Shown: piece by piece, positions 1-64,000 of the stretch
How the letters are laid out: each line of letters opens with the position of its first letter
Numbering within the stretch: the first letter of the stretch is position 1
DNA from: Alphaproteobacteria bacterium
Lineage (GTDB): Bacteria; Pseudomonadota; Alphaproteobacteria; CAAGCB01; CAG-977
Assembly: GCA_017616015.1 (NCBI GenBank)
Contig: JAFZYY010000024.1
Location: 124,001 to 188,000, forward strand
Length of the DNA stretch: 64,000 bases
Reading direction: 5' to 3'
Program-made: the position numbers and the translations under genes
Notes under the pieces: model-generated
What the model was told of the DNA's origin: nothing
Seen by the model: only the letters and a program-made list of their open reading frames with translations
The model's database searches: none

Positions 1-2621
1 CCTTTGACTGTGGAAATATAATCCAACGCTTTCAGAATATATCCGGCGTCTTCTGACGTCATGGAAATGACGTAAAGGCCTTCTTTATCCGCAGGACTGA
101 GTGTCAGATGCTGCGGGACTTTTTTCTCTCCGACATATCCGTCTGCCTTTATATTTTTCCACTCGTTCTGATAAAAAGCCGAAAAGGAATTGTTTTCCGA
201 ATACCCTTGTTCGCTTAACCACAGTTTATCGATAAAAGCGCTGATTCGTATCGTAACGGGAGTTTCTGCCGCAGTCTCTTCTTTCGGGCGGATATTTAAA
301 GATGTTCCCTGCTTTATCAGGCGGGAAATGTCTAAATCGCTACCGCCGAATTCAATGGAAATATCACTGTTTTTTTCAAAAGCGACTTTTATGTTCGCTT
401 TTGTGCGTTCGGCCTTGATGGATTCTATATTGAGGTCTTTTATTTTTCCTGCGTCAAAGTCGATATGACCGCTGATTTCGCAGTTCTGTTCGTCTGATAC
501 GGAAAGCGTAGGCGCTACCGTTGGCAAACCGTCTGCCAATTCCAGCTTAAAAGCGCCGCTTCCCGGAATTTTAGCGGGTTTCAGCCAGCCGATTTCGCGC
601 AAATCGATTTCGGCGTTTGTTAAGTCGGTCGTAATGTTTAAAGTACCTGTCTTATCATTTTTTAAAATCAGGCTCAGCTCTGTCGGCATGACGCCTGAAA
701 CGGCAGGCGCCGTAAAGAAAGGATAGTTCAAGTACTCTCGCGCTTTGTTGTTCAGATTAACATGCAGCTGAATATTCGTTTGTGTTTTTTTTGAGTGATC
801 GAAAGTGTGAGCCAAAGTATATTTTGCGGTTGCTCCGTAGAATAAAGCCGTTCCGTTTAAATCCAAATCCCGACCCTCTATTTTGACTTTCAGAATGGCG
901 TCCTGCAGTCCTAATCCTAAAGCAATATCGTCGATGTCGGCATTCCGGACGTTCGCATCGACTTTGACATAGATTTGATCGGAAGATTGAAAGGCGTCTC
1001 CCATAGGGAAATACAACTGTAAATTACCCCGGGCTATTCCTGTCGTTTTATCGGGATTAAGACCGATATCCCTTGTCAGCTCTAAAGCCGGATAGTCCAA
1101 AACCTCTAAAATATCCGGAACCCGTCCGTTTAAGTTCATGTCCAAAGCGGCCGTCGTGATCGGCTGTTGCATGTCAAGAATGGAAAAAGTCCCGCCGGCT
1201 TGCGCGGTTATGTTATGGGAAGACGCTCTTTTGACCGTAACGATTAAATCGTTCAGTGTTAAATGAACCTGACCGGACACGTCGTCAATAGGCGGCATGT
1301 CGTCCAGATAAACAACTTGCGTTCCTGTCACGTTGATAATACCGTCCACCATGTCGGCATCAATGCCGGGTTCGTTTTCCAATCCTTTGAAATGTAAGGT
1401 AAAGGTGCTGTCGTCAATCATGCCGCCGCGCAAATTCCGTTTTACCCAGGCGTGCACGTCCGGTCCGAGGGAAGCAGGCCAATAAGAAGGCAGCATATTC
1501 ATGGGAATATTAAGCGTTTTTGCTTTCAGTTCGGCCTGAACGTTTTTCCAATTTCCGGTATCGAACAGTTCACCTAATCCGGAAACGGTCATGCTTCCTT
1601 GCGCTTCGCCTTTGTTTTGCAGCACAAGATGAAAGTTTGTAATGTCGAAATTATCCGCCGAACCATACATGATTCCGTCAATTTTAAAATTTTCCAGATC
1701 ATATCGGGCAATGACGGGATCGGGTAAATTGATGATTCCATGTCCTCCGATGATTTCGAAATTTACTTTATCAACGGCTTTGCGCCAATAAGGCAGTGTG
1801 GAAGTTTGCATTAAAGGCGACGGATCCAGTTGCGTTTTTACGGTCAGGCTGACAGGCGTGGTAAAATTTTTTAAGTAGGGATATTTTTGTGCCGGAATCA
1901 GACGAGTCAAATCCAACTGGTCTGTTTTAAAAATCAACGGAATGGTTTTATCTTTCTTTTTCCAGCTTCCTTTTAACCGGAATGTTTGGTCGTTTTTATC
2001 GTCCAGAGCTACTCGTACAAGTCCTTCCAGTTTATTTTTATAAAAGCGTCTGGAGTATGTCAGATTAGCTTGCGGAATGTGCCAGACGGCATTATGCAAA
2101 GTGTCTGTAATTTTAATTTCGGCATTGATCAAAGAAAATTCTATCAGATGCTTTTCCTTTTTCAGAAATTGCATCAGTGTTTCCAAAGTTATGGAAGAAT
2201 CTTCTTCTTCGTTCGTTTGATTCAGTTCTCCCTGTTTATTTAAAGTCAAATGCAGATAAGGATAATAAACGGCCAATGTTCTGGGAACGATCGCTCCGCG
2301 CAGCAAGGTGGTGAGGCTGAAAGAAAAAGAAAGCTTCGGAATGGCGGCGATTAAGCGCTTTTGAGTGTCAAAAGCTTTAAAATCCCTGACGGAAAAATCG
2401 ATTAAATGTCCCAGGCTTCCCAAATTGATTTCGGCGGATTCGATAGAAATGTCTGAAATTAAATCTGACTTGTCCGCTTTTTGAACCAGATAAGGAATAT
2501 AGCGATCGATATTGATAGGCCCTTGATGCAGACGCCACAAAAATCCGCAGACGGTAATCAGCAGGCAAATGACAGTAATTTGCACAAGAATGAAAAAAAT
2601 TTTGAAAAGCTTGCGGAACAC
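1..2621 (-). CDS. AsmA/YhdP-like (DUF3971-type) envelope protein, C-terminus beyond window
   Basis: An uninterrupted minus-strand frame runs from a GTG at 2621 to the window edge, giving about 873 residues without a stop. The start is chosen because AAGAGG lies 7 bases upstream and the product begins with a basic stretch and one hydrophobic segment (roughly residues 8-30), a signal anchor. The body is long beta-rich sequence typical of AsmA/TamB/YhdP-like proteins, and the part near position 60-120 contains a TSEDAGYILKAL-like motif resembling the SDDAGxxLRxxG signature of DUF3971 proteins. Family members are anchored in the inner membrane, span the periplasm and are implicated in phospholipid transport to the outer membrane. 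The gene is divergent from glnE with 68 bases between them. Function of this copy is inferred from the family. Confidence 0.75.
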   Translation of the reverse strand, partial: MFRKLFKIFFILVQITVICLLITVCGFLWRLHQGPINIDRYIPYLVQKADKSDLISDISIESAEINLGSLGHLIDFSVRDFKAFDTQKRLIAAIPKLSFSFSLTTLLRGAIVPRTLAVYYPYLHLTLNKQGELNQTNEEEDSSITLETLMQFLKKEKHLIEFSLINAEIKITDTLHNAVWHIPQANLTYSRRFYKNKLEGLVRVALDDKNDQTFRLKGSWKKKDKTIPLIFKTDQLDLTRLIPAQKYPYLKNFTTPVSLTVKTQLDPSPLMQTSTLPYWRKAVDKVNFEIIGGHGIINLPDPVIARYDLENFKIDGIMYGSADNFDITNFHLVLQNKGEAQGSMTVSGLGELFDTGNWKNVQAELKAKTLNIPMNMLPSYWPASLGPDVHAWVKRNLRGGMIDDSTFTLHFKGLENEPGIDADMVDGIINVTGTQVVYLDDMPPIDDVSGQVHLTLNDLIVTVKRASSHNITAQAGGTFSILDMQQPITTAALDMNLNGRVPDILEVLDYPALELTRDIGLNPDKTTGIARGNLQLYFPMGDAFQSSDQIYVKVDANVRNADIDDIALGLGLQDAILKVKIEGRDLDLNGTALFYGATAKYTLAHTFDHSKKTQTNIQLHVNLNNKAREYLNYPFFTAPAVSGVMPTELSLILKNDKTGTLNITTDLTNAEIDLREIGWLKPAKIPGSGAFKLELADGLPTVAPTLSVSDEQNCEISGHIDFDAGKIKDLNIESIKAERTKANIKVAFEKNSDISIEFGGSDLDISRLIKQGTSLNIRPKEETAAETPVTIRISAFIDKLWLSEQGYSENNSFSAFYQNEWKNIKADGYVGEKKVPQHLTLSPADKEGLYVISMTSEDAGYILKALDYISTVK

Positions 2622-2689
2622 TGCCAAACCTCTTAAATTAAACAACCATAACAATATAGAATTTCAATAACATTCTTTCCATAAAGAAG

Positions 2690-5593
2690 ATGAGTTTAGA
2701 TCAAAAAAACGCCAATTTATTATCAAAAGACGATATGCTCTATTCCCGATGGCAGGAGGAGTTTTCCGATTTGCCTTCCGACGCTCAAACTTTTTTTTGT
2801 CCCGACGGGCAGGGGGATTGGTCAGTTCGGTATTGGTTAAAACGTTTGAAAGAGGCTTCGCCGTATTTGGTTCGTCTCCTTTTTACGGAAAAGGAGTTTT
2901 TGGCGGTCATTCTGCAAAAGGGATATTTCGCGGCTTTTAAGGATTTAATGAAAGAATCGTTTTCGCGCCTGTACGGTCTGGACGATACAGAAGCCGTCAG
3001 CCGTGAGTTGCGTTTATTGAAGCGCCGCGCCGCACTGGTTGTCGCTTTGGCCGATATTGCCGCAGAATGGTCGCTCAGTCAGGTAACGCACGCGCTGTCG
3101 ATTTTGGCGGAGGCTTGTCTGCGAATTGCCGTTTGCGCTGTTTTAAAGCATTATGCCGCAAAAGGGGATTTGGTCTTGCCGGATCCGAAAAATCCTGAAA
3201 AAGACTGCGGTTTGTTTTTGATTGCTATGGGAAAACTGGGCGCCGGAGAATTAAACTATTCTTCCGACATTGATTTGATCGTCCTTTATGACGAAGAAAA
3301 GGTTCCTTATACGGGCAAGAAAGATCCGGGAGCTTTCTGCGTCAAAGCGACTAAAGAAATCATTTCGTTGATAGATGATAAAACGCCTTACGGATATGTG
3401 TTCAGAACGGATTTGCGCCTGCGTCCGGATCCGGGGTCGACTCCCGTTGCTTTAAGCACTTCCGCCGCGGCATGCTATTACGAGAGCTTCGCGCAAAACT
3501 GGGAGCGCGCCGCCTTTATCAAAGCCCGGCCGGTTGCCGGCGATAAACAGGCGGGGACGGATTTTTTAAAAGAAATCAAGCCGTTCGTTTGGCGCCGGAC
3601 AACGGACTTTTATGCGCTTCAGCAAATCAGTTCCATCAAGCGGTCTTTGGGCGCAAGAAGCGCGGATTCGCCTGATCAGACGGGGTTTAACGTTAAATTG
3701 GGGCAGGGCGGAATTCGGGAAATCGAGTTCTTTACTCAGTTGCAGCAGTTATTATGGGGCGGACGCGATCCGCATCTGCGCTTTAAAAGCACGCTTGTCG
3801 CATTGAACGCTTTGACCAAAGCCGGTTGGGTTAAACAGGAAGATCACAGCCGGCTTGAAGAGGCATACGTTTTTTTGCGGACTCTGGAACATCGTTTGCA
3901 AATGATGGAGGATCAGCAAACTCAAACTTTGCCCGCATCGTCCAAAGAATTAAACGCGTTGGCCGATTTAATGAATTTCGGTTCATACGACGATTTCCGG
4001 AATGTTTTGAAAAATCACTGCGCCAATGTACGTCGAATCTATGATTCTCTGTTCGCCGAAGAAGGCCATGAGGCCGACCAGACGTTATCGTTCAGCGGAA
4101 CGGAATTGCCTCAGGAAACGGCGACTCGTTTAATACAAATGGGCTTTAAAGATTTAACGCAGATCGGCGAAACCGTGCGCGGCTGGCTGTCCGGTCGGTA
4201 CCGGGCTTTGCGTAGCGACAGAGCCAGAGAACTGATGTCTGAACTGTTAAGCCTGATCTTTAACGCGCTGAGCAAAAATGAAAATCCGGATATGGCTTTT
4301 TTGGCTTTTGACGAGTTTTTGCGCGGGCTTCCGGCCGGAATTCAACTGTTTTCTTTATTTCAATCCCGTCCGGAATTGCTGGATTTATTAGCCGAATTGA
4401 TCGGACAGGTGCCGGCATTGGCGCGGGAATTGACATATCACAGTTCTTTGTTTGACGCTGTTCTAAATCCGGATTTCTTTTCCGATTTTCCCGACGAAGA
4501 AATGCTGTGTCGGGAAGCGCAGGCGTTGCTGGAATTAGCCGAAGACGATGAACAGGCTTTAGACACGATCCGTCGGTTTGTGCGGGAAAAGAAATTCAAA
4601 TGCGCTGTTTTGTTTTTGCATGGTCAAATCGGCAAAGACGCTTTGGGACAGTGCCTTTCTTCCATTGTAACGGCAGCGTTAAACGCTTTGTGTCCGGTTG
4701 TCGTCCGAACGTTTGAAAAAAAATACGGAGCCTTTGAAAACGGTTCTTTTTCTTTGATATTACTGGGAAAAGCGGGCAGTCGGGAAATGAGCTTTTCTTC
4801 CGATTTGGATTTATTGTTCATTTACGATGTTTCTGATCAGGAAAGCGGTTCCGTCGGCGGAACGTCTTCTTTAACTCCCGGCGTATATTATGCCCGTTTG
4901 GCGCAAAGGATTGTGAACGCTTTGACGGCTAATACCCGGGAAGGCGTTCTGTGGCCGGTGGATATGCGGCTGCGTCCTTCCGGCAGCGCGGGGCCGGCGG
5001 CCACTTCTTTGGAAGCGTTCTGCCGCTATTATGATCAATCGGCATGGACTTGGGAATTTATGGCTTTAACGAAAGCGCGCGTCGTCTGGGGAACCCGGGA
5101 TTGCGTCGGAAAGCTGATTCAGGCGCAATTATGCAAAAGCCGCGATCCCGAAAAATTGAAACAAGACGTATCGTCCATGCGCGCGAAAATAGCTAATCAG
5201 CATTACTCTTCCTCTTCGTTAATCGACCGCATTAAATACAATAACGGCGGTATGATTGACATAGAGTTTTCCCTTCAGTATCTGCAGTTGAAGTATGCCG
5301 AAAAATATCCCGATTTACTGCAAATATCGGTTTTGCCTGTTTTGGAAAAAGCGGCATCTTACGGGCTGATTGATTCCGAAACGGCAACGGGGTTGTCGGA
5401 AGCGTATCGGTTATGGACAATCATTTCCGGACTGACTTCCTTATGTCAGGAAGACACAAAATCCCGTCTGGAGGGATTTTCTCCGACAACAATTAAGCTG
5501 TTATGCGATTTTTGCGCCGCTGAAAATGGTGACGCTTTAAACGAAAAGATAGAACAAACAGCCAAAAAAGCCGCCTTATACAGGCTGTTCTGA
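2690..5593 (+). CDS. glnE: Bifunctional glutamine synthetase adenylyltransferase / deadenylylase
   Basis: The 967-residue product has the length and two-part layout of GlnE (about 950 residues in E. coli). It carries two nucleotidyltransferase domains: the first with GKLGAGELNYSSDIDL at residues 181-196 (deadenylylation half), the second with GKAGSREMSFSSDLDL near residue 694 (adenylylation half); both keep the paired aspartates that bind metal. GlnE attaches or removes AMP on a tyrosine of glutamine synthetase in response to PII, tuning ammonium assimilation in the cytoplasm. The ATG follows AAAGAAG. The 3' end overlaps the convergent thymidine phosphorylase-like gene by 18 bases. No glnA, glnB or glnD is in the window. 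Confidence 0.96.
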   Translation: MSLDQKNANLLSKDDMLYSRWQEEFSDLPSDAQTFFCPDGQGDWSVRYWLKRLKEASPYLVRLLFTEKEFLAVILQKGYFAAFKDLMKESFSRLYGLDDTEAVSRELRLLKRRAALVVALADIAAEWSLSQVTHALSILAEACLRIAVCAVLKHYAAKGDLVLPDPKNPEKDCGLFLIAMGKLGAGELNYSSDIDLIVLYDEEKVPYTGKKDPGAFCVKATKEIISLIDDKTPYGYVFRTDLRLRPDPGSTPVALSTSAAACYYESFAQNWERAAFIKARPVAGDKQAGTDFLKEIKPFVWRRTTDFYALQQISSIKRSLGARSADSPDQTGFNVKLGQGGIREIEFFTQLQQLLWGGRDPHLRFKSTLVALNALTKAGWVKQEDHSRLEEAYVFLRTLEHRLQMMEDQQTQTLPASSKELNALADLMNFGSYDDFRNVLKNHCANVRRIYDSLFAEEGHEADQTLSFSGTELPQETATRLIQMGFKDLTQIGETVRGWLSGRYRALRSDRARELMSELLSLIFNALSKNENPDMAFLAFDEFLRGLPAGIQLFSLFQSRPELLDLLAELIGQVPALARELTYHSSLFDAVLNPDFFSDFPDEEMLCREAQALLELAEDDEQALDTIRRFVREKKFKCAVLFLHGQIGKDALGQCLSSIVTAALNALCPVVVRTFEKKYGAFENGSFSLILLGKAGSREMSFSSDLDLLFIYDVSDQESGSVGGTSSLTPGVYYARLAQRIVNALTANTREGVLWPVDMRLRPSGSAGPAATSLEAFCRYYDQSAWTWEFMALTKARVVWGTRDCVGKLIQAQLCKSRDPEKLKQDVSSMRAKIANQHYSSSSLIDRIKYNNGGMIDIEFSLQYLQLKYAEKYPDLLQISVLPVLEKAASYGLIDSETATGLSEAYRLWTIISGLTSLCQEDTKSRLEGFSPTTIKLLCDFCAAENGDALNEKIEQTAKKAALYRLF

Positions 5594-6862
5594 AAGCTTG
5601 ATTGCGCCTTTTAAGTGAAGCGCTGCCAAATCGGCGGTCTGCGAATCCTCTGCGTGAACGAAAGCTAAAGGAACGCGCTGAGAAACGTACATTCCCGGAC
5701 GGCACATATTGCTGAAGCCCGCCGCGTAATCAATACGCTGTTCCTGGTATAAACGGCCGGCGCCCATTTCCAGAACCGCCAGACCGATCCAACGCATGTT
5801 CATTTCCAAGACGTATCCTTCCTGATCGGGATAAACCGGCTTGATGACCTGAGCTGTCGGCAGGAACGCCGCAGGATTCGAAAGGAAATTCGGCAAAACG
5901 CCTTGTTCGTAAAGCATGCGTCCGAAATGATCCGCCGCTTGTCCGGAGCTTAAAGCCCGGTCTATTTTTGCAAAAGCTTCGTCCCGATTGGCGGCCAAGT
6001 TATTCTGAATTAAAACGGCTGAACAAATATTTTGAATTAAAGCGTGCAATTCCGGATTGCGGGGACCGGCACCGGTCAGATAATCCCAGGCTTCGTAAAT
6101 TTCCAAAGCATTGCCGACATTCTGTCCGATTAAATGATCCATTAGAGAAAAGGTGAAATCCGCCGTTATTCCGAAGGCCGGCACGCATTCCTTAATTTTT
6201 TGCGCGCAGTTTTCGGCTTCCTGCCGCGAAGGCGTGAAAGAACCGTTTCCCGATTTGATGTCAACGGTCAGCTTCTTTACGCCGCTGGCAATTTTTTTGA
6301 CCAGCATGGACATAATCATCAAAGGAATGCTGTTGACGGTCGCTGTCACGTCACGGATTGACTGAAGACGCAAATCCGCAGGCGCAATCTGTTCCGTCGG
6401 CGTCATAAAAGCACAGCCGCTTTCGCGCAGCGTTTTTTTGAAACGCGCTAAAGTCGGACGGGAAGAAAACCCTTTGATGCTGTCCAGCTTGTCCAACGTG
6501 CCGCCGGCATGATATTGCATGCGTTCACAGATCATCGGGACGTAAACGCCGCAAGCCGCCAACACCGGCGCGGCTATGATTTCCGATTTATCTCCGACTC
6601 CGGGCATTGAGTAAAACGAAGCGACGGGACCGTTCAGATCGACGCTTTCCCAGTCCAGAATAATGCCTGTGTCCACAATCGCGTTGACGAATGCTGTAAT
6701 TTCGTCATTGTTCAAACCGTTTACCAATGCCGCCATCAGCAAAGCGGCTATTTGCCCGTCGGCAATTGACCAATCGTCAATGCCTTGAACAAACTCTTCA
6801 ATTTCCTGTTGGGTGAGGGTTTGTTTGTCCCGTTTTTTGCGAATAATATCCTGAGGCAGCAT
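5576..6862 (-). CDS. Thymidine phosphorylase-like paralogue with altered phosphate site
   Basis: The 428-residue product aligns over its whole length with the deoA product at 8176-9495 and opens with the same MLPQ-x-x-IR-x-KRD start. The pyrimidine-side residues are kept: Arg in RDVTATV, Ser and Lys in SMLVKK. The phosphate-binding segment is not: the canonical DKHSTGGVGD is SFYSMPGVGD here, and SGRxLGHTGG is CERMQYHAGG. By E. coli DeoA numbering this replaces Lys84 by Phe, Ser95 by Glu and Ser113 by Cys, all phosphate ligands, while Thr123 remains. The fold should be intact, but phosphorolysis is doubtful. It could act on another nucleoside-like ligand, or be a regulatory pseudoenzyme. It lies last in the nucleoside operon, after a terminator hairpin, and its end overlaps glnE. 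Confidence 0.85.
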   Translation of the reverse strand: MLPQDIIRKKRDKQTLTQQEIEEFVQGIDDWSIADGQIAALLMAALVNGLNNDEITAFVNAIVDTGIILDWESVDLNGPVASFYSMPGVGDKSEIIAAPVLAACGVYVPMICERMQYHAGGTLDKLDSIKGFSSRPTLARFKKTLRESGCAFMTPTEQIAPADLRLQSIRDVTATVNSIPLMIMSMLVKKIASGVKKLTVDIKSGNGSFTPSRQEAENCAQKIKECVPAFGITADFTFSLMDHLIGQNVGNALEIYEAWDYLTGAGPRNPELHALIQNICSAVLIQNNLAANRDEAFAKIDRALSSGQAADHFGRMLYEQGVLPNFLSNPAAFLPTAQVIKPVYPDQEGYVLEMNMRWIGLAVLEMGAGRLYQEQRIDYAAGFSNMCRPGMYVSQRVPLAFVHAEDSQTADLAALHLKGAIKLSEQPV

Positions 6863-6883
6863 AATTCTTTTCCCGGAAAAAAG

Positions 6884-6913
6884 AAAAAGGGCATTTCGGA
6901 AAATGCCCTTTTT
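6884..6913. terminator. Intrinsic bidirectional terminator between deoB and the thymidine phosphorylase-like gene
   Basis: AAAAAGGGCATTT (6884-6896) and AAATGCCCTTTTT (6901-6913) form a perfect 13-bp stem with a CGGA loop. The flanking A and T runs allow termination in both directions. In the minus-strand operon it lies after deoB and before the last gene, so it should reduce or stop read-through into that gene. Confidence 0.85.
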
Positions 6914-6920
6914 ATGGGGG

Positions 6921-8153
6921 TTATTTCAAGAAAGATTTTCCGTTTTCAAACGGTTCCAGACCAAAATAGTCCGCAATCGTTTGCCCGATGTCCGAATAAG
7001 TTTCGCGGCGGCCGATATAGCGCGGCGCTATTCCTTTGCCGAACATGATGACGGGAACGTGCTCGCGGGTGTGATCCGTTCCTTTGAACGTCGGATCGCA
7101 ACCGTGATCGGCGGTAATGAAGTAAATATCGCCTTCCTGCATCAAAGCGAACAATTCGGGCAGACGGCTGTCGAAATATTCCAGTCCCGCAGCATAGCCG
7201 GAAACATCGCGGCGATGCCCCCAATCCATATCAAAGTTCACGAAGTTCGGGAAAATGATAGAGTTGTCCGGCGCCGTTTTAATCTGTTCCAATGTGCGGT
7301 CGAACAGTTGTTCCAGTCCGACGGCGGGCAGAGCCTGCGTAATGCCCTGTGCGGCGAAAATGTCGCTGATTTTGCCGATGGAAATGACGTTTCCGCCGGC
7401 GTTTTTCATCTTGTCCAAAACGGTCGGCGCGGGCGGCAAAACAGAGTAGTCGTGACGGCCGCCGGTACGCTTGAATCCCGTTTCGATTTCGCCTTCAAAC
7501 GGACGGGCGATCACACGGGCGATCAAACCGTTTTCCGTGCGCTTGTTCAACAAATCGCGCGCAATATGGCAGATTTCATACAGGCGTTCCAATCCGAAGT
7601 ATCTTTCATGAGCGCAAATCTGGAAAACGCTGTCAGCCGAAGTATAAACAATCGGTTTGCCGGTTTTAACGCTTTCGACGCCCAGTTCGTCCAGAATAAC
7701 CGTGCCGGAAGCCGCTTTGTTGCCCAGAACGCCGGGCAGTTTGGCTTCTTTGACGAATTCATCAATCAGATCTTGCGGGAAGCTCGGATATTCGGCGGGG
7801 AAGTAGCCCCACTTGAACATAACGGGAGCGCCTGCCATTTCCCAGTGGCCTGACGTTGTATCTTTGCCTTTGCTGATTTCTTTCGAATAACCGTAAACGC
7901 CGGTGATTTCGGAAACGGGGATTTCCAGATTCGGAGCGTATTCGCCGTTGCACTGCTTGTATAATTCGCCCAAACCCAGTTTGCATAAATTAGGAATATT
8001 CAAAGGTCCCGTACGGCCTTTTTCCGCTTTTCCTTCGGCACAGGCTTTGGCAATATGCCCCAATGTGTCGGCTCCGACATCATCGAAAGCGGCCGCGTCA
8101 GGCGCTTCGCCGCAACCAAAGGAATCCATCATCAAAATAATAGCCCGTTTCAT
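6921..8153 (-). CDS. deoB: Phosphopentomutase
   Basis: The 410-residue product has the alkaline-phosphatase-superfamily metal sites of DeoB: Asp in [13 protein letters not shown] near the N-terminus, the DTTSGHWE phosphothreonine segment, and the C-terminal [12 protein letters not shown] and ITADHGCD motifs that hold two Mn ions. It converts (deoxy)ribose-1-phosphate, released by the nucleoside phosphorylases, into (deoxy)ribose-5-phosphate for DeoC. It starts 22 bases after deoA and is followed by a strong hairpin terminator. Length matches the family. Confidence 0.96.
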
Positions 8154-8175
8154 TGTGTTTCACCTCACTAAAAAA

Positions 8176-9495
8176 TCAGGCGGCAATCGTTTCATAAACG
8201 ACCGGTTCCATTACCGGCGGTTTGTCGCCGACCTGAATTGTTGAACGCAACATTTTTTCCGCTTCCGCAAAAGAATCTTCGCTGTTTGCGTGAATAACGG
8301 CGATTGGTTTTTCGGAATCGACTTTTTCGCCGATCTGTACAAAATCCGTAAATCCGACGGCATAGTCCACGTTTTGTTCCAAAGTTTTCCGCTGTCCGCC
8401 TAAAACGATAACGGTTGAACCGACTTTATATGTGTCCATTGCCGTGACGTAACCGCTTTCTTTAGCGAAAACGGGACGAATGACGGAAGCTTTCGGCAAA
8501 TGCTTTTCCGGATTTTCGATAAAATCAGTCGGCCCGCCCAAAGCGGCAACCATTTTGGCGAATTTTTCCGCCGCTCTTCCGGAATCCAGCGCGTCTTGCA
8601 GTTTGGTCATAGCTTCCTCCCGCGTCTGAGCCAACCCGTTCAACGTTAAAGATTCACGGCATAACGTCATGACGATTTCGTTGAAACGAGGATCGCGGTA
8701 TCTTCCTTTCAGATAATCAACGGCTTCGATAACTTCAAGAGCATTACCGACGTTTTTCCCTAAAACTTCATTCATGTTCGTCAGAAAAGCACAGGCAGAC
8801 AAGCCGGCGCCTTTAGCAACACAAACCATTGACTGCGCCAAACGTTTGGCGTCTTCAAATTTGCTCATGAAAGCGCCGTTGCCGGTTTTTATATCCATCA
8901 CCAGGCCGTTCAGTCCCGCTGAAAGCTTTTTGGATAAAATGGAAGCCGTAATCAAAGGCACGGAATCGATAGTTTCTGTTATTTCCCGTATACCGTAAAA
9001 ACGCTTGTCAGCCAAAGCCAGATCGCTGGTCTGACCGATAATCGCGCAACCGACTTCCTTAGTGACTTTGCAGAATTGTTCCAAAGAGACGGCGACCGTA
9101 TATCCCGGAATCGAATCCAGTTTGTCCAGCGTGCCGCCCGTATGTCCCAGACTCCGGCCGGAAATCATCGGAACGTATCCGCCGCAAGCCGCAAGCAAAG
9201 GAGCTAAAACCAAACTGACGCTGTCGCCGACTCCTCCGGTAGAATGCTTGTCAAGAACGGGACCGTCCAAATTTTTGTCAGCCCAGTTAATGACCGCGCC
9301 GGAATGGGTCATGGCCTGCGTCAGATTGATTGTTTCTTCGTTATCCATGCCGCAGAGGTAAACCGCCATGGCAAACGCGGCAATCTGACATTCGGAAACC
9401 GACCAGTCGGCAACGCCTTTGATGAAGAAATCTATTTCCTCTTTTGTCAGTTTTTTGCCGTCTCGCTTATGGCGGATCACTTCCTGCGGCAGCAT
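8176..9495 (-). CDS. deoA: Thymidine phosphorylase
   Basis: The 439-residue product is the size of E. coli DeoA (440) and keeps every recognised active-site element: DKHSTGGVGD (phosphate loop), SGRSLGHTGGTLDK, and the Arg, Ser and Lys that hold the pyrimidine in REITETIDSVPLI...SILSKK. It cleaves thymidine and deoxyuridine with phosphate to base and deoxyribose-1-phosphate. The start codon lies 3 bases beyond the deoC stop, and AAAGGA inside the end of deoC serves as ribosome binding site, so the two are probably translationally linked. It is the canonical partner of the degenerate paralogue at 5576-6862. Confidence 0.96.
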   Translation of the reverse strand: MLPQEVIRHKRDGKKLTKEEIDFFIKGVADWSVSECQIAAFAMAVYLCGMDNEETINLTQAMTHSGAVINWADKNLDGPVLDKHSTGGVGDSVSLVLAPLLAACGGYVPMISGRSLGHTGGTLDKLDSIPGYTVAVSLEQFCKVTKEVGCAIIGQTSDLALADKRFYGIREITETIDSVPLITASILSKKLSAGLNGLVMDIKTGNGAFMSKFEDAKRLAQSMVCVAKGAGLSACAFLTNMNEVLGKNVGNALEVIEAVDYLKGRYRDPRFNEIVMTLCRESLTLNGLAQTREEAMTKLQDALDSGRAAEKFAKMVAALGGPTDFIENPEKHLPKASVIRPVFAKESGYVTAMDTYKVGSTVIVLGGQRKTLEQNVDYAVGFTDFVQIGEKVDSEKPIAVIHANSEDSFAEAEKMLRSTIQVGDKPPVMEPVVYETIAA

Positions 9496-9498
9496 AAG

Positions 9499-10251
9499 TT
9501 AATATCCTTTGTTTTCAGCCGGAGCAGCACCGTATCCCATTGAAGCCAACAAGCTGTCGCGCAAACCGCTGGCGCCGAAACGGAATGTTTTCGGAGTCGC
9601 CCATTTCGGTCCCATGATTTTATCGGCCAAAGTCAGATAATCGGCGGCCTGTTCCGTTGTGCGGACACCGCCGGAAGCTTTGAAGCCGACGGGTTTGCCG
9701 GATTCGCGAATCGCTTCCAACATGGCGTTGGCGGCTTCCAGAGTCGCGGAAACGGGCGTTTTTCCCGTGGACGTTTTAACAAAATCGGCGCCGATTTCGA
9801 TGGATAATTTCGTGGCGTCCGTGATTAAAGAAGCATGAGCCAAAACGCCGCTTTCAATGATGACTTTCAGCACATGGCCTTTGCAGGCTTCGCGCGTGGC
9901 GACCAACAGAGCCTTTGCCGTTTCTCTGTCGCCGTTCATAAAAGCTTTGTACGGCAGAACGACGTCGATTTCGTCGGCGCCGTCGGCAATCGCCTGTTTT
10001 GTTTCGGCAACGGTTGCTTCGATATCCGTGCCGCCGTGCGGGAAGTTGACGACCGTCGCAACGCGCACGCCTGTTCCTTCCAAAGCTTTCTTGGCCGTTT
10101 TGACAAAGCGCGGCCAGATGCAGACGGCGGCGGTTTTGCCGAAGTCACCATGCGCTTTTGCGCACAAGTCAATAACTTTTTCTTCGGTGTCGTTATCGTT
10201 CAAAGTGGTCAAATCCAATAAGGATAAAGCCTTTTGAGCTATTTCTTTCAT
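9499..10251 (-). CDS. deoC: Deoxyribose-phosphate aldolase
   Basis: The 250-residue product shows the class I aldolase signatures of DeoC: the Schiff-base lysine in DFVKTSTGK and the second essential lysine in VGFKASGG, plus the VVNFPHG and VLPYKA strands. It splits 2-deoxyribose-5-phosphate to glyceraldehyde-3-phosphate and acetaldehyde, the exit point of the deoxyribonucleoside pathway into glycolysis. It lies between punA (1 base upstream) and deoA (3 bases downstream). Confidence 0.96.
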   Translation of the reverse strand: MKEIAQKALSLLDLTTLNDNDTEEKVIDLCAKAHGDFGKTAAVCIWPRFVKTAKKALEGTGVRVATVVNFPHGGTDIEATVAETKQAIADGADEIDVVLPYKAFMNGDRETAKALLVATREACKGHVLKVIIESGVLAHASLITDATKLSIEIGADFVKTSTGKTPVSATLEAANAMLEAIRESGKPVGFKASGGVRTTEQAADYLTLADKIMGPKWATPKTFRFGASGLRDSLLASMGYGAAPAENKGY

Positions 10252-10252
10252 A

Positions 10253-11068
10253 TTAAATCTCCGTTACAAAGCGTGTTAAAATACGTTGCAGTTTTTTGCC
10301 GGCTTCATTCGCCTGAGCAATCGTTTCTTCGTGAGTCTGTTTGTCCGAAACCATTCCGGAACCGTAGTTCGTAATGACGGATACGCCGACAACTTTCATG
10401 CCGCAGTGTACGGCGCATAAGGTTTCGGAAACCGTGGACATGCCGACGGCGTCCGCGCCCAAAATGCGGAACATTCTGATTTCAGCCGGTGTTTCAAAGT
10501 TCGGACCGGACGTCATCAGGTAGACGCCGGAACGCATATTGATTCCTTCTTTTTCCGCGGTCTGCAACAACGTTTTGCGCAGATCCGGATCATAAGCGTA
10601 GGTCATATCCGGAAAACGCGGGCCGACGGTGTCATCGTTCGGACCGATTAACGGATTGCAACCGGATAAATTGATATGATCGGAAATAACCATCAGACTG
10701 CCCGGCCCCATATCAATGTTCAAAGAACCGGAGGCGTTTGTCAGAATCAGTTTTTCAATGCCGAGCTTTTTATAAGCGCGAATCACCAAAGCCAATGCTG
10801 CGGGCGGGTGGCCTTCGTAAAAGTGGACGCGTCCCTGCATGCATAAAACATCGACGCCGTTTAATTTCCCGATGACCAGCTGTCCGGCATGTCCGGATAC
10901 GGTGGAACGGGGAAACCCTTTGATGTCTTCGTAAGGAATGACAACCGCATCTTTTATTGCTTCTGCAACACCGCCCAATCCGCTGCCTAAAATAATTCCG
11001 ATTTTAGGACTGCAGTTGCCGATTTTTTCTTTAATCTGCTGGGCAACCTGATTGATAGTTTCTTTCAT
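10253..11068 (-). CDS. punA: Purine-nucleoside phosphorylase, trimeric class
   Basis: The 271-residue product has the trimeric PNP pattern: GIILGSGLGG (phosphate loop), VSGHAGQLVIG, GRVHFYEG, NASGSLN, and the purine-binding ADAVGMSTVSE followed by VITN. The Asn of the VITN segment indicates inosine/guanosine-type specificity; the xanthosine-type XapA subgroup cannot be excluded by eye. It releases purine bases and (deoxy)ribose-1-phosphate for DeoB. It is the second gene of the salvage operon, 31 bases after cdd and 1 base before deoC. Confidence 0.93.
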   Translation of the reverse strand: MKETINQVAQQIKEKIGNCSPKIGIILGSGLGGVAEAIKDAVVIPYEDIKGFPRSTVSGHAGQLVIGKLNGVDVLCMQGRVHFYEGHPPAALALVIRAYKKLGIEKLILTNASGSLNIDMGPGSLMVISDHINLSGCNPLIGPNDDTVGPRFPDMTYAYDPDLRKTLLQTAEKEGINMRSGVYLMTSGPNFETPAEIRMFRILGADAVGMSTVSETLCAVHCGMKVVGVSVITNYGSGMVSDKQTHEETIAQANEAGKKLQRILTRFVTEI

Positions 11069-11099
11069 AAATATCCTCTTTTTTTTACGCTAAACCGAT

Positions 11100-11501
11100 T
11101 TAAAATTTTAAATTTTCCGGACCGAACGAAACCGGTAAAAGTTCGCCCAGAGTCATTGATTTTCGCACGCCGTTTCTGTCACAAATATGGATTGTGGCGT
11201 CGGATTTTGCAAATTCGCGAATCCGCTGACGGCAGGAACCGCACGGTGAAACCAAATTTTCGCCGTTTCCCATAACGACCATTTCCTGAATTTCCGTGTC
11301 GCCGCCTAAAACCATGGCGGAGATAGCGCCCTGTTCCGCGCATGATCCCGCGGGGTAAGAGGCGTTTTCAACATTGCAGCCGGCATACAGTTTGCCGCTT
11401 TTGGCTTTTATGACAGCGCCGACCGAAAATTTGGAGTACGGCGCGTAAGCCCGATCCATCGCGTCCCGCGCCATTTGCAACATTTTATCAAGTGTATCCA
11501 T
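11100..11501 (-). CDS. cdd: Cytidine deaminase
   Basis: The 133-residue product is a short tetrameric-type cytidine deaminase. The zinc site is visible as SCAEQGA (Cys ligand and proton-shuttling Glu) and PCGSCRQ (two Cys ligands). It deaminates cytidine and deoxycytidine to uridine and deoxyuridine. It is the first gene of the cdd-punA-deoC-deoA-deoB operon; GGGAG precedes the ATG by 5 bases and a sigma70-like promoter lies at 11528-11557. Confidence 0.95.
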   Translation of the reverse strand: MDTLDKMLQMARDAMDRAYAPYSKFSVGAVIKAKSGKLYAGCNVENASYPAGSCAEQGAISAMVLGGDTEIQEMVVMGNGENLVSPCGSCRQRIREFAKSDATIHICDRNGVRKSMTLGELLPVSFGPENLKF

Positions 11502-11527
11502 GAGACTCCCTCACAGCTATTTTATGC

Positions 11528-11557
11528 ACTCTAAGATACAGCTTAAACTTTCGTCAA
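11528..11557 (-). promoter_or_regulatory. Candidate sigma70 promoter of the nucleoside-salvage operon
   Basis: Read on the minus strand, TTGACG (11557-11552) and TAGAGT (11533-11528) are separated by 18 bases, upstream of cdd at 11501. The -35 matches consensus at 5 of 6 bases and the -10 at 4 of 6. No CytR- or DeoR-type operator was recognised. Confidence 0.45.
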
Positions 11558-11621
11558 GCCATAAAAATTTTTAGATTTGATTAATAATATGGAGAAAGTT
11601 TTGAATTTATAAAAAATGTGG

Positions 11622-11650
11622 TTGGTTTTCTTTTGTCTGTACCTTATAAC
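11622..11650 (+). promoter_or_regulatory. Weak candidate promoter of upp
   Basis: TTGGTT (11622-11627) and TATAAC (11645-11650) are 17 bases apart and precede the upp start at 11686. Only the -10 is a good match. The whole 184-base cdd/upp intergenic stretch must hold promoters for both directions. Confidence 0.3.
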
Positions 11651-11685
11651 TCTAAAAAGGAAAATTTTTAATCAAGGGTATAAAT

Positions 11686-12342
11686 ATGTCGAATGAGTCC
11701 GAATTTCCGAATTTGCATATTCTAAAACATCCGCTGATTCAACATAAGTTGACCTTAATGCGCGATATTACAACGTCGACTCGCACATTCAGAGAATTGC
11801 TTAAAGAAATCGCGTTGCTGATGGGATATGAAATCACCAGAGATCTGCCGTTGACGTATGAGGAAATCGAAACGCCGCTGTGTACGATAAAAGCGCCGGT
11901 TATTGCGGGGAAAAAATTAGCGGTTGTTCCGATTCTGCGTGCGGGAATCGGCATGGCGGACGGGCTGTTGCAGTTGGTGCCTTCCGCGCGCGTCGGACAT
12001 ATCGGCTTATACCGCGATCCGAAGACTCTGAAGCCTGTGGAATATTTGGTTAAATTGCCACCTGTGGACGATCGGCTGTTTATTTTGGTCGATCCTATGC
12101 TTGCGACGGGAAATTCCGCGGCCGCGGCTGTTGATACATTGCTCAAGAACGGCGTTCCGGAAAACAAGATTGTTTTCCTGGCATTGGTTGCCGCTCCGGA
12201 AGGCGCCCGAGTCTTTGCAAATCTGCACCCGAACGTGCCGGTTTATGTCGCTTCTTTGGACGAGAAATTAAACGAGCACGGTTATATTTTGCCCGGATTG
12301 GGCGATGCGGGCGATCGGTTGTTCGGAACAAAAACCAGATAA
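11686..12342 (+). CDS. upp: Uracil phosphoribosyltransferase
   Basis: The 218-residue product has the type I PRTase PRPP-binding loop [17 protein letters not shown] and the Upp-specific uracil-binding [11 protein letters not shown] segment at the C-terminus. It makes UMP from uracil and PRPP, recovering the base released by thymidine/deoxyuridine phosphorolysis. It is divergent from the salvage operon, which fits a joint role. AAGGG lies 9 bases upstream of the ATG. Confidence 0.96.
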
Positions 12343-12363
12343 ATTAACCAGCGGAGCTTTTTC

Positions 12364-15300
12364 GTGAAAAAATTTATTCTTATTTTCGGCGTTTTAATTG
12401 TGGTGGTGGCAGCCGGTGTTTATTTCGCTCTGCCGACCAATATCAATTGGGAAAAATATGTTCAGAGCACATCTGAAGAAATCAGAGAAAGGACGGGGCT
12501 GTACTTCAGCTATAAAGACAAGCCCGTGTTTTCGATGAAGCCTGCTCCCGTGATGACGTTAAATCAGGTTCGTCTGGGAAATGTCAGAGGGGCGACATAT
12601 CCTGAAATGATGACGGCGATGCGTGCTGAAATTTTGTTTGACACGAAATCGCTGTTTCTCAGAAAAATCAAAATTAAAAAAATCACGCTGACTTCTCCGC
12701 AGTTTTATTTTGAAACGTTGGATAACGGCAAATGGAACTGGCAGACGGCTTTTCTTGAAAGAGCAGGGGTTAATTCGACGTTCGGCTTTGACAGTCTGTT
12801 TTTGACCGAAGGAAAAGCGGAAATTAAGCATGACAAGTACACCCCCGTTCAAACGTGGAATAAAATCAATGCGGAAATGTTTGCCGACAGTATGCAGGGG
12901 CCGTTCTCTTTTGAAGGAAATTTCGGCGCTTTGTCTTCCAATTTCGGCTTTTCTTTGAAAATTGAAAAGTATTCCGGCAACGAGTCTCCGGATTTTTCGC
13001 TGCGTTTGATTAACACGCCGGCAGAAGCTTCTTTCGTTCTTAACGGGAGATACGGTGTGACGGATACGGATCGGGGCGTGCTGACGGGCAGCATGACTTT
13101 TGATATTCGCAAGCCGCAGCAATTTTTCTCTTTGATGTATCCGCAGGAAAGGCTTCCTTCCGACATTTTTCAGCCGGTGATCGGAAATTTGAAAATTAAC
13201 AAATCTGTTCAGGCCAGAACAACGGAATTGACGGACATTCTGTTCAAATACGGAACGTCTTCGGCTACGGGAAAACTGACGATTCGTTCTTTGTCTCCGC
13301 AGGAAGCTTCCGTTCTTCAGGCTGAAAAAGATGCGCATGGAGACGACGGAGAGGAAGAAATTGTTTTAAGGGATCCCAGTAAGCCTTCCGAAACGGTTCG
13401 TTTGGAAGACGCTCCGGTCAATCAAACGAAAATAGCACAGAATTTATTGCCGAAAGTCGTGAACGGTTCTTTTGTCTTTTCCACCTTTGATGCGGATCCG
13501 TTTTTTAATAGTCTGTCGGCGATTACGTCGTTCATCGCAAAACAGGGATATTTCGGAAACACTTACGATTCTTACGCGTTAGACGTGATGTTTGACACGA
13601 TGAATTTAAAAAAAGACGCGATTCATCAGTTCCGCACACAAATCCGTTCCGATCCGGAAGGTCTGGCGTTTGATGATTTTTCCGCCACTCTTCCGAGCAA
13701 TGCATATGTTTCGGGCAAAGCGACGTTATCTCTTTCCAAAAATCCGCTCTTATCCGGGAAAATGGCCATAGACGCTCCTAATTTTAAATCTATTTTAGGG
13801 TGGTTGGGCGTCCCTCTTTCGGAAGAAATTCCTCAGAATTTGTTGCTTCAGATGAAAGCGGATGCGAATTTTAAATTAGCGTCAAACGGCATTCTTTTGC
13901 AGAAAGTCAAAGGCGTTTTGGATAAAATTGATTTTTCGGGCGATTTGGCCTTGCGTCCGGGAACACGGAAAGCTATCAGCCTTTCGGCGAATTTTTCGGA
14001 TTTGGATTTTGCTCAGTATTTCCCGATTCGTAGCAAGGACTTTATTCAGAAACGTGAAGAATTTGCGCGTAAAAGCATAAAAGAAAAACTGAACAGTTTA
14101 TTTCAGGGTCTGGGATTCCTCAGCGAATTTGATTTGAATTGCAAGCTGACGGCCGGTGCTTTGTCCTGGGGCGATATTAAATCCGAAAATATTAAGTCCG
14201 ATTTTTCGGTTGTCCGCGGCCAGATGAAAATCAATGAAATGTCGGCGGACAAAGTGTTCGCTTCATCGGTTTCCATTAAAGGGAAAATCGAAGGTTTCGG
14301 TGCCGAACCCAAATTTACCGGAGTAAACGTCAATATTAATGCGGGACAACTGTCCTCTTTGGTTCAAGCTTTGGGGATTTCTCTGCCGCAGGGGATCGCG
14401 CCGCAGGATAAAATGCGCCTGACGTCATGGCTTTCCGGAACGACGCAGATTTTGGATTTTGATACGAATATTGAATTCGAAAACTCGCGTTTCAGCGGGC
14501 AGGGCGGCTATAAAGAAACCGCTTCGAATGTTGATTGGGATATGGATATTAGTATTTCCCATGATAATTTCAGAAACTTTATTCGTCTTTTTACCGACGC
14601 CTATCGTCCCGCGCTGGCCAATCCCGGTGCTTTAACCCTGAAAGGCCATGTTTTTAAAAACAAAGACCAATTCCAGATGTTGAATATGAAAGGTCAAATC
14701 GGCGATAATGATTTCGTCGGTTTTATCAAGATGCGCAGACAAAATGACAAGCCGGTCGTGGAAGCTGAAATTATCGGCGAGGACTTGGCGGTGTTGGGAA
14801 TGATTCCGAACTTCAACATCACGGATTCGCTGTCGGTCAATCCGCAAAAAATAATCCCCGATAATATATGGAAAAAAGACGGTGTGCTGACGCGGTTGGC
14901 TGACGGTATCTCTTTCTCTAAAAAGCCGCTTGATTTTTCGTTTTTGGGAAAATATGAAGCTTCGGTCTCTTTAAAAACGAATGCACTCTTTTTGAATTCA
15001 CTGGTTTTAAAAGAGTTTGACGGCATTATTAAATTGTCTGACGGAAAAATCGGGCTTGATATCCGCCGCGCCTTGTGGAACAAAGCTAACATCGGCGGGA
15101 TTTTTAATTTAACGTTTGCAGATTATACGGCGGCCGTAAAAGGGGCTCTTCGCCTTTCAAATATTAACGCTCCGGCGAAAATGTTTGTTTCCGATACGCT
15201 GAATATAAGCGCCGTTGAAACGATGGTTTTAAATCTGAATTTTGTCGGCAACGGCAGAACCGCGGATTCGCTGATGTCGTCTTTGACGGGAAAAGGAACG

Positions 15301-16665
15301 TTAAGTTTTGAAAAAGCTCAGTTGGAGCATTTCAATATCGAAAAACTGCGGCAAGATGTTGTGAAGGCGCCGCAACTTTCTTCCGAAGCTATCGTATCCG
15401 CCGCATTACAGGGAAAAACGGAATTAAATCGTTTCTCGGCGGATATCGCGATAAAGGAAGGAATACTGACTTTACAGCCTGCCTATTTCCTTTATAACGG
15501 ACAAAAAAACACATCGCCGTTCTTCGAGTATAATTCTTTAGGAAAGTCTGTTTCGGCTTCGATTTCTTTCCCTATGGAAATACCCAATCTGCCCGATGTT
15601 TCTTTGTCTGTTCAAAAGACGGATAAAGCGCCGGCTGTTTTCAAGCAAAATATACCGAACATTGTTCAGTCCGAAATCAAAAAGAAAGGACAGCAGGCGG
15701 AAAAAGCTTTGGAACAGGAAAAGCTGAAACGTCAGAAAGAAAACGAAGAATGGGCTAAAAATTTCCAGAAAAAGTTAGAGCGTCTTGAACAAATGGACGA
15801 ACGTCTGACAATGACTTCTACGGATCTGGATAAAAAAATAGAAGTGATAACGCCGATCGCCGAAAAAGTATATCAGGTTCAAAGATATTTCATCGCTTTG
15901 AAAAAAGCGCAGGAAACGTTGTCTTCTTTAAATAAGGAACTTCAAACGACAAGAGATCGGGCGAACAAATATTATAAAATTGAAGATGGCGAAGTCGAAG
16001 CTTTGGAAAAGAAAATTAAAAAAGAGTACTACGACAAAGAAAGCGAAGTCGAGGCCAGCTATAACACTGCGCGCATTATCGGGGCGAAAGGCGCCGTCTT
16101 TGACGCGTTTAATGAAGCGGGCGAAGTTTTGCGCGCCGAAATTAAAGCACAGTCTTCAAATACGGATTTGACGGACATCGTTCAGAACGCCGAAGATATT
16201 AAGCCGTTGATAAAAAATATCAAAGAGCTTTCCGATCAATCGGAAAGAGAAGGCATAGAATTAGATGAACTGACGATATTGGCCGGTCAGGCGGAAGCGG
16301 AATTGGATAAAATCAAAGAAATACATAAGAAGACTTTGAAAGCGATAGATATGAAAAACGCTAAAATCGCTGCCGAAGATCAGGCTAAACGTCAGGCGGA
16401 AGAACAAAGAAAATTCGCCGAAGAAGAAGCTAAAAAAGCTGCCGAAGTCGCTGCCGCTATCGAAAAAGAAAAGCAGGAAGCCGAATTGCGCGAACGCCAA
16501 AGAACCATCGTTCGAAAAGACGGTATTCAGTCAACGTCCGCAGCGGCTAAAGCAGAAAAAAAAGCCGCGTCGGAATCGGTTGCTGTTCCCGTACAGGGAA
16601 CAACAAGCGCGGGCCAGAAGACTGACGCGAAAAAAGAAGGCTCGATCATTATCCGTCGTCGTTAG
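12364..16665 (+). CDS. AsmA-family protein with long C-terminal coiled coil
   Basis: The 1433-residue product starts at a GTG preceded by GGAG. Residues 2-24 form a hydrophobic N-terminal anchor, followed by the AsmA-type N-terminal region (NINWEKYVQ..., LNQVRLGN) and about 1000 residues of repetitive beta-rich sequence. From about residue 1100 the protein changes to a highly charged Lys/Glu/Gln-rich coiled coil that runs to the end. AsmA proteins are inner-membrane-anchored periplasmic lipid-transfer or outer-membrane-biogenesis factors. The long charged tail is unusual for the family. It lies 21 bases after upp and 24 before an LpoB-like lipoprotein. Confidence 0.85.
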   Translation: MKKFILIFGVLIVVVAAGVYFALPTNINWEKYVQSTSEEIRERTGLYFSYKDKPVFSMKPAPVMTLNQVRLGNVRGATYPEMMTAMRAEILFDTKSLFLRKIKIKKITLTSPQFYFETLDNGKWNWQTAFLERAGVNSTFGFDSLFLTEGKAEIKHDKYTPVQTWNKINAEMFADSMQGPFSFEGNFGALSSNFGFSLKIEKYSGNESPDFSLRLINTPAEASFVLNGRYGVTDTDRGVLTGSMTFDIRKPQQFFSLMYPQERLPSDIFQPVIGNLKINKSVQARTTELTDILFKYGTSSATGKLTIRSLSPQEASVLQAEKDAHGDDGEEEIVLRDPSKPSETVRLEDAPVNQTKIAQNLLPKVVNGSFVFSTFDADPFFNSLSAITSFIAKQGYFGNTYDSYALDVMFDTMNLKKDAIHQFRTQIRSDPEGLAFDDFSATLPSNAYVSGKATLSLSKNPLLSGKMAIDAPNFKSILGWLGVPLSEEIPQNLLLQMKADANFKLASNGILLQKVKGVLDKIDFSGDLALRPGTRKAISLSANFSDLDFAQYFPIRSKDFIQKREEFARKSIKEKLNSLFQGLGFLSEFDLNCKLTAGALSWGDIKSENIKSDFSVVRGQMKINEMSADKVFASSVSIKGKIEGFGAEPKFTGVNVNINAGQLSSLVQALGISLPQGIAPQDKMRLTSWLSGTTQILDFDTNIEFENSRFSGQGGYKETASNVDWDMDISISHDNFRNFIRLFTDAYRPALANPGALTLKGHVFKNKDQFQMLNMKGQIGDNDFVGFIKMRRQNDKPVVEAEIIGEDLAVLGMIPNFNITDSLSVNPQKIIPDNIWKKDGVLTRLADGISFSKKPLDFSFLGKYEASVSLKTNALFLNSLVLKEFDGIIKLSDGKIGLDIRRALWNKANIGGIFNLTFADYTAAVKGALRLSNINAPAKMFVSDTLNISAVETMVLNLNFVGNGRTADSLMSSLTGKGTLSFEKAQLEHFNIEKLRQDVVKAPQLSSEAIVSAALQGKTELNRFSADIAIKEGILTLQPAYFLYNGQKNTSPFFEYNSLGKSVSASISFPMEIPNLPDVSLSVQKTDKAPAVFKQNIPNIVQSEIKKKGQQAEKALEQEKLKRQKENEEWAKNFQKKLERLEQMDERLTMTSTDLDKKIEVITPIAEKVYQVQRYFIALKKAQETLSSLNKELQTTRDRANKYYKIEDGEVEALEKKIKKEYYDKESEVEASYNTARIIGAKGAVFDAFNEAGEVLRAEIKAQSSNTDLTDIVQNAEDIKPLIKNIKELSDQSEREGIELDELTILAGQAEAELDKIKEIHKKTLKAIDMKNAKIAAEDQAKRQAEEQRKFAEEEAKKAAEVAAAIEKEKQEAELRERQRTIVRKDGIQSTSAAAKAEKKAASESVAVPVQGTTSAGQKTDAKKEGSIIIRRR

Positions 16666-16689
16666 AGTTTTGAGGGAAGGATTATTTTA

Positions 16690-17220
16690 ATGAATAAAAT
16701 TAAGAGCGTTCTTTTGCTTTGTTTTCTGGCCGTTTTACCTGCTGGTTGCGTTTCTAATGCGGCGGAACAAAAAAGCGAGGTCGATAACGTTGCCGAACCC
16801 GTGCCGGCCGAAAAGAAAAAAGAAGTCGTATCCTGGGATTTTAAACGAGCCGTGCAAACCGCCGTCAGAAATATGCTGCAATCCGGCGCTTTGGATAATC
16901 CGACGGGCGAGCGGTATATCGTTTCCGTTTCTTATATTGTCGATACGACAAAAATGGGTTTCAGTACAACGGAAATCAAACAAAAACTGAGTGCCGATCT
17001 GGCTGCCGGACGCAAGGTGCGCGTTGTTTCAACAACATCTAAAAACGTAACGCCGCAACTTATTATCGCGGGCAGAATCACGCAAAGAACGGCTCATGTC
17101 CGCGGCGGAAAGAAAAGACAGGAATATTATCTGAATCTGGTTTTAACCGAAGCAAAAAGCGGTATAAAACTGTGGGAAAACGCAACGCCGATTGTTAAAA
17201 AGAAAGAAACTCAGAAATAG
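16690..17220 (+). CDS. LpoB-like lipoprotein (penicillin-binding protein activator family)
   Basis: The 176-residue product begins with a lipoprotein signal peptide ending in VLPAGC (Cys20; proline at -3 is atypical). The rest matches the LpoB/DUF3897 pattern: an N-terminal acidic linker, an amphipathic FKRAVQTAVRNML helix, then the beta sheet segments around AAGRKVRVVSTTS, LIIAGRITQRTA and YYLNLVLTEAKSGIKLWE. LpoB anchors in the outer membrane and stimulates the bifunctional peptidoglycan synthase PBP1b. Activity of this homologue on a PBP is inferred. Its 3' end overlaps the convergent prepilin gene by 10 bases. Confidence 0.8.
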   Translation: MNKIKSVLLLCFLAVLPAGCVSNAAEQKSEVDNVAEPVPAEKKKEVVSWDFKRAVQTAVRNMLQSGALDNPTGERYIVSVSYIVDTTKMGFSTTEIKQKLSADLAAGRKVRVVSTTSKNVTPQLIIAGRITQRTAHVRGGKKRQEYYLNLVLTEAKSGIKLWENATPIVKKKETQK

Positions 17221-17771
17221 TATTCCCATTTCAAATCAATAGAATCCGAAGCTGTGCAGACGTCCGTTATGGATTCCATTCCGGGCGGTAAAAGGCGTCC
17301 TTCGCCACCCTCTCCCGGCCAAAAGAAACTTTCTTCTCCGACCTGAATTTTTGCCAACCCCGAAGACGGATCGCTTCCCCAGTCCGCGGCCATCAGTTCA
17401 ATGCAATTTCTGGAAGTGACGCCAAGCAAATTGTATGTAAATGTAACTTCATCATGCATAGAGGAAAGTTCTATTTTTATTTTATTCCCTGAAACACTGA
17501 TGGCGTATCCGTCTTCGTCAACTTCGGAAAAAATGCCTAAAGCGACAAGTTTTGCGCCGGCAATGTCGTCAGCGTTGGCAGGACGAACATTGGCAAAAAG
17601 CTGACGTGTTTTCAGAATGGTATCTTTGGTTTCGCGGTAAACCCGTTCCATCGCGATTTTCCCATGAATTTTGCTGATACCGAGCATAACTCCTAAGGAT
17701 ATTACGCCGATGACACCTAAAACGGCTAAAACTTCTATCAGAGAGCTTCCTTTTTCATTTATGTTTTTCAT
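17211..17771 (-). CDS. Type IV prepilin-like protein
   Basis: The 186-residue product carries a class III prepilin leader: an 8-residue basic leader ending in Gly, then SSLIEVLAVLGVIGVISLG, with Glu at position +5 and a hydrophobic helix, the substrate pattern of PilD-type peptidases. The mature N-terminal residue would be Ser instead of Phe. The remaining soluble domain holds two cysteines (NCIELMAADW and DVCTASDS) and resembles PilS/PilV-type pilins with a C-terminal disulfide region. No prepilin peptidase, assembly ATPase or secretin is in the window, so its machinery must be elsewhere. It follows the small gene 17786-18025 by 14 bases. Confidence 0.8.
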   Translation of the reverse strand: MKNINEKGSSLIEVLAVLGVIGVISLGVMLGISKIHGKIAMERVYRETKDTILKTRQLFANVRPANADDIAGAKLVALGIFSEVDEDGYAISVSGNKIKIELSSMHDEVTFTYNLLGVTSRNCIELMAADWGSDPSSGLAKIQVGEESFFWPGEGGEGRLLPPGMESITDVCTASDSIDLKWEYYF

Positions 17772-17785
17772 TATAGTTCTCCTTA

Positions 17786-18025
17786 TTAAACGATAATATC
17801 CAGATAAGTCCCGCGCGGCGCGTCAAGAAAATATTTCTTACCGTCAATCTCGACAAATTCGGCGTTTTGCGGCATCGGGACTTCCCGTCTGAAAGAAGTC
17901 GATTGCATGGACGAAGCGTTTTGATCGCGCGGTTGTTCGATTCTGGCTGCTCGTTGTTTGGAGGCCGCCGATATTCTGTCCGTGCTGATGGCTGATCCCG
18001 CCAAAGATGAAAGAGGTGTTTTCAT
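17786..18025 (-). CDS. Small protein of unknown function
   Basis: This 79-residue reading frame has a good ribosome binding site (GAAGGAA about 11 bases upstream of ATG) and lies in line with the prepilin gene. The N-terminal half is Ser/Ala/Arg-rich and probably disordered; the C-terminal third is ordered and reads FVEIDGKKYFLDAPRGTYLD. There is no signal peptide or membrane segment. I do not recognise a family. It is divergent from chpT with 121 bases between them. Confidence 0.6.
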   Translation of the reverse strand: MKTPLSSLAGSAISTDRISAASKQRAARIEQPRDQNASSMQSTSFRREVPMPQNAEFVEIDGKKYFLDAPRGTYLDIIV

Positions 18026-18146
18026 TTTTTTTAAGTTCCTTCGCAGGGGGATAGTAAAGATTGCTTAACATAATTAGTATACAAAAAAGAAGAGAGCAAG
18101 TCGATACTATCCAAAGTCATACTGGGAAAAAGAAAGGAATTTTTCT

Positions 18147-18770
18147 GTGCCGGAAAATGATTTTATCTTTTCAAAATCAATAGTTACGCGTTTCAGTCAC
18201 GATTTGGCCGGCGTTGTCAGCGCCGTGTCCAACAGTTTATCGCTGCTTGACGAATTGGGCGGCGCCGATCAGGAAACATTGAAATTGGCCGCGGACAATG
18301 CGGATATTTTGATGGGGCGTCTGCGCTTTTTTCGGGCGGCTTTCGGAAACGAAGGGCCGCTGACCGATATAGCCGTAACGCAAAGGATTTTTGAAGATTA
18401 TTTGAAAACATTGGAAAATAAAGCGATTCATTACGCCTGTGTCTGGCAAACGGATCAGGAACTGCCGATTTTTATTTTCCGGTTGATTTTGTTAAGCGGA
18501 TTGATTGCGGCGGAATGTTTGCCGCGCGGCGGCCAAATTACGATTCAGGCTCAGGCGGGCAACCGTCAAATCCGGGTGGAAGCGTCGGGAAAAAACGCAG
18601 CGCCGGATCCGCAAATGCAAACGGTTCTGGACGGCCGCATCGAAGATGTTTCTTCAGCCAAATTAATGCCCGCCGTATTTTTGCAAAAATGTTTGGCCGA
18701 ACAGAAATGGCAAATTTCTCTTTCGTCGCTTGAGGAAAAAGCGATTATTTTGCTGAACGAAAAAAGGTAA
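18147..18770 (+). CDS. chpT: Histidine phosphotransferase ChpT
   Basis: The 207-residue product matches the ChpT family: an N-terminal helical hairpin with phospho-accepting His18 in RFSHDLAGVVSAVSN, followed by a degenerate HATPase-like domain that does not bind ATP. In alphaproteobacteria ChpT relays phosphate from CckA to CtrA and CpdR, controlling cell cycle or motility genes. The GTG start follows AAAGGAA. Only 18 bases separate it from a CheA-like gene, suggesting a joint unit. No cckA or ctrA is in the window, and I found no clear TTAA-N7-TTAA CtrA box in the upstream gap. Confidence 0.87.
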   Translation: MPENDFIFSKSIVTRFSHDLAGVVSAVSNSLSLLDELGGADQETLKLAADNADILMGRLRFFRAAFGNEGPLTDIAVTQRIFEDYLKTLENKAIHYACVWQTDQELPIFIFRLILLSGLIAAECLPRGGQITIQAQAGNRQIRVEASGKNAAPDPQMQTVLDGRIEDVSSAKLMPAVFLQKCLAEQKWQISLSSLEEKAIILLNEKR

Positions 18771-18788
18771 TAAAAAGAGCACCGAGCC

Positions 18789-20861
18789 ATGATTGATTTC
18801 GTTGAAGACTTTTTGAAGGAAGCGACTTTGCAACTTTCAGAGATGAAAGGTCTTCAGAATATTGCGGAACAGGAAACTCTTCGGGAAGAAACCAGGGACG
18901 ATTTGTACGCTTTTTTTGATTTTGTGCGTTCAGTCGCTCCTTTCGCAGGATTTATGCGCTCTTATCGTTTGGCTGACGCGGCCGTGCGGGAAATACGCGC
19001 GTATCGGGATCAGAAACAAATATCGGATCCTTTTCCTTCCGTATTGAAAAAGTTTTTGCGCATTAAAGATATATTGGCATCAGCCGATCCTTTAAAAAAG
19101 GAAGCTTCCGAATCAGACGATGATTTGCTACCGGACGTTTCGCAGAACTTTGATGCGGACGAGTTGCCCGGTTTACTTCGGGAATTGGAAAAAATAAAAG
19201 CCGAAAGCCTGGAAGAGCAAAAAAAATATGACGCTTTGGAAAAAGAGTTTCACGGCGTATCTCAGTCTTTGAGCAGAGAAAAAGAAATAAAAGGGCAGGT
19301 ATTAAAAGAAAAAAGGGAGCTGGAAAAACAGCATTTTGAATTTAATTCCCGTTTGATTCGTTTGCAGAAAAGCTTGGGCGCCGAAGCTGAAAAAGTCAGA
19401 CGCATGGAAAAAAAGCTGGAGCAACAAAAAGATTACGGAATTTTCGTGCGCAACGAACTGCGTGCGGCGGGTTGGCCGCCGGATACGGAGAAAATCCAAC
19501 GCGAATTGGCAATCTTGGCGCGTCAAAACGAAACGAAAACCGCAACAAACAGTCTGATGGCGCTTAAAGAATTAATCGGTCAAATCAGGGCTCGCTCTTT
19601 TACGCGGATTCCGCGCTTTTTCCGGAATATGGTTCAAAAAACGTCCCGAAAATATCAAAAACCGTGTGAAATCAATATTGATTGTGATGTTTCCGGCGGT
19701 GTGGATAAAGAAACATTGGCTGTTCTGAAACAAATCCTGACGCAGCTGACAGATAATGTTTTCCGTTATGCCGTTCCTCAGGAAACGGAAAAATTGCGTC
19801 TTAGTTTTACGGCGCGCGAAAACAATATGTTTTTGCATTGTTCTTTTTCGGATAACGGCGCTTTTTTTGATTTTGACAAACTGTATCAAACCGTTCAGTC
19901 CGAAGGATTTATTCAGGAAAAAGCCGCTGTTCAGAAAACCGAATTGCTGGCGTATTTATTTCATAATGTCGTTAAAATTGAAGGAAAAGCCCGCGGATTG
20001 ACAGACGTGGCGCAGTTGCTGGAAAAAGCGGGCGGGCAGGTATCCGTCGATTTTAATAAGGGGTTACAGATTGATTTTTCAATTCCCAAACATTTTTTGT
20101 TCGACCGGGTTCTTCTTTTCCGGTTATCGGATCAAATATTCGCTCTTCCTTTGAATGCCGTGGCGGAAACTATTTTCTTTGATGATGAAAGTAATCCTGA
20201 AAATTCCTCTTTTTTCTACAGGAAAGGCACTTCTCTGCCGGTATTAAAGCTTGATGAATCGGAACAAAACGGGTTCGGAATAATTGTTCAGGCAGGAGTT
20301 TTCAGTTTCTTGTTGCCTGTTCAGCAAATTTTAGACGCGGAGCATATGGTTTCTTTTTCGGAAGAGGAAGAAAATCAAAAATGTTCCTATTTGATTCCCT
20401 GCACTGTTTTGGAAAGCGGACGGGAGCCACTTTGGCTGAATATTGCCGAACTGTTGAAACAAGTCGTTCTGCCGTTGCCCAGAAAGGTGGTTTCCCTTCC
20501 CGAAAACGCTGGAAGCAACGCGGGCGGAGATGAAGTCGTTTCTTATCTGGTTTTCAGATCGGATCCTTCGTTCTTCGGGGCGGTCAGGGTGAACGCTGTT
20601 TTGAAAGTGGAAGATTTTTCGTTGTCTCCGAACAATTCCGCCCGTAAAAAATATCTTGAAACGGAAGGACGACACCTGCCGTTGAAGGATTCCTGTTCGC
20701 ATGAAGGATTCCCGTATGCGCAGGCGATTTTGATTTTTGAAAAATTTGCGCTGGCTATTCAGGAAGTCGTTGATATTGTCGATGTTCCCGCCGGTGACGA
20801 TAATACCGATTCCATTGTCTATCGCGGGCGTAAAGTCAAAGTATTTCCAACGACTCTTTAA
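18789..20861 (+). CDS. CheA-like pseudokinase with two CheW-like domains
   Basis: The 690-residue product has the CheA domain order but degraded catalytic motifs. Residues 1-100 resemble the Hpt (P1) domain, yet the phospho-acceptor position is Arg47 in FDFVRSVAPFAGF, where CheA has His in an HTLKG context. Residues about 130-215 form a coiled coil. Residues about 255-430 align with dimerisation plus HATPase regions, but the G1 box is DNGAFFD and the GRGVGMD box has become GKARGLTD, so ATP binding is unlikely. Two CheW/P5-like domains follow (about 437-565 and 590-690). It probably acts as a scaffold or partner of ChpT. Its stop overlaps the convergent 20858-22804 gene by 4 bases. Confidence 0.8.
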   Translation: MIDFVEDFLKEATLQLSEMKGLQNIAEQETLREETRDDLYAFFDFVRSVAPFAGFMRSYRLADAAVREIRAYRDQKQISDPFPSVLKKFLRIKDILASADPLKKEASESDDDLLPDVSQNFDADELPGLLRELEKIKAESLEEQKKYDALEKEFHGVSQSLSREKEIKGQVLKEKRELEKQHFEFNSRLIRLQKSLGAEAEKVRRMEKKLEQQKDYGIFVRNELRAAGWPPDTEKIQRELAILARQNETKTATNSLMALKELIGQIRARSFTRIPRFFRNMVQKTSRKYQKPCEINIDCDVSGGVDKETLAVLKQILTQLTDNVFRYAVPQETEKLRLSFTARENNMFLHCSFSDNGAFFDFDKLYQTVQSEGFIQEKAAVQKTELLAYLFHNVVKIEGKARGLTDVAQLLEKAGGQVSVDFNKGLQIDFSIPKHFLFDRVLLFRLSDQIFALPLNAVAETIFFDDESNPENSSFFYRKGTSLPVLKLDESEQNGFGIIVQAGVFSFLLPVQQILDAEHMVSFSEEEENQKCSYLIPCTVLESGREPLWLNIAELLKQVVLPLPRKVVSLPENAGSNAGGDEVVSYLVFRSDPSFFGAVRVNAVLKVEDFSLSPNNSARKKYLETEGRHLPLKDSCSHEGFPYAQAILIFEKFALAIQEVVDIVDVPAGDDNTDSIVYRGRKVKVFPTTL

Positions 20862-22804
20862 AAATGCATCAAAAGACCCAGCCGCCCTTCGTGAATATCG
20901 GCATATTTCGTGTCTTCAAACAGGAATGAAGCTTCAATCGCCCAGTTGCGGCTTAAAGAAACCGAAGCGGCCGTCTGATACCGCCAGACATCGGCTTTTT
21001 TGTTCGTATAAAAAATCTTTTCGGCGTCCGCTGTTAATCTGGCGTATTTAAAATCTGCGGCCAGTCCGACCTGCATTCCGCTGCCGACCATCGCGTTATG
21101 CGGCAAATAACCGCCGGCTTTGACGTAAGAGTTGACCAGAAAATAGGCGGCGGCGCCTTTCCATGGTTGCCAGGACATGCCTCCGCCGGCCTGAGCGTAA
21201 AAAACATAGCCTTCTTCTTCTTTTGTCGGATAAGCGTAACTTTCGACACCTAAATTCAGCTTGAAGGAAAAGGGAGCGAACAGTTCGTTTCGGGGCGGAA
21301 ATGAAGAAATGTCAGCAAACGAAAATTTTTGCAACCGCCAATCGTTTTCGTTTTCATACCACCGCAGTGTCGTATCCAAATACGTGATCGCTCCGAAAGG
21401 AATGAAGCCTCCGCTCGCGTCCAGTTGGGTATGATAAGCGGGGCGAATCATCAAATCGATAAAGTTTTTATGATTACGGCGTCCTCCATAAACGGCGGTC
21501 GCGCCGGACAAATGCCCTTCATCGGGGCGCGTTTCGGGGACGGGAACCTCCGTAATCGAGGATTTATCTCTAATCGAACTGAGCGCCGTCAAAATCTTGA
21601 TGGAATCCCGACGCATTTCATCTAACGGAATATTTCCGGCAACAAAAGAGTATTGAATATATTCGTAAGCGGTAATCAATACGTTTGCTTTTTGTTCGTC
21701 GTTCAAATCGGATTCCATGACGGAATCGACCTCTCTCGGCGCTTTTAGCAATTTACGCAGCTGAACTTTTTCCGGTGATCCCAGAAAAGCGTAAGCGTGC
21801 ATCAGCTTTGTCTGACGCGACGGGCGGTAAACGGCTTTTTTCAGAATGTCTTTTTGTTTCAAGACTGTCCGAACCGTATCGATCGGAATGGTGTAGCTGG
21901 AAAAAAGAGGACGGTAAAAATCATCGGTCAGATCGCGTTCCGGCAAAGCCGCGTTCAACGTTTCCAGCAACATATAAGAGCAGTTTTCCGAAAAGAAGTA
22001 GTAATAAGCCGTCTGATGCCCCAATTCCCAGATATGGGCGACCAGACGATCCATCTGTTCCTGATTCAAATTCAGCTGATATTCCCAGATGTCTCTGTTT
22101 TCCATGTTATTATACAGGTTCACGGTGTCATAATAGGGATAAACGGAAAAAAGGCCGCTGTATCCGCCGAAAACGCCTTTGAACATAAAGGAAATTCCGC
22201 CGTCCGATCCGGTCAGCGCGCCGTAATTGACGGCATGGGAAAGCAGAGGGGTTTCTCCTTTGCTGTCCAGGCGCAACAGGGTATGCCCGAACAAAGATGC
22301 GGGGTTGCTCATATAAGCGCTGGTAAAAATCAAGGCCGCGCGTTCTGCGGCTATCGTCGATTTGAATTGTTGATAATCGGCGCAGGAAATTTCGGGAAGA
22401 AGCTTTGAATCAAACTTCAGTTTGTTCTTTAACCAAGTATATCGTGCGGGAAAAAGGCATTGCGGGTGATTGTATTCGCGGTCTTTTCCCTCGATTTTTT
22501 TGACGAGGTTCGCCGGGGTGAAAAAAGCCCGCAGAGTGGCTTGTAATTCTTTATCCGGATTTTTTTTTCCTTCCGCCGACAGAAAAAAAGTATCGGAATC
22601 TATGGTGCTTTCTTTTATGATCCAGCGATTGTGAAAGTGCATTAACGCGCGCCATTGCGGATCCTGCGCCAATTTTTGACTTTCGGCATTTTGCCGCAGG
22701 GATTCAAGGTATTCTTCCTGTTTTTCGGATAAAGAAAACGGCTCTGCCGCGGCGGACATTCCGCCAAGACAGAGCCATATCAGTAATCCGAAGGCAATAC
22801 GCAT
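20858..22804 (-). CDS. DUF4105 (Lnb N-terminal periplasmic) domain outer-envelope protein
   Basis: The 648-residue product has a signal peptide ending near SAAA-E at residue 20. The central part carries the DUF4105 core with a papain-like Cys/His layout: SLFGHTLLRL (His) and SENCSYMLLE (Cys), as in NlpC/P60-like folds. The C-terminal third is rich in alternating hydrophobic strands with aromatic residues and ends in LGLLMHF, suggesting an outer-membrane beta-barrel or barrel-like domain. Such proteins are widespread in proteobacteria without an established reaction; cleavage or modification of an envelope substrate is possible. It lies 28 bases after the DUF3015 gene on the same strand. Confidence 0.75.
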   Translation of the reverse strand: MRIAFGLLIWLCLGGMSAAAEPFSLSEKQEEYLESLRQNAESQKLAQDPQWRALMHFHNRWIIKESTIDSDTFFLSAEGKKNPDKELQATLRAFFTPANLVKKIEGKDREYNHPQCLFPARYTWLKNKLKFDSKLLPEISCADYQQFKSTIAAERAALIFTSAYMSNPASLFGHTLLRLDSKGETPLLSHAVNYGALTGSDGGISFMFKGVFGGYSGLFSVYPYYDTVNLYNNMENRDIWEYQLNLNQEQMDRLVAHIWELGHQTAYYYFFSENCSYMLLETLNAALPERDLTDDFYRPLFSSYTIPIDTVRTVLKQKDILKKAVYRPSRQTKLMHAYAFLGSPEKVQLRKLLKAPREVDSVMESDLNDEQKANVLITAYEYIQYSFVAGNIPLDEMRRDSIKILTALSSIRDKSSITEVPVPETRPDEGHLSGATAVYGGRRNHKNFIDLMIRPAYHTQLDASGGFIPFGAITYLDTTLRWYENENDWRLQKFSFADISSFPPRNELFAPFSFKLNLGVESYAYPTKEEEGYVFYAQAGGGMSWQPWKGAAAYFLVNSYVKAGGYLPHNAMVGSGMQVGLAADFKYARLTADAEKIFYTNKKADVWRYQTAASVSLSRNWAIEASFLFEDTKYADIHEGRLGLLMHF

Positions 22805-22832
22805 TTTAAAAGCCTTTTGCCCTTTGGTTATA

Positions 22833-23279
22833 TTAAGCCAACAGTTCGGAAACCTTCAGCGTAACCGTGACAGCGGAAACATCGTGGCTGTCAAAAATAA
22901 ACGCAAAGTTTTCTTTAATGGTCGTGCCAGCTTTATCGGAAGAAACGCCCATCAAAGCGGCGACCGTGTCGATCGTTTCACCGTGACCGCGAGCGGCGTC
23001 AACGGCGAACTGTTCCAAATTCTTTTCCAGGAAAGTCAGAACCTTGCCCGTGCCGCCCGTGATACGGCCGTTGTGGTCACAGCCGGAGGTTCCGGTCGTG
23101 ATACCGAATGTCTGGTTGCCGAAGAATCCGTTCGTCGTTACGGCCAACGTCTGGAACAGAAAACCGGACTGGCCTTTGAAAATGATGGAACCCAAACCGC
23201 AACCCGTGCTGTCATGAGCAAAAGCGGACGTGGCGGAAAAAGCTACTGCGAAAGCAGCTAAAGCTAAAAATTTTTTCAT
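22833..23279 (-). CDS. DUF3015-family periplasmic protein
   Basis: The ATG at 23279 is chosen over an in-frame GTG 42 bases upstream because AAAGGGG lies just before it and the product then begins with a clean signal peptide (MKKFLALAAFAVAFSATSAFA). The mature 127 residues contain GCGLGS, the NGFFGNQTFGITTGTSGC segment with paired cysteines, and a DTVAALMG region typical of DUF3015. The family is periplasmic or secreted and of unknown function. It may be cotranscribed with the DUF4105 gene. Confidence 0.8.
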   Translation of the reverse strand: MKKFLALAAFAVAFSATSAFAHDSTGCGLGSIIFKGQSGFLFQTLAVTTNGFFGNQTFGITTGTSGCDHNGRITGGTGKVLTFLEKNLEQFAVDAARGHGETIDTVAALMGVSSDKAGTTIKENFAFIFDSHDVSAVTVTLKVSELLA

Positions 23280-23378
23280 CAGTAAATCCCCTTTAGGATA
23301 ATTTAAAACACTTGGTGACAATAAAATAAAAATATCCTAGAATCAATTCAAATTTCATTATTTTGAGGTCAAAAGTTT

Positions 23379-24494
23379 ATGTCGTCTCTCGCACATAAAA
23401 CTCAATCCTGGGTATCCGAAGGATTGATTACATCACAGCAGGCCAAAGAAATCATCGCTTTTGAACAAAATAAAAGACCGTTTCTGTCTTTGTTTTCCAT
23501 TATTTTGTTCCTGGGCATTTTTTCAATCGCCTGCGGAATAGTCGCTATTGTTTCGTCAAATTGGTATAGTATTCCGCCGGCGGTCAAACTGGGCGGCATG
23601 TTCCTTGCTTTGATCGCGTCCGGCAGTGCTTTGCCGCTGATTGAGAAAAAACACCCCGTCGGGTTTGATGCGGGACTGTTTTTCTTCATGCTGCTTTTTT
23701 TCGCGGCAATCGGTCTGGTCGGACAGATCTATCATTTGAAAAGCGATACGTATAAGGCGTTTTTATTCTGGTCGGGGCTGGCTTTCCCGTTGCTGTTTTT
23801 AACAAAGCGGGGGCTGTTCGGCTGGATTTGGGAAATTATCTTTGTCGGGTCTGTTCTGGCTTCTCCCTGGGGGGAACGGTTTTTACGGTTTGTGCACAAT
23901 TATTTCATTGCTTCGCCGTTGTATTTTTCCTTTTTATTTCTGGCCTTGTTTTTTGTATTGCTGCGCGTGCAAAAAGCGGCGCTGTTCGTTGTTCCTTTGC
24001 GCACGGGACTGTTTATTTTCGGGCTGTTGTTTTTGTTCTGCGGGCGTTATCGGTTCGGCCTATATGACACATCGACCGTTTCCGTAATGGCTTTGTTTTG
24101 CGCGACCGCGATCGCTTTCGCGTCTTTTGTCTGGAATTTTCAGGGATTTAACCGGCAGGAAAAGCAATCCCTTTGGATTGTTACCGGCATGTACGTTCTG
24201 TTTTTCCTGCTTCCGTTGGGAAAAGACACGGTTTATTTCGCCGAATTGCTGATGCTGCTCGCGTTTATTTTTGTAGCGTATTGTTTCCGTCAGGAAAAGA
24301 AAGCGCGCTTGTTGGCGGTGATAACGGCTTTCAGAATGCTGATCGCGTTTTTCGAATTGTTCGGTTCTTTGTTGTATACGGGGTTCGGACTGATTTTTTC
24401 AGGCGTTATCATTTTAGGACTTGCCTATGCTTGCTATAAAACGGACGGTTATTTGAAACAAAAGCTTGCCGCGGGAGGAAACGGTCATGAATAA
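23379..24494 (+). CDS. DUF2157 multispanning membrane protein
   Basis: The 371-residue product starts with a short cytosolic helical region ending in GLITSQQAKEIIAFEQ, the hallmark of DUF2157 proteins, followed by nine or ten hydrophobic segments. The reaction or transport role of the family is not known. It overlaps the start of the next gene by 8 bases, and DUF2157/GDYXXLXY pairs occur together in many bacteria, so the two products are likely partners. Confidence 0.88.
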   Translation: MSSLAHKTQSWVSEGLITSQQAKEIIAFEQNKRPFLSLFSIILFLGIFSIACGIVAIVSSNWYSIPPAVKLGGMFLALIASGSALPLIEKKHPVGFDAGLFFFMLLFFAAIGLVGQIYHLKSDTYKAFLFWSGLAFPLLFLTKRGLFGWIWEIIFVGSVLASPWGERFLRFVHNYFIASPLYFSFLFLALFFVLLRVQKAALFVVPLRTGLFIFGLLFLFCGRYRFGLYDTSTVSVMALFCATAIAFASFVWNFQGFNRQEKQSLWIVTGMYVLFFLLPLGKDTVYFAELLMLLAFIFVAYCFRQEKKARLLAVITAFRMLIAFFELFGSLLYTGFGLIFSGVIILGLAYACYKTDGYLKQKLAAGGNGHE

Positions 24495-24999
24495 AACAAA
24501 AATTTTATTATTTCTGCCCGTTTTGGCTTTGCTGGGGTGGACGCTTTCCGTTCAATCCATGATTAGCGGAGGCACCCGACTGGACATGCCGATTCGCGGG
24601 TATGATCCGCGGGATATTCTGGCCGGAAATTATTTGTCGGTAACTGTGGACTATGACGGTTTTTCGTCGGAATGTACGGTTGATGATAAAAGTGAAGACA
24701 GGCGTTTGCGTTGGGAAAAGCGAGACGCTTTTTTCTGCGCCGAAACGGGAAAAATCGTTTTGGGAAAACCGGAAAACTGCAAAACGTTTATTAAAGGATA
24801 TTGCATGTATAACCGCTTTCATGACGATGTCAGCCGGTTTTATGTTTCCGAAAAAACGGCCGGCAGATTGGAAAAAGCAATCAGAAACAGAGAAAACAAT
24901 CCGATGTTGCGGCTTTCCGTCACACAAGACGGGCGGGCTTTTCCCGTGGATTTGATTTTGCAGGGCATACCGTATAAAGAATGGCTTCAAAGCAAATGA
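24487..24999 (+). CDS. GDYXXLXY-domain membrane-anchored protein
   Basis: The ATG at 24487 is preferred to one 21 bases upstream because GGGAGG sits 8 bases before it and the protein then begins with a membrane anchor (KILLFLPVLALLGWTLSV). The 170-residue product has the family motif region RGYDPRDILAGNYLSV, a variant of GDYxxLxY. The rest is predicted periplasmic and has four cysteines. It is translationally coupled to the DUF2157 gene and followed by a terminator. Confidence 0.85.
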   Translation: MNKTKILLFLPVLALLGWTLSVQSMISGGTRLDMPIRGYDPRDILAGNYLSVTVDYDGFSSECTVDDKSEDRRLRWEKRDAFFCAETGKIVLGKPENCKTFIKGYCMYNRFHDDVSRFYVSEKTAGRLEKAIRNRENNPMLRLSVTQDGRAFPVDLILQGIPYKEWLQSK

Positions 25000-25001
25000 A
25001 T

Positions 25002-25035
25002 AAAAAAGGCTCTGTTTAATGACAGAGCCTTTTTT
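25002..25035. terminator. Bidirectional intrinsic terminator
   Basis: AAAAAAGGCTCTGT (25002-25015) pairs with ACAGAGCCTTTTTT (25022-25035) around a 6-base loop. It separates the convergent plus-strand DUF2157 pair and the minus-strand tadA operon and can end both. Confidence 0.88.
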
Positions 25036-25038
25036 GTG

Positions 25039-25845
25039 TTATCTCGGAGGCGGCGGGACGGACGAATCCGGTTGCGCTTCGGGTTCCGGTTCCGCCGGTC
25101 TGATCGCCCGGCGTCGTCCCCACATTTTAGGCGCTTCCTGTGCGGGTTTTGCTTCGGGAGGATTATCATCTTTAGAGGAACGCTTTCTGAACATATTTGC
25201 CGCCGCTCTTTCCATTATTTCGGGGTTAAGCGGTTCGAGATCGCCGGAAACGGCTTCGATAAACGTGTCCAGCCATTCTTTGATGGGTTTGGCCGAAAAT
25301 TCCCTTGTTTCGCCGCCGTACAGGAAGTAAACGGCCGGGCAGTTTCCGCCGGCTAAAATAACGTCAACGAAATCAAAGCCTTTTCTGAAACGCAAAGCTA
25401 TTTTAGGCGTAGTGACGCAAGAGGCTATTTTGGAAATACTCATGTCATAGCTGAGTTCGTTAAACAGTTTTTCCTGAATTTCCGACATGCCTGTTTCGTT
25501 TAAAGTGCCGCAGTTGCCGATATGAGCGTATCCGTCTATCGTTTCGCTGCGTTTTTTCGGACTTTTGCGCGCGATACCGTAGCAAATCGTTTCTTCCGGT
25601 TCGCCGACAATATAAGCCGCGTCCGAACGAATGCGTTCGCGGATACCTTTGGAAACGATTACTTCAAAAGGTGAGGGAACTTCGGAATCGTCTTCTTTTG
25701 ACGTTTTTTCCGCCGTTGCCCGATAAGCGGTCGATCCTGTTTTATCAAAATCAGATCTCGCATTATAAAACATTTGTGCCGAAACTTTCGGGGCTCCAAG
25801 GAAAAAAAGACCGATTAAAACGGTTGCTAACAGATTCTTTTTCAT
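25039..25845 (-). CDS. Secreted protein of unknown function, proline-rich tail
   Basis: The 268-residue product has a signal peptide (residues 1-24, ending KVSAQ). The mature domain contains four cysteines (TICYG, GNCGT, ASCVT, GNCPA), consistent with two disulfides, and a strand-rich core around PKIALRFRKGFDFVDV and FLYGGETREF. The C-terminal 45 residues are basic and then Pro/Glu-rich and probably disordered. I do not recognise a family. It is the last gene of the tadA-xseA-M23 unit and its ATG overlaps the M23 stop as ATGA, so it is probably translated together with the peptidase. Confidence 0.7.
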   Translation of the reverse strand: MKKNLLATVLIGLFFLGAPKVSAQMFYNARSDFDKTGSTAYRATAEKTSKEDDSEVPSPFEVIVSKGIRERIRSDAAYIVGEPEETICYGIARKSPKKRSETIDGYAHIGNCGTLNETGMSEIQEKLFNELSYDMSISKIASCVTTPKIALRFRKGFDFVDVILAGGNCPAVYFLYGGETREFSAKPIKEWLDTFIEAVSGDLEPLNPEIMERAAANMFRKRSSKDDNPPEAKPAQEAPKMWGRRRAIRPAEPEPEAQPDSSVPPPPR

Positions 25846-26738
25846 TTTTTACCTCTTTTTTTCTGTGGAAGAGATGATGCGGAAGAAGTTTTCTTTTTTA
25901 CCATAACGGGACAAAATTTTTCAGAGTTTTTTAAAAATACCAACGGATCAACCCGTTTATCTTTCCATGAAACGACCCAATGCAGATGCGGACCGGTCGC
26001 GCGCCCCGTCATGCCGATTCGTCCGATTTCATGACCTTTTTTGATTTTTTGCCCTTCTTTGACGGCGATTTTGCTTAAATGGATATAGCTTGTCACCACA
26101 TTCTGACCGTGGCCGATCAAAACGGTTTTGCCCGACAGGAACATGTCCTCGTGAACCAATAACACGATGCCGTCGGCCGGTGCGGAAATCAACGTCCCTT
26201 CTTTGTTTGCAATATCCAAAGCATTGTGAGGCGTTTTCGGCACGCCATTCAAGATGCGCTGCGATCCGTAAACGCTGGAGATTCGCCCCTGAGCCGGCAT
26301 GGAAAAGCACAAAGGCAGGGGCATGTCGACTTCTTTTTGGCGGGCTTCTTTTGCCAAGGCAATATCCGATGCGATTCGTATTTCTTCTTCCGGTGTCGGC
26401 GTGACGGTGTTTTGCGGCAGTCCGTCCACATGCTGAACGCGCCATTTACGGGGACTGATCGAATAAGTGCGGGAAATTTCCCTGCCGTCTTTCGTCGCTT
26501 TAAGCGTTAAATCGCCTGTATCGTTGCGTCCGATTCCGATGACAAACCACCCGTCAGACCTTGTTGTTACGGGAACGCCGTTGAGCGTTATTTCAGATCC
26601 CGGCGTCACGTATCCGAACAGCATTTCCCCTTGTCTGACCTGACCGTTCAGGAACAAAACGGGCGCTTCCGTTTCCACCGCGCGAACCGGAGCGGCAGAC
26701 ATTAAAACCAAAAATGCGGAAAGGAGAATTTTTTTCAT
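25842..26738 (-). CDS. M23-family peptidoglycan endopeptidase
   Basis: The 298-residue product has a signal peptide (residues 1-20), an Ig-like strand-rich region (residues about 25-95) and a C-terminal LytM/M23 domain. Zinc ligands are visible in HNALD and GPHLHW, with the catalytic His in the latter; the conserved SVYGSQR and IGMTGRATG segments are present. Such enzymes cut peptide crosslinks in the periplasm. The start overlaps the xseA stop as ATGA, and the stop overlaps the next gene the same way. Confidence 0.93.
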   Translation of the reverse strand: MKKILLSAFLVLMSAAPVRAVETEAPVLFLNGQVRQGEMLFGYVTPGSEITLNGVPVTTRSDGWFVIGIGRNDTGDLTLKATKDGREISRTYSISPRKWRVQHVDGLPQNTVTPTPEEEIRIASDIALAKEARQKEVDMPLPLCFSMPAQGRISSVYGSQRILNGVPKTPHNALDIANKEGTLISAPADGIVLLVHEDMFLSGKTVLIGHGQNVVTSYIHLSKIAVKEGQKIKKGHEIGRIGMTGRATGPHLHWVVSWKDKRVDPLVFLKNSEKFCPVMVKKKTSSASSLPQKKRGKK

Positions 26739-28210
26739 AATAATCGTCCCTGCTTTTCGTCTTCCGTGGTTTGATTTCGTTTTTTTGCGGTTTTATGCGG
26801 CTTATCGACGGTCGACACGCGCAACGTATCGTCTGAAAACTTTAGTGTCAGTTCCGGGTGCATGGCTGCTTGAGCCGCTGTTGCAACCGGTTTTCCCTGA
26901 GGCGTCAGCGCCAGAATAAACCCGCGTTCCAAAATCCGTTCGTACGAGAAACTTTCTAACAGACGGGAAGCCGTTTGAAAACGGTTTTCTGCCTGCGTGA
27001 TAAAACTTTTGATTTGGTTTTCCAAAGGCAGAGACGCCTGAATAAGTCTGTTTTGACTTCGTTCCAGCAAAATGTCGGGGCGCGTCAGTCGCAAAGCGGA
27101 AGCGTCCAGCAGGCTCTTTTTATTTTGGAAAAAGGTTCTGAAAGCGATGTCCAGCCGCTCCGTCCTGTCGTCCAGTTTTTGAGCCTGCTCGGAGATGAAC
27201 TGTTCCAAAGACGGAATGCCGCGCGACAAGCCGCTTAAAATGTTTTCCTGTTCTTTTAAAAAGCGTTCAAGCGTCCGTTGCAATCTTAATTCCGTTTCCG
27301 CCAGTTGCATTTCAAGTTCGCGACGGACGGGGACGGCTTTTTCCGCGGCGCCCGTCGGCGTCGGCGCGCGCAAATCCGCCGCGTAGTCGATTAATGTCGT
27401 ATCCGTTTCGTGACCAACGGCGGAAATCAGAGGAATTTCCGATTCGGCGGCCGCTCTGACAACGATTTCCTCGTTGAACGCCCACAAATCCTCCAAAGAA
27501 CCGCCGCCGCGGGCGACGATCAGCACGTCCGGGCGGGGCAACAGTCCGTCGGGCGTTTCCAGTCCTTCTTTCGGAATCGCGTTAAATCCCCGAATGGCCT
27601 GCGCGACCTGCAGAGCGGCTCCTTCCCCCTGCATTAAAGAAGGCCACAACAATACGCGGCGCGGAAAACGGTCGTTCAGACGGTGCATGATGTCGCGGAT
27701 TACGGCGCCGGTCGGCGAAGTGACAACGCCGATGACTTCCGGCAAAAACGGGATCGGTTTTTTGCGCGTTTGAGAAAATAACCCTTCCGCTTCCAGTTTT
27801 TTGCGCCGTTCTTCCAACAATTTCAGCAGAGCGCCTTCGCCCGCGGCTTCCATTGTTTCGACGACCATTTGGTATTTGGACCGTCCGGGATAAGTCGTGA
27901 TTTTGCCCGTGCAGACGACTTCCAGTCCGTCCTGCGGCACAATCCCGAGTCTGGCCGCGCCGCCGCGCCAGCAAACGCCGTCTAAAACCGATTCTTCGTC
28001 TTTTAAAGCGAAATAGAGATGTCCCGAAGCCGCTTTTTTCAGTCCCGAGATTTCGCCTCTGACGCGGACGTTCGCGAAACTTTTTTCAACCAGCGTTTTC
28101 AGCACCAAAGACAAAGCGGTGACGGACAGCGGCTCCTGCGTTTTTTCGGCGGCCGCCGGCGGATTTTCCGTCAGGGAAGGCGTATTCATGAATAACGGTT
28201 TGTTCGTCAT
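26735..28210 (-). CDS. xseA: Exodeoxyribonuclease VII large subunit
   Basis: An in-frame ATG lies 120 bases upstream, inside tadA, but the ATG at 28210 is preferred: it overlaps the tadA stop as ATGA and has GGAGA 6 bases before it. The 490-residue product has the N-terminal OB fold (SGLKKAASGHLYFALKD), the catalytic-domain motifs IGVVTSPTGAVIRDI, ARGGGSLEDLWAFN and SAVGHETDTTLIDYAAD, then a long coiled coil. ExoVII digests single-stranded DNA. The partner xseB is not in the window. Confidence 0.95.
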   Translation of the reverse strand: MTNKPLFMNTPSLTENPPAAAEKTQEPLSVTALSLVLKTLVEKSFANVRVRGEISGLKKAASGHLYFALKDEESVLDGVCWRGGAARLGIVPQDGLEVVCTGKITTYPGRSKYQMVVETMEAAGEGALLKLLEERRKKLEAEGLFSQTRKKPIPFLPEVIGVVTSPTGAVIRDIMHRLNDRFPRRVLLWPSLMQGEGAALQVAQAIRGFNAIPKEGLETPDGLLPRPDVLIVARGGGSLEDLWAFNEEIVVRAAAESEIPLISAVGHETDTTLIDYAADLRAPTPTGAAEKAVPVRRELEMQLAETELRLQRTLERFLKEQENILSGLSRGIPSLEQFISEQAQKLDDRTERLDIAFRTFFQNKKSLLDASALRLTRPDILLERSQNRLIQASLPLENQIKSFITQAENRFQTASRLLESFSYERILERGFILALTPQGKPVATAAQAAMHPELTLKFSDDTLRVSTVDKPHKTAKKRNQTTEDEKQGRLL

Positions 28211-28677
28211 GGATTGTCTCCGCGCAATGTTTTGAAAAAGGCGGTCAGCAATTCTTCGCATTGCGTCTGCGCGATACCGCCGTAAACTTCCGGAACATGA
28301 ATGTTCGCCGCGTTTTGGTAAACCCGGCACCCGTGATCCACACCGCCGCCTTTGACATCATAAGCGCCGAAATACAGTCGCCGCAATCTGGCAAAAGCAA
28401 TGGCGGTTGCGCACATCGGGCACGGCTCCAGCGTGACGTAAATGTCATAGTCCGTCAGGCGGGTTTGGTTCAGGGTGGCGCAGGCGGCGCGTATCGCCAA
28501 TATTTCCGCGTGCGCCGTCGGATCGTGGTCTTGTTCCGTCCGGTTGGCGCAAACGGCGGCGATTTCCTGCCGTTCGGCGGAAAAAATCACGGCGCCGACG
28601 GGAATTTCATGATATTCCGCCGCTTTTTTTGCGGATTCTATGGCCGTATTTATAACATTTCTTAAAAAAGTATCCAT
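28207..28677 (-). CDS. tadA: tRNA-specific adenosine deaminase (A34 to I34)
   Basis: The deaminase zinc motifs HAEILAIRAA and PCPMCATAIAFAR are present. The start at 28677 gives 156 residues, the usual TadA length; an in-frame ATG at 28722 would add 15 residues with no better ribosome binding site. TadA makes inosine at the wobble position of tRNA-Arg(ACG) and is normally essential. It leads the tadA-xseA-M23-secreted protein unit and diverges from the SLT gene. Confidence 0.92.
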   Translation of the reverse strand: MDTFLRNVINTAIESAKKAAEYHEIPVGAVIFSAERQEIAAVCANRTEQDHDPTAHAEILAIRAACATLNQTRLTDYDIYVTLEPCPMCATAIAFARLRRLYFGAYDVKGGGVDHGCRVYQNAANIHVPEVYGGIAQTQCEELLTAFFKTLRGDNP

Positions 28678-28775
28678 ATAATCTAAGGTGTATTTCTTGG
28701 CCGCGGAAGTCAAGAAAAACATCTTTTAATGCTTTGGGGCGGTTGTTATACTGCCGATTCGGAAGGAGCAGGAGC

Positions 28776-29942
28776 GTGACGGCGGACGTTGCCATAGAAA
28801 ATACGGTTTATAAAATCGGCGGATTTAAAGTCGATCGGGAAATCGTGCGTTATATTCAGGAAGCCAGCGAGCTTGCGGGCGTCAGTTTTGATTATATGTT
28901 GGCCAAAGCCGGCCATGAAAGCCGGTTTGAAGTTAATGCCGCCGCGGAGCGTTCCAGTGCCGAGGGATTGTATCAGTTCACTTCCGACACATGGCTACAG
29001 CAAATGAAGTTGCACGGCGCCAAATACGGATACGCCCGTCTGGCTTCCCAGATTTACCGCGACGGAAAAGGACGGTACCGCGTTAAAAATGCCGAAGACA
29101 GGGAGGAAATTCTGTCCCTGCGTCGTTCTCCGCGCATTTCCGCTTTGCTGGCCGCGGAATTCGCCAAAAGCAATCAAAAGATTTTAAGCGACCAGATTGG
29201 CGGGGAAATTACGCCGGTTGATTTGTATCTGGCTCATTTTATGGGACCTTCCGGCGCGGTGATGCTTTTGCGCGCGGATAAATTTACGCCGAATAAATTC
29301 GCCGCCGATTTATTTCCCGACGCGGCGATGGCCAATCCGCCGATCTTTTATACCGAAAAGAAAAGAATGCGCACGGTGCGTCAGGTGCGTAACCTGATCG
29401 AAGATATTTTTCAGGATAAAATCAATCGTTTTACGGTGTTGCCGAAGTCTTTGAAGGTCTGGCTTGATAAGCAGCCTAAAGAGCGCAAATCCAAAAAGTC
29501 GACTGTCGTAGTCGAAGCGCCGATTTTAAAAATGGAAACAAATAAGGTTTCAGCCGTTTCCGGCGAAGCGCCGCCGCCTATGCCAAAAGTGGTTGAAAGC
29601 TTTGAACTTGCAAAGATTCTGCCCGGCGAAGGCTTTAATCTTGACGATGAAGAAGCTTTGCTCGCTTTAAATCAGCCGATACTGGAAATTCAGGCCGATT
29701 CCGGCCATGACGATACCGTTTCGGCGGATTTGCTGCCGTCCGTTCATGCCGGTTACCAGACAAAGGGCGTTACGGCGATGGAAGAGGAAAACAATCCTGT
29801 TTTCAGACCGGAATATACGGCGGATCAGGCCACGTTTTTTGAAACGGACGATTATTTAATTCAGGCGCCTTTGCCGGTTTTAATGACGGCGAACATCTCC
29901 GTGCCGGAAGCGTTTGACCAACCAAAAAAGGAAATCAGATGA
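28776..29942 (+). CDS. SLT-type lytic transglycosylase
   Basis: The GTG at 28776 is chosen because GGAAGGAGCAGGAG lies directly upstream; an ATG at 28734 would add 14 residues but has no ribosome binding site. The product (388 residues) holds an SLT domain in residues about 15-165, with catalytic Glu in AGHESRF and the AEGLYQFTSDTW segment. There is no signal peptide, as in a known group of alphaproteobacterial SLT proteins, so the export route is unclear. Residues about 220-388 are low-complexity and acidic. Its stop overlaps the rluB-like start as ATGA. Confidence 0.85.
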   Translation: MTADVAIENTVYKIGGFKVDREIVRYIQEASELAGVSFDYMLAKAGHESRFEVNAAAERSSAEGLYQFTSDTWLQQMKLHGAKYGYARLASQIYRDGKGRYRVKNAEDREEILSLRRSPRISALLAAEFAKSNQKILSDQIGGEITPVDLYLAHFMGPSGAVMLLRADKFTPNKFAADLFPDAAMANPPIFYTEKKRMRTVRQVRNLIEDIFQDKINRFTVLPKSLKVWLDKQPKERKSKKSTVVVEAPILKMETNKVSAVSGEAPPPMPKVVESFELAKILPGEGFNLDDEEALLALNQPILEIQADSGHDDTVSADLLPSVHAGYQTKGVTAMEEENNPVFRPEYTADQATFFETDDYLIQAPLPVLMTANISVPEAFDQPKKEIR

Positions 29943-30706
29943 GTACTCAAAAAGGCGAAAGAATCGCCAAAGTAATTGCGCGCGCCGGAATTTGTTCCCG
30001 CAGAGAGGCCGAACGATATATCGAACAAGGCAGAATCGCCGTTAACGGACAGGTGCTGACGTCTCCCGCCGTGACCGTTTCGCCGGAAGACAAAATCACC
30101 GTCGATCAAAAGCCTCTGCCCGCGAAGGAAAGAACGAGAGTGTGGCGTTACCATAAACCGGCGGGATTGATCACGTCCCACAAAGATCCGGAAGGGCGGC
30201 CGACCGTGTTCGATTCTTTGCCTGACACGCTACCGCGTGTTATTTCCGTCGGACGGCTGGATCTGAATTCGGAAGGATTGTTGCTTTTAACGAACGACGG
30301 GGAGCTTGCCCGCCGCATCGAGCTGCCTTCCACCGGTTGGGTCAGGCGCTATCGCGTGCGCATTCACGGCGATATGACGCCCGAGATTATGACAAAACTG
30401 GCGCAGGGCGTCGTCGTCGAAGGCGTGCGTTATGCCGGCGTTCAGCTCGTCGTCGATAAAAAACAGGGAACGAATACGTGGCTGACGGTTTCTTTGAAAG
30501 AAGGCAAAAACCGTGAAATCAGAAAACTGATGGAGTTTTTCGGCTTTAAAGTCACCCGCTTGATCCGTGTTTCTTACGGACCTTTCCAACTCGGGACTTT
30601 GCCGAAAGGCGGCGTCGATGAAATCAACGCCAAAATTCTGCATGAGCAAATCGGCAAAATGGCGGACTTTACTCCTTCTCCGCGCCATGAGAAAAAGAAA
30701 AAGTAA
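29939..30706 (+). CDS. rluB: Large-subunit rRNA pseudouridine synthase, RluB/RsuA family
   Basis: The 255-residue product has an S4 RNA-binding domain (residues about 7-55; AGICSRREAERYIEQGR) and the RsuA-family catalytic loop GRLDLNSEGLLLLTNDG with the nucleophilic Asp. The EGKNREIRKLMEFF motif supports RluB/RluE/RluF-type; RluB (23S U2605) is the best guess from length and layout. A basic tail (RHEKKKK) ends the protein. It is coupled by ATGA to the SLT gene and lies 2 bases before rsmD. Confidence 0.9.
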   Translation: MSTQKGERIAKVIARAGICSRREAERYIEQGRIAVNGQVLTSPAVTVSPEDKITVDQKPLPAKERTRVWRYHKPAGLITSHKDPEGRPTVFDSLPDTLPRVISVGRLDLNSEGLLLLTNDGELARRIELPSTGWVRRYRVRIHGDMTPEIMTKLAQGVVVEGVRYAGVQLVVDKKQGTNTWLTVSLKEGKNREIRKLMEFFGFKVTRLIRVSYGPFQLGTLPKGGVDEINAKILHEQIGKMADFTPSPRHEKKKK

Positions 30707-30708
30707 AG

Positions 30709-31281
30709 ATGCGCATCATCGCCGGAAAATACAAAGCGAAAAAGTTAGTCGCTCCCGAAGGAAAAACGACCCGTCCGACCTCCGATCGGGCGAGGGAATC
30801 GATTTTTAACGTGCTTGAAAATCGCTTGCGCCTGAACGCGTTGAGCTGGCCGGAAATAACGGTGATGGACGTTTTTGCGGGGACAGGCGCTTTGGGGTTG
30901 GAAGCCTTGTCCCGCGGCGCCGTTTCCCTGACGGCGGCGGAAAAAGATCCGGCGGCCGTCGCCTGTTTTTGGAAAAACGCGGATTCTTTTATTAAAAGCG
31001 GTCTTGCCGTGCGTCTGTTCCCCGACGCTTTAATGCCGCCCGCGGCCGAAAAACCGGTTAAGTTGCTGTTTATGGATCCGCCTTACGCAAAAGGATTGGT
31101 CGCGCCCGCTCTGAAAGCGTTGTGCCGGCAAGAGTGGATTGATGCGAACACATTATGCGTCATAGAAACGGAACGAAATGAAGAAAGCTTTCTGCCTGAT
31201 GATTTTATTGTTTTTGATACGCGATTTTACGGCAAAGCTGCCGTTTCCTTCGTGCGGATAAAAAAAACGACCTTTGATTAA
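30709..31281 (+). CDS. rsmD: 16S rRNA (guanine-966-N2)-methyltransferase
   Basis: The 190-residue product opens with MRIIAGKYKAKKL and has the RPTSDRARESIFN signature, the SAM-binding loop DVFAGTGALGLEALSRGA and the catalytic MDPPYAKG motif of RsmD. It methylates G966 of 16S rRNA in the 30S subunit. It is the last gene of the SLT-rluB-rsmD unit, and its stop codon lies in the loop of the terminator hairpin. Confidence 0.95.
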   Translation: MRIIAGKYKAKKLVAPEGKTTRPTSDRARESIFNVLENRLRLNALSWPEITVMDVFAGTGALGLEALSRGAVSLTAAEKDPAAVACFWKNADSFIKSGLAVRLFPDALMPPAAEKPVKLLFMDPPYAKGLVAPALKALCRQEWIDANTLCVIETERNEESFLPDDFIVFDTRFYGKAAVSFVRIKKTTFD

Positions 31282-31295
31282 AAAGGTCGTTTTTT
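31262..31295. terminator. Bidirectional terminator after rsmD
   Basis: AAAAAACGACCTTT (31262-31275) and AAAGGTCGTTTTTT (31282-31295) form a 14-bp stem around a 6-base loop. It serves convergent rsmD and the repeat-protein gene. Confidence 0.88.
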
Positions 31296-31298
31296 CTT

Positions 31299-33539
31299 TT
31301 ATTCGGGCTTTTTGCCGTAACCGCAGTAAGACGGTTTTTCATAAACGCTGATTTTATGCGCGTTTTTAAAGGTCAGCTGCGCTTTGCCGTAGCTGATCGT
31401 GCCGTTGGCGTCGGGCAGGGCGCCGTGCTTTGTCTGATAAGTGCGCACGTCCGCCAAACTCATCGTCTGGCCGTTGCCGAAAGCGACATTCCAACCGTAC
31501 AGGCTGTATCCGGCTTTGACCAGAATGTTTTCGCTGTCCGTTTCGGCTTCACTGTCGTCCGCCGTAAATGTAAAGACGTTTTTGTTCTCTTTTGATGCCG
31601 GAGTGGAATCGTATATCACGGAACCGCTTTTCGAAACCGCTTCCGTTTGCTGTTTTTGTACTTCGGGAACGGTCAGTTTATTGACGCGGCTGAACATCAA
31701 ACGAACATTGTTCGGACCAATCAGCATACCGCTGGCGCCTGACAGTTCAAGCGTTGAGGCTGCTTGTTCAATCAAAGGCATGGTACTGACACTGCATAAT
31801 GCCAGGTTTGTCTGATCGGCCGGCACGGTTACTAAAGTCTGATTGGCAAACGGTTGCTGAGAACCGTCGGCATTTAAGAACGCCCCCTGGCAGAAAACCT
31901 CGTCAGACAAAGGAACGTCAGCGCCGTTTTGCCCTTCCAACGGCGTGACGGAAAAGTCACTGACGAGAAGGTACCATTCGCTTAATCTGTCAAAGGCGTG
32001 GGCGTCGTTTGTTAAAATAATGCTGTCCATAACGTCGGAGCCGGTAAACGAAGCGGATTGTGTTCCGTCAAAAGAATAAGCGCCGGTCGCCGGAAGCGTA
32101 TCCGATTCTTCATCGGGATCATGTTCTTCCTGCGTTTCTTCTGCAACGATCTGCGCATCGTTTTCGGGTTCGTTGGCTTCTTCCGCGGCTTTTTCAGCCA
32201 AAGCGTCTATGGCAGCGGTTCCGGCAACAGCGGCGGCCGCAACTGTCGCAACGTCAGCTTCCGGTTCAGCCGCAGGTTCGGGCTCCTCTGTAATTTCAGG
32301 TTCGGAAGCTACCGCGACTTCGGGTTCGGGCTCCACTGTAATTTCAGGTTCGGGCTCCACTGTAATTTCAGGTTCGGGCTCCGCTGTAATTTCAGGTTCG
32401 GGAGCTACCGTAACTTCGGGTTCGGGCTCCGCTGTAATTTCAGGTTCGGGCGTTGCCGCGACTTCGGGTTCGGGCTCCGCTGTAATTTCAGGTTCGGGAG
32501 CTACCGTAACTTCGGGTTCGGCTTGCTCTTCAACGGTCAGAACGACCGAGTCGTCTTCTGTTTCTGTCAATACAGGCGTTTCAACGGATTCCAATTCATC
32601 AGCTAAAGCGGTGTCCGTAACGGGAGCATAATTTTCCTGTGATGTTTCTTCTATGAGTTCTTCCAAATCGTCAACTTCAAAATCTGCCAGAGGCGCTTCT
32701 TCCTCTTCTTCCTGCTGTATCGTCGGAGCTTTCGTCGATTCGGGATCTATGTCCTCAAGATCCCAATCGTCCAACGGCGGTTCGTCGGCAGAAGCTTCGG
32801 AAGAGGAGGAATCGTTGATAAGGTCTGAAGAAGGAGAAGTCGCAAACTCTTCGTTTTCTTCCGGTAAATCGGGTTCGGCAGCAACGGGAGAGGCTGTTTC
32901 TTCAGCGGCAGGCTCTTCGACATATTCGTATTCGACACCTTCCTCGGCAGGGGCTTCAGCGGCGGGAGCTTCAACATATTCGTATTCGACACCTTCCTCG
33001 GCAGGGGCTTCAGCGGCGGGAGCCTCGACGTATTCGTATTCGACGCCTTCCTCGGCAGGGGCTTCAGTGGCAGGCTCTTCGACATATTCGTATTCGACGC
33101 CTTCCTCGGCAGGGGCTTCAGCGGCGGGAGCTTCGACATATTCGTATTCGACGCCTTCCTCGGCAGGGGCTTCAGCGGCGGGAGCTTCAACATATTCGTA
33201 TTCGACGTCTTCCTCGGCAGGGGCTTCAGCGGCAGGCTCTTCGACATATTCGTATTCGACGCCTTCCTCGGCAGGGGCTTCAGTGGCGGGAGCTTCGACA
33301 TATTCGTATTCGACGCCTTCTTCGGCAGGGGCTTCAGCGGCGGGAGCTTCGACATATTCGTATTCGACGCCTTCTTCGGCAGGGGCTTCGGCGGCGGGAG
33401 CCTCAACGTATTCGTATTCTATTTCCTGACCTTCCGGAACTTCGGCGTATTCATATTCCGCTTCCTGACCTTCCGGGACTTCTACATATTCATATTCAAC
33501 CTGTTCTTCCGCGGCCGGCGTATTTGGCTGTTCTGGCAT
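31299..33539 (-). CDS. Large acidic repeat protein of unknown function
   Basis: The 746-residue product starts at an ATG with GGAGCG upstream and has no signal peptide or membrane segment. Residues 15-40 hold two 13-residue EYEYxEVPEGQEx units; residues 41-202 hold nine 18-residue EYEYVExPAxEAPAEEGV units; residues about 340-420 hold ten 8-residue EPEITAEP-like units. Both blocks are strongly acidic and probably disordered. Residues about 500-746 are of normal composition and likely folded, with four cysteines including CGYG at the end. I recognise no family. The function may depend on binding cations, basic proteins or acting as a spacer; this is inference. Confidence 0.75.
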   Translation of the reverse strand: MPEQPNTPAAEEQVEYEYVEVPEGQEAEYEYAEVPEGQEIEYEYVEAPAAEAPAEEGVEYEYVEAPAAEAPAEEGVEYEYVEAPATEAPAEEGVEYEYVEEPAAEAPAEEDVEYEYVEAPAAEAPAEEGVEYEYVEAPAAEAPAEEGVEYEYVEEPATEAPAEEGVEYEYVEAPAAEAPAEEGVEYEYVEAPAAEAPAEEGVEYEYVEEPAAEETASPVAAEPDLPEENEEFATSPSSDLINDSSSSEASADEPPLDDWDLEDIDPESTKAPTIQQEEEEEAPLADFEVDDLEELIEETSQENYAPVTDTALADELESVETPVLTETEDDSVVLTVEEQAEPEVTVAPEPEITAEPEPEVAATPEPEITAEPEPEVTVAPEPEITAEPEPEITVEPEPEITVEPEPEVAVASEPEITEEPEPAAEPEADVATVAAAAVAGTAAIDALAEKAAEEANEPENDAQIVAEETQEEHDPDEESDTLPATGAYSFDGTQSASFTGSDVMDSIILTNDAHAFDRLSEWYLLVSDFSVTPLEGQNGADVPLSDEVFCQGAFLNADGSQQPFANQTLVTVPADQTNLALCSVSTMPLIEQAASTLELSGASGMLIGPNNVRLMFSRVNKLTVPEVQKQQTEAVSKSGSVIYDSTPASKENKNVFTFTADDSEAETDSENILVKAGYSLYGWNVAFGNGQTMSLADVRTYQTKHGALPDANGTISYGKAQLTFKNAHKISVYEKPSYCGYGKKPE
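32280..32519 (-). repeat. Ten tandem 24-bp coding repeats (EPExTxxP)
   Basis: Ten in-frame 24-base units encode 8-residue variants of EPEITAEP within the acidic protein; changes between units fall mostly in the seventh residue and the Ile/Val position. Confidence 0.85.
32934..33419 (-). repeat. Nine tandem 54-bp coding repeats with a three-unit higher-order pattern
   Basis: Nine 54-base units encode EYEYVExPAxEAPAEEGV. The eighth unit residue is mostly Ala-preceded (VEAP) but becomes VEEP at units four and seven, and again in the partial unit that follows, giving an A-A-E order with a 162-base period. Confidence 0.88.
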
Positions 33540-33610
33540 AAGTGAACGCTCCTGAAAAATAAAAATATATTTTAGGCATTTTCCTAGAAAACGCTTTAAG
33601 AAACAAGCTT

Positions 33611-33643
33611 AAAACAAAAAAAGGCGGAAAAAAATCCGCCTTT
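33611..33643 (-). terminator. Intrinsic terminator after pckG
   Basis: On the minus strand AAAGGCGGA and TCCGCCTTT (33643-33635 and 33628-33620) form a 9-bp stem with a 6-base loop, followed by a T-rich run (33622-33611). It lies 18 bases after the pckG stop. Confidence 0.82.
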
Positions 33644-33661
33644 CTTTGAAAAATCAGCTTC

Positions 33662-35500
33662 TTAGACAGGTTTCCAAATTTCTTCGGAACGTTCGAAACG
33701 CAACGACAGCAAGCTTAATTCGGAAGTAAATTCCTTCGGCAAGCGCTGTTGTTCGGCGAACGGACGGAAGTATTTTGCCTGATCTTCCGTGTCTTTCAGA
33801 CCTTCGGCTTTGTCAATCGCCATCAGAGCTTTGAATTTTTCTTCCGTGAAGTCCAGACCTGTCATGTCCAAATCCTTGTAATACGGCATTAATCCGACAG
33901 GACCTTCCTGTGCGCCGACACGGTCATGAACACGATCGATAATCCATTTCAGAACACGCATGTTATCGCCATAGCCCGGCCACATGAAATGGCCGTTTTC
34001 GTCTTTACGGAACCAGTTGACGCGGAAGATTTTCGGCGCCTTCGGAGCCAGACGCTTCATTTCCAGCCAGTGCGACCAGTAATCGGCCATGTTGTAACCG
34101 CAGAACGGCAACATCGCGAACGGATCGCGGCGGATACCGCCGGCGCCTTCGGCCGCGGCCGTTTTTTCGGAACCCATCGTCGCGGCTAAATAGACACCGT
34201 GACTCCAGTTGAACGACTGATAAACCAGCGGTGTATTGTGTGCCAGACGGCCGCCGAAAATGAAGGCCGAGATAGGCACGCCTTCCGGATTTTCCCAATC
34301 GGGATCGATCGTCGGGCATTGACGCGCCGGCGCCGTAAAGCGTGAATTCGGGTGCGCGGCCGGCGTTTCGGAAGCGGGCGTCCAATCATTGCCTTTCCAG
34401 TCGATCAGGTGAGCCGGCTTTTCATCGGTCATGCCTTCCCACCACACATCGCCGTCATCGGTCAGAGCGACGTTTGTAAAGATGGTGTTCGCGCGGCAGG
34501 ACTGAATTGCGTTGTAGTTTGTCTTTTCGGAGGTACCCGGAGCGACTCCGAAGAATCCGGCTTCGGGGTTAATCGCGTACAAACGGCCGTCTTTCCCCGG
34601 TTTAATCCAGGCAATATCGTCGCCGACTGTCCAGACTTTCCAGCCTTTGAACGAAGCGGGCGGAATCAGCATAGCCAGATTCGTTTTGCCGCAGGCGCTC
34701 GGGAAAGCGGCGGAAACGTAAGTCTTTTCACCCTGCGGATTTTCAATGCCGACGATCAGCATATGTTCGGCCAGCCAGCCTTCATCGCGCGCCTGAACGG
34801 TCGCGATACGCAAAGCCAGACACTTTTTGCCCAACAGGGCGTTGCCGCCGTAGCCGGAACCGAACGACCAGATTTCGCGCGTTTCGGGGAAATGGGTGAT
34901 GTAAGTGTTTTCCGGATTGCACGGCCATGTCACATCTTCTTTGCCGTTGTCCAAAGGCATGCCGACAGAGTGCATGCAGGGAACGAACGCGCCGTCTTTG
35001 CCCATGATGTCCAGAACTTTCTGGCCGGTGCGGGCCATGATCGCCATGTTGACGACGACGTACGGCGAGTCGGTGATTTCAACGCCGATTTTCGAAATAT
35101 GAGAACCGAGCGGTCCCATTGAAAACGGAATGACGTACATTGTTCTGCCGTGCATGCAACCTTTGAACAGGGAATGCAGCTTTTCTTTCATTTCTTTGGG
35201 GTTGGCCCAGTTGTTTGTCGGGCCGGCGTCGATTTCGCGTTCCGAGCAGATGAATGTGCGCGCTTCGACACGGGCAACGTCAGACGGATTCGAGCGAGCC
35301 AGATAGCAATTCGGGCGCTTTTGTTCGTTTAATTTGATGAAAGTGCCTTTTTTAACCAGTAATTGGCACAAAGAATCGTTTTCTTCTTTGGTGCCGTCGC
35401 ACCAGTGAACGGCGTCGGGCTGGCACAACTCAGCCATTTTTTCAACCCAGGAAATCAGCTTTTCGTTCTGGGTTTTTTCAGGCGTATAATTTGTCTGCAT
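33662..35500 (-). CDS. pckG: Phosphoenolpyruvate carboxykinase (GTP)
   Basis: The 612-residue product is of the GTP-dependent class by length and motifs: the P-loop [15 protein letters not shown] near residue 270 with the active-site Cys, the [16 protein letters not shown] segment, and [16 protein letters not shown] further on. It interconverts oxaloacetate and PEP; in fermenting organisms it often runs toward oxaloacetate, in others toward gluconeogenesis. The upstream 114 bases separate it from a sensor kinase gene on the same strand and contain ATTCGA/TCGAAT half-sites 17 bases apart, a possible operator. A terminator follows. Confidence 0.96.
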
Positions 35501-35614
35501 TACGTTACCTCTATGTTTGAATAAATAAGAATCACCATTGATTCGAAATCACGAAGAGTGTACTCGAATTTAAAAAAAAGGGGTAGTCTTTTTACAAATA
35601 AATCCGGAGCGATT

Positions 35615-36943
35615 TTAAATCGGGAAGGTCATTACGACTTTTAAGCCGCCCAGCGCGCTGTCTTCCATTGAAATTTTTCCGCCGTGAGCGGTAACGATGT
35701 CGCGCGTGATCGTCAGTCCCAGTCCGACGCCGCCCGTTTCCGAATTGCGGGATTCGTCCAGACGGAAAAAGGCTTTGAACACGTCTTCGCGTTTTTCTTC
35801 TGGAATACCCGGGCCATTGTCTTCCACGGCGATTTCCAGCGCCTTTTCCGATACGATCATTGAGACATTGACTTGCGTACCGTAGCGGCCGGCATTCGTG
35901 ACCAAATTCCATAAGCATCTCTTGAAGTCGTTGCGACGAATATCCATGATGACGGACGTTGTGCAGTCGAATTGAACGGGCAGACCGTTTTTCTTTAATC
36001 CGTCCAAAGTATCCGAAACAAACGGCAACATGTCGGTCGGCTGCGCTTTTTCCTTATCGCCGCCGCGGGCAAAGTCCAGATAGCCGTTGACCATACGCTC
36101 CATTTCGGTAACGTCTTCAAGCAAATTTTCTATATCATCGCTCTTATCCATCATCGCCAGTTGCAGACGCATGCGCGTCAGCGGCGTGCGCAGGTCGTGC
36201 GAAACGCCGGCCAGCATTCGGGTGCGTTCTTCGATATGGCGGCGGATACGGTCGCGCATTTGCAAAAAAGACAAAGATGCTTGTCGGACTTCGGCGGCGC
36301 CTTCCGGCTTGAAGTCGTCAACGTCGCGTCCCAGACCGAAATTTTTTGTCGCTTCGGCCAGGCGCAAAATGGGACGCATCTGATTGCGCAGAAACAGAAT
36401 GGCGATTCCCGTAAACAAAAGCGATGAAAACAGCGCCCAAAAAGCGAAAACGTAAGTCGTCGAAGAAAAGAATTTTTTGTAAGGCAAAAGGACTTCAACC
36501 GTATAATCCGGCAAATAGAACGTGATTAACAGCCGTCTGTCGGCAGGCAGGTCGTTTAACGTGAAAGGGTATCCGATCTTACGCAAAGCCGGAATCAGTT
36601 CTGCCGTTTTATTGTTGGATTTTAAACGGATATTTTCAGGTTTTTCCCGAATGTCCGTAAAGCGAATATCCAGATCGGCGGAAGTCCTTAATTCGTTGAC
36701 GATGATTTCTCTGTCCTGCTGATCGGGAAAAGCGTCATATAAGGCAATCGCGTTTTTTATGTCTGCGGCAACGCCCAAAGCCAATCGGCGGCTGACGTTT
36801 TGCCAGTGATTGTCATAGAATAAAACGCCGCTGACGGACTGAATTAGAATTACCGGCAGCACCAAAATTAAAATGGATCGCGGCAGCAGCCGGCGGGGCA
36901 ACAAGCGCAAACGGTAATAACGGATTTTGTCTTTCAGAGACAT
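35615..36943 (-). CDS. EnvZ-like sensor histidine kinase
   Basis: The 442-residue product has two membrane segments (about residues 22-43 and 163-186) enclosing a periplasmic loop of about 120 residues, a HAMP domain, and the HisKA box with phospho-accepting His249 in AGVSHDLRTPLTR. The ATPase shows the N box, DNGPGIPEEKRE and GGVGLGLTI motifs. The N-terminal sequence resembles alphaproteobacterial EnvZ-type kinases. It follows its response regulator by 12 bases. The signal is not deducible. Confidence 0.93.
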   Translation of the reverse strand: MSLKDKIRYYRLRLLPRRLLPRSILILVLPVILIQSVSGVLFYDNHWQNVSRRLALGVAADIKNAIALYDAFPDQQDREIIVNELRTSADLDIRFTDIREKPENIRLKSNNKTAELIPALRKIGYPFTLNDLPADRRLLITFYLPDYTVEVLLPYKKFFSSTTYVFAFWALFSSLLFTGIAILFLRNQMRPILRLAEATKNFGLGRDVDDFKPEGAAEVRQASLSFLQMRDRIRRHIEERTRMLAGVSHDLRTPLTRMRLQLAMMDKSDDIENLLEDVTEMERMVNGYLDFARGGDKEKAQPTDMLPFVSDTLDGLKKNGLPVQFDCTTSVIMDIRRNDFKRCLWNLVTNAGRYGTQVNVSMIVSEKALEIAVEDNGPGIPEEKREDVFKAFFRLDESRNSETGGVGLGLTITRDIVTAHGGKISMEDSALGGLKVVMTFPI

Positions 36944-36955
36944 GGTCGGGCTCCT

Positions 36956-37666
36956 TTAATCGGGAATCAGAGAATATCCTTTTCCGCGAATAGTTTGAAT
37001 ATACCGCGGCGTTCCGGCGTCTGGTTCTATTTTCCGGCGCAGGCGGGTGATTTGAACGTCTATCGTTCTTAAATTCGTTTCATTACCTGTTTGGCGCGCC
37101 AGTTCCTCACGGGAAATTTCCTGTCCGGCGCGTTCCGCCAACAGCTGTAGCAAAGCCGCTTCGGCAACGGGCAGGCGGATTCGTTCGCCGCCGTTGTATA
37201 AAACGTGCTCGTCCAAATCGTAACGGTGGGCGCCGAGCCTGATTTCCGCCTTTTGTTTTTCGGGCGGTTTGCTCATCACGCGACGAAGAATACTGTTGAT
37301 TCTCAGTAACAGTTCCCGGGGTTCGAACGGCTTCGGCAGATAATCGTCAGCTCCTGATTCCAAACCCGTAATGCGGTCGTCCGCTTCACCCATGGCGGTC
37401 AGAATCAGAACGGGGACGTTTTGCCCGCAATCGCGCAGTCTTTTTGTGAATTCAATGCCCGATTCGTTCGGCATCATCACGTCGACAACCAGTAAATCAA
37501 AAGCGTACCAGGACATCATTTCGTCGGCTTCCTTCGTATTCGCGGCGGCAAAGACGCGGAATCCGTTTTCCGTCAGGTATTTTTGCAAAAGTTTACGTAA
37601 ACGCGTGTCATCGTCCACAACAAGAATCAACGGCGTGTTTAAAGAACGTTCTTTTCCCGAATCCAT
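36956..37666 (-). CDS. OmpR-family response regulator
   Basis: The 236-residue product has a receiver domain with the acidic pocket VDDD, phospho-acceptor Asp62 in VVDVMMPNESG and Lys in the PKPFEPREL loop, followed by an OmpR/PhoB winged helix ending in YIQTIRGKGYSLI. It starts 11 bases after yifB and precedes its partner kinase. The nearest downstream transcription unit is pckG, which could be a target or simply a neighbour. Confidence 0.94.
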   Translation of the reverse strand: MDSGKERSLNTPLILVVDDDTRLRKLLQKYLTENGFRVFAAANTKEADEMMSWYAFDLLVVDVMMPNESGIEFTKRLRDCGQNVPVLILTAMGEADDRITGLESGADDYLPKPFEPRELLLRINSILRRVMSKPPEKQKAEIRLGAHRYDLDEHVLYNGGERIRLPVAEAALLQLLAERAGQEISREELARQTGNETNLRTIDVQITRLRRKIEPDAGTPRYIQTIRGKGYSLIPD

Positions 37667-37677
37667 CTTTTTTTCCT

Positions 37678-39189
37678 TTATTCTATGCCGTGCAAAATGC
37701 GACGGTATGACAAAGCCTCCGCTATATGCGGGGAAGAAATGTCGTCGTGTCCGGCCAAATCGGCGATTGTTCTGGCGACGCGTATCACACGGTGATAGCC
37801 GCGCGCGGACAAGCGCATCTTTTCAGCCGCTTTAACCAGCAGTTCCGATGCCTGTGCATCTAATCCGGCCGTTTCTTCCAGAAGTGTTCCCGATGCCTGC
37901 GCGTTTTTCGTAATATCCGTTCCTTTGTAACGGTTTTTCTGCCGATCCAAAGCTTCGGCAACGCGGGCGGCAATAACGGCGGAGCTTTCTCCTTCCTGCG
38001 TTTTGGCCAAATCCCACGGGGCAACGGCGGGGACTTCGACGTGCAGGTCTATTCTGTCAAACAAAGGTCCGGAAATCCTCGACTGATAGTCTTCGGCACA
38101 TTTCGGCGCGCGGGAACATTCCTGACCGGTAACGCCCAGATAACCGCATCGGCACGGATTCATCGCCGCGATCAGCTGAAAACGCGCGGGGTAAGTGACG
38201 TGCATGCTGACGCGGGCGACGGACACTTCGCCCGTTTCAAGCGGCTGACGCAGAGAATCCAAAGCGACACGGGAAAATTCCGGCAGTTCGTCCAGAAATA
38301 AAACGCCGTTATGCGCCAAAGAAATCTCTCCCGGTCTGGCTTTCTGACCACCGCCGATTAACGCCGGCATGGACGCGGAATGATGCGGCGCGCGGAAAGG
38401 CCTTTGCGTGATCAGATTCCCGTCCCGCAACAAACCGGCGACGGAATGGATCATGCTGACTTCCAAAATCTCTTTAGTCGTCAAAGGCGGCAATAAGCCC
38501 GGTATCCGCTGCGCCAACATGGATTTTCCGGATCCCGGAGGGCCGATCATCAAAAGGTTATGTCCGCCTGCCGCCGCGATTTCGGCGGCGCGTTTGGCGT
38601 TTTCCTGTCCCTTGATTTCTTTCATGTCAAACGGGGCGTGTTCTGTCTGAATTTTTCCGGGAACGGGGCGGGGCAAGGCTTTTCCTTCTTTAAAGCACAG
38701 AAGCAATTCCGACAAAGCCGCGGGAGCGATAATTTCCTGATTGCCCGACCAGGCGGCTTCCGATCCCTGAACGGCGGGACAAACAAAACCAGCATTTTCA
38801 GCGGTGGCGGCGACGGCGGCGGGCAAAACGCCGGCAACTGGAGCGATTCGTCCGTCCAATCCCAGTTCGCCCATGACCCACAGTTTTTCGAACTGTTCAT
38901 TCGTGAAAACGCCCATTGCGCATAACAAGCCGACGGCAATCGGCAGGTCGAAATGGGATCCTTCTTTAATCACGTCGGCGGGAGCTAAATTAACGGTGAT
39001 TCTTTTGGTCGGCAGGGCAAGTCCGATTGAACCGAGGGCGGCGCGGACGCGTTCGCGGCTTTCGCCGACGGCTTTATCCGGCAATCCGACAATCGTGAAA
39101 GCGGGTAAGCCGTTCGCAATGTGCACTTCCGTCGTAATCGGCAGGACGTCTATGCCTTGAAAAGCAACAGTGGCTATGCGGGCGACCAT
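37678..39189 (-). CDS. YifB/ComM-family AAA+ ATPase (Mg-chelatase-like)
   Basis: The 503-residue product has the family length and order: an N-terminal Lon-protease-like fold (residues about 1-170), a Mg-chelatase-type AAA+ domain with Walker A GPPGSGKSMLAQR and Walker B LFLDELPEF, a CRCGYLG zinc-like segment and a C-terminal helical domain with RGYHRVIRVARTIADL. ComM homologues act as branch-migration helicases in recombination and natural transformation. It lies 3 bases after a small lipoprotein gene. Confidence 0.94.
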   Translation of the reverse strand: MVARIATVAFQGIDVLPITTEVHIANGLPAFTIVGLPDKAVGESRERVRAALGSIGLALPTKRITVNLAPADVIKEGSHFDLPIAVGLLCAMGVFTNEQFEKLWVMGELGLDGRIAPVAGVLPAAVAATAENAGFVCPAVQGSEAAWSGNQEIIAPAALSELLLCFKEGKALPRPVPGKIQTEHAPFDMKEIKGQENAKRAAEIAAAGGHNLLMIGPPGSGKSMLAQRIPGLLPPLTTKEILEVSMIHSVAGLLRDGNLITQRPFRAPHHSASMPALIGGGQKARPGEISLAHNGVLFLDELPEFSRVALDSLRQPLETGEVSVARVSMHVTYPARFQLIAAMNPCRCGYLGVTGQECSRAPKCAEDYQSRISGPLFDRIDLHVEVPAVAPWDLAKTQEGESSAVIAARVAEALDRQKNRYKGTDITKNAQASGTLLEETAGLDAQASELLVKAAEKMRLSARGYHRVIRVARTIADLAGHDDISSPHIAEALSYRRILHGIE

Positions 39190-39192
39190 TTT

Positions 39193-39486
39193 TTACCAGC
39201 GGGGAATGTTTTGATGATCGCGGTAGCGTCTGGGCGGATAAGATCCCTTTTGCAACAAATCGTCTTTTCCGGGAAAAACGGATTTGTCCGTCAGTCTGAC
39301 GAAGCCCATTTCTTCCAGTTCAGCGGCGCAGACAGCGGCGGTAGCGTATTCGTCCGATTCGCAATAAAAGACTTCGCGCGTAACGGGCTGCTGCAGAATA
39401 ACCGTGTCGTTGCTGCCGGGGATAATAATGCGCGTGCAGGCGCACAGACCGGCGGATAAAATCAGGAGAAAAGCTGTCTTTTTCAT
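39193..39486 (-). CDS. Small lipoprotein of unknown function
   Basis: The ATG at 39486 is preferred to one 12 bases upstream because the product then starts MKKTAFLLIL, a normal signal peptide, with a lipobox LCAC (Cys17). The mature 81 residues contain two cysteines (FYCESDEYATAAVCAAEL) and a basic tail. I recognise no family. It leads the yifB-response regulator-kinase unit; a functional link to those genes is not evident. Confidence 0.65.
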   Translation of the reverse strand: MKKTAFLLILSAGLCACTRIIIPGSNDTVILQQPVTREVFYCESDEYATAAVCAAELEEMGFVRLTDKSVFPGKDDLLQKGSYPPRRYRDHQNIPRW

Positions 39487-39601
39487 ATCAAGGCCCATAG
39501 TCGGTTGGCGTTTGTATTAAAAATATTCTCATAAAAATTGATTAAAAACAAACTAACATATAATATCTTTGCGTTAAAGCAAATCAGGAGACGGCTCCCA
39601 C

Positions 39602-41068
39602 ATGTCAGACGGTTTAAAAAGTGACTTCGGAAAAAGCGGTTTTTACGCGGCGACCTCTTATGATGAAATGATAGACAGGGAAGGCGCTTTGTCAAAAGCG
39701 TACGCGCTTTACGGCAAATGGCTGAATTCTCAGCCGTCCGAAATTTTGGAACAGCGCAACAGGCAGGCGGATCTTTTGTTTCGGCGCATGGGAATTACGT
39801 TCGCGGTATACGGCGAACAAACAGGTGTGGAACGCCTGATTCCGTTTGATCCGATTCCCCGCATTATTTCCGCCGCCGAATGGGAAAAGCTGAACGCCGG
39901 CATTTGTCAGCGCGTCAAAGCTTTGAACCGTTTTCTGGAAGACGTTTACGGCGAACGCGACATTCTGAAAGCCGGCGTCATTCCGCAGGATCTGATTTTG
40001 CAGAATTCGGAATACAGAAAGGAAGTCGAAGGCTTTACGCCGCCGAACAAAGTGCATACGCATATTTCCGGCATCGACATCGTGCGCACGGGATCGGACG
40101 ACTTTTTTGTGCTTGAAGACAATATGCGCTGTCCGTCCGGCGTATCCTATATGCTGGAAGACCGCGAAGTGATGATGCGTCTGTTTCCCGATTTGTTCAA
40201 AGAATACAATGTCCGTCCGGTCAATCACTATCCGCAGGAATTAAAGAAAACGCTGGAGGCTTCCGCTCCCGATGGCGTGGAAAATCCGCGCTCGGTTGTC
40301 TTTACGCCGGGGATTTACAACAGCGCTTATTTCGAACACGCTTTTCTGGCGTCCGAAATGGGTGTCGAGTTGGTGACGGGGCAGGACTTGTTTGTTGATT
40401 CGGACGATTGCGTCTATATGCGCACAATAGAGGGGCCCGCCAAAGTCGATGTGATTTATCGCCGTATCGACGACGCTTTCCTTGATCCCGAAGTGTTCAG
40501 AAAGGATTCTCTGCTGGGGTGTGCAGGATTGTTCCGCGCCGCGATGAAAAAGAACGTGACTCTGGTTAACGCGATCGGCAACGGAGTCGGAGACGATAAA
40601 TCCGTTTATCCGTATGTGCCGCAGATGATAGAGTTTTATCTGGGCGAAAAGCCGATTCTGTCCAATGTCCCGACGTATACGCTGGCCAAGCCGGACGATT
40701 GCAAATACGTTCTGGAGCATATCGGCGAACTGGTGATCAAAGAAACGCACGGTTCGGGCGGTTACGGCATGCTGATCGGTCCCAAAGCGACCAAAGCTGA
40801 AATCGAAACGTTTAAAGAAAAAATCAAAGAGCACCCCGATCATTATATTGCTCAGCCGACTTTGACTTTGTCTTCCTGTCCGACACTTCAGGCGGAAGGC
40901 ATCGCGCCGCGTCACGTCGATCTACGTCCCTACGCTTTAATGCAGTCGCCCGACAAAGTCGTCGTCGTTCCCGGCGCATTGACCCGCGTCGCGTTGCGCG
41001 AAGGATCTCTGGTCGTCAATTCGTCGCAGGGCGGCGGAACGAAAGACACTTGGGTTTTGGGCGCGTAA
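39602..41068 (+). CDS. Circularly permuted ATP-grasp protein (type 2)
   Basis: The 488-residue product matches the DUF404/DUF407 circularly permuted ATP-grasp family: FFVLEDNMRCPSGVSYMLE, VDVIYRRIDDAFLDP, VKETHGSGGYGML and a terminal SSQGGGTKDTWVL are all recognisable. ATP-grasp enzymes ligate a carboxylate to an amine via an acylphosphate, so a peptide-like product is expected, but the substrate is unknown. An alpha-E gene follows after 10 bases, as is common; the transglutaminase gene that often completes the set is absent. CAGGAG precedes the ATG. Confidence 0.92.
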   Translation: MSDGLKSDFGKSGFYAATSYDEMIDREGALSKAYALYGKWLNSQPSEILEQRNRQADLLFRRMGITFAVYGEQTGVERLIPFDPIPRIISAAEWEKLNAGICQRVKALNRFLEDVYGERDILKAGVIPQDLILQNSEYRKEVEGFTPPNKVHTHISGIDIVRTGSDDFFVLEDNMRCPSGVSYMLEDREVMMRLFPDLFKEYNVRPVNHYPQELKKTLEASAPDGVENPRSVVFTPGIYNSAYFEHAFLASEMGVELVTGQDLFVDSDDCVYMRTIEGPAKVDVIYRRIDDAFLDPEVFRKDSLLGCAGLFRAAMKKNVTLVNAIGNGVGDDKSVYPYVPQMIEFYLGEKPILSNVPTYTLAKPDDCKYVLEHIGELVIKETHGSGGYGMLIGPKATKAEIETFKEKIKEHPDHYIAQPTLTLSSCPTLQAEGIAPRHVDLRPYALMQSPDKVVVVPGALTRVALREGSLVVNSSQGGGTKDTWVLGA

Positions 41069-41078
41069 GGAGGAAAAA

Positions 41079-41999
41079 ATGTTAAGCAGAACTGCCGATA
41101 ACATTTACTGGATGGCGCGCATGGTTGAACGGGCGCAGGACATCGTGCGCCTGCTGGAAGCCGCTTACCGTATGGAACAGTTGCCCGGCGGCGGCGCAGG
41201 CTGGGATCCGATTTTAACGATTTCCGGTCAGATTGAAGGATATAAAGCCAAATATGATAAGCTGACGTCCAAAAATGTTTTAAACTTTATGATTTTTGAC
41301 GCGGATAACCCGTCCAGCGTCTTTTCCTGTATTCGCGCCGGCCGCGAAAATACGCGCTCCGAACGTAGCATTCTGCCCGAAGACATGTTTGAAAGCATCA
41401 ATACGACCTGGATTGAAATGCAGGGACTGTACTATGACTCTTTGGAACGCAGAGGCTTCAGAGAATTTTTCGAATGGGTCAAAGACAGAACGGAATTATT
41501 CCGCGGCCAAACGGTTTCCCTGATGGTTTACGACGACGCGTTCCAGTTTGCCAGAATGGGAACGTATATTGAGCGCGCGGACTTTACGGCGCGCCTGTTG
41601 GACGTTAAATATCACATTCTTCTGCCGCCGGACGCCGCGGACAAAGGATTGATCGACTACTATCAGTGGGGCGAGCTGTTGCGCTCTGTCGGCGGCTGGC
41701 ATGCTTACCGCAGTATCTATAAAGAATCCCCCGTTCCGTCAAAGATTGCGGAAATGCTGATTTTCAGTCCTGTTTTCCCGCGCGCGATGAACAGCGCTTA
41801 CGGTGAAATCGTGACAAGTCTGGGCGCCTTATCCGCAAATACGAAATCTTTGAAGCTGGCTTCGCAGGAGCACGCCTTCCTGCGCACCGGAACATTGGCC
41901 GGCATTTTAAAATCCAGATCTCTGCACGACTTTTTAACGGATTTTGTCGGCTTTACGGCTAATCTGTCCGACCAGATTCGTTCCGACTTTATGCGGTAA
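41079..41999 (+). CDS. Alpha-E domain protein
   Basis: The 306-residue all-helical product begins MLSRTADNIYWMARMVERA, the signature of the alpha-E (DUF403) family, and has the ENTRSERSILPEDMFE segment. It nearly always accompanies the circularly permuted ATP-grasp protein and probably works with it in an uncharacterised peptide ligation or modification. AGGAGG lies 6 bases before the start. Its stop codon overlaps the left arm of the 120-bp palindrome. Confidence 0.92.
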   Translation: MLSRTADNIYWMARMVERAQDIVRLLEAAYRMEQLPGGGAGWDPILTISGQIEGYKAKYDKLTSKNVLNFMIFDADNPSSVFSCIRAGRENTRSERSILPEDMFESINTTWIEMQGLYYDSLERRGFREFFEWVKDRTELFRGQTVSLMVYDDAFQFARMGTYIERADFTARLLDVKYHILLPPDAADKGLIDYYQWGELLRSVGGWHAYRSIYKESPVPSKIAEMLIFSPVFPRAMNSAYGEIVTSLGALSANTKSLKLASQEHAFLRTGTLAGILKSRSLHDFLTDFVGFTANLSDQIRSDFMR

Positions 42000-42117
42000 A
42001 ACGCGATTTTATTGGATTACTGGTTCGTCATGTTTTGCTCAAAATGCTCACGTACGTTATGTACGCTCCGCTTTTTCGCTTGCCATTCCTGCCATTAATC
42101 TCACTAAAATCGGTTTT
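41998..42117. repeat. 120-bp imperfect palindrome, possible miniature mobile or REP-like element
   Basis: The left arm (41998-42019) and the reverse complement of the right arm (42096-42117) share AAAAC(G)CGATTTTA and a following ATTA. The inner hairpin CGTAC-GTTAT-GTACG (42051-42065) is centred exactly on the midpoint, and the intervening stretches are also partly complementary. It starts within the alpha-E stop codon. No ORF is inside. Confidence 0.6.
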
Positions 42118-42140
42118 AACAGAGATGTCGGTTCGTCATG
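42022..42140 (+). repeat. Direct repeat GGTTCGTCATG
   Basis: The 11-base sequence GGTTCGTCATG occurs at 42022-42032, inside the palindrome, and again at 42130-42140, just beyond it and upstream of the GNAT gene. Confidence 0.6.
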
Positions 42141-42167
42141 TCCGGCTGAAAATCAAAGGAAAATATT

Positions 42168-42713
42168 ATGAATCGTGCTGTCAGTTTCAAATTGAGAAAT
42201 GGTAAAACCGTCGCTATTCGCCGTCTTCGCGATACCGATTATGAAGCCGTAAGGGAATATTATACGGAGTTTTATAAAGGTTCGGGGGCTAAAATGGTGT
42301 TTGAATATCCCGGCGCGCCCGTTGAAACGAAAGAACATATGGTTCGGAAATGGGAAAATAAAAACAATTTATGCATTGCCGCCTTTGACGGAAACAAGGT
42401 CGTCGGCTGTGCTCAGATTTGTAAGCTAATGCCGGATAATCCTTATTCGGGGCGTAATGCGATAACCGGGATTACGATTTTGGAAAAATATACATCAAAC
42501 GGTTTAGGGACAAAGTTCCTCACGCTTATTGAAAAGTGGGCGCGGGAAAATGATGTTCATAAAATATCGGCCGAAACATTCCATAAAAACGCCCGTTCCG
42601 TCGGCAATTTATTGAAACAGGGCTATGAAATTGCCGGTATTCTGCACGATGTCGCTTTCATAGACGGCGAATGGTATCATCAATATGAGTTTGAAAAGAT
42701 TATTGAAAAATAA
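42168..42713 (+). CDS. GNAT-family N-acetyltransferase
   Basis: The 181-residue product has the GNAT layout with VVGCAQICK strand, an acetyl-CoA loop around EKYTSNGLGTKFLTLIEKWA (a Q/RxxGxG/A variant, SNGLGT) and a C-terminal FHKNARSVGNLLKQGYEIAG segment typical of RimJ/RimL-like or small-molecule acetyltransferases. The substrate cannot be told. AAAGGAAAA precedes the ATG. It may have its own promoter, since the palindrome separates it from the alpha-E gene. Confidence 0.88.
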   Translation: MNRAVSFKLRNGKTVAIRRLRDTDYEAVREYYTEFYKGSGAKMVFEYPGAPVETKEHMVRKWENKNNLCIAAFDGNKVVGCAQICKLMPDNPYSGRNAITGITILEKYTSNGLGTKFLTLIEKWARENDVHKISAETFHKNARSVGNLLKQGYEIAGILHDVAFIDGEWYHQYEFEKIIEK

Positions 42714-42732
42714 GATTTGTTTCTTTTAACAA

Positions 42733-42782
42733 TCCTGACTGTCAAAAGGAAAAAGACCGGAATAATCCGGTCCTTTTCAGTC
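42733..42782. terminator. Terminator between GNAT gene and the convergent 220-residue gene
   Basis: GACCGGA (42755-42761) and TCCGGTC (42766-42772) form the core stem with a 4-base loop; AAAAG/CTTTT and outer TGACTG/CAGTCA extend it with a bulge. It lies between the two stop codons. Confidence 0.75.
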
Positions 42783-42804
42783 ATACTTCTTGGAGAAGGT
42801 TAAT

Positions 42805-43467
42805 TTATCTTGATTTGGCGTTATTTAAAGCGGCCTGAGCCACAACGTCTTTTGTTTTGGCTCTTTCTTTCAGTTGAGCTTCGATTTTATCGACCGTTTT
42901 TGCCGCCGGCTGCCAACCGAAACGAATGCCCGCTTTTCTCATTTTTTCAACGCGGTCTATGACTTCCTGATTTCTGACGCCCGTGCGCACACTGTGCAGA
43001 TAGGCGTTGACGTCGTCCACGTTGTATTGCGAAGTGATGCCGATTAAAGCGCGGTAAGCTTCCGTAATGTTGCGATTGTCATAATTTAAAGCTTTTAATT
43101 CGGGGTTTAATTCCTTCAGCTTTTCGATTTCTTTGTTTATTCCTTTTAACGCTTCGGGAATGCCGTCTTTCAGTGTTGCGCCGGCTTGCTGGCAATAAGG
43201 ATTGTCCGATTTGATGAATTCGTCCGCAATCGAATACTTCTGAAATTTCTGACGGTATTCGTATTCGGCGAAAGGCGCTTCTTTTCCGTCGACGAATTTA
43301 TAGCGGCCGGCGATGCCCGTCAGGCCGTATTCGTCTTCCATACGAACGGCTTGAGCCAGGTATCTGGGTTTGCCGTCCACCAAATACGTTTTGTCTTTTC
43401 CTCTGTGGTCGCAGGCATGGTTCATGTGCTCAATAGCGTCTTCTACGGAAGTAAACCTTTCGTACAT
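42805..43467 (-). CDS. Cytosolic protein of unknown function
   Basis: The 220-residue product has no signal peptide or membrane segment. The N-terminal 75 residues are mixed (MYERFTSVEDAIEHMNHAC), the middle holds a Lys/Glu-rich helical stretch (ALKGINKEIEKLKELNPELK), and the C-terminus is helical and basic. I recognise no family. The start codon is preceded by GGGGG and a strong promoter candidate (43501-43530), so it is probably a real single-gene unit. Confidence 0.6.
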   Translation of the reverse strand: MYERFTSVEDAIEHMNHACDHRGKDKTYLVDGKPRYLAQAVRMEDEYGLTGIAGRYKFVDGKEAPFAEYEYRQKFQKYSIADEFIKSDNPYCQQAGATLKDGIPEALKGINKEIEKLKELNPELKALNYDNRNITEAYRALIGITSQYNVDDVNAYLHSVRTGVRNQEVIDRVEKMRKAGIRFGWQPAAKTVDKIEAQLKERAKTKDVVAQAALNNAKSR

Positions 43468-43500
43468 CGTTTTTTTGACCCCCTTAAACTTTTTTCTTTA

Positions 43501-43530
43501 ACAATAATTCAAAAAAGATTGAGTTGTCAA
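43501..43530 (-). promoter_or_regulatory. Sigma70-like promoter of the 220-residue gene
   Basis: On the minus strand a perfect TTGACA (43530-43525) and TATTGT (43506-43501) are separated by 18 bases, 34 bases before the start codon at 43467. Confidence 0.55.
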
Positions 43531-43568
43531 ACTTTTTTTAAGATAAAGAAAAAACGGAAGGAGGCAGT

Positions 43569-44573
43569 TTATTTTAAGGCTTTTTTGATGACTTTTTGCA
43601 TCAGGGTTGAAAAAGGGTAATCGTCGAAACGCTCCGGCGGCACAAAAAATCCGTCGCTTCCTTCGGGCAAATCGGTGACGGTGGCGTTTACGATCGTCAG
43701 CGTCAGGTCGAAATGCGTAAAGACGTGTCGGACTGTTTTTTTTGTAATGTGCCAGTCGGTCTTGAACGGAAAGGATTTGTCCGTATTCCACGGCAATTCC
43801 GTCAGACCGGAAAGCAGTCCTTTTTCTGTGCGTTTTCTCAATAGAATTTCGCCTTTTTCGTTTTCGATCCGGAAGACGAAGCCTTCTTTTATTTCTCTTT
43901 TTAATTTTGTGATATTGGGGATTTTTTCCGTTACCCCTTCGGCATAAGCGATGCAGTCTTTATTTAAAGGGCAAAAGGCACATAAAGGCGATTTGGGCGT
44001 GCACACGCCGGATCCCAGATCCATCATGGCGGAAGCGTGATCGGCGGGGCAGGCGGAAGTTTTTGTCAATTCATCGGCAAAGGAATTGATTTGATTCATG
44101 ATGGACGTTACCGGTTCTTTCCACCCTTTTAAACGGGTTAAAACGCGAATTACGTTGCCATCAACGACGGCTTCGGGCAGGTTAAAACCGAAAGCGGCGA
44201 TCGCGGCCGACGTATAAGGGCCTATCCCCGGGAGCTTTCGCAGTTTTTCCCGATCGGACGGAAATCTGCCGTCATACTTTTCGACCAGAATCCGAGCGCA
44301 TTCGTGCAGTTTTCTGGCGCGCGTATAATAGCCCAATCCCTGCCAGAGCAGTAATACATCGTCAACCGGAGCAGCCGCCAAATCCCTGACGGTCGGAAAG
44401 CGTTTTAAAAAGCGATCAAAATAAGGAACGACGGTTTTGACCGTTGTTTGTTGCAGCATGATTTCCGAAATCCAAACCTGATACGGATCGCCGTGCGCGC
44501 CGCCTTTGACGCGCCAGGGCAGGTCACGGCCGTTTTTTTCGTACCATTTTGCCAGCTTTTCGGTTACAGTCAT
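43569..44573 (-). CDS. mutY: A/G-specific adenine DNA glycosylase
   Basis: The 334-residue product has the helix-hairpin-helix LPGIGPYTSAAIAAF, the catalytic Asp in VVDGNVIRV, the iron-sulfur cluster pattern C-x6-C-x2-C-x5-C in VCTPKSPLCAFCPLNKDC, and a C-terminal NUDIX-like domain with FTHFDLTL for recognising 8-oxoG. It removes adenine mispaired with 8-oxoguanine. It is divergent from the DUF805 gene with 74 bases between them. Confidence 0.95.
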   Translation of the reverse strand: MTVTEKLAKWYEKNGRDLPWRVKGGAHGDPYQVWISEIMLQQTTVKTVVPYFDRFLKRFPTVRDLAAAPVDDVLLLWQGLGYYTRARKLHECARILVEKYDGRFPSDREKLRKLPGIGPYTSAAIAAFGFNLPEAVVDGNVIRVLTRLKGWKEPVTSIMNQINSFADELTKTSACPADHASAMMDLGSGVCTPKSPLCAFCPLNKDCIAYAEGVTEKIPNITKLKREIKEGFVFRIENEKGEILLRKRTEKGLLSGLTELPWNTDKSFPFKTDWHITKKTVRHVFTHFDLTLTIVNATVTDLPEGSDGFFVPPERFDDYPFSTLMQKVIKKALK

Positions 44574-44647
44574 AAATTATTCCTTTTTATCGAAAGATTA
44601 AGGACGGGAATTTTATCAAAATCAACAGTTATTTTTGCGAGGAAACC

Positions 44648-45274
44648 ATGCAAGGAATTATTTTGGAAGTTGACGCGAAATCCGATGCGGGCGTTATCAG
44701 AGCCGATGATCATACCCGATATGAATTTAATCTGCAGTCTTGCCGGAACGGTATGCCTTCGGAAGGGGCGACTGTTGATTTCGAAGTCCGGGAAGGAAAA
44801 GCCGAGGCGATCTATATTCTGAAAACGTCATGGAAAGCAAAACTCGATTGGCTGTTCTGGTTTTTATTTTCTTTCCGCGGACGCATTTCCCGCGATCAGT
44901 TCGTGATTTTTTTATTGGCGGGAGTGTTTGTTTCTTTTCTTGCTTCGCCTTTCGTCGATTATGACGAAATTCCGACCAGTCTTGTATTGGGGTGGGCGAC
45001 CGCTCTTTATATCGGTTCCGCGGTTACGGTCAAACGGTTTCATGATTCCGGAACTTCCGCCGTCTGGCTGTTTTTTACGATTGTGTTTTTTATCTTCGGC
45101 TTACTGAGCTTTATGCGTGTTTTGAATCTGAGCGAGATAATAACATACGCCGTGCTTACGTTGTTGGCGCTGCTGATGATTTTCTGCCTGTATTTGTGCT
45201 TTGCCAAAGGATCTATCGGTTCGAACCGCTATGGAAAAGAACCGTGTTGCTGCAAAACGATACGTTTAAAATAA
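44648..45274 (+). CDS. Cold-shock-like OB domain fused to DUF805 membrane domain
   Basis: Residues 1-56 of this 208-residue product resemble a cold-shock/OB fold (GVIRADDHTRYEF, GATVDFEVREGKAEAIYI). Residues about 65-208 are a DUF805 membrane domain with four segments and the SFRGRISRDQF and VKRFHDSGTS signatures; the protein ends in a cysteine cluster (EPCCCKT). DUF805 proteins are inner-membrane proteins of unknown role. The N-terminal domain lacks clear RNP motifs, so nucleic-acid binding is uncertain. Confidence 0.85.
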   Translation: MQGIILEVDAKSDAGVIRADDHTRYEFNLQSCRNGMPSEGATVDFEVREGKAEAIYILKTSWKAKLDWLFWFLFSFRGRISRDQFVIFLLAGVFVSFLASPFVDYDEIPTSLVLGWATALYIGSAVTVKRFHDSGTSAVWLFFTIVFFIFGLLSFMRVLNLSEIITYAVLTLLALLMIFCLYLCFAKGSIGSNRYGKEPCCCKTIRLK

Positions 45275-45347
45275 ACTTTTATTTTCCTTGATTTAGTCGG
45301 AAAAAGCGCTAAGTAATAGAGAAACAACTTAAGCGAAAAGGATAAGT

Positions 45348-48011
45348 GTGCTGAAAATGAAAACCGCTGAAAAACCGCAAATGAAGTACCTGAAAGACTA
45401 TAAGAAACCGGATTTTAGAATTGATTCGGTCGATTTGGTCTTTGATTTGGACGAAGAAACAACACAGGTTGTCTCCACGCTTGAAATTTCGAGCGACTAT
45501 AATCGATCCGAAGGGGTGCGCCCGTTGGTTTTAGACGGCAATCATTTAACGTTTAAGCATATCAAAATGAACGGCCGGGAGTTGCCCGCCGATCAGTACG
45601 AAGTCGCCGAAAAAAGTCTGACCGTATTTAATCCGCCTGAAAAATTCACGCTGGAAATCGGTACGGAAATTCACCCGAAAGCCAATACGCGTCTGGAGGG
45701 ACTCTATTATTCCAACGGCGCTTTGTGTTCGCAAAACGAACCGGAAGGTTTCCGTTGCATCACGTATTATCTGGATCACCCCGACGTGATGAGTAGCTTT
45801 ACGACAACTTTAATTGCGGACAAGAAAAAGTACCCTATTTTGTTGTCGAACGGCAATCCGATTGAAAAGAAAGATTTGCCGAACGGCCGTCATCAGGTCA
45901 CATGGCAGGATCCGTTTAAAAAACCATGCTATCTGTTCGCAATCGTCGGCGGCGATCTGGCGTCTTTGCACGACACGTTTACGACAAAGTCCGGCCGTGA
46001 AATCAAGCTGGGCATCTATGTCGAACACGGTTATGAAAATCAGGCGTCCTTTGCTCTCGAATCTCTGAAAAGAGCGATGAAATGGGACGAAGACGTTTAC
46101 GGCCTGGAATACGATTTGGATTTGTTCAATATCGTTGCCGTGTCTTATTTCAACATGGGCGCTATGGAAAATAAGGGGCTGAACGTTTTTAACACTTCTT
46201 GCGCGCTGGTGAACAAAGACGTCGGAACGGACGTCGATTTCGCCCATATCGAAAGCGTGATCGCGCATGAATATTTCCATAACTGGTCAGGCGACCGCGT
46301 GACCGCGCGCGACTGGTTCAATCTGAGTCTGAAAGAGGGCTTTACCGTCTATCGCGATCAGGAATTTTCACGCGATATGCACTCGCGGTCGTTGAACAGA
46401 ATTAACGACGTTTTCGACCTGCGCACGCGTCAGTTCCCCGAAGACGCCGGGCCGTTGGCGCATTCCGTGCGTCCGGAATCCTATATGGAAATCAATAATT
46501 ATTACACGGCGACCGTGTACGATAAAGGCGCCGAAGTGATCCGCATGTACGAAAAGCTTTTCGGCAAAGAAAATTTTCTCAAAGGGTGCTCTTTGTACTT
46601 TACGCGCCACGACGGGCAGGCGGTGACGATTGATGATTTTGCCAAATGTCAGGAAGACGCGAATCATGCCGATTTGACTCAATTCAAACGCTGGTATTCT
46701 CAGGCGGGAACGCCGATCGTGACGGCAAAGGCAGACTATGACGCGGCGGCGAAAAAGTATACTCTGACGCTGAAGCAGGAAACAAAACCGACGCCGAACC
46801 AGCCCGAAAAATTGCCGTTCGTGATTCCTTTGGGAATCGGTCTGATCGGTTCCGACGGACAGGATATGCCGTTACAGTTGGAAGGCGAAGACAAAGCGCA
46901 GGGAACGTCGCGCATATTGGTGCTGGATCAGCCGGAACGGACGTTCGTTTTCGTTAACGTGCCGGAAAAGCCCGTTCTGTCGGCCAACCGCGATTTTACC
47001 GCGCCGATTCATTTCGTAATGGATTATACGGACGCGGAACGCATACATCAGGCGCGCTATGATTCAGATTTGTTCAACCGTTGGGACGCGTCTCAGCAGT
47101 ATGCCGTTAAATTGATGCTGAAGATGATCAAGGCCGTTCAGAACGGGGAAAAAGAACCGGCCGTTGATGAGGAGTACATCAGATTGTGGGGCGAATATCT
47201 GACGAATAAGAAACGGAATCCCGCCTATATTGCTCGTTTGATTACATTGCCGCAGGAAAACTATATGGCGGATAAAATGGACGTTGTCGACGTCGACGCG
47301 ATTCATCTCGTCCGCGCTCATTTGAAGAAAGTTTTGGCAACCCGATATAAACAAGAGCTGTTGGCCGTTTATCATGAAAATGATTTCGGCGATCAGCCTT
47401 ATAAGTTCACGACGGAAGACGCGGCCAGACGGTCTTTGAAAAACATGGCGCTGTCTTTTCTGGGAAATCTGGAGACGGAGGAAATCAATCAGATTGTTCG
47501 CCGGCAGTATCATTCGGCCAACAATATGTCGGACAAAATGGCGGCGATGAATATCTGCTCGAATTCCAAAGATCCGCAGCGCGATGAAATTCTGGAAGAT
47601 TTCTATCAGCACTATAAGCATGACGACGGTGTGGTCAACAAGTGGCTGTTCTCCTGTGCTTGCGCGGACAGACCCGATGCCGTTTCGGTTGTGCGCAAAC
47701 TGATGGAACACCCCGCGTTTAATATTAAAAATCCGAATAAACTGCGCTCGCTGATGGGCGGTTTTGCCTATAATCAGCCGGAATTCCACAAAGCGGACGG
47801 TTCCGGATACGCGTTGGCGGCGGAAATGGCTGTCAAAGTCGACGAATTCAACCCGCAGATGGCGTGCCATATGGTGCGGCCGATGATGCGGTGGAAGCGT
47901 TTTGACGAAAAGCGCCGGGAAATGATGAAAGCCGCTCTGGAAAAAGTTCTGGCCAAGCCGGGACTGTCCAGAAACGTTTACGAATTGGTGTCCAAATCGC
48001 TGGCGGAATAA
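45348..48011 (+). CDS. pepN: Aminopeptidase N, first copy
   Basis: The 887-residue product is an M1-family alanyl aminopeptidase of the size of E. coli PepN (870). It shows the exopeptidase motif GAMENKG and the zinc site HEYFH near residue 307 followed by the distal Glu in NLSLKEGFTVYRDQ. No signal peptide is present, so it acts in the cytoplasm on small peptides. The GTG at 45348 is chosen because AAAAGG is 6 bases upstream; an ATG 9 bases later is possible. A second full-length copy follows after a terminator. Confidence 0.94.
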   Translation: MLKMKTAEKPQMKYLKDYKKPDFRIDSVDLVFDLDEETTQVVSTLEISSDYNRSEGVRPLVLDGNHLTFKHIKMNGRELPADQYEVAEKSLTVFNPPEKFTLEIGTEIHPKANTRLEGLYYSNGALCSQNEPEGFRCITYYLDHPDVMSSFTTTLIADKKKYPILLSNGNPIEKKDLPNGRHQVTWQDPFKKPCYLFAIVGGDLASLHDTFTTKSGREIKLGIYVEHGYENQASFALESLKRAMKWDEDVYGLEYDLDLFNIVAVSYFNMGAMENKGLNVFNTSCALVNKDVGTDVDFAHIESVIAHEYFHNWSGDRVTARDWFNLSLKEGFTVYRDQEFSRDMHSRSLNRINDVFDLRTRQFPEDAGPLAHSVRPESYMEINNYYTATVYDKGAEVIRMYEKLFGKENFLKGCSLYFTRHDGQAVTIDDFAKCQEDANHADLTQFKRWYSQAGTPIVTAKADYDAAAKKYTLTLKQETKPTPNQPEKLPFVIPLGIGLIGSDGQDMPLQLEGEDKAQGTSRILVLDQPERTFVFVNVPEKPVLSANRDFTAPIHFVMDYTDAERIHQARYDSDLFNRWDASQQYAVKLMLKMIKAVQNGEKEPAVDEEYIRLWGEYLTNKKRNPAYIARLITLPQENYMADKMDVVDVDAIHLVRAHLKKVLATRYKQELLAVYHENDFGDQPYKFTTEDAARRSLKNMALSFLGNLETEEINQIVRRQYHSANNMSDKMAAMNICSNSKDPQRDEILEDFYQHYKHDDGVVNKWLFSCACADRPDAVSVVRKLMEHPAFNIKNPNKLRSLMGGFAYNQPEFHKADGSGYALAAEMAVKVDEFNPQMACHMVRPMMRWKRFDEKRREMMKAALEKVLAKPGLSRNVYELVSKSLAE

Positions 48012-48027
48012 ATACCGCCGAAAGAAG

Positions 48028-48068
48028 AAACCGCCGGAACCTTTTTGGAAAACGGCGGTTTTTTTTAT
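48028..48068 (+). terminator. Terminator after first pepN
   Basis: AAACCGCCG (48028-48036) and CGGCGGTTT (48053-48061) form a 9-bp GC-rich stem followed by T residues to 48066. Confidence 0.85.
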
Positions 48069-48164
48069 CCAAAGCGTTCAAAAACGGCTTTTTGTTTTTT
48101 AAAATTAAAGGATTTCAATGGGTTTCGGCACGTCCGGAAAAATAAAAAAAAGGTTCTTTTTTTC

Positions 48165-48194
48165 TTGATTTTGGACAAAAAAACTGTGTACTAT
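48165..48194 (+). promoter_or_regulatory. Candidate promoter of second pepN
   Basis: TTGATT (48165-48170) and TACTAT (48189-48194) are 18 bases apart, upstream of the ATG at 48228. Each hexamer matches consensus at 4 of 6 bases. The terminator just upstream makes an independent promoter necessary. Confidence 0.35.
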
Positions 48195-48227
48195 GGACAA
48201 GATTTTGTTTTTTAATGTAAGGGAAAA

Positions 48228-51083
48228 ATGATGTCGGAAAATTCACCAAAGGTTAAATATCTGAAAGATTATAAAAAACCCGATTACAAAATTGAAGCCG
48301 TTCATTTGGATTTCGATTTGGACGAGGAAAACACTCAAGTTTCTTCCACGATGAAAATTAAAAGCGATTATGACGCTTCCACCGGCGAAGTCCGTCCGCT
48401 CCATTTGGACGGTGACGAGCTGACCCTGACGGGGATCGCGATTAACGGCCGTCCTTTGGAACCCGAAGAATACGTTGTTGACGATAAGGGACTGACGATT
48501 TTGAATCCGCCGAAGGAATTCGAATTGTCGATCGGAACGGAAATTCACCCGAAAGCGAATACAAAGCTGGAAGGGCTTTATGTGTCCAACGGTATGTTCT
48601 GCACGCAGTGCGAACCGGAAGGATTCCGCCGCATCACGTATTATCCCGATCACCCGGACTGCATGAGCGTCTTTACGACGACCATTCGCGCCGATAAGGA
48701 CAAATTGCCCTGCCTGTTGTCAAACGGCAACATGATTAAGGAAGAACAAATGGAAGACGGCAGAACGGCCGTAACCTGGTATGATCCGTTCCCGAAACCG
48801 TCTTATCTGTTCGCTCTGGTCGGCGGCGATCTGGACTACATCAACGATAAGTTCGTCACGATGTCCGGCCGCGAAGTGACTCTGGGCGTTTATGCCAACA
48901 AAGGCCAGAAAGACAAGCTGGGCTACACGATGGATTCCATTAAACGCTCCATGGCCTGGGACGAACAGGCTTTCGGACGCGAATACGATTTGGATTTGTT
49001 CAATCTGGTGGCGGTTTCCGATTTTAACCAGGGCGCCATGGAAAACAAAGGGCTGAATATTTTCAACAGCTCTTACGTGATTGCGGACGCCCATACGGCG
49101 ACGGACGAAGACTATGCCGGCATTGAAGGCGTTGTCGGCCATGAATATTTCCATAACTGGTCGGGCGACCGCGTGACGGTGCGCGACTGGTTCAACCTGA
49201 GCCTGAAAGAAGGGCTGACGGTTTACCGCGATCAGGAATTTTCGCGCGATATGCGTTCCCGTTCCGTGAACCGTATTGAAGATGTCGCCGCTTTGCGCGC
49301 CGGACAATTTGCGGAAGACGCCGGCCCGACCGCGCATGCCGTTCGTCCGGAATCTTATGTCGAAATCAATAACTTCTACACGTCGACGATTTACAACAAA
49401 GGCGCGGAAATCGTTCGTATGTACGAAAAGATGCTGGGCAAGGAAAAGTTCCGCGAAGCAAACGACCTGCATTTTTCGCGCAATGACGGCAAAGCCGTGA
49501 CGATTGATGATTACGCCAAGTGCATGGAAGATGTTTCCGGCATGGATTTGACTCAATTCAAGCGTTGGTATTCTCAGGCCGGTACGCCGTCCGTTTATGC
49601 CGAAGGCGTTTATGACGAAAAGACGCAGACATATACGCTGAAGCTGCGTCAGACGACAAAGCCGACGCCGGGACAGGAAACAAAGTTACCGTTTGTCATT
49701 CCGATGGAAATGGGACTGTTGGACAAAGACGGCAACGATATGCCGTTGCAGTTGGCCGGCGAAAAAGAGCCTCAGGGCACTTCCCGCGTCATGATTATGG
49801 ATCAGGACGAAGTGACGCTTACGTTCGTCAATGTTAAAGAAAAGCCTGTTTTGTCCGCTAACCGCGACTTTACGGCGCCGATCAATTTCCATATGGATTA
49901 CACGGACGCCGAGCGCGCTCATTTGATGGCGCACGATTCCGATCTGTTCAACCGTTGGGACGCGGCGCAGCAGTACGGCGTTCAGAAAATGCTGGAAATG
50001 GTGAAGGATATTCAGGCCGGCAAAGAACCCAAAGTGGACGAAGGATATTTGAACGCGCTGGGCTCTTATCTGAAAGATCCGTCTTTGGATAAGGCGTTTG
50101 TCGCAAAAGCGTTGGAATTGCCGAGCGAAAAATACATCGCCGATCAGATGGACGTTGTGGACGTTGACGCGGTGGCAAAGGCTCGCTCCATGGTCTCTAA
50201 GGCGTTTGTCGAACGTTTCGAAAAGGATCTGGTCAATATTTACGATTCTCTGAATGTGGAAAGGCCGTTTGAACCGGTTGCGAAAGACGCGGGCGAACGC
50301 GCTTTGAAGAATACGGCTCTGGCTTATCTGGCTTCTACGGAAAAACAGGAATATGCGGATCGCGTTATGGCGCAGTATGAAAGCGCTAACAACATGACCG
50401 ACCGCTTCGCCGCATTGAAAGTGGCGGCCGGTATGGAAGCAGGCAAGCCGATTGTCGCCGATTTCTACAACCGCTTTAAAGACGAAGAACTGGTCGTCAA
50501 CAAATGGCTGGGCGTTGTGGCTTCCGAAGGACTGGAAGGGGCAAAGAGCGCCGTCAATCACGAAGCTTTCGCGATTACGAACCCGAACAAAGTGCGCGCT
50601 GTTATGCGTCGTTTCTCGGGCAATCAGAAGGCTTTCCATGCCAAAGACGGTTCCGGATACGAATTTGTCGCCGATATGGTGCTGAAACTGGACGGCATCA
50701 ATCCGTTGGTTGCTGCTGATGTGGCGAAACCTTTGGCTTCATGGCGCCGTTTCGACCCCGAACGTCAGGCGATGATGAAGGGCGCTTTGGAAAAGATTCT
50801 GGAAAAACCGGGATTGTCCAAGAATGTGTACGAAGTCGTTTCCAAATCTTTGGGCGATACGGAAACAAAGAAAGCCAGAATTCTGGAAAACAAAGCCAAA
50901 TTGCAAAAACGCGCCAAGACGGACGCTTTCCTGAAACGCGAACCGTTGAAGGTCTTTGTCTCAGGTGCGCACGGCAAGGAAAGCGAACCGGTTCACGCCG
51001 CTTTATTGGAAGGGAAAAAGGCAAAAGTTGTTTCTTCTTCCGCGAACATTCAGGCGGCTCGCAACAAAGCTCAGGAACGCTAG
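48228..51083 (+). CDS. pepN: Aminopeptidase N, second copy with C-terminal extension
   Basis: The 951-residue product is collinear with the first copy from MKYLKDYKKP-like N-terminus to the SRNVYELVSKSL-like end, and it keeps GAMENKG, HEYFH near residue 304 and the distal Glu in LSLKEGLTVYRDQ. The residue before the zinc motif is Gly (VVGHEYFH) where the first copy has Ala. After the shared end it has about 75 extra residues, Lys/Ala-rich with an RAKTDAFLKREPLKVFVSG segment. The first 45 residues are nearly superposable in both. It has its own promoter candidate and terminator, so the two can be regulated separately. Confidence 0.94.
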   Translation: MMSENSPKVKYLKDYKKPDYKIEAVHLDFDLDEENTQVSSTMKIKSDYDASTGEVRPLHLDGDELTLTGIAINGRPLEPEEYVVDDKGLTILNPPKEFELSIGTEIHPKANTKLEGLYVSNGMFCTQCEPEGFRRITYYPDHPDCMSVFTTTIRADKDKLPCLLSNGNMIKEEQMEDGRTAVTWYDPFPKPSYLFALVGGDLDYINDKFVTMSGREVTLGVYANKGQKDKLGYTMDSIKRSMAWDEQAFGREYDLDLFNLVAVSDFNQGAMENKGLNIFNSSYVIADAHTATDEDYAGIEGVVGHEYFHNWSGDRVTVRDWFNLSLKEGLTVYRDQEFSRDMRSRSVNRIEDVAALRAGQFAEDAGPTAHAVRPESYVEINNFYTSTIYNKGAEIVRMYEKMLGKEKFREANDLHFSRNDGKAVTIDDYAKCMEDVSGMDLTQFKRWYSQAGTPSVYAEGVYDEKTQTYTLKLRQTTKPTPGQETKLPFVIPMEMGLLDKDGNDMPLQLAGEKEPQGTSRVMIMDQDEVTLTFVNVKEKPVLSANRDFTAPINFHMDYTDAERAHLMAHDSDLFNRWDAAQQYGVQKMLEMVKDIQAGKEPKVDEGYLNALGSYLKDPSLDKAFVAKALELPSEKYIADQMDVVDVDAVAKARSMVSKAFVERFEKDLVNIYDSLNVERPFEPVAKDAGERALKNTALAYLASTEKQEYADRVMAQYESANNMTDRFAALKVAAGMEAGKPIVADFYNRFKDEELVVNKWLGVVASEGLEGAKSAVNHEAFAITNPNKVRAVMRRFSGNQKAFHAKDGSGYEFVADMVLKLDGINPLVAADVAKPLASWRRFDPERQAMMKGALEKILEKPGLSKNVYEVVSKSLGDTETKKARILENKAKLQKRAKTDAFLKREPLKVFVSGAHGKESEPVHAALLEGKKAKVVSSSANIQAARNKAQER

Positions 51084-51098
51084 GTAACTTTTTTATTG

Positions 51099-51131
51099 AA
51101 CCGCCGGGGAATTTTCTCCGGCGGTTTATTA
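51099..51131 (+). terminator. Terminator after second pepN
   Basis: AACCGCCGG (51099-51107) and CCGGCGGTT (51118-51126) pair around a 10-base loop, followed by TATTATTTT. Confidence 0.78.
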
Positions 51132-51202
51132 TTTTGTGGGCAGAAAAGCGTTTTCCTGATATAAATATGTAAAGAGAGAATTTAAAGAAAAGGGTTCTTT
51201 TG

Positions 51203-52270
51203 ATGAAATACAAAGGTATTATTTTTCTGTCGGTTTTAGCGTTATTCTGTAGCACGGCGCAGGAAACTAAGGCGGCTCCTTCTCAAAAGAAGGCTCAAAA
51301 TATTTATACGCAGAAAAAGACCGAAAATAAGCCCAAATCTATTTGGGACGATGAAACGGCCGCTAACCCGTATTTTAAGGATCCTAAAAAAAAGAAAAAA
51401 GCTCCCGTCGTTAAAAAAGAAAAACCTAAAAAAGTTCAGGAAAAAGCATACAAAAAGCCCGTTTATACAGGGCCTAATCAAAAAGAAATAGCGCAAAACG
51501 CCATAAAAAAGGCGGAAGAGAATTTTAAAACCTTTTTTTCTTTCGGCAAATATGATCTGAAATACGGTCAGATTTCTTATAATGTGAACGGCGATGTCTT
51601 ATCCGTTTCCGATGTGACGATTAAAAGTATGGAAAAATTTAATGCGGCGCCGTATTTAATGAAAGCAGAGCAAATCATTCTCAGAAGCTTTAATGTCGGT
51701 GAAAAAAACGGCAAGCCGATGTTGAACGACGGGGAAATGATCGTTCGAAAGCTGGAACTTCCGGTATGGAATCAGAAATTTGTTAAAAAAGGAAAGGTGG
51801 ATATTGCTCAGCTGAGAATGAAAGGCGATATACCGGCTTATCTGAAAGCAAAAGGAGAGGGCAAGCTCAGCGCGCTTGAAGTTCGGGATTTACGTTCCGA
51901 AGCCATTATTAACGAAACGGTTCTGAATAACGTCGTCCGTTCCAAAATATTGTCCGCTTCTTCGGCATCGTTTTATGACGCGGAAGTAAAGAAAGATCTT
52001 CTGGAAGCTCTGAAACAGCAAACGATAGACGGGTTGAATTTCAGCTCTGCTGCCATTAACGGAAAAGAAATTTCCACGAAAGACGGCGCTGCTTCCGCTA
52101 TGACGTCTTATTCGGCCAGGATTTTAAATACGGATTTGGTTTTAGGCGCCAGACTGGAGGCAAAAAAGGACAAGCCTAATCCTTCTCCCGATTTGAATTT
52201 GCTGAAGCAAAACGCCGCCGAAAACAAAGCGGCAATCGCGGCAACGGAAACGGAAGTACAACCGAAATAA
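51203..52270 (+). CDS. Secreted Lys-rich protein of unknown function
   Basis: The ATG at 51203 is preferred over an overlapping TTG three bases upstream; AAAGGG lies before it. The 355-residue product has a signal peptide (residues 1-25, ending ETKAA), then about 65 basic, Lys/Pro-rich residues, and a strand-rich domain from about residue 105 on that repeats a DLKYGQISYNVNGDVLSVSDV-type pattern seen in periplasmic lipid-binding-like folds. I do not recognise a family. It is the first gene of the operon with the pentapeptide-repeat and VirD4-like genes, 11 bases upstream. Confidence 0.7.
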   Translation: MKYKGIIFLSVLALFCSTAQETKAAPSQKKAQNIYTQKKTENKPKSIWDDETAANPYFKDPKKKKKAPVVKKEKPKKVQEKAYKKPVYTGPNQKEIAQNAIKKAEENFKTFFSFGKYDLKYGQISYNVNGDVLSVSDVTIKSMEKFNAAPYLMKAEQIILRSFNVGEKNGKPMLNDGEMIVRKLELPVWNQKFVKKGKVDIAQLRMKGDIPAYLKAKGEGKLSALEVRDLRSEAIINETVLNNVVRSKILSASSASFYDAEVKKDLLEALKQQTIDGLNFSSAAINGKEISTKDGAASAMTSYSARILNTDLVLGARLEAKKDKPNPSPDLNLLKQNAAENKAAIAATETEVQPK

Positions 52271-52281
52271 AAGAAACAGGC

Positions 52282-53613
52282 ATGGAAAACACGGAAAACG
52301 ACGGGAAAAAGGAAACTCAAGGCGTTTACAGCGCTCTGACAAAGCGTCCCGATCCGAAAGTGGTCGATACGTCCGATGCCAATATCAGTTATGTCGCCGG
52401 CGTCCGTATCGTTGATGAAATTCAGCAACGCAAGGATCGCTTTAACGGTTGGGAAAAAGATGAAAACGCTCAACTTGTCGTCAGTTTTCTGGCTCAGGGG
52501 GAATTCAATAAATTTGTCGGCGCCGATTTATCCGAAGTCGATTTTTCGGGCGCGGATCTGTCTTCGATTAATCTGCAAAATGCCGATTTAAAAAACGCCA
52601 ATCTGTCCGGCGTCGATTTACGCGGCGCCGATTTGCGCGGTGCCGATTTACGCGGAGTCAATCTGGAAGAAGCCGATTTGGAAGGCGCTAATCTGGAAGG
52701 CGCTCTGCTGGACGGCGCGTATTTGAAAAACGCCAAGATCATCGGCGCGAAACTGGCTAAACAAGCGCTGAACGAATTGGAAAAAATGCAACAGATGCAA
52801 CGCGATGCCGAAGAAGGCAAGCTTGATCTGCGAAAAGTTAATCTGAAATATCTTGATTTGCGCAAACTTGATTTACGCGGCGTCGATCTGACGGGCGTGG
52901 ATCTGTCCGGCGTCAATCTGGTCGGCGTGAATTTAAGCGGCGTTAAGATAGATCAAAAGTATTTGGACGGAACGTATTTGTTTCAGCAGGCTGCCGGCAG
53001 AAAAGTCGATATTAAAAAAGGGAATATCGCGGGACTGGATTTAACAAGCGCCAATCAAATGAAAGCCAGTATGCTGGAACTGGAGATTTTGCGGCGCAAG
53101 CGGCTGACCAATCAGGAAGAAGAACAAAAGCATCTGGAAGAAATCAACAAAATCGCAGAGGAAAAACAGGTTAAAAACGAGCAGGATTTGTTGCGGAAAC
53201 GCCAACAGGAGGAATCCTCGAATCCTATGCCGGAACAGTCCGAAGACGGTTTATCCCGCGAATTGGAGTTTTTAAGATCCCGCCGTTTAAACCAACCGTC
53301 GGTCGAAGAAATGAAGGCGCGTCTGCAGGACGTCGTTTTGGAAAACCACGGCGCTTTGAAAAGCGGCGCCAAAAGTTTGGTGACTCATCGCCCGCGCCGC
53401 AAAGAAGAGTTGCCGCCCAGCAAGTACGACTTCCCGATACTTTATCCCGTTGATGAAGAGGAAAAGGATAAAGAAGAAAAGAAGACCGCTGTTCAGGAAG
53501 CTGTCAAATTTGCCGGAAAGGTCGTTCAAAAAGTCATTCAGAAAGTTTCTTTTCCGCGTCGGCAGAAATCTCGACTGCGCGTTAAACGCCAAAGACAAAA
53601 GCAAAGGAGTTAG
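52282..53613 (+). CDS. Pentapeptide-repeat protein with charged C-terminal tail
   Basis: The 443-residue product has pentapeptide repeats in two blocks: residues about 78-155 (ADLSEVDFSGADL, NADLKNANLSGVDL and so on) and 178-230 (LDLRGVDLTGVDLSGVNL), which should form a right-handed beta-helix. The two blocks are split by a helical KQALNELEKMQQMQRDAEEGK spacer. Residues about 255-443 are charged, coiled-coil-like, and end in a very basic segment. There is no signal peptide. The start lies 11 bases after the secreted protein gene and the stop 3 bases before the VirD4-like gene, so an adaptor or scaffold role for the coupling ATPase is likely but unproven. Confidence 0.88.
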   Translation: MENTENDGKKETQGVYSALTKRPDPKVVDTSDANISYVAGVRIVDEIQQRKDRFNGWEKDENAQLVVSFLAQGEFNKFVGADLSEVDFSGADLSSINLQNADLKNANLSGVDLRGADLRGADLRGVNLEEADLEGANLEGALLDGAYLKNAKIIGAKLAKQALNELEKMQQMQRDAEEGKLDLRKVNLKYLDLRKLDLRGVDLTGVDLSGVNLVGVNLSGVKIDQKYLDGTYLFQQAAGRKVDIKKGNIAGLDLTSANQMKASMLELEILRRKRLTNQEEEQKHLEEINKIAEEKQVKNEQDLLRKRQQEESSNPMPEQSEDGLSRELEFLRSRRLNQPSVEEMKARLQDVVLENHGALKSGAKSLVTHRPRRKEELPPSKYDFPILYPVDEEEKDKEEKKTAVQEAVKFAGKVVQKVIQKVSFPRRQKSRLRVKRQRQKQRS

Positions 53614-53616
53614 GAG

Positions 53617-55878
53617 ATGGATAGATATTCTATGCTTCCCTCCCGCAGGGATCCTAACTTTGCAGAACATTACAGAGCATTGGATTGGATTATTTTAGGG
53701 TGTATCTATTCGGCTCTTGTAGCGTTTCTTTTTTCGTTAATCGCTTATCCTTTAGCGCACATGATTGCTCATAATTTTTCGATCCAGTCGTGGGAAAGCG
53801 TCAAACGTTATTTCGTCTATCTGAAGTCCCACCCGCATTATTATTTCAAAAGTTATTTCCGTTGGATATTAACTTTTTTTGAGGATCCGTTTCAGAGTTT
53901 TGCTGTATGGATTCCCGCCATGCCGCTGTTTATTTTCATGGGCGGCTGTATCATAGCGGTTAAAACAAATCCGTATTATTTTGTTCAGTTGGATCAGGGC
54001 GACGGGCGTCTGGCCGATGAACGCGATGTGAAAAAAATGGGACTGTGGAACGGAATGTCGTTTGTTCTGGGGCTGTGGAACGACAAACATCTTTTGCGCA
54101 TGAACAATTTTATGTCGTTGCTTATCATTGGAGCTCCCGACAGCGGCAAAACGTCGGGCGTCGTTGTCCCCAGTATTTTGGCTAATGACGATAAAAGCAT
54201 GGTCATTAACGACATGAAAGGCGAATTGTTCGAATTGACGGGCGGTCATCGCGCGGAGTTGGGGCCGGTTTTTAATGTAGACTTTGTCAGATCCGATGAT
54301 CCGGAAAACGGCGTTTTTTGGCCGACTTGGAATCCGTTGAGCGATATGGATTTGCCTCCGCCGTCTCCGGGCAGACAAGGATATATAGGCGGTCTGGTAT
54401 ACTTTTTATTGGGAGACGGGCCGACGGGAACAGACCCGTACTGGATTAAATCCGGCCGCGCGGCGCTGGAAGGTCTTATCAATTACATTTGCGACAAATG
54501 CGAACAGGCGCGCGCGAACGATTACTTTTTGCAGCGTTTTTACGAAGAGGCGGTCGACGAAGAGGATTACGAAGTCCTTGAAACGTACTATGCCTCGATG
54601 GACAAAAGCGTCGCCGTAAAACAGGCGCTGAACAACGTTCAGAATAGAACGATGACGTTTAAAAACTACCTGCCGATCGGTAAATGGGATCCGATTCCCG
54701 AAGCATGGATCGGTCGTCAGGCCAGTTTTCCGCTTTTAATGGACTTTATCACAAAACAGCAACTTGATATGTCTTCGGAATTAAGGGCTAGACGCGATGC
54801 CGGAGATCCGGTCGCTTTTAAAACCGATATCTGGACAAAGATTTTATCCGACATCATCGAAGAAACTACATATTTCGGGTATAACCGCCGCGCTTTGGTC
54901 GAAATCAGTCAGATTGCCGCTTTACCAAAGTCTCAAAGGGCTTCGGTGATGTCTATGGCGCTGTCGGGATTGGCTCCGTTTAAAAACTCCGTTATCCGTT
55001 CTCGTATGGCCTCCAGCGATTTCGGCAGCGTTCAGATGCGCGGCATTAAAAATCCGGTCACGGGAAATTGGGAGCCGGTGACATTTTATCTGGGTTGCCC
55101 GATAGAACGCATGTCAAATACCGTGATGAAAATGTTCGTCAATATGTATTCCGGAACTCTGACGATTTTCGACGTATCCGAAGGACCTTGCGGGCCTTTC
55201 CCCGTTTTGTATGTGCTTGACGAATATCACAATATGTCGGAATTCCATGTCGCCGACGCAATCGGTATCGGGTTGGCCAAGCATTACGCCTTTTTGCTGA
55301 CTTGCCAGGATTTATCTCAGCTGTCCAGCGCTTATGGCGGCGAGTTAGAAACGATTATCGGTAATACGGGCGCGAAAATTTTCATGCGTTGCAACAATCG
55401 TTCGACGGCTGAACGCATTAACGCGCTGATGGAAAAGAAAACGTTCGTCGTCTTTTCCGAAAGCCGCGATGAAGGCATCGGTTCGGGAACATCTATATTT
55501 ACTCCGAAAAGCATCAGTTATGGCACGGTAGGCTATTCGATTATTTCCAATTCTTCAATTATGAATATGCCGTTCGGACGGCAATACGCTTTGATCCAAA
55601 AGCATCACAATCGGCCGATTAAGCTGAAATCTCCTGTCTATTTTAAAGACAGAAATATGGTTAAGGAAACCAAAAAAGAGGTTCCGCTTCCGTTGCCGCT
55701 CAGCATTTACAACCAGCGCAACGAAGAGGATAAATTGCCGCCGCCGGCCGATATGTCCGTCGAACCTGAGTATATCCAAGCCAAAAAAATAGCTGATCGC
55801 GAAAAAGAAGAAATGGAAAATCAAGAAGAAAATGAAATAAATGAAGCCGATGTCGAACAGACAGCCGACGATGTTTAG
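53617..55878 (+). CDS. VirD4/TraG-family type IV coupling ATPase
   Basis: The 753-residue product has two N-terminal membrane segments (residues about 24-50 and 97-115), a Walker A GAPDSGKTS at 172-180 and Walker B PVLYVLDEYHNM near 530, with KSMVINDMKGELFE, FNVDFVRSDDPENG and SFLLTCQDLSQL-like segments of coupling proteins. Residues about 660-753 form a charged extension beyond the usual VirD4 end, ending in Glu/Asn-rich sequence. Such proteins carry DNA or proteins to a type IV secretion channel. No VirB homologue, relaxase or transfer origin is in the window. Confidence 0.92.
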   Translation: MDRYSMLPSRRDPNFAEHYRALDWIILGCIYSALVAFLFSLIAYPLAHMIAHNFSIQSWESVKRYFVYLKSHPHYYFKSYFRWILTFFEDPFQSFAVWIPAMPLFIFMGGCIIAVKTNPYYFVQLDQGDGRLADERDVKKMGLWNGMSFVLGLWNDKHLLRMNNFMSLLIIGAPDSGKTSGVVVPSILANDDKSMVINDMKGELFELTGGHRAELGPVFNVDFVRSDDPENGVFWPTWNPLSDMDLPPPSPGRQGYIGGLVYFLLGDGPTGTDPYWIKSGRAALEGLINYICDKCEQARANDYFLQRFYEEAVDEEDYEVLETYYASMDKSVAVKQALNNVQNRTMTFKNYLPIGKWDPIPEAWIGRQASFPLLMDFITKQQLDMSSELRARRDAGDPVAFKTDIWTKILSDIIEETTYFGYNRRALVEISQIAALPKSQRASVMSMALSGLAPFKNSVIRSRMASSDFGSVQMRGIKNPVTGNWEPVTFYLGCPIERMSNTVMKMFVNMYSGTLTIFDVSEGPCGPFPVLYVLDEYHNMSEFHVADAIGIGLAKHYAFLLTCQDLSQLSSAYGGELETIIGNTGAKIFMRCNNRSTAERINALMEKKTFVVFSESRDEGIGSGTSIFTPKSISYGTVGYSIISNSSIMNMPFGRQYALIQKHHNRPIKLKSPVYFKDRNMVKETKKEVPLPLPLSIYNQRNEEDKLPPPADMSVEPEYIQAKKIADREKEEMENQEENEINEADVEQTADDV

Positions 55879-55948
55879 CTCTTTTTATACCTGTTCATAA
55901 AATTTGAAAAATGTTATAAAACGTCAATTTCAAAAAGGAGAACGTTTG

Positions 55949-57115
55949 ATGAAAGCTGTCGAAATAAAAAAAGGAATTTATTGGGTCGGCGCAAAAGATT
56001 GGAACTTGCGTGAATTTCACGGATATACGACGTCCCGGGGATCAACGTATAACGCGTATTTGATTGTTGACGATAAAATTACCCTGATTGACGGGGTAAA
56101 GGAGCCGTTTACGGAAGAATTAATCGCAAGAATCGCTTCCGTCGTCGATCCCGAAAAAATTGACGTTGTAGTCTGCAATCATGTGGAAATGGATCATTCG
56201 GGCGCTTTGCCGGCTGTTATGGCAAAAGCGAAAAACGCGATAATGTACTGCCCTGCCGCCGCTGAACGCGAATTGAAAATGCACTACGACACGACAGGGT
56301 GGAATATGCGGGTTGTCAAAACCGGCGACACGCTGAATACCGGGAAGCATACGTTATCTTTTGTGCAAATGCCGATGGTGCATTGGCCGGATTCGATGAT
56401 GACGTATGTTGCCGATGAAAAGATACTGTTTTCCAATGACGCTTTCGGTCAGCATTATGCCTGTGATGGACTGTTTGACGATGCCGATCCCGATATTATC
56501 TTTGACGAAGCAAAAAAATATTACGGCAATATCGTGTGGCCTTATGGGGCTCAGGTGCAGAAAGTGTTGGAAGAAGCTGCTAAATTGGATATTGCGATGA
56601 TTGCGCCGAGCCACGGCGTGATTTGGCAAAACCATATTCCGCAGATTGTTGAAAAGTACAGGCTTTGGTCTTCTTACGGTCATGCGGCGGATAAAGCGGT
56701 CGTTATTTATGATTCGATGTGGGGGTCAACGGAGCAGATGGCACGGGAAGTTGCGTCGGCCTGGAGCGAAAAAGGGCTGAAAGTGACGTTGTGTTGTTTG
56801 AAACATAACAATGTTTCCGACGCGATCAACGCGATCGTCGAAGCCAAATATGTCGCGTTGGGATCGCCGACTTTAAATTCGGGCATTTTGCCGACGATGG
56901 GGGCTTTTCTGACTTATCTGAAGGGGTTGGCGCCTAAGAACAAAGTCGGTTTCTGTTTTGGTTCTTATGGTTGGAAAAAAGACGCGCAGTCCGAAATGCA
57001 GGATATTTTGACGAAGTTGGGTTGGTCTTTACCTGAACCGATCATGACATTGAATTGGCGTCCGACTAAAGAAGGATTGTCGCTGGTAAGGCAAGCCGCG
57101 GAAAAGATTGTTTAG
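55949..57115 (+). CDS. Flavodiiron protein (A-type flavoprotein, O2/NO reductase)
   Basis: The ATG at 55949 is chosen because AAGGAG lies 8 bases upstream; an upstream in-frame ATG adds 15 residues with no such signal. The 388-residue product has the metallo-beta-lactamase diiron core with ligands His78, Glu80, Asp82 (HVEMDH), His145, Asp164 and His222, followed by a flavodoxin domain with VIYDSMWGSTEQMA as FMN phosphate loop. It reduces O2 to water or NO to N2O, receiving electrons from rubredoxin or another partner not in the window. It is a marker of low-oxygen life. A terminator follows. Confidence 0.95.
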   Translation: MKAVEIKKGIYWVGAKDWNLREFHGYTTSRGSTYNAYLIVDDKITLIDGVKEPFTEELIARIASVVDPEKIDVVVCNHVEMDHSGALPAVMAKAKNAIMYCPAAAERELKMHYDTTGWNMRVVKTGDTLNTGKHTLSFVQMPMVHWPDSMMTYVADEKILFSNDAFGQHYACDGLFDDADPDIIFDEAKKYYGNIVWPYGAQVQKVLEEAAKLDIAMIAPSHGVIWQNHIPQIVEKYRLWSSYGHAADKAVVIYDSMWGSTEQMAREVASAWSEKGLKVTLCCLKHNNVSDAINAIVEAKYVALGSPTLNSGILPTMGAFLTYLKGLAPKNKVGFCFGSYGWKKDAQSEMQDILTKLGWSLPEPIMTLNWRPTKEGLSLVRQAAEKIV

Positions 57116-57125
57116 AGCAGGCAAT

Positions 57126-57154
57126 AAAAAATCCCCGTTTTGCGGGGATTTTTT
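57126..57154. terminator. Bidirectional terminator between flavodiiron gene and ppiD
   Basis: AAAAAATCCCCG (57126-57137) and CGGGGATTTTTT (57143-57154) form a 12-bp stem around a 5-base loop. Confidence 0.88.
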
Positions 57155-57156
57155 TC

Positions 57157-59064
57157 TTAGTAATCCTCTTCGTTTTGCTGTATCGATTTTGTCAGATAAG
57201 AAAACGCTTTCTGAACGGTATCTTCATGAATCTTTATGCCCAGATAAACGGCATAATCGGCCAGAACGGCATCGGCTTTTTCTTTAGCCATTTGTTCGCG
57301 CATTTGACGGCGCAATCCGGCGACGCCGATCACGTCTTTTTTAGGATTGGCCGGCGTGACGGAAATTGTTCTGGCGACCAAAAGCTCCGAAGCGGACGGA
57401 TATGTAACAACGGTTTTCACCGGTTCATTGAATAAGCGGTAAAGAACGGCCGCCGGAAGCTTTGAATCATGACGGGTTATCTCTTTTAAACGCTGATAAG
57501 GAACACCCGTTTGTTTTGAAATTTCTTTCGGCGAAATTCCTTTGTTTAACAGTGTTTCAATATCCTGAGCAATTTGTTTTGCTTTTTCCTGCTGTTTTTC
57601 GGACAGCCAGGCTTCCTGAATTTCTTTTTGCGATTTTTCAATCGGCTTGACGACGGGATCGCGGACTTCGTCCACACGTAATACAAAAAAGCCGGTTCCG
57701 TCTTCAACCATGGGCGATTCTTTGCCCGCGTCCGCAGCAAAGGCCGTTGCCAGAACGTTTTGGGAAATATCGGCTTTTTTACCGTTTTCATCTAAGCCGG
57801 CGGAATCGATCAGCGTGAATTTCTTAACGGGAAAGCCGGTTGATTTGGCGACGTCTTCAATCGTTTCGCCGGCGCCGAACCGGTCGTCCAAAGCGACAGC
57901 CGTTTCCGACAGCGTGTCAAAAGCCATGGAGGCAATCAGTTTCTGCTCTATTTCATCGCGCACTTCTTTGAATTTCCGTTCAACTTTTGGCGTAATGCTA
58001 TTGACGCGCAGAATCTGCCAGCCGAAGGCCGTTTGGACAGGCGCGATAATCTCGCCTTTTTTCGCGGTGAAAACGACGTCGGCCCAGTCTCCTGTTGCTG
58101 TGGAAGGCGTAACATCACCCAATTTCGTCTGGTCTTCCGTCTGATGGGCGAATTTTTGGGCGACGTCCATGAATTTCTGCCCTTTTTGCAAAGCGGAGTA
58201 AGCTTTATCAGCCTCTTCTTTGGAATCAAAGAGCATTTGATCAACATCGCGAATCTCTTCAATGGTATAGCTGTCTTTATTTTCGTTGAACACTTCCAGC
58301 AATTCCTGTTCGGAAAGGTTTATTTTTTTGGAAACCTCGTCCAGCGTCAAAAACATCACCGTGAAAGATCTGTATTCCGGCGCGGTCAGCTGCTCCGCCA
58401 ATTCCTTATACAAAGCTTCTTTTTCCTGCGCCGTCGGTTTTCCGGTTATTTTCAGCTTTGCCGGAGTGATTGTGAAAACGTCGGCAGAGCGTTTTTCGTT
58501 TTGCACGTTATAAGCCGTTTCCGCCATACTTTGCGGCACTGCGGACAGCGTGCCCGCGGCAGTCGTTAACTGCTGTGTGCGCATGTCCAGAAAAATATCG
58601 TCAATGAAACGTTTTTCGCTTAATCCCATGTCGCTTAAGTACTTTTTGTAAGCGGCCATGCTGAAAGAACCGTCAACATCGCCGAATATCAGCATGTTTT
58701 TGACGGCGTCTCGCACATCGTTGTCGGGAACGGTCAGTTTTAAATTGTTCACGGCGGCTTCCATAACGGCGCGCGAAACGATTTGATTCAATTCGGGCAG
58801 AAGCATGCCGGATTCGATAGCGTCTTTTACCGTAAACGGCGCTTGCGTTATTTTGCCGACAGATTTGACCTTTTGATAAAATTCATTGATAAACTGCGCG
58901 ACGGTAATCTTTTTTCCGTCTACGACGGCGATGGCTTTGCTTTCGTCCGGAATTTGTTCCGCAATATTGCCCCAACGGAACAAAGAAATGAAGCTCAGCG
59001 CCGTTAAAATCAGAATACCCTTCATCAACCAGCTGTTTTTCTGATCGCGAAAAAACTTTAACAT
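57157..59064 (-). CDS. ppiD: PpiD-like periplasmic peptidyl-prolyl isomerase / chaperone
   Basis: The 635-residue product has one N-terminal membrane anchor (residues about 13-30), the SurA_N-like chaperone region (IAVVDGKKITVAQFINEFY) and a parvulin-type domain around TKLGDVTPSTATGDWADVVF and GWQILRVNSI, then a long C-terminal helical part. PpiD assists folding of outer-membrane and periplasmic proteins near the Sec channel. It is divergent from tpiA, the usual alphaproteobacterial arrangement, and a good sigma70 promoter lies upstream. Confidence 0.93.
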   Translation of the reverse strand: MLKFFRDQKNSWLMKGILILTALSFISLFRWGNIAEQIPDESKAIAVVDGKKITVAQFINEFYQKVKSVGKITQAPFTVKDAIESGMLLPELNQIVSRAVMEAAVNNLKLTVPDNDVRDAVKNMLIFGDVDGSFSMAAYKKYLSDMGLSEKRFIDDIFLDMRTQQLTTAAGTLSAVPQSMAETAYNVQNEKRSADVFTITPAKLKITGKPTAQEKEALYKELAEQLTAPEYRSFTVMFLTLDEVSKKINLSEQELLEVFNENKDSYTIEEIRDVDQMLFDSKEEADKAYSALQKGQKFMDVAQKFAHQTEDQTKLGDVTPSTATGDWADVVFTAKKGEIIAPVQTAFGWQILRVNSITPKVERKFKEVRDEIEQKLIASMAFDTLSETAVALDDRFGAGETIEDVAKSTGFPVKKFTLIDSAGLDENGKKADISQNVLATAFAADAGKESPMVEDGTGFFVLRVDEVRDPVVKPIEKSQKEIQEAWLSEKQQEKAKQIAQDIETLLNKGISPKEISKQTGVPYQRLKEITRHDSKLPAAVLYRLFNEPVKTVVTYPSASELLVARTISVTPANPKKDVIGVAGLRRQMREQMAKEKADAVLADYAVYLGIKIHEDTVQKAFSYLTKSIQQNEEDY

Positions 59065-59097
59065 ATCCGAATCCTTAAAATTTAAATAACTTGCAGA

Positions 59098-59126
59098 ATA
59101 ATAAATATCGCAGGTTATTCTGGCAA
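59098..59126 (-). promoter_or_regulatory. Sigma70 promoter of ppiD
   Basis: On the minus strand TTGCCA (59126-59121) and TATTAT (59103-59098) are 17 bases apart, each matching consensus at 5 of 6 bases, and sit 34 bases before the ppiD start at 59064. Confidence 0.6.
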
Positions 59127-59231
59127 CAGCCTTTTTTAAAAAAGATGAAGAAAAAGTAAATAAATGTTTTTTTCGGGACGGGGTTGTGTTAAACCTGTTT
59201 CAAATTTTTGATTTTTTTTGGGAGAGAAAAT

Positions 59232-59984
59232 ATGAGACGCCCTTTGATTGCGGGAAACTGGAAAATGAATTGCCTGAAGGCGGACGGTATCGCGCTGGCC
59301 GCGGGAATCGCCGAAAAGTATGCGGCGGCTACCGCTCCGAAATGCGATGTGTTGGTATGTCCTCCGGCGATTTGGATTTTGCCGGTTGTCGACGCCGTTA
59401 AAGGCCGTATCGCCGTCGGCGCGGAAGATGCGCACGCCGCCGAATCGGGCGCGCATACCGGCGATATCAGCGTTCCGATGATCAAGGACGCGGGCGCTTC
59501 CTATATTATTGTCGGCCATTCCGAACGCCGCACGGATCATCACGAAACGAACACCGATGTCAAAGCTAAAGCGGAAGCCGTGATCGGACACGGACTGACA
59601 GCGGTGATTTGCATCGGGGAAACCGAAGCCGAACGCGATGCCGGAAAGACGATTGACGTTTGCCGCGCGCAAATTCAGGGCTCTGTTCCCGATAAAGCAA
59701 CGGCCGAAAACGTTGTTATCGCGTACGAGCCGGTCTGGGCGATCGGAACGGGACGCACGCCGACGACGCAGGACGTTGCAGATGTTCATAAAGCGATTCG
59801 CACGGAAATCGCCAATAAATTAGGCAAGGAAGTTGCCGATAAGATGCGCATTTTATACGGCGGTTCCGTAAAACCGTCCAATGCGAAAGAATTAATGGCT
59901 CTGGAAGACGTAGACGGCGCTTTGGTCGGCGGAGCCAGCCTGAAAGTCGCCGATTTCTGGGCAATTATCGAAACCTGTCTGTAA
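59232..59984 (+). CDS. tpiA: Triosephosphate isomerase
   Basis: The ATG at 59232 follows GGGAGAG and gives the standard MRRPLIAGNWKMN start. The 250-residue product has Lys in NWKMN, catalytic His in GHSERR, Glu in AYEPVWAIGTGRTP and the YGGSVKP and LVGGASLK phosphate loops. It interconverts dihydroxyacetone phosphate and glyceraldehyde-3-phosphate. It heads the tpiA-secG unit, 25 bases before secG. Confidence 0.97.
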   Translation: MRRPLIAGNWKMNCLKADGIALAAGIAEKYAAATAPKCDVLVCPPAIWILPVVDAVKGRIAVGAEDAHAAESGAHTGDISVPMIKDAGASYIIVGHSERRTDHHETNTDVKAKAEAVIGHGLTAVICIGETEAERDAGKTIDVCRAQIQGSVPDKATAENVVIAYEPVWAIGTGRTPTTQDVADVHKAIRTEIANKLGKEVADKMRILYGGSVKPSNAKELMALEDVDGALVGGASLKVADFWAIIETCL

Positions 59985-60008
59985 AGATCCGTTGAGGGAG
60001 AAAAAGAA

Positions 60009-60332
60009 ATGCATACATTGATTTTGGTTGTTCACGTAATTTTGGCCATTTGTTTGGTTTGCGTGATTTTAATGCAGCGTTCCGAAGGCGGAGCTTTAGG
60101 CGGACTGGGCGGCGGCGGTATGGGTAGCTTTATGACGGGACGTTCCGTCGGCAACATGCTGACTCGTATGACGGCCATTTTGGCAACGTGCTTTATGGTG
60201 ACCAGTCTGACGCTGGCCATTATGAGCAAAAACGAAGCGGCCAAAGCTCAGAAATCCTTTATGGAAGAAAAACCGGCCGTCGTTCAGACGGAAAAGCCTC
60301 AGGCACCGGCGGTTCCCGTTTCTTCCAAGTAA
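60009..60332 (+). CDS. secG: Preprotein translocase subunit SecG
   Basis: The 107-residue product has the SecG pattern: a first membrane helix (VHVILAICLVCVILMQ), the RSEGGALGGLGGGG loop, a second helix after NMLTRMTAILATCFM, and a variable hydrophilic tail. It forms part of the SecYEG channel. It follows tpiA and ends in a terminator, which separates it from kdsA; pyrG, often found here, is absent. Confidence 0.95.
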   Translation: MHTLILVVHVILAICLVCVILMQRSEGGALGGLGGGGMGSFMTGRSVGNMLTRMTAILATCFMVTSLTLAIMSKNEAAKAQKSFMEEKPAVVQTEKPQAPAVPVSSK

Positions 60333-60341
60333 CCGAAAGTG

Positions 60342-60377
60342 AAAGGACGAAAATCGGACAGGTTTTCGTCCTTTTTT
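60342..60377 (+). terminator. Terminator after secG
   Basis: AAAGGACGAAAA (60342-60353) and TTTTCGTCCTTT (60363-60374) form a 12-bp stem with a 9-base loop followed by T residues. Confidence 0.85.
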
Positions 60378-60407
60378 GTTTGTCCTGAATTTTTTAAGGA
60401 GTTCAAA

Positions 60408-61238
60408 ATGCAAAACCGCCGCGTTCATGTCGGAAATATCACCTTTTCAAACGATCTGCCTTTTGTTTTGATTGGCGGTCCCTGCCAGCTGGAAAGCATG
60501 GAACATTCGTTGGATCTGGCGGGAAAGATCGTCGATATTACGAAACGGTTGGATATTCCGTATGTGTTCAAAGCGTCCTTTGATAAAGCCAACCGCACCT
60601 CGATCAACGGCGCCCGCGGAGTCGGATTGGAAAAAGCTTTGGATATTTTTAAAGAAATCAAATCGCGTTACGGTTGCCCCGTCATTACCGACGTGCATGA
60701 ACCGAATCAATGTGCCCGCGTTGTCGAAGTCGTCGACATGCTTCAAATTCCGGCTTTTTTATGCCGTCAAACGGATTTGGTCGTCGCCGCGGCCAAAACC
60801 GGCAAGCCGATCAACGTGAAAAAAGGACAGTTTCTGGCACCGTGGGATATGAAAAACGTTGTGGCTAAGGCGGATCAGAGCGGTAATTCCAACGTGCTGG
60901 TAACGGAAAGAGGCGCTTCTTTCGGATATAACACTTTGGTTGTCGATATGCGCTCTCTGCCGATTATGGCACAACAGACAGGTTGCCCCGTGATTATAGA
61001 TGCGACACACTCGGTGCAACAGCCGGGCGGGCAGGGAACTTCAACCGGCGGTCAGCGCGAATTCGCGCCGGTTCTGGCGCGTGCCGCCGTCGCCGTCGGA
61101 GTTGCCGGCGTTTTCATCGAAACGCATGAAAATCCGGATAAATCCCCCAGCGACGGGCCGAATATGATTCCTTTGAACGAATTGGAAGGCGTTTTGGAAA
61201 CACTGAAAGCCATTGATCGGCTGATGAAAGGCTATTAA
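60408..61238 (+). CDS. kdsA: 3-deoxy-D-manno-octulosonate 8-phosphate synthase
   Basis: The ATG at 60408 is preferred over an upstream ATG inside the terminator because TAAGGAG lies 8 bases before it. The 276-residue product has GGPCQLES, the [11 protein letters not shown] loop with catalytic Lys, [20 protein letters not shown] and the [12 protein letters not shown] segment of KdsA. It condenses PEP with arabinose-5-phosphate to Kdo8P for lipopolysaccharide, showing that the organism makes a Kdo-containing envelope. It is 21 bases before eno. Confidence 0.96.
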
Positions 61239-62555
<1,317 letters not shown>

Positions 62556-62570
62556 ATCCTGAACGGATCA

Positions 62571-62607
62571 AAAAAAGCGTCTGTGTTTTATGCGGACGCT
62601 TTTTTTA
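62571..62607 (+). terminator. Terminator after eno
   Basis: AAAAAAGCGTC (62571-62581) and GACGCTTTTTT (62595-62605) form an 11-bp stem followed by further T residues. Confidence 0.83.
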
Positions 62608-62685
62608 TGAAAGGATTGTTTGTTGATATAAAAAAATAAAAAGAGTATTTTTTTCAGAGAGGGAACTTTTCAAAGGAATTAACCG

Positions 62686-63003
62686 ATGTTGCTTTTTCAG
62701 GAAATACGCCGCCGCGTGCGCCATCTGGTTGCTCCTTTGTTTTGGTTGGTTCTGACGGTTTATTTCGGGTATCACGCCGTGAACGGCGAACGCGGTTTGC
62801 GCCGTTTGTTTGAATTAAAGCAGGAAATTCAAATCGCGTCTCAGGTCGCGGAAGAAGTCGCTTTGCGGCGCGCGGAAATGGAAAAAAAAGTCCGTCAGCT
62901 TTCTCCGCAAAGCATAGATGTCGATATGCTTGAGGAATCCGCCCGTTCTTTGCTGAATATGGGACAGGACGGCGATTACGTTATTTTGGATACGACGGAG
63001 TGA
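62686..63003 (+). CDS. ftsB: FtsB/DivIC-type septum formation initiator
   Basis: The 105-residue product has one N-terminal membrane segment (VAPLFWLVLTVYFGYHAV), a GERGLRRLFELKQEI heptad region forming a short coiled coil, and the VDMLEESARSLLNMG element typical of FtsB. It links FtsQ and FtsL in the divisome. The eno-ftsB order is conserved in alphaproteobacteria. Its stop codon is immediately followed by the pgpA stop on the opposite strand. Confidence 0.9.
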   Translation: MLLFQEIRRRVRHLVAPLFWLVLTVYFGYHAVNGERGLRRLFELKQEIQIASQVAEEVALRRAEMEKKVRQLSPQSIDVDMLEESARSLLNMGQDGDYVILDTTE

Positions 63004-63498
63004 TTACCCGATTAAGGACAGCCAACCGTTTTCCGGCATGAAATAATTCATAATTAAAGTCGCGCAAAGCAACGCGTATAGTCCCGCAAAAACATCGTCC
63101 AGCATAACGCCGGTGGCGCTGTGTAGCTTTGAATCCGCCCAACAGGCCGGCCACGGTTTCAGAATATCGAAAAAACGAAAAAAGAAAAAAGCGATCAGAT
63201 AGCCGATCGGATCCAAAGGCGTTGTCAGCAAAGACAGCCATTGGCCGACCACTTCGTCAATGACGACCAGTCCCGGATCTTCTATGCCTGTTTCGCGCAT
63301 GATAATTCCGGCACACCAAACGCCGACGAAATAAATGATAACGGCCGCTGTCAATAAATAAGGCCAGCCGCCGATCTTCATGATGCCCCAGGCAAACGGC
63401 AGAGCGGCAAAAGATCCGAAAGTGCCGGAAGCGACAGGAGCTTTGCCTGAACCGAACCATGTTCCCAAAATGAATGCCGTTTTCGTTTGAACAGACAT
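63004..63498 (-). CDS. pgpA: Phosphatidylglycerophosphatase A
   Basis: The 164-residue membrane protein has the PgpA signature: GSGKAPVASGTFGS near the N-terminus and DPGLVVIDEVVGQW with the metal-binding acidic residues, and four membrane segments. It dephosphorylates phosphatidylglycerophosphate to phosphatidylglycerol. It is convergent with ftsB with no base between the stops; no terminator is visible there. Confidence 0.92.
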   Translation of the reverse strand: MSVQTKTAFILGTWFGSGKAPVASGTFGSFAALPFAWGIMKIGGWPYLLTAAVIIYFVGVWCAGIIMRETGIEDPGLVVIDEVVGQWLSLLTTPLDPIGYLIAFFFFRFFDILKPWPACWADSKLHSATGVMLDDVFAGLYALLCATLIMNYFMPENGWLSLIG

Positions 63499-63600
63499 GA
63501 TTGAAAAAAGTCCCTAATATAAAAAAAGTGTTTCAGAATAAAACTATAATATAGTATGTTATAAAAATTGCTATCAATTTTAGAGAGCTGTTTTTTTGTG

Positions 63601-64000
63601 ATGCAACAAAAGAAAACGAGGAAAAACCTTCTGTCTCGTTGGTTCAAACCGCGCGATTTGATGATTCGGGAACGGGATAAAATAACTTATTGTTCGTTAT
63701 CGGCAAAAAGGCAGGAAGTTCTTTTTTTAATTCTTTGCGCGCTGACCGTTTGGAGCGTTTTTACTACTTTTTATTTTCTGCGTTATGAATCCGTTTTTGC
63801 TCAAAAATCGGACGAGCTGAGCCGTCTTCAGGCAGAATATGCGGATTTGCAGGATAAAGTCTTTGTTTTCGCCGATCATTTTAACAAGATTATAGCGGAA
63901 GAGGAGAACGAACAGCTGATTCCCGAAGACGCTGAAAATATCGCGGAACAACCTAAAATCAAAAAAATAGATTCGTCCGTTCAAAAACGCGAAACGGCGA
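63601..64000 (+). CDS. Membrane-anchored coiled-coil protein, N-terminal part (possibly M23 peptidase)
   Basis: The frame from the ATG at 63601 (a GTG lies 3 bases upstream) stays open to the window end, about 133 residues. It starts with a basic cytosolic segment containing REIR/REDKITY-like sequence (MIRERDKITYCSLSAKRQ), then a membrane helix (about residues 41-62) and a coiled coil. This layout matches the N-terminus of alphaproteobacterial M23 peptidases (F-x-R-x-x-ITY before the membrane helix), but the catalytic domain would be beyond the window. Divergent from pgpA, with about 100 bases between. Confidence 0.5.
   Translation, partial: MQQKKTRKNLLSRWFKPRDLMIRERDKITYCSLSAKRQEVLFLILCALTVWSVFTTFYFLRYESVFAQKSDELSRLQAEYADLQDKVFVFADHFNKIIAEEENEQLIPEDAENIAEQPKIKKIDSSVQKRETA

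Follow-up and report, generated by a model that had tools for sequence, protein, structure and literature searches.

In Caulobacter, DivL, a catalytically dead kinase, is able to control the CckA-ChpT-CtrA relay (PMC4211667), and Osp in Rhodobacter is an example of additional CckA regulators that are confined to particular lineages (PMC9430884). For chemosensory kinases, a survey described the kinase domain as the most conserved part of CheA, found in every CheA homolog, and also reported a degenerate HATPase region in CheA3 of Rhodobacter sphaeroides as well as Hpt domains devoid of the conserved His in ChpA of Pseudomonas aeruginosa (PMC10782961). According to the same survey, CheAs with two CheW domains belong almost entirely to class F5, whose members, such as the CheA proteins of Azospirillum brasilense, Rhodospirillum centenum, and Caulobacter, often carry a receiver as well. 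The open-licence papers searched contained no report on a chpT-cheA cluster or on a degenerate CheA in the group studied here.

Here we analyzed a 64,000-nucleotide stretch of alphaproteobacterial DNA (the window) in which chpT is followed by a gene encoding a degenerate CheA, referred to as pseudo-CheA. Since this protein has lost its catalytic residues and yet has been preserved together with one receptor-like protein, it is probably a non-enzymatic link in a signaling chain.

The chpT Locus Is Conserved

The assembly containing the window comprises 2.09 Mb in 34 contigs and is 98% complete. Its relatives in the named genome collection are metagenome bins of rumen and gut Alphaproteobacteria; the 12 genomes sampled from the order represent one family and three genera, and their gene content was judged from family searches. 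The original prediction had placed chpT beside a gene for a 690-residue protein, and both open reading frames were confirmed (Table 1), on the same strand and separated by 18 bp, the first one encoding ChpT with its phospho-acceptor intact. An ortholog of the pseudo-CheA gene was found directly after chpT in every one of the 12 genomes of the order, including G005, where a contig end cuts the gene, so that the locus is split over two contigs, chpT and the first 200 residues remaining together. As the genes flanking the pair are also conserved in most of these genomes, the locus is stable.

A divergent pseudopilin-like gene (window 17211-17771, minus strand) carries an N-methylation motif, and its synteny with chpT is conserved across the family. 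In G009, a gene for a small secreted protein, homologous to window 22833-23321, is present in tandem copies (L042:11454-11900 and 12075-12521) that represent either a duplication or an assembly artefact. PHROGs gave no match.

Table 1. Coordinates of the features of the chpT locus in the window.
Feature	Position	Strand	Description	Basis
Conserved element	18064..18082	+	CTTAACATAATTAGTATAC (also given as TTAACATAATTAGTATAC); between divergent pseudopilin-like gene and chpT	
chpT	18147..18770	+	GTG start, 207 aa, phospho-acceptor His18 in RFSHDLAG	PF10090, E 3e-16
Pseudo-CheA gene	18789..20861	+	690 aa; predicted catalytically degenerate ortholog of ChpT-linked F5-type hybrid CheA	
Hpt (P1)-like four-helix domain	18789..19100	+	aa 1-104, without acceptor His	Profile alignment to F5 CheA P1, E 2.8e-15
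His site of P1	18918-18920		Codon of Asp44	
Lys site of P1	18927-18929		Codon of Arg47	
Long coiled-coil helix	19173..19466	+	aa 129-226	AlphaFold secondary structure, alignment
P3 remnant and P4 HATPase-like domain	19545..20093	+	aa 253-435	Fold match, hhalign to F5 CheA
Degenerate G1 box DNGAFFD	19851..19871	+	aa 355-361; Asp355 kept, second Gly lost	F5: DDGRGL
Degenerate G2/ATP lid GKARGLTD	19983..20006	+	aa 399-406; about 7 lid residues deleted	F5: GRGVGMDV
First CheW-like (P5) domain	20100..20462	+	aa 438-558	PF01584, E 6e-6, above cut-off
Second CheW-like domain	20526..20849	+	aa 580-687; F5 receiver that would come next absent	hhalign

The phospho-acceptor His of ChpT is conserved in 61 of 61 aligned ChpTs. 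Around the His helix, ChpT of the window family shows the changes C17S, P23V/A, G30S, and E32S/A at sites that hardly vary in other Alphaproteobacteria, and it also carries a private four-residue insert, LEN[KR], at positions 89-92.

Pseudo-CheA Retains the Architecture of a CheA

The CheA architecture that had been proposed for the neighbor of ChpT, consisting of an Hpt-like bundle, a coiled coil, a HATPase-like fold, and two CheW-like domains, was supported by Pfam, profile, and fold matches. By sequence, the solved structures nearest to the protein are CheA chains (E 2e-6), and the predicted core fold (P3-P4-P5) matches CheA in Foldseek (6s1k_A, E 5e-19), with a CheA P4 fold match over residues 266-435 (Z 17.2); the Pfam match to HATPase_c was sub-threshold. 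Two CheW domains, the trait of the F5 class, are present, the first detected by Pfam and the second by profile alignment. Comparison with F5 CheA by hhalign gave 99.9% over 430 residues (258-687), which backs both domains, and AlphaFold predicted strands at 583-685 within the second one.

Because the AlphaFold model of the full protein had a low overall pTM (0.38), only single domains were read from it. The P1-like region, the N-terminal 100 residues, was modeled as a four-helix bundle (pLDDT 85) whose best fold match is CheA P1 (1i5n, Z 12.0), although designed bundles score nearly as high (Z 10 to 11). Foldseek alone found no match for this domain below E 0.001, so the sequence profile match is the main basis for identifying it as an Hpt. 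Orthologs vary in length from 675 to over 1000 residues. The coiled coil is much longer in most of them (up to about 300 residues, with totals of 855-947 residues) and shortened in the window. In the G005 ortholog (L039:39-3203; over 1054 residues), near-identical repeats (ELNEKIAGLTDLLDQK-type) expand the coiled coil, and in the alignment the G009 ortholog appears to lack the Hpt-like domain.

The Acceptor Histidine, the ATP Lid, and the Receiver Are Lost

Over its first 80 residues, the protein can be aligned with intact F5 CheAs without a single gap, and the residue numbers coincide; in the window, Asp44 stands in place of their His44. Among the orthologs, column 44 is occupied by D, C, H, E, S, G, or K, with His solely in G006. 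The original prediction had equated the lost histidine with Arg47, which proved to be wrong: Arg47, invariant in the family, occupies the conserved Lys47 site of F5 CheAs. A by-eye Hpt register that placed the His site at Ala50 was also rejected, since the gap-free profile alignment, in which the numbering is identical, leads to residue 44.

The degenerate G1 and G2 boxes read as originally described. Compared with F5 CheAs, DxGxG in G1 is changed to DNGAF and GRGVG in the lid to GKARG, the lid itself being about seven residues shorter. The claim that the ATP motifs are lost therefore stands for the second Gly of G1, the GRGVG pattern, and the lid residues, but not for the N-box Asn (N323) and the G1 Asp (D355), both of which are invariant in 12 of 12 orthologs and make some nucleotide binding possible. 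The receiver domain has disappeared from all 12 orthologs, which end after the second CheW domain; this loss from the ancestral protein had escaped the original prediction. There is good support for the conclusion that pseudo-CheA cannot act as a normal kinase, as no conserved His, intact lid, or receiver occurs in the 12 orthologs, and a search for a functional His or intact boxes elsewhere in the protein found none.

Pseudo-CheA is under purifying selection in every domain. All 12 genomes keep its reading frame open, with identities of 29-59%, and the comparison between the window and its nearest relative gave a pN of 0.26 and a pS of 0.69, with a similar pattern in each domain, versus 0.15 and 0.64 for chpT; these ratios are rough, as synonymous sites are near saturation. 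The most conserved parts with respect to the nearest ortholog are the CheW domains, with 67% (first) and 66% (second) identity.

Pseudo-CheA Is Related to a ChpT-Linked F5 CheA

Across 289 genomes of the class, the genes for ChpT and those giving the best matches to the window-family profile repeatedly lay side by side. A CheA of about 900 residues was found in the same locus, nearly always directly downstream, at 37 of the 49 ChpT loci from outside the order, which are not a random sample. A Pfam scan of one such ChpT-linked CheA revealed Hpt, H-kinase_dim, HATPase_c, two CheW stretches, and a receiver, i.e., a hybrid CheA. The N, G1, and G2 boxes are kept in all 47 CheAs of this type inspected elsewhere, and the acceptor His is aligned in all of them (46 by a stricter motif search). 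At L106, L116, and L131 the cluster goes on with cheW-, cheY-, and cheB-like genes, not each in every locus, and two control genomes have CheB and CheR in this cluster. At L113, L114, L120, and L131, from other Alphaproteobacteria, the receiver of the ChpT-linked-type CheA is degenerate, with the kinase part intact or nearly so.

The window-family HMM gave 93-160 bits for ChpT-linked F5 CheAs versus 47-75 bits for other CheAs. A core-domain tree placed the window family beside F5 with a support of 74/99, but the branch is very long (8.2 changes per column) and an alternative was not rejected (p-AU 0.60); since so long a branch gives no firm placement, the case for orthology is built on position, architecture, and profile match. 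On these grounds, the pseudo-CheA gene is the predicted ortholog of the F5-type hybrid CheA gene that normally adjoins chpT in Alphaproteobacteria. Both proteins share the domain order P1, P3, P4, and two CheW domains, the ungapped P1 alignment over 80 residues, an EP...D-x-DL linker, and the position next to chpT. Unlike F5 CheA, pseudo-CheA has lost the acceptor His, the second Gly of G1, the ATP lid, and the receiver, has gained a long coiled coil, and is encoded in a genome without a CheW, CheR, or CheB partner.

A Single Receptor-Like Protein Accompanies Pseudo-CheA

Family searches of the 12 genomes of the order detected CheR and CheB in none of them, whereas two control genomes were positive; nor did they detect, again with positive controls, any CheW-domain protein other than pseudo-CheA. 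A single MCP-like receptor, 706-735 residues long and containing HAMP, is encoded in 11 of the 12 genomes, the exception being a genome that is 88% complete; HAMP and MCPsignal matches were over the cut-off in 8 of the 11. The receptor gene (L147:4960-7113, contig C25 in the window's genome) shows no linkage to the chpT locus. Residues 554-573, at the tip, are its most conserved 20 residues, with 79% mean pairwise identity versus 41% overall, and identity falls to 15-25% along parts of the arms. The hairpin tip of receptors binds CheA P5 and CheW in known systems, and receptor-receptor contacts are also made there. The idea that the CheW-like domains tether ChpT to a receptor gained circumstantial support on the receptor side, from a lone MCP-like receptor conserved along with the only CheW-domain protein of these genomes and from the conserved tip; a physical tie between ChpT and pseudo-CheA, or a scaffold for the whole relay, may exist as well. 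The receptor also has a conserved motif after HAMP (YFGQGVGVDTESQLCQM) and a conserved C-terminus (LPxYEE). In the window's genome, a gene for a TerB-domain protein (PF05099) and one for a small secreted-looking protein flank the receptor gene, as they do in most relatives.

Flagellins are encoded in 11 of the 12 genomes. In the window's genome, the gene for CckA (PAS, HisKA, HATPase, receiver) adjoins flhB and fliR, and CtrA is present along with ChpT; the names of CtrA and of the flagellar genes are those we take them to bear, as recognized from sequence. A flagellar gene cluster of this genome encodes a CheY-like protein of 128 residues (L163:5015-5401, contig C3) that keeps the Asp and the Lys and has Cys at the usual Thr/Ser site.

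Possible Roles of Pseudo-CheA

We lean towards the view that pseudo-CheA is a pseudokinase that scaffolds or allosterically couples the MCP-like receptor to ChpT and thereby tunes the CckA-ChpT-CtrA relay. The two CheW-like domains would replace the missing CheW and hold the protein on the hairpin tip of the receptor, the coiled coil and the P1/P4 remnants would present or allosterically gate ChpT, and this gating would tune the relay, often in control of flagella, as DivL does in Caulobacter. Some observations count against a scaffold: the receptor gene lies apart from the chpT locus, the tip of the receptor could be conserved for receptor-receptor contacts instead, an ancestral linkage to chpT does not have to imply contact, the core-domain tree gives the family no firm place by sequence alone, the Hpt-like domain appears to be missing in one ortholog (G009), and nucleotide binding through N323 and D355 is possible. 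Pseudo-CheA resembles DivL, whose action on the relay is experimental (PMC4211667), in being a histidine kinase without catalysis; DivL, however, is a histidine kinase of another type that binds DivK~P and acts through CckA, whereas pseudo-CheA is a CheA with CheW domains and is linked to ChpT. A CheA family that lacks acceptor and lid and is nevertheless under selection would give DivL a chemosensory counterpart. Like P. aeruginosa ChpA, pseudo-CheA has a CheA-type Hpt domain without the acceptor His, but ChpA is an active kinase with other Hpt domains that remain functional.

In its wider form, which we put forward tentatively and with some doubt, the pathway would be rewired so that ChpT receives its input directly, without CheA kinase activity, from a complex of a lone chemoreceptor and a dead CheA that contains its own CheW domains. 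If so, environmental sensing would control the CckA-ChpT-CtrA relay or the flagellar CheY, and the widespread chpT-cheA linkage would hint at an older coupling between chemosensing and the CtrA relay. The locus draws attention to this linkage and raises the testable question of whether chemoreceptors act on the CtrA relay through ChpT.

Other explanations start from the same parts. Pseudo-CheA might be a structural protein of a receptor cluster or of the pole that works independently of ChpT, the linkage being an ancestral leftover. CheW-like domains and a coiled coil, present in every ortholog, and the widespread, ancestral chpT-cheA linkage would suit such a role; we nonetheless regard it as rather unlikely, for the other che genes have left the cluster while the pseudo-CheA gene still lies directly beside chpT in 12 of 12 genomes, and ChpT itself has changed in the same lineage. 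A reduced chemotaxis system, in which receptor and dead CheA form a complex, ChpT takes the place of the P1 His, and phosphate passes to the CheY-like regulator of the flagellar cluster, would account for the loss of the P1 His with the ChpT His retained, for the presence of that regulator, and for flagellins in nearly all genomes. It appears unlikely too: no receptor-controlled kinase was identified, the absence of CheR and CheB means that there is no adaptation by methylation, and transfer from ChpT to a CheY-like protein with Cys at the Thr/Ser site is hypothetical.

Residual catalysis has far less in its favor. In R. sphaeroides CheA3/CheA4, kinase and acceptor roles are divided between two proteins and activity survives; pseudo-CheA is like these split kinases in that some catalytic parts are missing, but its genome has no CheA-type partner kinase. 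That pseudo-CheA is an atypical yet active nucleotide-binding kinase working in trans, as the invariant N323 and D355 and the predicted P4 fold might suggest, is very improbable given the shortened lid, the lost GRGVG pattern and second G1 Gly, and the non-conserved acceptor His. Least plausible of all, and already largely refuted, is a decaying relic without function. The very long branch, the lost catalytic motifs, and the variable ortholog lengths would fit decay, whereas a frame kept open in all 12 genomes despite such divergence, and a pN far below pS in every domain at a ratio near that of chpT and its neighbors (with synonymous sites near saturation), do not.

A Conserved Element Lies Upstream of chpT

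No canonical CtrA box (TTAA-N6..8-TTAA) was found in the regions upstream of chpT in the 12 genomes. The conserved element listed in Table 1, whose family form is TTTAACTTAATTAGTATAC, is visible 5' of chpT in most orthologous loci. It gave one match in the window at one mismatch, versus 0.02 expected, and was the sole match in the whole genome when up to two mismatches were allowed. This candidate element is probably a promoter or a regulator site and may be a dedicated one.

What the first reader, a model, noticed from the sequence alone, without database searches (positions are those of the whole stretch)
51203..55878. Orphan VirD4-like coupling ATPase in an operon with a pentapeptide-repeat protein and a secreted protein
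Spacings of 11 and 3 bases make this one operon. The ATPase has intact Walker motifs and membrane anchors but no VirB genes, relaxase or oriT nearby. A pentapeptide beta-helix with a charged coiled-coil tail is an unusual partner and could be a cytosolic substrate adaptor; the first gene could be a periplasmic partner. It may represent an undescribed coupling complex serving a type IV system encoded elsewhere, or one with a different purpose.
Basis: partly seen in the sequence, partly recalled or inferred. Interest (0 to 1): 0.7.

Follow-up and report, generated by a model that had tools for sequence, protein, structure and literature searches.

The report
Second coupling ATPase of dispersed T4SS
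The three genes are real and are not an orphan: two of them form a conserved second "loading dock" (a coupling ATPase plus a pentapeptide-repeat partner) for a type IV secretion machine whose other parts are scattered over the chromosome of these uncultured, mostly gut-derived Alphaproteobacteria.

Summary
The trio is in the sequence as described. A strong terminator separates it from the upstream gene. It is not an orphan. The same genome encodes VirB2/3/4, two VirB8-like proteins, VirB9, a 2521-aa VirB10, VirB11, VirB6/TrbL-like proteins, a secretin/PilO/PilQ/PilR set and a second VirD4-like ATPase (T4CP-B), on three other contigs. In 289 Alphaproteobacteria genomes, 23 of 24 with this T4CP type also carry the matching VirB4. 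T4CP-A (window) and T4CP-B are two clades from one old duplication, rooted on plasmid VirB/D4 systems. Lineages with one T4CP keep it beside virB8-11 or pil genes. T4CP-A lies directly 3' of a pentapeptide-repeat protein in most genomes of five families. The first gene is confined to the window's family. T4CP-B is invariant at its ATPase motifs. T4CP-A evolves faster and has lost Walker-B Glu in several lineages, though not in the window. The best reading is a paralogous coupling module whose pentapeptide protein is a dedicated partner (adaptor), with the rival that it is the module's own substrate, because its C-terminus is always basic like T4SS signals. No interaction was tested. This is a new variant of a known kind.

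The parts
51097..51128 (+). terminator-like hairpin (14 pairs, then TTATTTT) between pepN and the trio
   Evidence: sequence
51203..52270 (+). gene 1: 355 aa, predicted exported; beta-rich core with weak LptA/LptC-like similarity; found only in the window's family
52282..53613 (+). gene 2: pentapeptide-repeat protein, 443 aa, no TM; two repeat blocks split by a conserved helix-like insert; basic C-terminus
52507..52761 (+). first pentapeptide block (about residues 76-160)
52762..52821 (+). insert between the repeat blocks (QALNELEKMQQMQRDAEEGK), present in orthologues of other families with varied sequence
52822..52956 (+). second pentapeptide block (LDLRKVNLKYLDLRKLDLRGVDL...), among the best conserved parts across families
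53551..53610 (+). basic C-terminal 20 residues, net +10; net positive in 17 of 17 orthologues
53617..55878 (+). gene 3: T4CP-A, VirD4-family coupling ATPase, 753 aa
53674..53772 (+). T4CP-A hydrophobic segment 1 (residues 20-52)
53896..53967 (+). T4CP-A hydrophobic segment 2 (residues 94-117)
54130..54153 (+). T4CP-A Walker A GAPDSGKT (residues 172-179)
55204..55224 (+). T4CP-A Walker B VLYVLDE (ends at residues D535-E536)
55654..55875 (+). T4CP-A acidic C-terminal tail, net -12

Best explanation
penta + T4CP-A are a second, paralogous coupling module of one chromosomal VirB/D4-type T4SS whose genes are scattered. T4CP-A descends from an early duplication of the coupling ATPase; T4CP-B, with its own small partners, remained the strictly conserved coupling protein. 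T4CP-A sits in the inner membrane by two TM helices and uses ATP in the window's lineage. The pentapeptide protein is its dedicated soluble partner: a rigid beta-helix with a basic tail that docks near the ATPase (possibly on acidic C-terminal tails) and presents or selects a subset of protein substrates, as the auxiliary subunits of the Legionella coupling complex do. Shown: presence, conservation, gene order, co-occurrence with the T4SS, one duplication, motif conservation. Inferred: physical partnership, tail docking, substrate selection. Gene 1 is a lineage-specific, probably periplasmic add-on.
For: Same genome has VirB4, TrbI/VirB10, CagX/VirB9, VirB11, VirB2, TrbL and T4CP-B. T4CP-A in 12/12 and T4CP-B in 11/12 genomes of the order. 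23 of 24 class genomes with this T4CP type have the matching VirB4; the 24th is 78% complete. Penta is directly 5' of T4CP-A in nine genomes of four further families. In a scan with the penta profile, 16 genomes score 181 bits or more and the next protein 92; all 16 are T4CP genomes, three of them not used to build the profile. Lineages with one T4CP have it beside VirB8-11 (L102, L103) or on one stretch with PilO/Q/R (L100). Tree rooted on plasmid VirB/D4: A 100/100, B 100/99, A+B 89/82; core parts match the Erythrobacter plasmid system in the order virB2-3-4-8-9-10-11-D4. Precedent for coupling-complex subunits encoded away from the main cluster: DotY/DotZ (PMC7280309).
Against: No interaction, expression or secretion data. 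T4CP-B already has its own conserved neighbours. In G270 penta survives without a detected T4CP-A, and in G079 the two lie on different contigs, so the partnership is not absolute. ATPase motifs decay in several T4CP-A lineages. The class genomes are related to each other, so co-occurrence counts are not independent. The AlphaFold model of T4CP-A failed (pLDDT 40).
Confidence: 0.5

Rival explanations
1. The pentapeptide protein is itself a substrate (effector or carrier) exported by T4CP-A: its basic C-terminus is the secretion signal, and the ATPase was kept to export it.
For: C-terminal 20 residues net positive in 17/17 orthologues although that region otherwise diverges; the window's tail is RLRVKRQRQKQRS. 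Basic, Arg-rich C-termini are a known feature of VirB/D4 substrates (own knowledge). A Rickettsia protein whose only visible feature is a small pentapeptide repeat (cREM-4) is one of the proteins reported to interact with the coupling protein RvhD4 (PMC11077975).
Against: It is conserved one per genome with its ATPase across families, unlike most effectors; its repeat core and insert are conserved like a machine part; G270 keeps it without a detected T4CP-A.
Confidence: 0.25
2. T4CP-A is mainly a regulatory or assembly paralogue that joins T4CP-B (for example in mixed rings), and penta is a structural scaffold rather than a substrate selector.
For: T4CP-B is invariant at ATPase motifs while T4CP-A changes Walker-B Glu to Asp or Asn in seven of 17 aligned sequences and loses other motifs in three; T4CP-A branch lengths are longer between the same genome pairs; G270 appears to have lost T4CP-A.
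Against: The window's T4CP-A keeps every motif and is under purifying selection; nothing here shows mixed rings.
Confidence: 0.15
3. The module serves DNA transfer (mobilisation of an integrated element) rather than protein export.
For: T4CP family; a relaxase gene exists on contig C4; plasmid relatives are conjugation-type systems with MobA/MobL relaxases.
Against: That relaxase lies on another contig with no T4CP beside it; the pair is vertically inherited among housekeeping genes.
Confidence: 0.07

Closest known systems
VirB/D4 conjugation-type systems of sphingomonad megaplasmids (Erythrobacter aureus NZ_CP031358, Sphingosinicella NZ_CP035502)
   Same: Homologous VirB2, 3, 4, 8, 9, 10, 11 and D4 (VirB4 35.5% over 800 aa; VirB11 40%; T4CP-B 36%, T4CP-A 27%)
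   Different: Plasmids: one cluster, one T4CP, a MobA/MobL relaxase, no annotated pentapeptide partner next to the T4CP. Here: chromosomal, dispersed, two T4CPs, a pil/secretin set.
Legionella Dot/Icm type IV coupling complex (DotL/M/N/Y/Z with IcmSW)
   Same: Coupling ATPase with a tail and dedicated soluble partners, some encoded away from the main cluster (PMC7280309); T4CP-B's 3' neighbour has a weak HNH-like match (pyocin AP41, E 0.047), a fold also reported for DotN (own knowledge)
   Different: No sequence match to DotM or DotN in the PDB search; VirB9/10/11 are VirB-type and DotB only weakly matched; no pentapeptide subunit known there.
Rickettsiales vir homologue (rvh) T4SS
   Same: Dispersed chromosomal VirB/D4 system in small-genome Alphaproteobacteria; a pentapeptide protein linked to RvhD4 (PMC11077975)
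   Different: The duplicated part here is the coupling protein; the VirB4 search found one copy; a VirD4 model (PRK13897) scores T4CP-A at 82 bits against a cut-off of 728.
Pentapeptide accessory proteins of type VI secretion (Burkholderia glumae)
   Same: Pentapeptide protein encoded with a secretion system and affecting its function (PMC8747328)
   Different: Different secretion system; no sequence relation tested.

Membership tests
VirD4-type coupling protein (T4CP) | PF02534 T4SS-DNA_transf above curated cut-off | tested here: met
   125.5 bits against 20.1
VirD4-type coupling protein (T4CP) | N-terminal membrane anchor and intact Walker A/B | tested here: met
   two hydrophobic segments; GAPDSGKT and YVLDE
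VirD4-type coupling protein (T4CP) | encoded in a genome with VirB4 and a core T4SS | tested here: met
VirD4-type coupling protein (T4CP) | hexameric ATPase that binds substrates | not testable with these tools
   AlphaFold model pLDDT 40
Conjugative coupling protein | T4CP gene next to a relaxase gene | tested here: not met
   the only relaxase found with PF03432 is on contig C4 and none lies beside the trio; other relaxase families and oriT were not searched genome-wide
Dot/Icm coupling complex | DotM and DotN homologues beside the coupling ATPase | tested here: inconclusive
   T4CP-B neighbours: TM protein without DotM match; HNH-like protein without DotN match
Pentapeptide-repeat protein | PF00805 above cut-off | tested here: met
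   124.4 bits against 20.2
Rickettsiales rvh T4SS | duplicated VirB4 with one VirD4 | tested here: not met
   one VirB4 found, two VirD4; the definition is from own knowledge
LptA/LptC-like periplasmic protein (gene 1) | OstA-like beta-taco fold over the core | tested here: inconclusive
   Foldseek best E 1e-3, VIA Z about 6, 5-11% identity; JlpA Z 8.6

The most novel reading that the evidence does not exclude
A T4SS with two paralogous coupling ATPases that work as separate loading docks: T4CP-B with its own partners for one substrate class, and T4CP-A with a pentapeptide beta-helix subunit for another, making the pentapeptide fold a new kind of coupling-complex subunit.
Probability: 0.35. 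Interest if true: 0.8.

Novelty: new variant of a known kind. Interest (0 to 1): 0.6.

Why it matters
How a T4SS sorts different substrates is an open question. A lineage that kept two coupling ATPases from one ancient duplication, each with its own conserved neighbours, is a natural experiment for it. It would also add the pentapeptide beta-helix to known coupling-complex partners and describes a chromosomal T4SS in uncultured, mostly gut- and rumen-derived Alphaproteobacteria for which I found no description in the papers searched.

Tried and rejected
Orphan status: rejected by own-genome searches. Remnant of an integrated element: rejected by conserved housekeeping neighbours. Gene 1 as part of the conserved core: rejected, absent next to penta in other families. 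AlphaFold of T4CP-A from 8 sequences failed (pLDDT 40) and was not used for a fold search. A phmmer search and a profile search of T4CP-A against PDB sequences gave nothing. DotM and DotN were sought by profile without a match. Literature searches for pentapeptide plus coupling protein, and for T4SS in gut Alphaproteobacteria, found no description of this pair; the library lacks most subscription journals. This T4CP type was not found outside Alphaproteobacteria in 397 genomes of the phylum at E 1e-60, a small sample.

Full report
Check. The three ORFs are at the stated coordinates with gaps of 11 and 3 bases. The ATPase is a clear VirD4-family protein (PF02534) with Walker A, Walker B and two N-terminal hydrophobic segments. 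The middle protein is a pentapeptide-repeat protein without TM segments. The first is predicted to be exported and has no family match. A strong terminator-like hairpin at 51097-51128 closes the upstream aminopeptidase gene, so the trio is probably its own transcription unit.

Not an orphan. The window is on contig C8 of a 2.09-Mb draft genome in 34 contigs. Searches of that genome found VirB4 on C22, a second VirD4-like ATPase on C12, and VirB10 and VirB9 on C31. Reading those loci showed on C22 VirB2, a VirB3-like protein, VirB4 and a row of exported proteins, divergent from PilL/TcpQ, PilN secretin, PilO, a protein in PilP position, PilQ and PilR (TcpQ, secretin, PilO and VirB2 rest on Pfam matches). 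C12 has T4CP-B with two TM proteins and three VirB6/TrbL-like proteins, one of which matches Pfam TrbL. C31 has VirB11, a 2521-aa VirB10 with 17-residue repeats, VirB9 and two VirB8-like ORFs. In G032, virB8, virB4-3-2 and pilL-N-O-P-Q share one 20-kb stretch, so these belong to one system.

Conservation. All seven related loci with sequence upstream of T4CP-A, from 59 to 84% identity in the ATPase, keep the trio; the eighth is truncated. In the order, 12 of 12 genomes have T4CP-A (in G003 split over two contigs) and 11 of 12 have T4CP-B. In 289 Alphaproteobacteria genomes 24 have this T4CP type, and 23 of these have the matching VirB4; the exception is 78% complete. PAP_PilO was found in 11 of the 24. 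In nine genomes of four further families T4CP-A lies directly after a pentapeptide protein. A profile of that protein separates 16 genomes (181 bits or more) from all other pentapeptide proteins (92 or less), and all 16 carry this T4CP type. Three of the 16 were not in the profile. Of these, G060 is broken at contig ends, G079 has the two genes on different contigs, and G270 keeps penta at its family's usual place but shows no T4CP-A there or in a whole-genome search. So the link is strong but not absolute. Gene 1 was seen only in the window's family.

Origin. A tree of T4CPs rooted on two sphingomonad megaplasmid proteins gives T4CP-A (100/100) and T4CP-B (100/99) as separate clades that join at 89/82; G021/G030 and G284/G078, in which only one protein of this type was found, branch outside them (and with another root). 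In G021 and G030 that T4CP is next to VirB11, VirB10, VirB9 and VirB8-like genes, and in G284 it is near PilO, PilQ and PilR. The Erythrobacter plasmid carries virB2-3-4-8-9-10-11-D4 in one cluster, with detectable homology to each part here. The simplest history, an inference, is a conjugation-type system that became chromosomal, spread out, and had its coupling ATPase duplicated.

Two different constraints. T4CP-B keeps APPGTGKT, LFVLDE and GQDLGQ in all 15 sequences of its clade. T4CP-A varies in Walker A, has Asp or Asn for the Walker-B Glu in seven of the 17 sequences that cover it, and in the family of G057/G179 has lost several motifs. The window's own T4CP-A keeps all of them and is under purifying selection. 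Branch lengths between the same pairs of genomes are longer for T4CP-A than T4CP-B (for G161/G254 about 0.75 against 0.27).

Mechanism. The pentapeptide protein is soluble, has two repeat blocks split by an insert, and ends in a basic stretch in all 17 orthologues; T4CP-A ends in an acidic tail in most, but not in the two of family f38. Docking of the basic tail on acidic coupling-protein tails is plausible, but several T4CP-B tails are acidic too, so specificity is not shown. Auxiliary subunits that bind a coupling-protein tail are known for Legionella, two of them encoded outside the main cluster (PMC7280309). The substrate reading is also well founded: basic C-termini are typical of VirB/D4 substrates (own knowledge), and a Rickettsia protein with a small pentapeptide repeat is reported to interact with RvhD4 (PMC11077975). 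I put the partner or adaptor reading first because the protein is kept one per genome over family-level distances.

Gene 1. The AlphaFold model (pLDDT 72) has a beta-rich core with weak similarity to LptA/LptC and JlpA. This is too weak for a name.

Limits. The genomes used for the survey are unnamed and partly draft, and their relatedness inflates the co-occurrence counts. Only two structures were predicted, from 8-row alignments, and one failed. No functional data exist.

Noticed in passing
L021:10391-17956 (-), own genome contig C31: 2521-aa VirB10 (TrbI domain at the C-terminus) with degenerate repeats of 17 residues over much of its length; the VirB10 ORFs in G021 and in the Erythrobacter plasmid are about 530 aa.
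   Followed up: partly
L014:15872-19536 and L016:2005-6308, contig C22: TcpQ/PilL, PilN secretin, PilO, PilQ and PilR genes divergent from virB2-3-4; the same arrangement in G032 (L122), and three pilin-like ORFs follow PilR in G048 (L123).
   Followed up: partly
L015:6245-7303 (-), next to T4CP-B: Conserved neighbour of T4CP-B with a weak match to the HNH nuclease of pyocin AP41 (E 0.047); possibly a DotN-like subunit.
   Followed up: partly
window 45348-48011 and 48228-51083: Two adjacent, diverged aminopeptidase N genes; the second has a C-terminal extension of about 70 residues.
   Followed up: no
L023:5573-6616 (-), contig C4: Relaxase gene (PF03432) without a T4CP beside it, perhaps part of a small mobilisable element.
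   Followed up: no
L118:9494-12626 (-), genome G270: Penta kept behind a lipoprotein gene as in G179, but T4CP-A is not there: an apparent natural loss.
   Followed up: partly
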